Below are positions 1-10,036 of a stretch of 10,036 bases of DNA, piece after piece. Position numbers and translations under genes: made by a program. Source of the stretch: Pseudomonadota bacterium. Its GTDB lineage: Bacteria > Pseudomonadota > Gammaproteobacteria > Steroidobacterales > Steroidobacteraceae. The stretch spans positions 1 through 10,036 of the forward strand of contig JAJXZV010000229.1 of the NCBI GenBank assembly GCA_021779875.1, given 5' to 3'. How positions within the stretch are numbered: position 1 is the first letter of the stretch; each line of letters begins with the position of its first letter. The notes below the pieces were generated by a model that ran no database searches, was not told the DNA's origin, and saw nothing but the letters and a program-made list of their open reading frames with translations.

Positions 1-777
1 CTCAGGTTGTGTCGGCGTTCGCACGTCATGATTGGTTTCGGCGAAACCGTGAGGCGATTTGCCGGGAACATGCGTTGGTGCGTGTGCTCGAAGGGCCGAC
101 CATCGTTTGGCGTGCCGTGCCGTCGGGGGACGCCCTGCATCCGCTGCCGGCTCGCGTGCACCGTCGAGGCGTTGGAGGGCGAGGCCGAGTCCGGCCGGCG
201 GGCCGTGCGGCAGGTGCGGCTGGCGGGCGGCGAGCGGCTCGGCGCCGACCTCGTGGTCATGGCGGTGGGCATCCGGCCGAACACGGATCTCGCGCAGCGC
301 GCCGGCCTGCGTTGCGAGAGGGGCATCCTGGTCGACGACACGCTGCAGACCTTCGATCCGGCCATCTATGCGGTGGGCGAGTGCGTCCAGCACCGCAACA
401 GCACCTTCGGCCTGGTCGCCCCCCTGTGGGAGCAGGCGCGGGTCTGCGCGATCCACCTGGCCGAGGTGGGCGTGTCGCGCTACGTCGAACGGGTGCGCCC
501 CGTCCGGCTCCGGGTGAGCGGCATCCAGCTGTACTCCGCCGGCGAGATCGCCGACGGGCCGGGCCGCGAGGTGCTCGTCCTGCACGACGCGCGCCGGGGC
601 CTGTACCGGCGCGTCGTGCTCGAGCAGGGGCGCATGGTCGGCGTGGTGCTCCACGGCGATGCCGAGGATGCGTCCTGGTACCTGAACTGGATCGTCTCCC
701 GCGAGCCCGTCGGCGCCATGCGGGACAAGCTGCTGTTCGGCGCGGGCGCCGCGCCCGCCGTCGCGAACGCGCGGTGA
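1..777 (+). CDS. NirB-like FAD/NAD(P)H oxidoreductase, nitrate reductase electron-input subunit (5' partial)
   Basis: The visible 258 codons run from the window edge to a TGA at 775-777. From about base 137 onward the protein reads as the second half of a pyridine-nucleotide-disulfide oxidoreductase of the NirB N-terminal type. It has the AVGIRPNT segment (about 262-285), the DDTLQT...IYAVGEC FAD-binding segment (337-384) and the GLVAPLWEQAR stretch (409-441). The C-terminal domain ends in RDKLLFG, as in NirB before its [2Fe-2S] and sirohaem domains. Those domains are absent, so this is a stand-alone flavoprotein of about 400 residues when complete, not a whole nitrite reductase. Its stop overlaps the nasA start as GTGA, which implies co-translation. 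The inferred role is to take electrons from NAD(P)H and feed NasA, like Klebsiella NasC. The first ~130 bases do not resemble the expected upstream part of the family and have lower third-position GC, so a frameshift or junction is possible there. Confidence 0.85.
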   Translation, partial: LRLCRRSHVMIGFGETVRRFAGNMRWCVCSKGRPSFGVPCRRGTPCIRCRLACTVEALEGEAESGRRAVRQVRLAGGERLGADLVVMAVGIRPNTDLAQRAGLRCERGILVDDTLQTFDPAIYAVGECVQHRNSTFGLVAPLWEQARVCAIHLAEVGVSRYVERVRPVRLRVSGIQLYSAGEIADGPGREVLVLHDARRGLYRRVVLEQGRMVGVVLHGDAEDASWYLNWIVSREPVGAMRDKLLFGAGAAPAVANAR

Positions 778-3440
778 CGCCGGCCGTGCGCACCACCTGC
801 CCCTACTGCGGGGTCGGGTGCGGGATTCGCGTCGAGTTCGACGGCGAGCGGCCGCGCATCGCCGGCGACGAGGCGCACCCGGCCAATCACGGTCGGCTGT
901 GCTCGAAGGGCGCGGCGCTCGCCGACACCTTGACGCTGCCGGGCCGGCTGCTGAGGCCCAAGGTGCTCGGCCGCGAGGTCGCGTGGGACGCGGCGCTCGA
1001 GCACGTGGCCGGCGGCTTTCGGCGCATCATCGACGCGCACGGCCCCGACGCGGTCGCCTTCTACGTGTCGGGGCAGCTGCTCACCGAGGATTACTACGTC
1101 GCCAACAAGCTCATGAAGGGCTACATCGGCGCGGCGAACATCGACACCAACTCGCGCCTGTGCATGTCCTCCGCGGTGGTGGCCCACAAGCGGGCCTTCG
1201 GCGAGGACGTGGTGCCGGTGGGCTACGAGGATCTGCTCGCGGCCGACCTGATCGTGCTGGTGGGTTCGAATCTCGCCTGGTGCCACCCGGTGCTGTACCA
1301 GCGCATCGCCGCCGAGAAGGAGCGGCGGCCCGCGCTGAAGGTCGTGGTCGTCGATCCGCGCCGCACGCCGACCTGCGAACTCGCCGACCTGCACCTGCCG
1401 GTCGCCGCCGGCACCGACGTGTGGCTGTTCAACGGCCTGCTGCACGCGCTGCATCTCGGGGGCGCGGCCGATGCGGCCTTCCTCGCGCGGCACACGGCCG
1501 GGGCGGAGCAGGCGCTGCGCGCGGCCGAGGAGTCCTCGGCGGACCCGGGGACCGTCGCGGCGCGCTGCGGCCTCGAGCTCGACGCGCTACGCCGCTTCTA
1601 CGCCTGGTTCGCCGCGACCGAACGCGTCGTGACCGCGTTCTCGCAGGGGGTCAATCAATCGAGCTCGGGCGTCGACAAGGCGAACGCCGTCATCAATTGT
1701 CACCTCTACACGGGGCGCATCGGCCGGCCGGGCTGCGGACCGCTGTCGATCACCGGACAGCCGAATGCCATGGGCGGGCGCGAGGTCGGCGGCATGGCGA
1801 CCCTGCTGGCCGCGCACCGGGAGCTCGCGAACGAGGCGCATCGGCGCGAGGTGCGGGCCTTCTGGGACAGCCCGCGGATCGCCGACCGGCCCGGGCTGAT
1901 GGCGGTCGAACTGTTCGAGGCGGTGCGGGCCGGCCGGGTCCGGGCGCTGTGGATCGCGGGCACCAACCCGGTGGTGAGCCTGCCGGACGCGGATCGGGTG
2001 CGCGCGGCGCTCGAGCGCTGCGAACTCGTGGTGGTCTCCGACTGCGTCGAGGACACCGACACCAACGCGTACGCGCACGTGCTCCTGCCCGCGGCCGCCT
2101 GGGCCGAGAAGGACGGCACCGTCACCAACACCGAGCGTTGCGTGTCGCGCCAGCGGCGCTTTCTCGCGCCCCCCGGGGAGGCGCGTCCCGACTGGTGGAT
2201 GTTCTGCGAAGTGGCGAAGCGCATGGGCTTCGAGCGCGGCTTCGAGTACGCCTCCCCCCGCGAGATCTTCCTCGAGCATGCCCGGCTCGCCGCGGCCGGC
2301 GCGGGCAGCGGACGCCTGCTGGATCTCGGGGGGCTGGCGCAGCTCAGCGAGGGCCAGTACCAGGCGCTCGAGCCGGTACGCTGGCCGATCGGCGCGGCGC
2401 AGCCGTCGGCCGCGGCGCAGCCCTTCGCCGACGGCCGGTTCGGGCATCCCGACGGGCGGGCACGGCTGGTCGCAACGCCGCCGCGCCCGCCGGCGCATGC
2501 CCCGGATGCCGAGTTCCCGTGGGTGCTCAACACCGGACGTCTGCGCGATCAATGGCACACCATGACGCGCAGCGCGCGTGCCGCCCGCCTGAACCGTCAC
2601 CTGCCCGTGCCCTTCGTGGATCTCGCGGCCGAGGACGCCGCCCGGCTCGGCGCCGCGCCCGGCGACCTGGTGACCGCCGTGACCCGCTGGGGCCGGCTCG
2701 ATGCGCCGCTGCGCATCAGCGGCGAGCTGGCGCCGGGTACGGTGTTCGTGCCCATTCACTGGAGCGACGCATTTGCCGCGCAGGCGCGCGTCGGCGCCCT
2801 CGTCAGCCCGGCGGCCGACCCGTCGTCCGGGGAGCCCGAGTTCAAGCACACCCCGGTGCGCATCGAACGCATGCCGGTGGACTGGTATGGCTTCGCCGTG
2901 AGCCGCACGCCCGTGCGGACCGACGCGTTCGCCTGGTGGGCCCGGGTGCCCGGCGAGGCGCAGCAGCGCCACGAATTCGCCGGCCGGGGCCGGCCCGACT
3001 GGCCGCGCCTGGCGCGCGCGCTGCTCGGCGCGCCGCCCGACGCCGATTGGCTCGAGTACCGCGACGTCAGCGCCGGGGTGTATCGCGCGGCCCATCTGAG
3101 CGGCGACCGGCTGGAAGCCTGCCTGTTCGTCGCGCCGCGGCCGCGCTTGCCCGCGAGCGGCTGGCTCGAGGGGCTGTTCGCGCGGGCGGAGCTGTCCGCC
3201 GATGAGCGTCAGGGTCTGCTGAATGCCGCGCCGTTCCGCGCGGCGGTGGACGAGGGCCCCGTGATCTGCGCCTGCTTCGGCGTCGGCCGGCGGCGCATCG
3301 AGGCGGCGATCGGCGCCGAGGGCTGCGCCACCGTGCGCCAGATCGGCGCGCGCCTCAAGGCCGGCACCCAATGCGGTTCGTGTGTGCCGGAACTGCGCGC
3401 CATCCTCGCCGGCCGGGCCGGTTCGCCGGCCGCCGTCTGA
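774..3440 (+). CDS. nasA: Assimilatory nitrate reductase catalytic subunit with C-terminal BFD [2Fe-2S] domain
   Basis: This 888-residue cytoplasmic molybdoenzyme reduces nitrate to nitrite for nitrogen assimilation. The GTG start at 774 puts the [4Fe-4S] motif at the N-terminus, with Cys9, Cys12, Cys16 and Cys43 followed by Lys45. There is no Tat signal, which argues against periplasmic NapA. The Mo-bisMGD domains follow; Cys130, in the segment SRLCMSS, is the expected Mo ligand. The segment around TGRIGRPGCGPLSITGQPNA (about 1708-1770) is characteristic of NasA and NapA proteins. The molybdopterin dinucleotide-binding domain lies at about residues 580-700. The C-terminus carries a BFD-like [2Fe-2S] domain with Cys832-x-Cys834 and Cys867-x2-Cys870, the electron entry point in many NasA proteins. 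The length is normal for the BFD-fused form. The open frame continues upstream of 774, but that part is the shadow of the preceding gene. No Shine-Dalgarno sequence is visible; translation probably restarts from the upstream stop. Confidence 0.96.
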   Translation: MTPAVRTTCPYCGVGCGIRVEFDGERPRIAGDEAHPANHGRLCSKGAALADTLTLPGRLLRPKVLGREVAWDAALEHVAGGFRRIIDAHGPDAVAFYVSGQLLTEDYYVANKLMKGYIGAANIDTNSRLCMSSAVVAHKRAFGEDVVPVGYEDLLAADLIVLVGSNLAWCHPVLYQRIAAEKERRPALKVVVVDPRRTPTCELADLHLPVAAGTDVWLFNGLLHALHLGGAADAAFLARHTAGAEQALRAAEESSADPGTVAARCGLELDALRRFYAWFAATERVVTAFSQGVNQSSSGVDKANAVINCHLYTGRIGRPGCGPLSITGQPNAMGGREVGGMATLLAAHRELANEAHRREVRAFWDSPRIADRPGLMAVELFEAVRAGRVRALWIAGTNPVVSLPDADRVRAALERCELVVVSDCVEDTDTNAYAHVLLPAAAWAEKDGTVTNTERCVSRQRRFLAPPGEARPDWWMFCEVAKRMGFERGFEYASPREIFLEHARLAAAGAGSGRLLDLGGLAQLSEGQYQALEPVRWPIGAAQPSAAAQPFADGRFGHPDGRARLVATPPRPPAHAPDAEFPWVLNTGRLRDQWHTMTRSARAARLNRHLPVPFVDLAAEDAARLGAAPGDLVTAVTRWGRLDAPLRISGELAPGTVFVPIHWSDAFAAQARVGALVSPAADPSSGEPEFKHTPVRIERMPVDWYGFAVSRTPVRTDAFAWWARVPGEAQQRHEFAGRGRPDWPRLARALLGAPPDADWLEYRDVSAGVYRAAHLSGDRLEACLFVAPRPRLPASGWLEGLFARAELSADERQGLLNAAPFRAAVDEGPVICACFGVGRRRIEAAIGAEGCATVRQIGARLKAGTQCGSCVPELRAILAGRAGSPAAV

Positions 3441-3441
3441 T

Positions 3442-3465
3442 CGACGAGCTCAACGCTCCTCGTCG
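3442..3465. terminator. Possible bidirectional terminator hairpin between convergent genes
   Basis: CGACGAG (3442-3448) is matched by CTCGTCG (3459-3465) around a 10-base loop. An alternative inner pairing joins GAGC (3446-3449) to GCTC (3455-3458). It lies directly after the nasA stop and covers the last codons of the convergent exported-protein gene. No U-tract follows on either strand, so function as an intrinsic terminator is uncertain. Confidence 0.35.
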
Positions 3466-3875
3466 TGGCCGCGGCCATGATCCCCGTGATGGCCGTGCTC
3501 GCCGCGCCCATCGCCATGGTCATGGTGCTCCCGATAGTGCGGCACGTAGACGCCGTTGTACCAGTCGTCGCGCACGAAATAGACCGGTACCCCGCAGGCG
3601 TTGTACTCGCGGCAATGCCGGCGCCAATGGCGCTCGTGCCCCGGCGGAACGTGCAGGTACAGCGGCGCCGGCGCGACCGCGAGCCCGGCCGGAGGCGGCA
3701 GGGCGGTCACCGGTTGCGCGAACACCAGTGTCGGCGTCGGCGCGCCGGCGCCGAGGTCCAGACGGCCGTAGAAGCCGGGCTGGCCCATGGTGATGGTGAC
3801 CCCGACGTTTTGCGCAAGCGACAGGCAGGGGAGGAGCCAGGCCGTTGCCGAGAATATACATTTCATATAGTTCAT
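3450..3875 (-). CDS. Exported His-rich conserved hypothetical protein
   Basis: The 141-residue product begins with a signal peptide (residues 1-21, hydrophobic AWLLPCLSL, likely cleavage after Ala21 before Gln22). Its mature part starts NVGVTITMGQPGFYGRLDLG, followed by a Pro/Ala/Val-rich linker. Next is a compact segment at about residues 77-115 containing PPGHERHW, CREYNAC (Cys88 and Cys94, possible disulfide) and VYFVRDDWYNGVYVPHY. This pattern recalls a family of small exported proteins common in betaproteobacteria with no known function. The last 29 residues hold nine histidines among Asp, Gly and Arg, which suggests divalent metal binding, but this is inference. Start choice is uncertain: ATG at 3875 and in-frame ATG at 3866 each sit in a near-duplicated CTAT(T)ATGAA context, and neither has a clear Shine-Dalgarno sequence. 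The frame stays open further upstream, but that translation is unlike protein and lies in the intergenic region. The gene is convergent with nasA, 9 bases apart. Confidence 0.8.
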   Translation of the reverse strand: MNYMKCIFSATAWLLPCLSLAQNVGVTITMGQPGFYGRLDLGAGAPTPTLVFAQPVTALPPPAGLAVAPAPLYLHVPPGHERHWRRHCREYNACGVPVYFVRDDWYNGVYVPHYREHHDHGDGRGEHGHHGDHGRGHDEER

Positions 3876-4029
3876 AATAGCTTGTAATAAAAGAGTAAAA
3901 TGCAAATGACGACCGGCGTCGGGTGGCCCAGACTCATGCCGCGTACCGTGGCGGCGCCGGCTCATTGACTCTAGGCTAGGTTCCATTCGACCCGGCGGGA
4001 AACGTCTCACATCGGCGACGCCCGGCGGG

Positions 4030-4045
4030 CGGCCCTCGAGGGCCG
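4030..4045. repeat. 16-bp perfect palindrome, possible operator
   Basis: CGGCCCTCGAGGGCCG is perfectly self-complementary and centred on CTCGAG. It lies 43 bases upstream of the DUF6502 start and about 155 bases from the divergent gene. It directly follows the second copy of the CCCGGCGGG direct repeat. The position fits an operator, perhaps for the adjacent DUF6502 putative regulator, but perfect palindromes of this composition also arise by chance in GC-rich DNA. Confidence 0.35.
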
Positions 4046-4051
4046 GCTCGC

Positions 4052-4080
4052 TTGTTGGGATGCCGTATTTGTGAGATAAA
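4052..4080 (+). promoter_or_regulatory. Weak sigma70-like promoter for the DUF6502-DUF5666 operon
   Basis: TTGTTG (4052-4057) and GATAAA (4075-4080) are separated by exactly 17 bases. The -10 element matches TATAAT at four of six positions; the -35 element matches TTGACA only at its first three. Transcription would begin at about 4087, at or next to the ATG at 4088, and no Shine-Dalgarno sequence precedes that ATG, so a leaderless mRNA is possible. Confidence 0.3.
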
Positions 4081-4087
4081 AACACAC

Positions 4088-4915
4088 ATGCAACAGGACG
4101 CCCATCAAGCCTTGTTGGCCGCGGTGCGTCTGATGCTGAAGCCCGTGGTGCGCGTGCTTTTGCGCGGCGGCGTGCCCTTTCGAGAATTCAGCGAGCTGGC
4201 CAAGCACGCCTACGTCGAGGTCGCGAGCACGGATTTCGGCATTCGCGGCCGGCCGACCAACGTCTCGCGCACCGCGATCCTCACCGGCCTCAATCGACGC
4301 GACGTCGCCCGCATCCGCTCGGCGGAGCCCCAGGCGAGCCTCGATGCTTCTTACATGAGCGCCGGTTCGCGCGTGCTGTCCGGCTGGCACCTCGACCCGG
4401 TCTACTTGGACGTCGACGGCCGGCCGCGCCGCTTGGTGCTCGATGGGCGCGAATTGAGCTTCCAGCAGCTTGCGCACCGCTATGCCCCCGATCTGCCGCA
4501 CGTGGCCCTGTACAAGGCGCTGGCGGCGGCGCGCGCCGTGGACGTGGACGACGAGGGCATGTTGTGCGCCCTCAAGCGCAGCTTCATTCCCGGCGCCTAC
4601 GACGTCCAGCAGATCCCGCTCTGGGGCAGCATCCTGCACGACATCGGCACGACCCTGGCGCACAACATGACCCGGCCGGCGAACCAACCGCCGCGGTTCG
4701 AGCGGCGGGCCATCAATGTGCGGGTGCGCCGCACGGCCGTGAGTGAATTTCGGACGCTGCTCGCGGTCGAAGGTCAGGCCTTCCTGGAGAAGGTCGACGC
4801 CTGGTTGACGGGCCATAGCGTTCAGGCGGAAAGTGACGGTGACGAATGGTCCGCGCGGTTGGGCGTCGGCGTGTACACCATCGAGGAACATGCCGGTAAG
4901 GATCGCAATTCATGA
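4088..4915 (+). CDS. DUF6502 family protein, putative DNA-binding regulator
   Basis: The 275-residue soluble protein has no signal peptide or membrane segment. Residues ~8-75 are helical and basic, with LLRGGVPFREFSELAKHAYVE-like and TNVSRTAILTGLNRRDVARI segments. The latter resembles a helix-turn-helix, as in DUF6502 proteins, whose function is not established. A central part (about 85-165) includes SAGSRVLSGWHLDPVYLD and a possible second helical unit, FQQLAHRYAPDLPHVALYKAL. The C-terminal part (about 200-245) is basic and then helical. ATG 4088 was chosen because the family-like sequence starts there, although the frame stays open back to 4052. The stop TGA at 4913-4915 overlaps the next ATG (4912) as ATGA, and a Shine-Dalgarno-like AAGGA (4898-4902) inside this gene serves the next one. 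A transcription role, perhaps controlling this operon, is inference. Confidence 0.85.
   Translation: MQQDAHQALLAAVRLMLKPVVRVLLRGGVPFREFSELAKHAYVEVASTDFGIRGRPTNVSRTAILTGLNRRDVARIRSAEPQASLDASYMSAGSRVLSGWHLDPVYLDVDGRPRRLVLDGRELSFQQLAHRYAPDLPHVALYKALAAARAVDVDDEGMLCALKRSFIPGAYDVQQIPLWGSILHDIGTTLAHNMTRPANQPPRFERRAINVRVRRTAVSEFRTLLAVEGQAFLEKVDAWLTGHSVQAESDGDEWSARLGVGVYTIEEHAGKDRNS
4898..4902 (+). promoter_or_regulatory. Ribosome binding site of the DUF5666 gene
   Basis: AAGGA, nine bases before ATG 4912 and inside the end of the DUF6502 gene, supports 4912 over the later in-frame ATG at 4945. Confidence 0.6.
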
Positions 4916-6447
4916 CCTCCCACCAGTCCGGGATCTCCCGCCCCATGGGGCTTCCCCGCCGCCACCACGGCGGGTCCTTGGCCTCCGCCGCGGCCGCCGC
5001 GCTGCTCGCCGCGCTGGCGTCGAGCTGCGGGGGCGGCTCGACGGCTTCCAACGGCTCGCTCACAGGCACCACCACGGGCATCGAAGGCACCGGCTTCATG
5101 CATGCCCACGCCGTGAACATCGGGGCCATCAGCGGCTTCGGCAGCGTGTTTCTCGACGGCGTCGAATTCGACACCTCCACCGCGGCGGTTTCGATCGACG
5201 GGGAACCGGCGAGCGTGGCGGACCTGCGATCCGGACAGACCGTGCGGCTGACCGGCAGCATCGGCGGCACGGGTGCCACCGGCGCGGCCTCCCAGGTCGC
5301 CGCCGATACCGCGGCCCAGGGACCGATATCGGCGATCGATCGCGCGGGCTCCTCGTTCACGGTGCTCGGCCTCACGGTCATCGTGGGCCCGAACACCTCC
5401 CTGATCGGCCCGGGCGGCGCGACCCGCTTGGAGAGTCTCGCACCGGGCACGCTCGCCACCGTGAGCGCCCTCGTGGGTCCGGGCGGCGCGGTGGTGGCGA
5501 CGCGGGTCGATCTGCCGGCTTCGGTGCCCGCCTACGTGCTCACCGGCGCCGTCGTGCAGGCGGATCCGAGCACGGGCCAGTTCGTGCTCGACGGATTGAC
5601 CATCGACGGCGGCGCGGCCGTGCTCGACGGGTTTCCGGCCGGCGGCGTGCAGGACGGCCAGGTGGTCCAGGTATTCGCGCCGCCGAATCCCGCGGGAGGT
5701 GCGCTCGCGGCGACCCGGATCCGCCTGCTGCCGAGCCTCGCGGGGCAATCGGGCGACGGCGGAGTGATCGAGGGCGTGGTCTCGCAATTCGCGTCCACGA
5801 ACCACTTCGCGGTGGACGGCGTGCCCGTGGCGGTGTCCGCCGCCACCACCTACGTGGGCGGCACCGCGGCGCAATTGAAGACGAACGTGCGGGTCGCCGT
5901 GCAGGGCGGCTACGATGCCGCCGGCACCCTGAACGCCTCGGCGCTGCAATTCCTCGGCATCGATCCGGCGCTGGTGCGCGCGCCGGTGCAGGCGGTCGAC
6001 GCGGTCCACGGAACCGTCACGCTGCTCGGCGTGACCTTCGCCACCGCCTCGACCACCCGGTTCGAGGATCTGTCCGCGGCGGCGCTGCGCACGTTCAACC
6101 TGGCCGCGGTCCGCATCGGCGATTACCTGGAGGTGCGCGGCCAGCCGACCGGGGCCACCTCGGTGGCCGCCAGCGCGGTCATGCGCGAGGACGCCCCCAC
6201 CGACCAATCCGTGGAGGTCCGCGGTACGGCGAGCGCGGTCGCCGCGCCCGATCTGACCGTGCTCGGCGTGCCGGCGGTCACCGGGGCCGGCACGGCCTTT
6301 CTCGATGCCGGCGACGACAGCAGCGGCGCGAACAGCTTCTTCGCGAAGGCGCCCGGATCGGTGGTCGACCTGCGCGGCACGCTCAGCAGCGGCACGCTGC
6401 AGGTGCTGGTCGCGAAGCTCCCGAGCGAGGCCGGGCTGGACGACTGA
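4912..6447 (+). CDS. DUF5666 repeat protein, secreted or lipoprotein
   Basis: The 511-residue protein has an N-terminal export signal (basic RRHH at 16-19, hydrophobic Ala/Leu core 24-36) ending at Cys39 in LASSCGGGS. This looks like a lipoprotein site, although -3 is Ala rather than the usual Leu. After a Ser/Thr/Gly linker the rest is beta-rich. I count about six related units near residues 70-132, 137-201, 209-272, 285-347, 356-424 and 434-503. Each has the pattern of a G-x-I/V opening strand, a V-x-G-V/L-x-V strand, an x-T-x turn, a G-x-x-V-x-V-x-G strand and a closing A-x-x-I/V/L strand. This is the DUF5666 pattern, a small OB-like beta unit of unknown function. There is no catalytic motif and only one cysteine. 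The gene overlaps DUF6502 by ATGA and has a good Shine-Dalgarno sequence. It converges on the lipoprotein gene 9 bases downstream. A scaffold or binding role in the envelope is inference. Confidence 0.87.
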   Translation: MTSHQSGISRPMGLPRRHHGGSLASAAAAALLAALASSCGGGSTASNGSLTGTTTGIEGTGFMHAHAVNIGAISGFGSVFLDGVEFDTSTAAVSIDGEPASVADLRSGQTVRLTGSIGGTGATGAASQVAADTAAQGPISAIDRAGSSFTVLGLTVIVGPNTSLIGPGGATRLESLAPGTLATVSALVGPGGAVVATRVDLPASVPAYVLTGAVVQADPSTGQFVLDGLTIDGGAAVLDGFPAGGVQDGQVVQVFAPPNPAGGALAATRIRLLPSLAGQSGDGGVIEGVVSQFASTNHFAVDGVPVAVSAATTYVGGTAAQLKTNVRVAVQGGYDAAGTLNASALQFLGIDPALVRAPVQAVDAVHGTVTLLGVTFATASTTRFEDLSAAALRTFNLAAVRIGDYLEVRGQPTGATSVAASAVMREDAPTDQSVEVRGTASAVAAPDLTVLGVPAVTGAGTAFLDAGDDSSGANSFFAKAPGSVVDLRGTLSSGTLQVLVAKLPSEAGLDD

Positions 6448-6456
6448 CCGGCCGGG

Positions 6457-7029
6457 TCAATTCGTGCCGGCGTGGCTCAGGAACCGGGTCAACGCCTCGC
6501 GCCCGTCACCCGACAGCGCGAACGGCGCGTCGAGCGGCTCGTGCGGCATGCGCAGCGTGATCTCGCGGCTTTGGGCCAGGAAGCGCAGCAGCGCGCCGTC
6601 GACCCGGTACGCATAGGGCCGCACGTCGCCGTGGTTGGGCACGTGCAGCAGGCGGCGGTGCGTGAGGTCGACCGGCAGCCGCTCGAGCGGCGCGAGGTCG
6701 ATGCGCCGGCCGTCGGCGAGGATCCGCAGCGTCCCCGCATCCGCGCCGGCCGGCGGCAGCATGCGCCGATCGACGGTGGACCACCGATACAGCAGCAGGT
6801 AATCGCTGCCCGAGCCCGACCGGTCGACGTCGATGGCGACCAGGGTGGCGTAATCGTGGGCGTACGCGGCCAGGTCGAAGCGGTCGCGCGCGAACACCAG
6901 CGGCTCGGCGGCGACCAGCATCGTGCTCGCGGTGCGCTCGTCGAAGACTTCCCGCGGCGCGTGCGCCGGCCGCGAGGCGCAGGCGCACAGCGCCGTCAGG
7001 GCGAGCAACGTGAGTCTCTGCGGTCGCAT
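6457..7029 (-). CDS. Small putative outer-membrane lipoprotein, unrecognised family
   Basis: The 190-residue product begins with a short basic n-region and the hydrophobic core LTLLALTALCAC. Cys17, preceded by Leu14-Cys15-Ala16, fits a lipobox; Cys15 is the alternative. Residue +2 after Cys17 is Ala, so outer-membrane sorting is expected. The mature part is mixed alpha/beta without internal cysteines. Notable stretches are residues ~41-75, ending in a DVDRSGSGSDYLLLYRWSTVD segment, a strand-rich middle with RRLLHVPNHGDVRPYAYRVDG, and a C-terminal helix. I do not recognise the family. Its ATG lies 4 bases after the stop of the upstream outer-membrane protein gene, so it is almost surely the third gene of that operon and probably a partner of the barrel. 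The stop is 9 bases from the convergent DUF5666 gene. Confidence 0.82.
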   Translation of the reverse strand: MRPQRLTLLALTALCACASRPAHAPREVFDERTASTMLVAAEPLVFARDRFDLAAYAHDYATLVAIDVDRSGSGSDYLLLYRWSTVDRRMLPPAGADAGTLRILADGRRIDLAPLERLPVDLTHRRLLHVPNHGDVRPYAYRVDGALLRFLAQSREITLRMPHEPLDAPFALSGDGREALTRFLSHAGTN

Positions 7030-7033
7030 GGGC

Positions 7034-9529
7034 TCAGAAGCGTATCCGATACGCGAGGTTCACATAAAGAGACCTCTGGTCCACCCCGGCGGACTGCACC
7101 TGGCCGGTCGGCGTGAGCGGCTGCTGGACCGCGATCTGGTTCTGCAGCTGGTAGCCGGCGATCAGCTCGAACACCTGGCGGCCGCCGGTCCAGTCGCTGC
7201 GGACCTGCGGCAGGTACACGATCTGCTTGCCGCCGAGGGTCGGATCGTTCAGCTGCTCGACGCTGAAGCGCGGACCGAGGCGCCACGCGCCGTACACGAC
7301 GAAGCGTGCGTCCCAGGAGTAGGTCATGCTGCGCGCGAGCGGCGAATCGTCGAACCGCAGGCTGAAGATGTGCAGATCGCTCGCCTGGATGAGGCTCGAG
7401 CCCGAGAATTGCACGGACGCGTTCTTGTCGAGGCCGGTGGACGGCATCGCCGGCACGCCCGGGAAGCCGGTGGCCTGGACCGCCGGCGACGCCGGCGTGC
7501 CCGACAGCTCGAGGGCGCCCAGATCCGCCATGAACTGCCAGCGCTCGCCCAGGGAACGGCTCGCCGACAGCACCAGGGTGTCGCTGATCGCGGTGCGGTC
7601 GAGCGCGAGCTGCCGCAGCTGCTGGGGGGTCAACTGATATTGGGCCTGCAGCGCCGCCACGTCGGGTGAATTCAATCCGATGAGCGAGTTGCTGAGTTCG
7701 AGCAGCGGGCTGCGGCGGTGATCGGCGTCGAATCCGAGCACCCAGGACTCCCCGACCTTCGCGTTGCCGATCAGGGTCGCCGAATTGAGCTGCTGGAACG
7801 CGATGTCGTAGTCGACCAGGATCACCGCGGTTCGCCCGGATTCGCTGTAGCGGGTCTGCAAGCCGATCGAGCGGCGCTCCGTGAGGCCGGCGTTGATCTG
7901 ATCGAACGCGTACACGTCGAACACCCAGGTCTGGTGGAACGGATCGAACTCGGCCGTCACGGTGCCGAATTTCTGCTGGCCGGTGCCCGTCGTGAAGCCG
8001 GTGTACACCGGCAGGCCCGCCGCGGCGCTCACCGACCATTTCGGGTTCAGCTGCAGGCCCACGAACGCCCCGTCGAACAATCCGACGATGCCCTGTGAGG
8101 CGAGGGTCTGGCGGCCGAAGCGGCCGGTCAGGCCGAAGGTCTTGTCGGTGACCTCGAGGTAGGCCGCGGTGGTCTGATCCTGGTTGCCGAGATTGAACGT
8201 CGAGACGAAGTTCTGTGCGTAACCGGCATCGATCCGCGCCGTGAAATCGTAACGTTCGCCGCGGTCGCGCAGCAGCAGGTCGCCGTATACCAGCGCCGAG
8301 CTCAGGGTGTTGTTGGTCGTGGTGTTGCCGAGCGACACCGTTTGATCCTTGCCGTATTGATAGCTCACCGAGGCGCTGCCCGCCATGGTCCAGCGCTCCG
8401 GGGCGGCCGCCTGGAAGGTCGTCCCCGAGCTCGGCTGCAGGGACGCCGAGATCAGCGCCTGCAGACGGCTGCGGACCCGCGCCGCCGCCGCGCCGTTCGG
8501 GTAGCGGCGCAGGTACTCCTCGTACTCGGCCTTGGCCTGCGCGAGCTGGCCGGCGCGCTCGCGCACCAGGCCGAGCAGTTCCTGGGCGTCGGCGCGCGCG
8601 GGGTATTCCGGCTGGCGCAGCAGACGGGTGAGCAGATCGACCGCCTCCGGGAAGCGGCGCTGATCGAGCGCCTGGCGCGCATCCTTCAGCATCTTCGCGC
8701 GCTGCTCGTCGGGCAGCGGCGGATCGGTGGGCGCGGCGGCGGCCGGCGCGGTCACGCCGGCCCGATCGACCACGGCGATGTCCGCCTGCTCGTCGCCTTC
8801 GGCGATCCAGGCGCGCGGATAGTTCGGCTGGGCGATCGCGAGCACCCGCTGCGCCTCGGCGCGCGTCGCGAACGGGCCGACGCGCAGGCGGTACCAATGC
8901 TCGCCCTCGAGGTCGGTCTCCGACACGTAGGCCTGGGCCTGCAGGGCCGTGGCGGCGGCCTCGACCGTCTCGCGCGCGATCGCGCTGCGCGAGGAGTCGA
9001 GATTGACCGAATACCCGGCAGGCGTCTGCGGTTCCGCGAGCAGGCCCGTGCCCTTGCGCGGCTTCGGATACAGCAGCCGCACGCGCAGCCCCGAGCCCGA
9101 GGCGCTCGGGGCCATGACGAAGTCGAGCGTGCGCGACCAGGTCAGTTCGAGCATGACCTCGCCCGGGATGGTCGCGTCGAGACGCGCGCCGGTGACCAGC
9201 TTGCCGCCGCCGCCCACCAGCGGCAGCTCCGGCGGCAGGGCGCCGAATTGCGTGCCGCAATCGGCGCCGAGGCGCAGCGTGATCCGCGTGTGATCGCCGC
9301 GGCTCGCGGGGGCGCTGCCCACGTAGAACACGGTGCAGGCGAACTGCACGGTGATGTCGGCGTGATCCTCGAGTTCCTGGGCGTCGATGTACTGCACCAG
9401 GGGACCCGACAAGAAGCCGGCCGCGCGCGCGCGCACGGGGCACAGGAAGGCCGCGACGCACAGCGCCAGCAGGACGCCCAGAGCCGCCGGCCGCACGGGC
9501 TCCAGGCCGCGCTCTCCGGCCCCCGTCAC
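7034..9529 (-). CDS. SPOR-TPR-beta-barrel outer-membrane protein
   Basis: The GTG start at 9529 overlaps the TGA of the multiheme cytochrome gene as GTGA; the frame is open further upstream, but that part is the cytochrome shadow. The 831-residue product has a signal peptide (hydrophobic core ~16-30, cleavage near ARA-AG at 35-38). A beta-rich domain follows (38-155, two cysteines at 65 and 91, possible disulfide, vaguely AMIN-like, not assigned). Next is a SPOR-type domain (about 172-242: GYSVNLDS, then HWYRLRVGPFATRAEAQRVL). After a Pro/Ala linker come TPR-like helices (about 280-355, with RRFPEAVDLLTRLL and GQLAQAKAEYEEYLRRYPNG). Residues ~380-831 alternate polar and hydrophobic strands with aromatic girdles and end in AYRIRF, the terminal Phe typical of BAM-inserted barrels. 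SPOR suggests peptidoglycan contact and TPR suggests protein docking. The substrate is unknown; passage of a polymer or of the neighbouring cytochrome's electrons is inference. There is no CxxCH motif in this protein. Confidence 0.88.
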   Translation of the reverse strand: MTGAGERGLEPVRPAALGVLLALCVAAFLCPVRARAAGFLSGPLVQYIDAQELEDHADITVQFACTVFYVGSAPASRGDHTRITLRLGADCGTQFGALPPELPLVGGGGKLVTGARLDATIPGEVMLELTWSRTLDFVMAPSASGSGLRVRLLYPKPRKGTGLLAEPQTPAGYSVNLDSSRSAIARETVEAAATALQAQAYVSETDLEGEHWYRLRVGPFATRAEAQRVLAIAQPNYPRAWIAEGDEQADIAVVDRAGVTAPAAAAPTDPPLPDEQRAKMLKDARQALDQRRFPEAVDLLTRLLRQPEYPARADAQELLGLVRERAGQLAQAKAEYEEYLRRYPNGAAAARVRSRLQALISASLQPSSGTTFQAAAPERWTMAGSASVSYQYGKDQTVSLGNTTTNNTLSSALVYGDLLLRDRGERYDFTARIDAGYAQNFVSTFNLGNQDQTTAAYLEVTDKTFGLTGRFGRQTLASQGIVGLFDGAFVGLQLNPKWSVSAAAGLPVYTGFTTGTGQQKFGTVTAEFDPFHQTWVFDVYAFDQINAGLTERRSIGLQTRYSESGRTAVILVDYDIAFQQLNSATLIGNAKVGESWVLGFDADHRRSPLLELSNSLIGLNSPDVAALQAQYQLTPQQLRQLALDRTAISDTLVLSASRSLGERWQFMADLGALELSGTPASPAVQATGFPGVPAMPSTGLDKNASVQFSGSSLIQASDLHIFSLRFDDSPLARSMTYSWDARFVVYGAWRLGPRFSVEQLNDPTLGGKQIVYLPQVRSDWTGGRQVFELIAGYQLQNQIAVQQPLTPTGQVQSAGVDQRSLYVNLAYRIRF

Positions 9530-10036
9530 TTGGCCGGACCGCTGGCGGTGGGCTTTGCGGGCGGCGGCGCCGAGGGCGCCGGCGCGGGGACCTGAGCGGG
9601 CGGACTCATCGGCGCCACGACGTTCCAACCGAGCGTGTTGTGGCAGGTGCCGCAGTCCCGGGTGGTGATGAGGTGCCGCGGCTGCTTGCCCGTGGCGGCG
9701 ACGCCGTTGTGGCAGCTCTGGCAGAGGGCACTGACGCCGAGATGGTTGAAGCGCGCGGCGGACCAGGACAGCACCCCGTGGCAGGTGCCGCAGTCGCGCG
9801 CCGTGGACACGTGCCGCGCCGGCATGCCCGGCGCACGGACGCCATTGTGACAGCTGACGCAGCTCGCGCTCACGCCGCGATGGTCGAAGCGCGCCGGCGT
9901 CCAGCCGAGCGTGGTGTGGCAGTTCTCGCAGGCGCCGTTGCTCGCCACGTGCGCCGCCGGCTTGCCCGCGGCGAGGACGCCGTTGTGGCAGCTCGCGCAA
10001 TTGGCGGTCACGCCCGCGTGCGAGGGCGCCGCCGCG
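9526..10036 (-). CDS. Multiheme c-type cytochrome with 46-residue diheme repeats (5' partial)
   Basis: About 169 residues are visible; the N-terminus lies beyond the window. Six CxxCH haem c motifs are present (CASCH, CENCH, CVSCH, CGTCH, CQSCH, CGTCH). They form a repeat of exactly 46 residues (138 bases): CxxCH-NGV, a G-K/M-x-x-x-H stretch, a second CxxCH, then L-x-W...F-D/N-H and GVSA. Each repeat has two haems and two further conserved His (in the P-x-x-H and F-x-H positions), enough for bis-His ligation of both haems. The sequence at the window edge (PSHAGVTANC) matches the end of another repeat, so more haems lie upstream. After the last motif the protein ends in a Pro/Ala-rich tail of about 30 residues. 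This fits the cytochrome c3-like CHNG-repeat proteins of electron-transferring proteobacteria. Export to the periplasm is required for haem attachment. The stop overlaps the next gene's start as GTGA. Confidence 0.9.
   Translation of the reverse strand, partial: AAAPSHAGVTANCASCHNGVLAAGKPAAHVASNGACENCHTTLGWTPARFDHRGVSASCVSCHNGVRAPGMPARHVSTARDCGTCHGVLSWSAARFNHLGVSALCQSCHNGVAATGKQPRHLITTRDCGTCHNTLGWNVVAPMSPPAQVPAPAPSAPPPAKPTASGPAK

Follow-up and report, generated by a model that had tools for sequence, protein, structure and literature searches.

The question raised by this locus is which system is formed by three coupled minus-strand genes encoding a multiheme cytochrome, a SPOR-TPR-barrel protein and a lipoprotein. 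The original prediction, made from the DNA alone, saw in them a new system, either an electron conduit of a design unlike MtrAB or an apparatus for the assembly and secretion of cytochrome filaments. Sequence comparison makes it quite likely that the three genes make up the 3' portion of a porin-cytochrome operon of PCC3 type, with a proposed electron-conduit explanation. The claim of novelty does not stand, because gene order, heme numbers and the motifs of an inner-membrane protein (IMP) are those of PCC3 as given in the accessible text of a 2017 paper (PMC5566968); the published PCC3 porins were compared by description only.

Gene coupling, cytochrome and lipoprotein

The window, i.e. the whole stretch of 10,036 nucleotides analysed, is the entire contig C60 of a 451-contig MAG (72% complete), and the contig end falls inside the cytochrome gene. 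From 5' to 3' on the minus strand, the C-terminus of the multiheme cytochrome is followed by the SPOR-TPR-barrel protein, hereafter the porin, and by the lipoprotein. The predicted GTGA overlap and 4-base gap are borne out by the coordinates, the cytochrome stop TGA lying at 9526-9528 and the porin start GTG at 9527-9529, both on the minus strand, and the porin stop (7034-7036, minus strand) being followed by GCCC and by the lipoprotein ATG at 7029. This trio is the visible 3' tail of an operon that is longer in relatives, with the order IMP, 21-heme cytochrome, large cytochrome, barrel and, in the window's lineage, lipoprotein. The features are the following.

9526..10035, minus strand: extracellular-type multiheme cytochrome, C-terminal part, truncated at its 5' side where the contig stops (Cytochrome_C7 2e-13, Paired_CXXCH_1 8e-9)
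9640..9999, minus strand: hexaheme module with six CXXCH motifs at exact 23-residue intervals (motif spacing; relatives)
9526..9615, minus strand: Pro/Ala-rich cytochrome tail (translation)
9526..9529, minus strand: GTGA overlap of cytochrome stop and porin start (shared letters)
7034..9529, minus strand: PCC3-type porin, 831 aa, GTG start (sequence and AlphaFold model)
9422..9529, minus strand: probable porin signal peptide, residues 1-36 (by eye; model helix 14-26, pLDDT 36-57 there)
9071..9397, minus strand: N-terminal beta domain, residues 45-153 (model and alignment)
8804..9016, minus strand: SPOR domain, residues 172-242 (E 3.8e-8, over cut-off; model)
8438..8710, minus strand: TPR helices, residues 274-364 (Pfam matches, CpoB 1.3e-5; model)
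7040..8392, minus strand: 22-strand beta barrel, residues 380-830 (model; strands hand-counted from the DSSP line)
7598..7696, minus strand: helical loop that links strand 13 to strand 14, residues 612-644 (model; probably outside, from strand parity)
6457..7029, minus strand: small lipoprotein of 190 aa, in this lineage adjacent to the porin (no known family)

The cytochrome is indeed built of repeats, with six CXXCH motifs in the 169 visible residues at a spacing of 23, 23, 23, 23 and 23, and none of 20,000 residue shuffles yielded three or more such motifs. The same hexaheme module closes the large cytochrome in relatives L033-L037, L039-L043 and L098; in the window's genus it forms a separate terminal module of 23-residue period, set off from the preceding heme by a spacing of 65-119 residues. 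Complete ORFs of the large cytochrome in relatives (n = 80) carry 9-69 hemes, with 60 in L044 of the same family and the highest number found class-wide. A large cytochrome of putative extracellular type thus adjoins the porin gene, as in PCC3. Against the DmsE/MtrA model the window's fragment scored 31.7 bits for a cut-off of 192.2, a weak test since the fragment is cut.

The third product was rightly called a lipoprotein, as its Cys at residue 17 stands in a lipobox-like L-C-A-C context. Its predicted structure is confident (pLDDT 89.9), and the best PDB match (E 0.052) designates no named fold. A role in assembly or docking at the outer membrane is probable for this protein.

Architecture of the porin

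The expected combination of a barrel with peptidoglycan-binding and TPR parts is found in the porin. SPOR (PF05036) lies above the Pfam cut-off, matches to TPR models range from E 1e-5 to 0.04 and stay below the cut-offs of those models, and the AlphaFold model, with a pTM of only 0.68, displays TPR-like helices and a 22-strand barrel. Among the 102 porins scanned with Pfam (57 + 45), SPOR is detected in 69 and not detectable in 33, and TPR_9 precedes the barrel in 49 of the 57.

The N-terminal beta domain carries two Cys residues, 65 and 91, that are invariant across 57 aligned rows, and it occurs as a separate gene in a number of other families. In the window porin it matches no Pfam family, and its comparison with PDB sequences gave nothing better than E 0.27. 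A known family was sought among 17 members and rejected, no Pfam family occurring in more than 1/17 at E<=1.

The top Foldseek matches of the porin model are smaller porins, with TM of 0.50 or less. By Z score, CymA, a smaller porin, ties with PirA (15.5-15.9, rmsd 7.0-7.7). TonB-dependent receptors such as PirA (5fp2) share 10% identity with the window porin in the alignment; their neighbours differ, and the window porin carries SPOR and TPR before the barrel. MtrB is absent among the 50 structural matches listed, which says nothing on MtrB likeness.

Relatives and the PCC3 type

Relatives were collected by two routes. An IMP-based scan named 219 loci, the 80 best of which were kept; 72 were left once loci on contigs already represented were removed (L051, L061, L069, L071, L103, L109, L113 and L125); IMP counts in these 72 are therefore not independent. 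A barrel of more than 350 residues is present in 37 of them, and among the other 35, no barrel is encoded in the roughly 10 kb that follow the IMP in L056 and L074, the remaining loci having at most 6.1 kb after the IMP or a cut barrel (L101). A class-wide set of 50 loci became 49 without L205, which has no long barrel. ORFs came from our own script, with over-extended starts, so that intergenic gaps are approximate.

A multiheme cytochrome gene directly adjoins the barrel gene in 95/106 loci. The 11 others comprise 6 cut by contig ends and 5 with room but no cytochrome, and none is found in the 6-9 kb upstream of the five barrel relatives L186, L198, L199, L204 and L206. Barrel homologues mostly lacking a cytochrome neighbour would have spoken against the original prediction, and the opposite is observed. 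The suggested co-occurrence of all three proteins holds for cytochrome and barrel, and for the lipoprotein at the level of the order (19/20 loci) but not class-wide (0/49).

The IMP, of about 300 aa, has two WX3HX13H motifs and one SGXXG in 13/13 and 28/30 complete IMP ORFs of the cluster (a count of 71/71 comes from a pattern-selected set). In loci found through the porin, it lies within the fetched stretch in 14/20 and 28/49. Its cytochrome neighbours carry 18, 21 or 24 hemes, unlike decaheme MtrA-type cytochromes; 21 is the number in 99/104 complete ones, and 454-465 residues separate first and last heme in 98 of these 99. In the window's own MAG, 72% complete and with a contig ending before these genes, neither IMP nor 21-heme cytochrome was matched, and the remaining operon was sought elsewhere in this MAG and not found. 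G013 (82% complete) likewise has the porin without IMP.

The name PCC3 goes back to He et al. (2017), and the accessible text of that paper describes the same gene set, with the IMP motifs, a 21-heme periplasmic and a large outer cytochrome and a porin, and already proposes a conduit spanning the whole envelope (PMC5566968). The present system differs from that text by the lipoprotein, a fifth gene in the window's lineage, by the porin's SPOR and TPR modules, unmentioned there (figures and supplements aside), and by the separate terminal hexaheme of the outer cytochrome in the window's genus. For Gallionellaceae PCC3, the available part of a later study gives 21, 24 and 27 as heme numbers of periplasmic cytochromes and 10-35 for the outer ones, fewer than the 60 and 69 reached here, as well as long, mostly linear models suggested to span the periplasm (PMC10734462); near-constant 21-heme spacing and a wall anchor on the porin are absent from this account. 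Porin-cytochrome systems have also been published for MAGs from caves and groundwater, and some of them exceed 20 hemes (PMC13264449, partial text); a Methylobacter conduit is, from its partial description, of MtrB/PioB type.

In the searchable literature, we found no account of SPOR and TPR ahead of a predicted 22-strand barrel, of a 21-heme partner of near-fixed length beside an outer cytochrome of free length, or of a lipoprotein gene for PCC3. Searches joining SPOR or tetratricopeptide with PCC3, multiheme, porin or Sideroxydans, which covered neither supplements and figures nor most subscription journals, returned nothing; the accessible part of the MHCscan paper mentions neither PCC3 nor SPOR, and the DUF5666/DUF6502 literature, by title and abstract start, holds nothing relevant.

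Competing explanations and a proposed path for electrons

In overall plan, the system resembles MtrCAB, MtoAB and PioAB, which also unite a porin with periplasmic and outer multiheme cytochromes. A diverged MtrAB/MtoAB homologue is nevertheless very improbable, and on these comparisons the homology is largely refuted: MtrB_PioB (PF11854) matches 0/57 and 0/45 porins and nothing in G000, MtrB_PioB genes occur independently of the porin (4/20 porin genomes, 10/40 others), and 21 hemes replace 10. Furthermore, SPOR and TPR are present here, and the MtrB barrel has 26 strands for 22 in our model. The part of the original prediction that saw a conduit unlike MtrAB in design is therefore supported, by the absence of MtrB_PioB and the adjacency of cytochrome and barrel.

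In another reading, the chief role of the barrel would be that of a pore for secretion or assembly, through which the giant cytochrome or a cytochrome filament is exported, TPR and SPOR serving as docking modules for export. Weak matches (E 0.004-0.007) to TPR_Slam, which is the TPR portion of exporters of surface lipoproteins, occur in 4/102 porins, the model has low-identity structural matches to pilus ushers, and PgaA and BcsC similarly place a TPR region before an outer-membrane barrel. However, TPR_Slam is itself a TPR family and no other exporter family is prominent among the 102 porins, the PgaA and BcsC barrels have 16 strands, SPOR and the cytochrome partners set the window porin apart from them, and the heme-type IMP accompanies many porin-found loci, as an electron path predicts. 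We thus consider this export reading unlikely. More improbable still, the large cytochrome would be an electron store or periplasmic, and the barrel a mere metal or solute pore; the accessible text of PMC10734462 discusses such a capacitor function for PCC3, but tight gene coupling and a constant 21-heme partner would better fit a conduit.

As a PCC3-type system, the operon probably serves to carry electrons through the whole cell envelope. Following He et al., the b-type IMP would use two b hemes to exchange electrons with quinones; the 21-heme cytochrome would act as a fixed-length wire across the periplasm, a spanning also proposed in print, and the barrel would sheathe the path through the outer membrane. 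SPOR may pin the porin to peptidoglycan and TPR may dock the wire at the barrel mouth, while the giant cytochrome would reach outward to minerals, partners or electrodes. Electrons could flow in either direction along quinones, IMP, periplasm-spanning wire, wall-anchored barrel and outer wire. Our tentative proposal, possible without being the favoured outcome, is that PCC3 is an anchored and measured wire: the 21-heme protein would bridge the membranes at fixed length without shuttles, the porin sleeve (SPOR, TPR, 22 strands) would be bound to peptidoglycan and keep register, the outer cytochrome would grow freely by repeat duplication, and the lipoprotein would be a lineage-specific fifth subunit. 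Ruler, wall anchor and fifth subunit would be the additions to what is published. Mtr-type systems depend on soluble shuttles because MtrA cannot cross a periplasm of roughly 200 A (PMC7096707, partial text), and a fixed 21-heme partner with a wall-anchored porin would answer this gap differently.

A 2025 paper, in its accessible part, describes PCC3 as functionally unverified. In Sideroxydans ES-1, both PCC3 clusters are downregulated on Fe(II), and the outer cytochrome Slit_1448 is at 0 in all eight proteome columns, its porin and IMP being above 0. This published expression disfavours dissolved Fe(II) as PCC3 substrate in ES-1.

The porin profile matched 46/369 class-wide genomes, a few of these being barrel-only relatives, and porin-bearing systems spread over many Gammaproteobacteria families. 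A search for plasmid copies with the L160 porin as query gave no match. Thiogranum longum is one named cultured host. As a separate observation, RuBisCO is encoded in 11/20 porin genomes and in 8/40 others (p 0.009, kinship ignored), which is a hint only.

A coupled gene set in the window and among its relatives

The window is the complete contig C60 of a MAG of 451 contigs that is 72% complete, and the coupling of its three minus-strand genes (6457-10035) is seen as originally predicted, with a GTGA overlap between cytochrome and porin and a 4-base gap between porin and lipoprotein. The genes are:

9526-10035, - strand, C-terminal part of a multiheme cytochrome
7034-9529, - strand, porin gene
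6457-7029, - strand, small lipoprotein gene

Six CXXCH motifs spaced by exactly 23 residues occur in the cytochrome fragment, and 0 of 20,000 residue shuffles of it reach even three. The porin finds a match at E<=1e-3 in 26 of 60 relative genomes, its own counted; this match is of full strength (E<=1.2e-62) in 20 of the 26, and in the other six the best one covers 77-122 residues of the SPOR/TPR region (E 1e-6 to 7e-4). The named ones among the closest porins include entries from MAGs of Steroidobacteraceae, Steroidobacterales and Nevskiales, and class-wide the porin profile matches 46 of 369 genomes.

Gene neighbourhoods were gathered as 20 loci found through the porin (L031-L050), 72 distinct loci found through the inner-membrane protein, IMP (L051-L130, the best 80 of 219 named loci), and 50 class-wide loci from 43 of the 46 porin-profile genomes, the other three being already in the earlier sets. 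The common order is IMP, 21-heme cytochrome, large cytochrome and porin, with the lipoprotein added in this lineage. As exceptions, porin and large cytochrome lie on the opposite strand in L058, L059, L060, L068, L078 and L081, and the IMP gene follows the lipoprotein gene in L048 and L063, lies far upstream in L069 and is on the other strand in L194.

Loci with the lipoprotein number 19 of 20 at order level (L043 lacks it), 26 of 37 among the named barrel loci from the best 80 of 219, and 0 of 49 class-wide. Among the 11 lipoprotein-less loci of that best-80 set, four (L076, L091, L126, L130) break off no more than 414 bases from the porin and seven have room for the gene (L058, L059, L068, L078, L081, L094, L098); L060 carries it at another place in the locus and on the opposite strand. 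A lipobox pattern occurs in 40 of the 53 lipoproteins listed, duplicates counted, and L045, L082 and L110 are among those without Cys at the expected place. The lipoprotein of the window has no Pfam match, and its model no confident fold match.

Probable membership in the PCC3 class

The original prediction of an electron conduit unlike the Mtr type would stand, as judged from sequence, but not its novelty, since this kind of conduit has been in print as PCC3 since 2017 and gene set, motifs and heme counts agree with it. Excerpts of He et al. 2017 (PMC5566968) describe PCC3 as a set of two cytochromes, one extracellular (median 34 hemes) and one periplasmic (median 21), a porin, and an IMP of ~300 residues bearing five helices, SGXXG and two WX3HX13H motifs. 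These motifs are present in 13 of 13, 71 of 71 (from the best 80 of 219 named loci) and 28 of 30 complete IMP ORFs; the last is the fairer test because these ORFs were found through the porin, the 71 having been fetched by patterns including part of the first motif, and both misses are pieces of a split IMP gene in L186. A complete cytochrome adjoins the IMP in 104 of 115 IMP-bearing loci (the best 80 of 219 included), with 21 hemes in 99, 18 in 3 and 24 in 2; it is cut in 5 further loci and absent there in 6. The 80 complete outer cytochromes carry 9-69 hemes (median 35).

Among the 60 relatives, a strong IMP match (E<1e-20) occurs in 18 of 20 full-porin genomes versus 0 of 40 others (p 2e-13), or with p 5e-9 if weaker matches (E 1e-16 to 2e-12) in 5 of these 40 are counted. 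IMP and porin are on different contigs in G004, G012, G020 and G021; this suggests that the repetitive giant cytochrome gene is where assemblies tend to break, as in the window. The window's own MAG, 72% complete and with the contig ending inside the cytochrome, has no match to the IMP and 21-heme genes, so that its PCC3 membership rests on relatives.

Cytochrome lengths and the proposed electron path

Of the 99 loci with a 21-heme cytochrome, 98 place its first and last hemes 454-465 residues apart, and 92 keep all 20 of its heme spacings to at most 2 residues off the modal values (both counts partly from the best 80 of 219 named loci). The counts of 18, 21 and 24 hemes are multiples of a three-heme unit with spacings near 17, 18 and 33. 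The outer cytochrome is without such a length constraint. In this genus its C-terminal end is one hexaheme module of exact 23-residue spacing (L033-L037, L039-L043 and L098; L038 with one spacing of 24), preceded by a gap of 65-119 residues where the previous heme is covered; outside this genus, L175 excepted, it ends otherwise, frequently with the spacings ...23, 31 or 32, 22. A near-constant length would be expected if a fixed gap set the length of the inner wire and left that of the outer one free, and the 21-heme cytochrome may be such an inner wire. Excerpts of PMC10734462 propose periplasm spanning for PCC3 periplasmic cytochromes of 21, 24 or 27 hemes.

We take the system, as read from its genes, as a trans-envelope electron conduit, in which the quinone pool would exchange electrons with a b-type IMP, the 21-heme wire would carry them on, the wall-anchored porin would form the outer-membrane passage and the outer wire would lie beyond it, with electrons running either outwards or inwards. 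SPOR domains generally bind peptidoglycan and TPR domains serve in docking, roles that those of this porin may share. Within the searchable literature, the porin architecture, the rule of fixed versus free length and the lineage-specific lipoprotein are additions to what is in print.

Iron oxidation is disfavoured as the job of PCC3 because, in the available parts of the sources, both clusters of Sideroxydans ES-1 fall on Fe(II) (PMC8788666) and all eight proteome columns give 0 for its outer cytochrome Slit_1448, with values above 0 for the porin and IMP that go with it (PMC12016527). For strain CL21, excerpts of PMC12442390 place both PCC3 copies above mean expression, with copy 1 declining and copy 2 increasing towards the iron-oxidising stage, the only significant change being upwards in the IMP gene of copy 2.

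Divergent loci and neighbouring genes

No cytochrome lies in the 6-9 kb of DNA available upstream of five porin relatives (L186, L198, L199, L204, L206); L204 and L206 are barrel-only, and in L186 the IMP and porin genes are both broken. Because such loci occur, the porin can exist apart from the rest. The IMP is in turn without a barrel nearby in L056 and L074, and both kinds of locus may reflect loss or reuse. The stretch with the split genes of L186 (9099-10881), which holds no multiheme cytochrome, is apparently a decaying conduit.

In L168, a second large cytochrome (10502-13966, 47 hemes) directly follows the porin and a 23-heme one precedes it; a cytochrome ORF of L178 (2-7237) has at least 78 CXXCH and continues beyond the DNA retrieved for that locus. 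The N-terminal beta domain of the porin is a separate gene of ~150-200 residues between large cytochrome and porin in L164, L171, L181, L189 and others.

Other genes of the window, the two reductases falling below curated model cut-offs, are:

1-777, + strand, NirB-like reductase, C-terminal fragment cut at the contig start
774-3440, + strand, molybdopterin oxidoreductase, NasC/NasA/formate-dehydrogenase-like, with a BFD [2Fe-2S] domain
3450-4085, - strand, small protein of no known family; its counterpart in L031 shares 64% identity over 132 residues
4052-6447, + strand, DUF6502 and DUF5666 genes, overlapping head to tail and adjoining the conduit genes

The NirB-like fragment overlaps the molybdopterin oxidoreductase gene, and L031 has the same order. 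The DUF6502/DUF5666 pair also lies beside the conduit in L031, L049 and L203, with DUF5666 alone in L180; the DUF5666 protein of the window has a lipoprotein-like start, CGGGS. The MAG also carries a RuBisCO large-subunit gene (G000:C122:407-1330).
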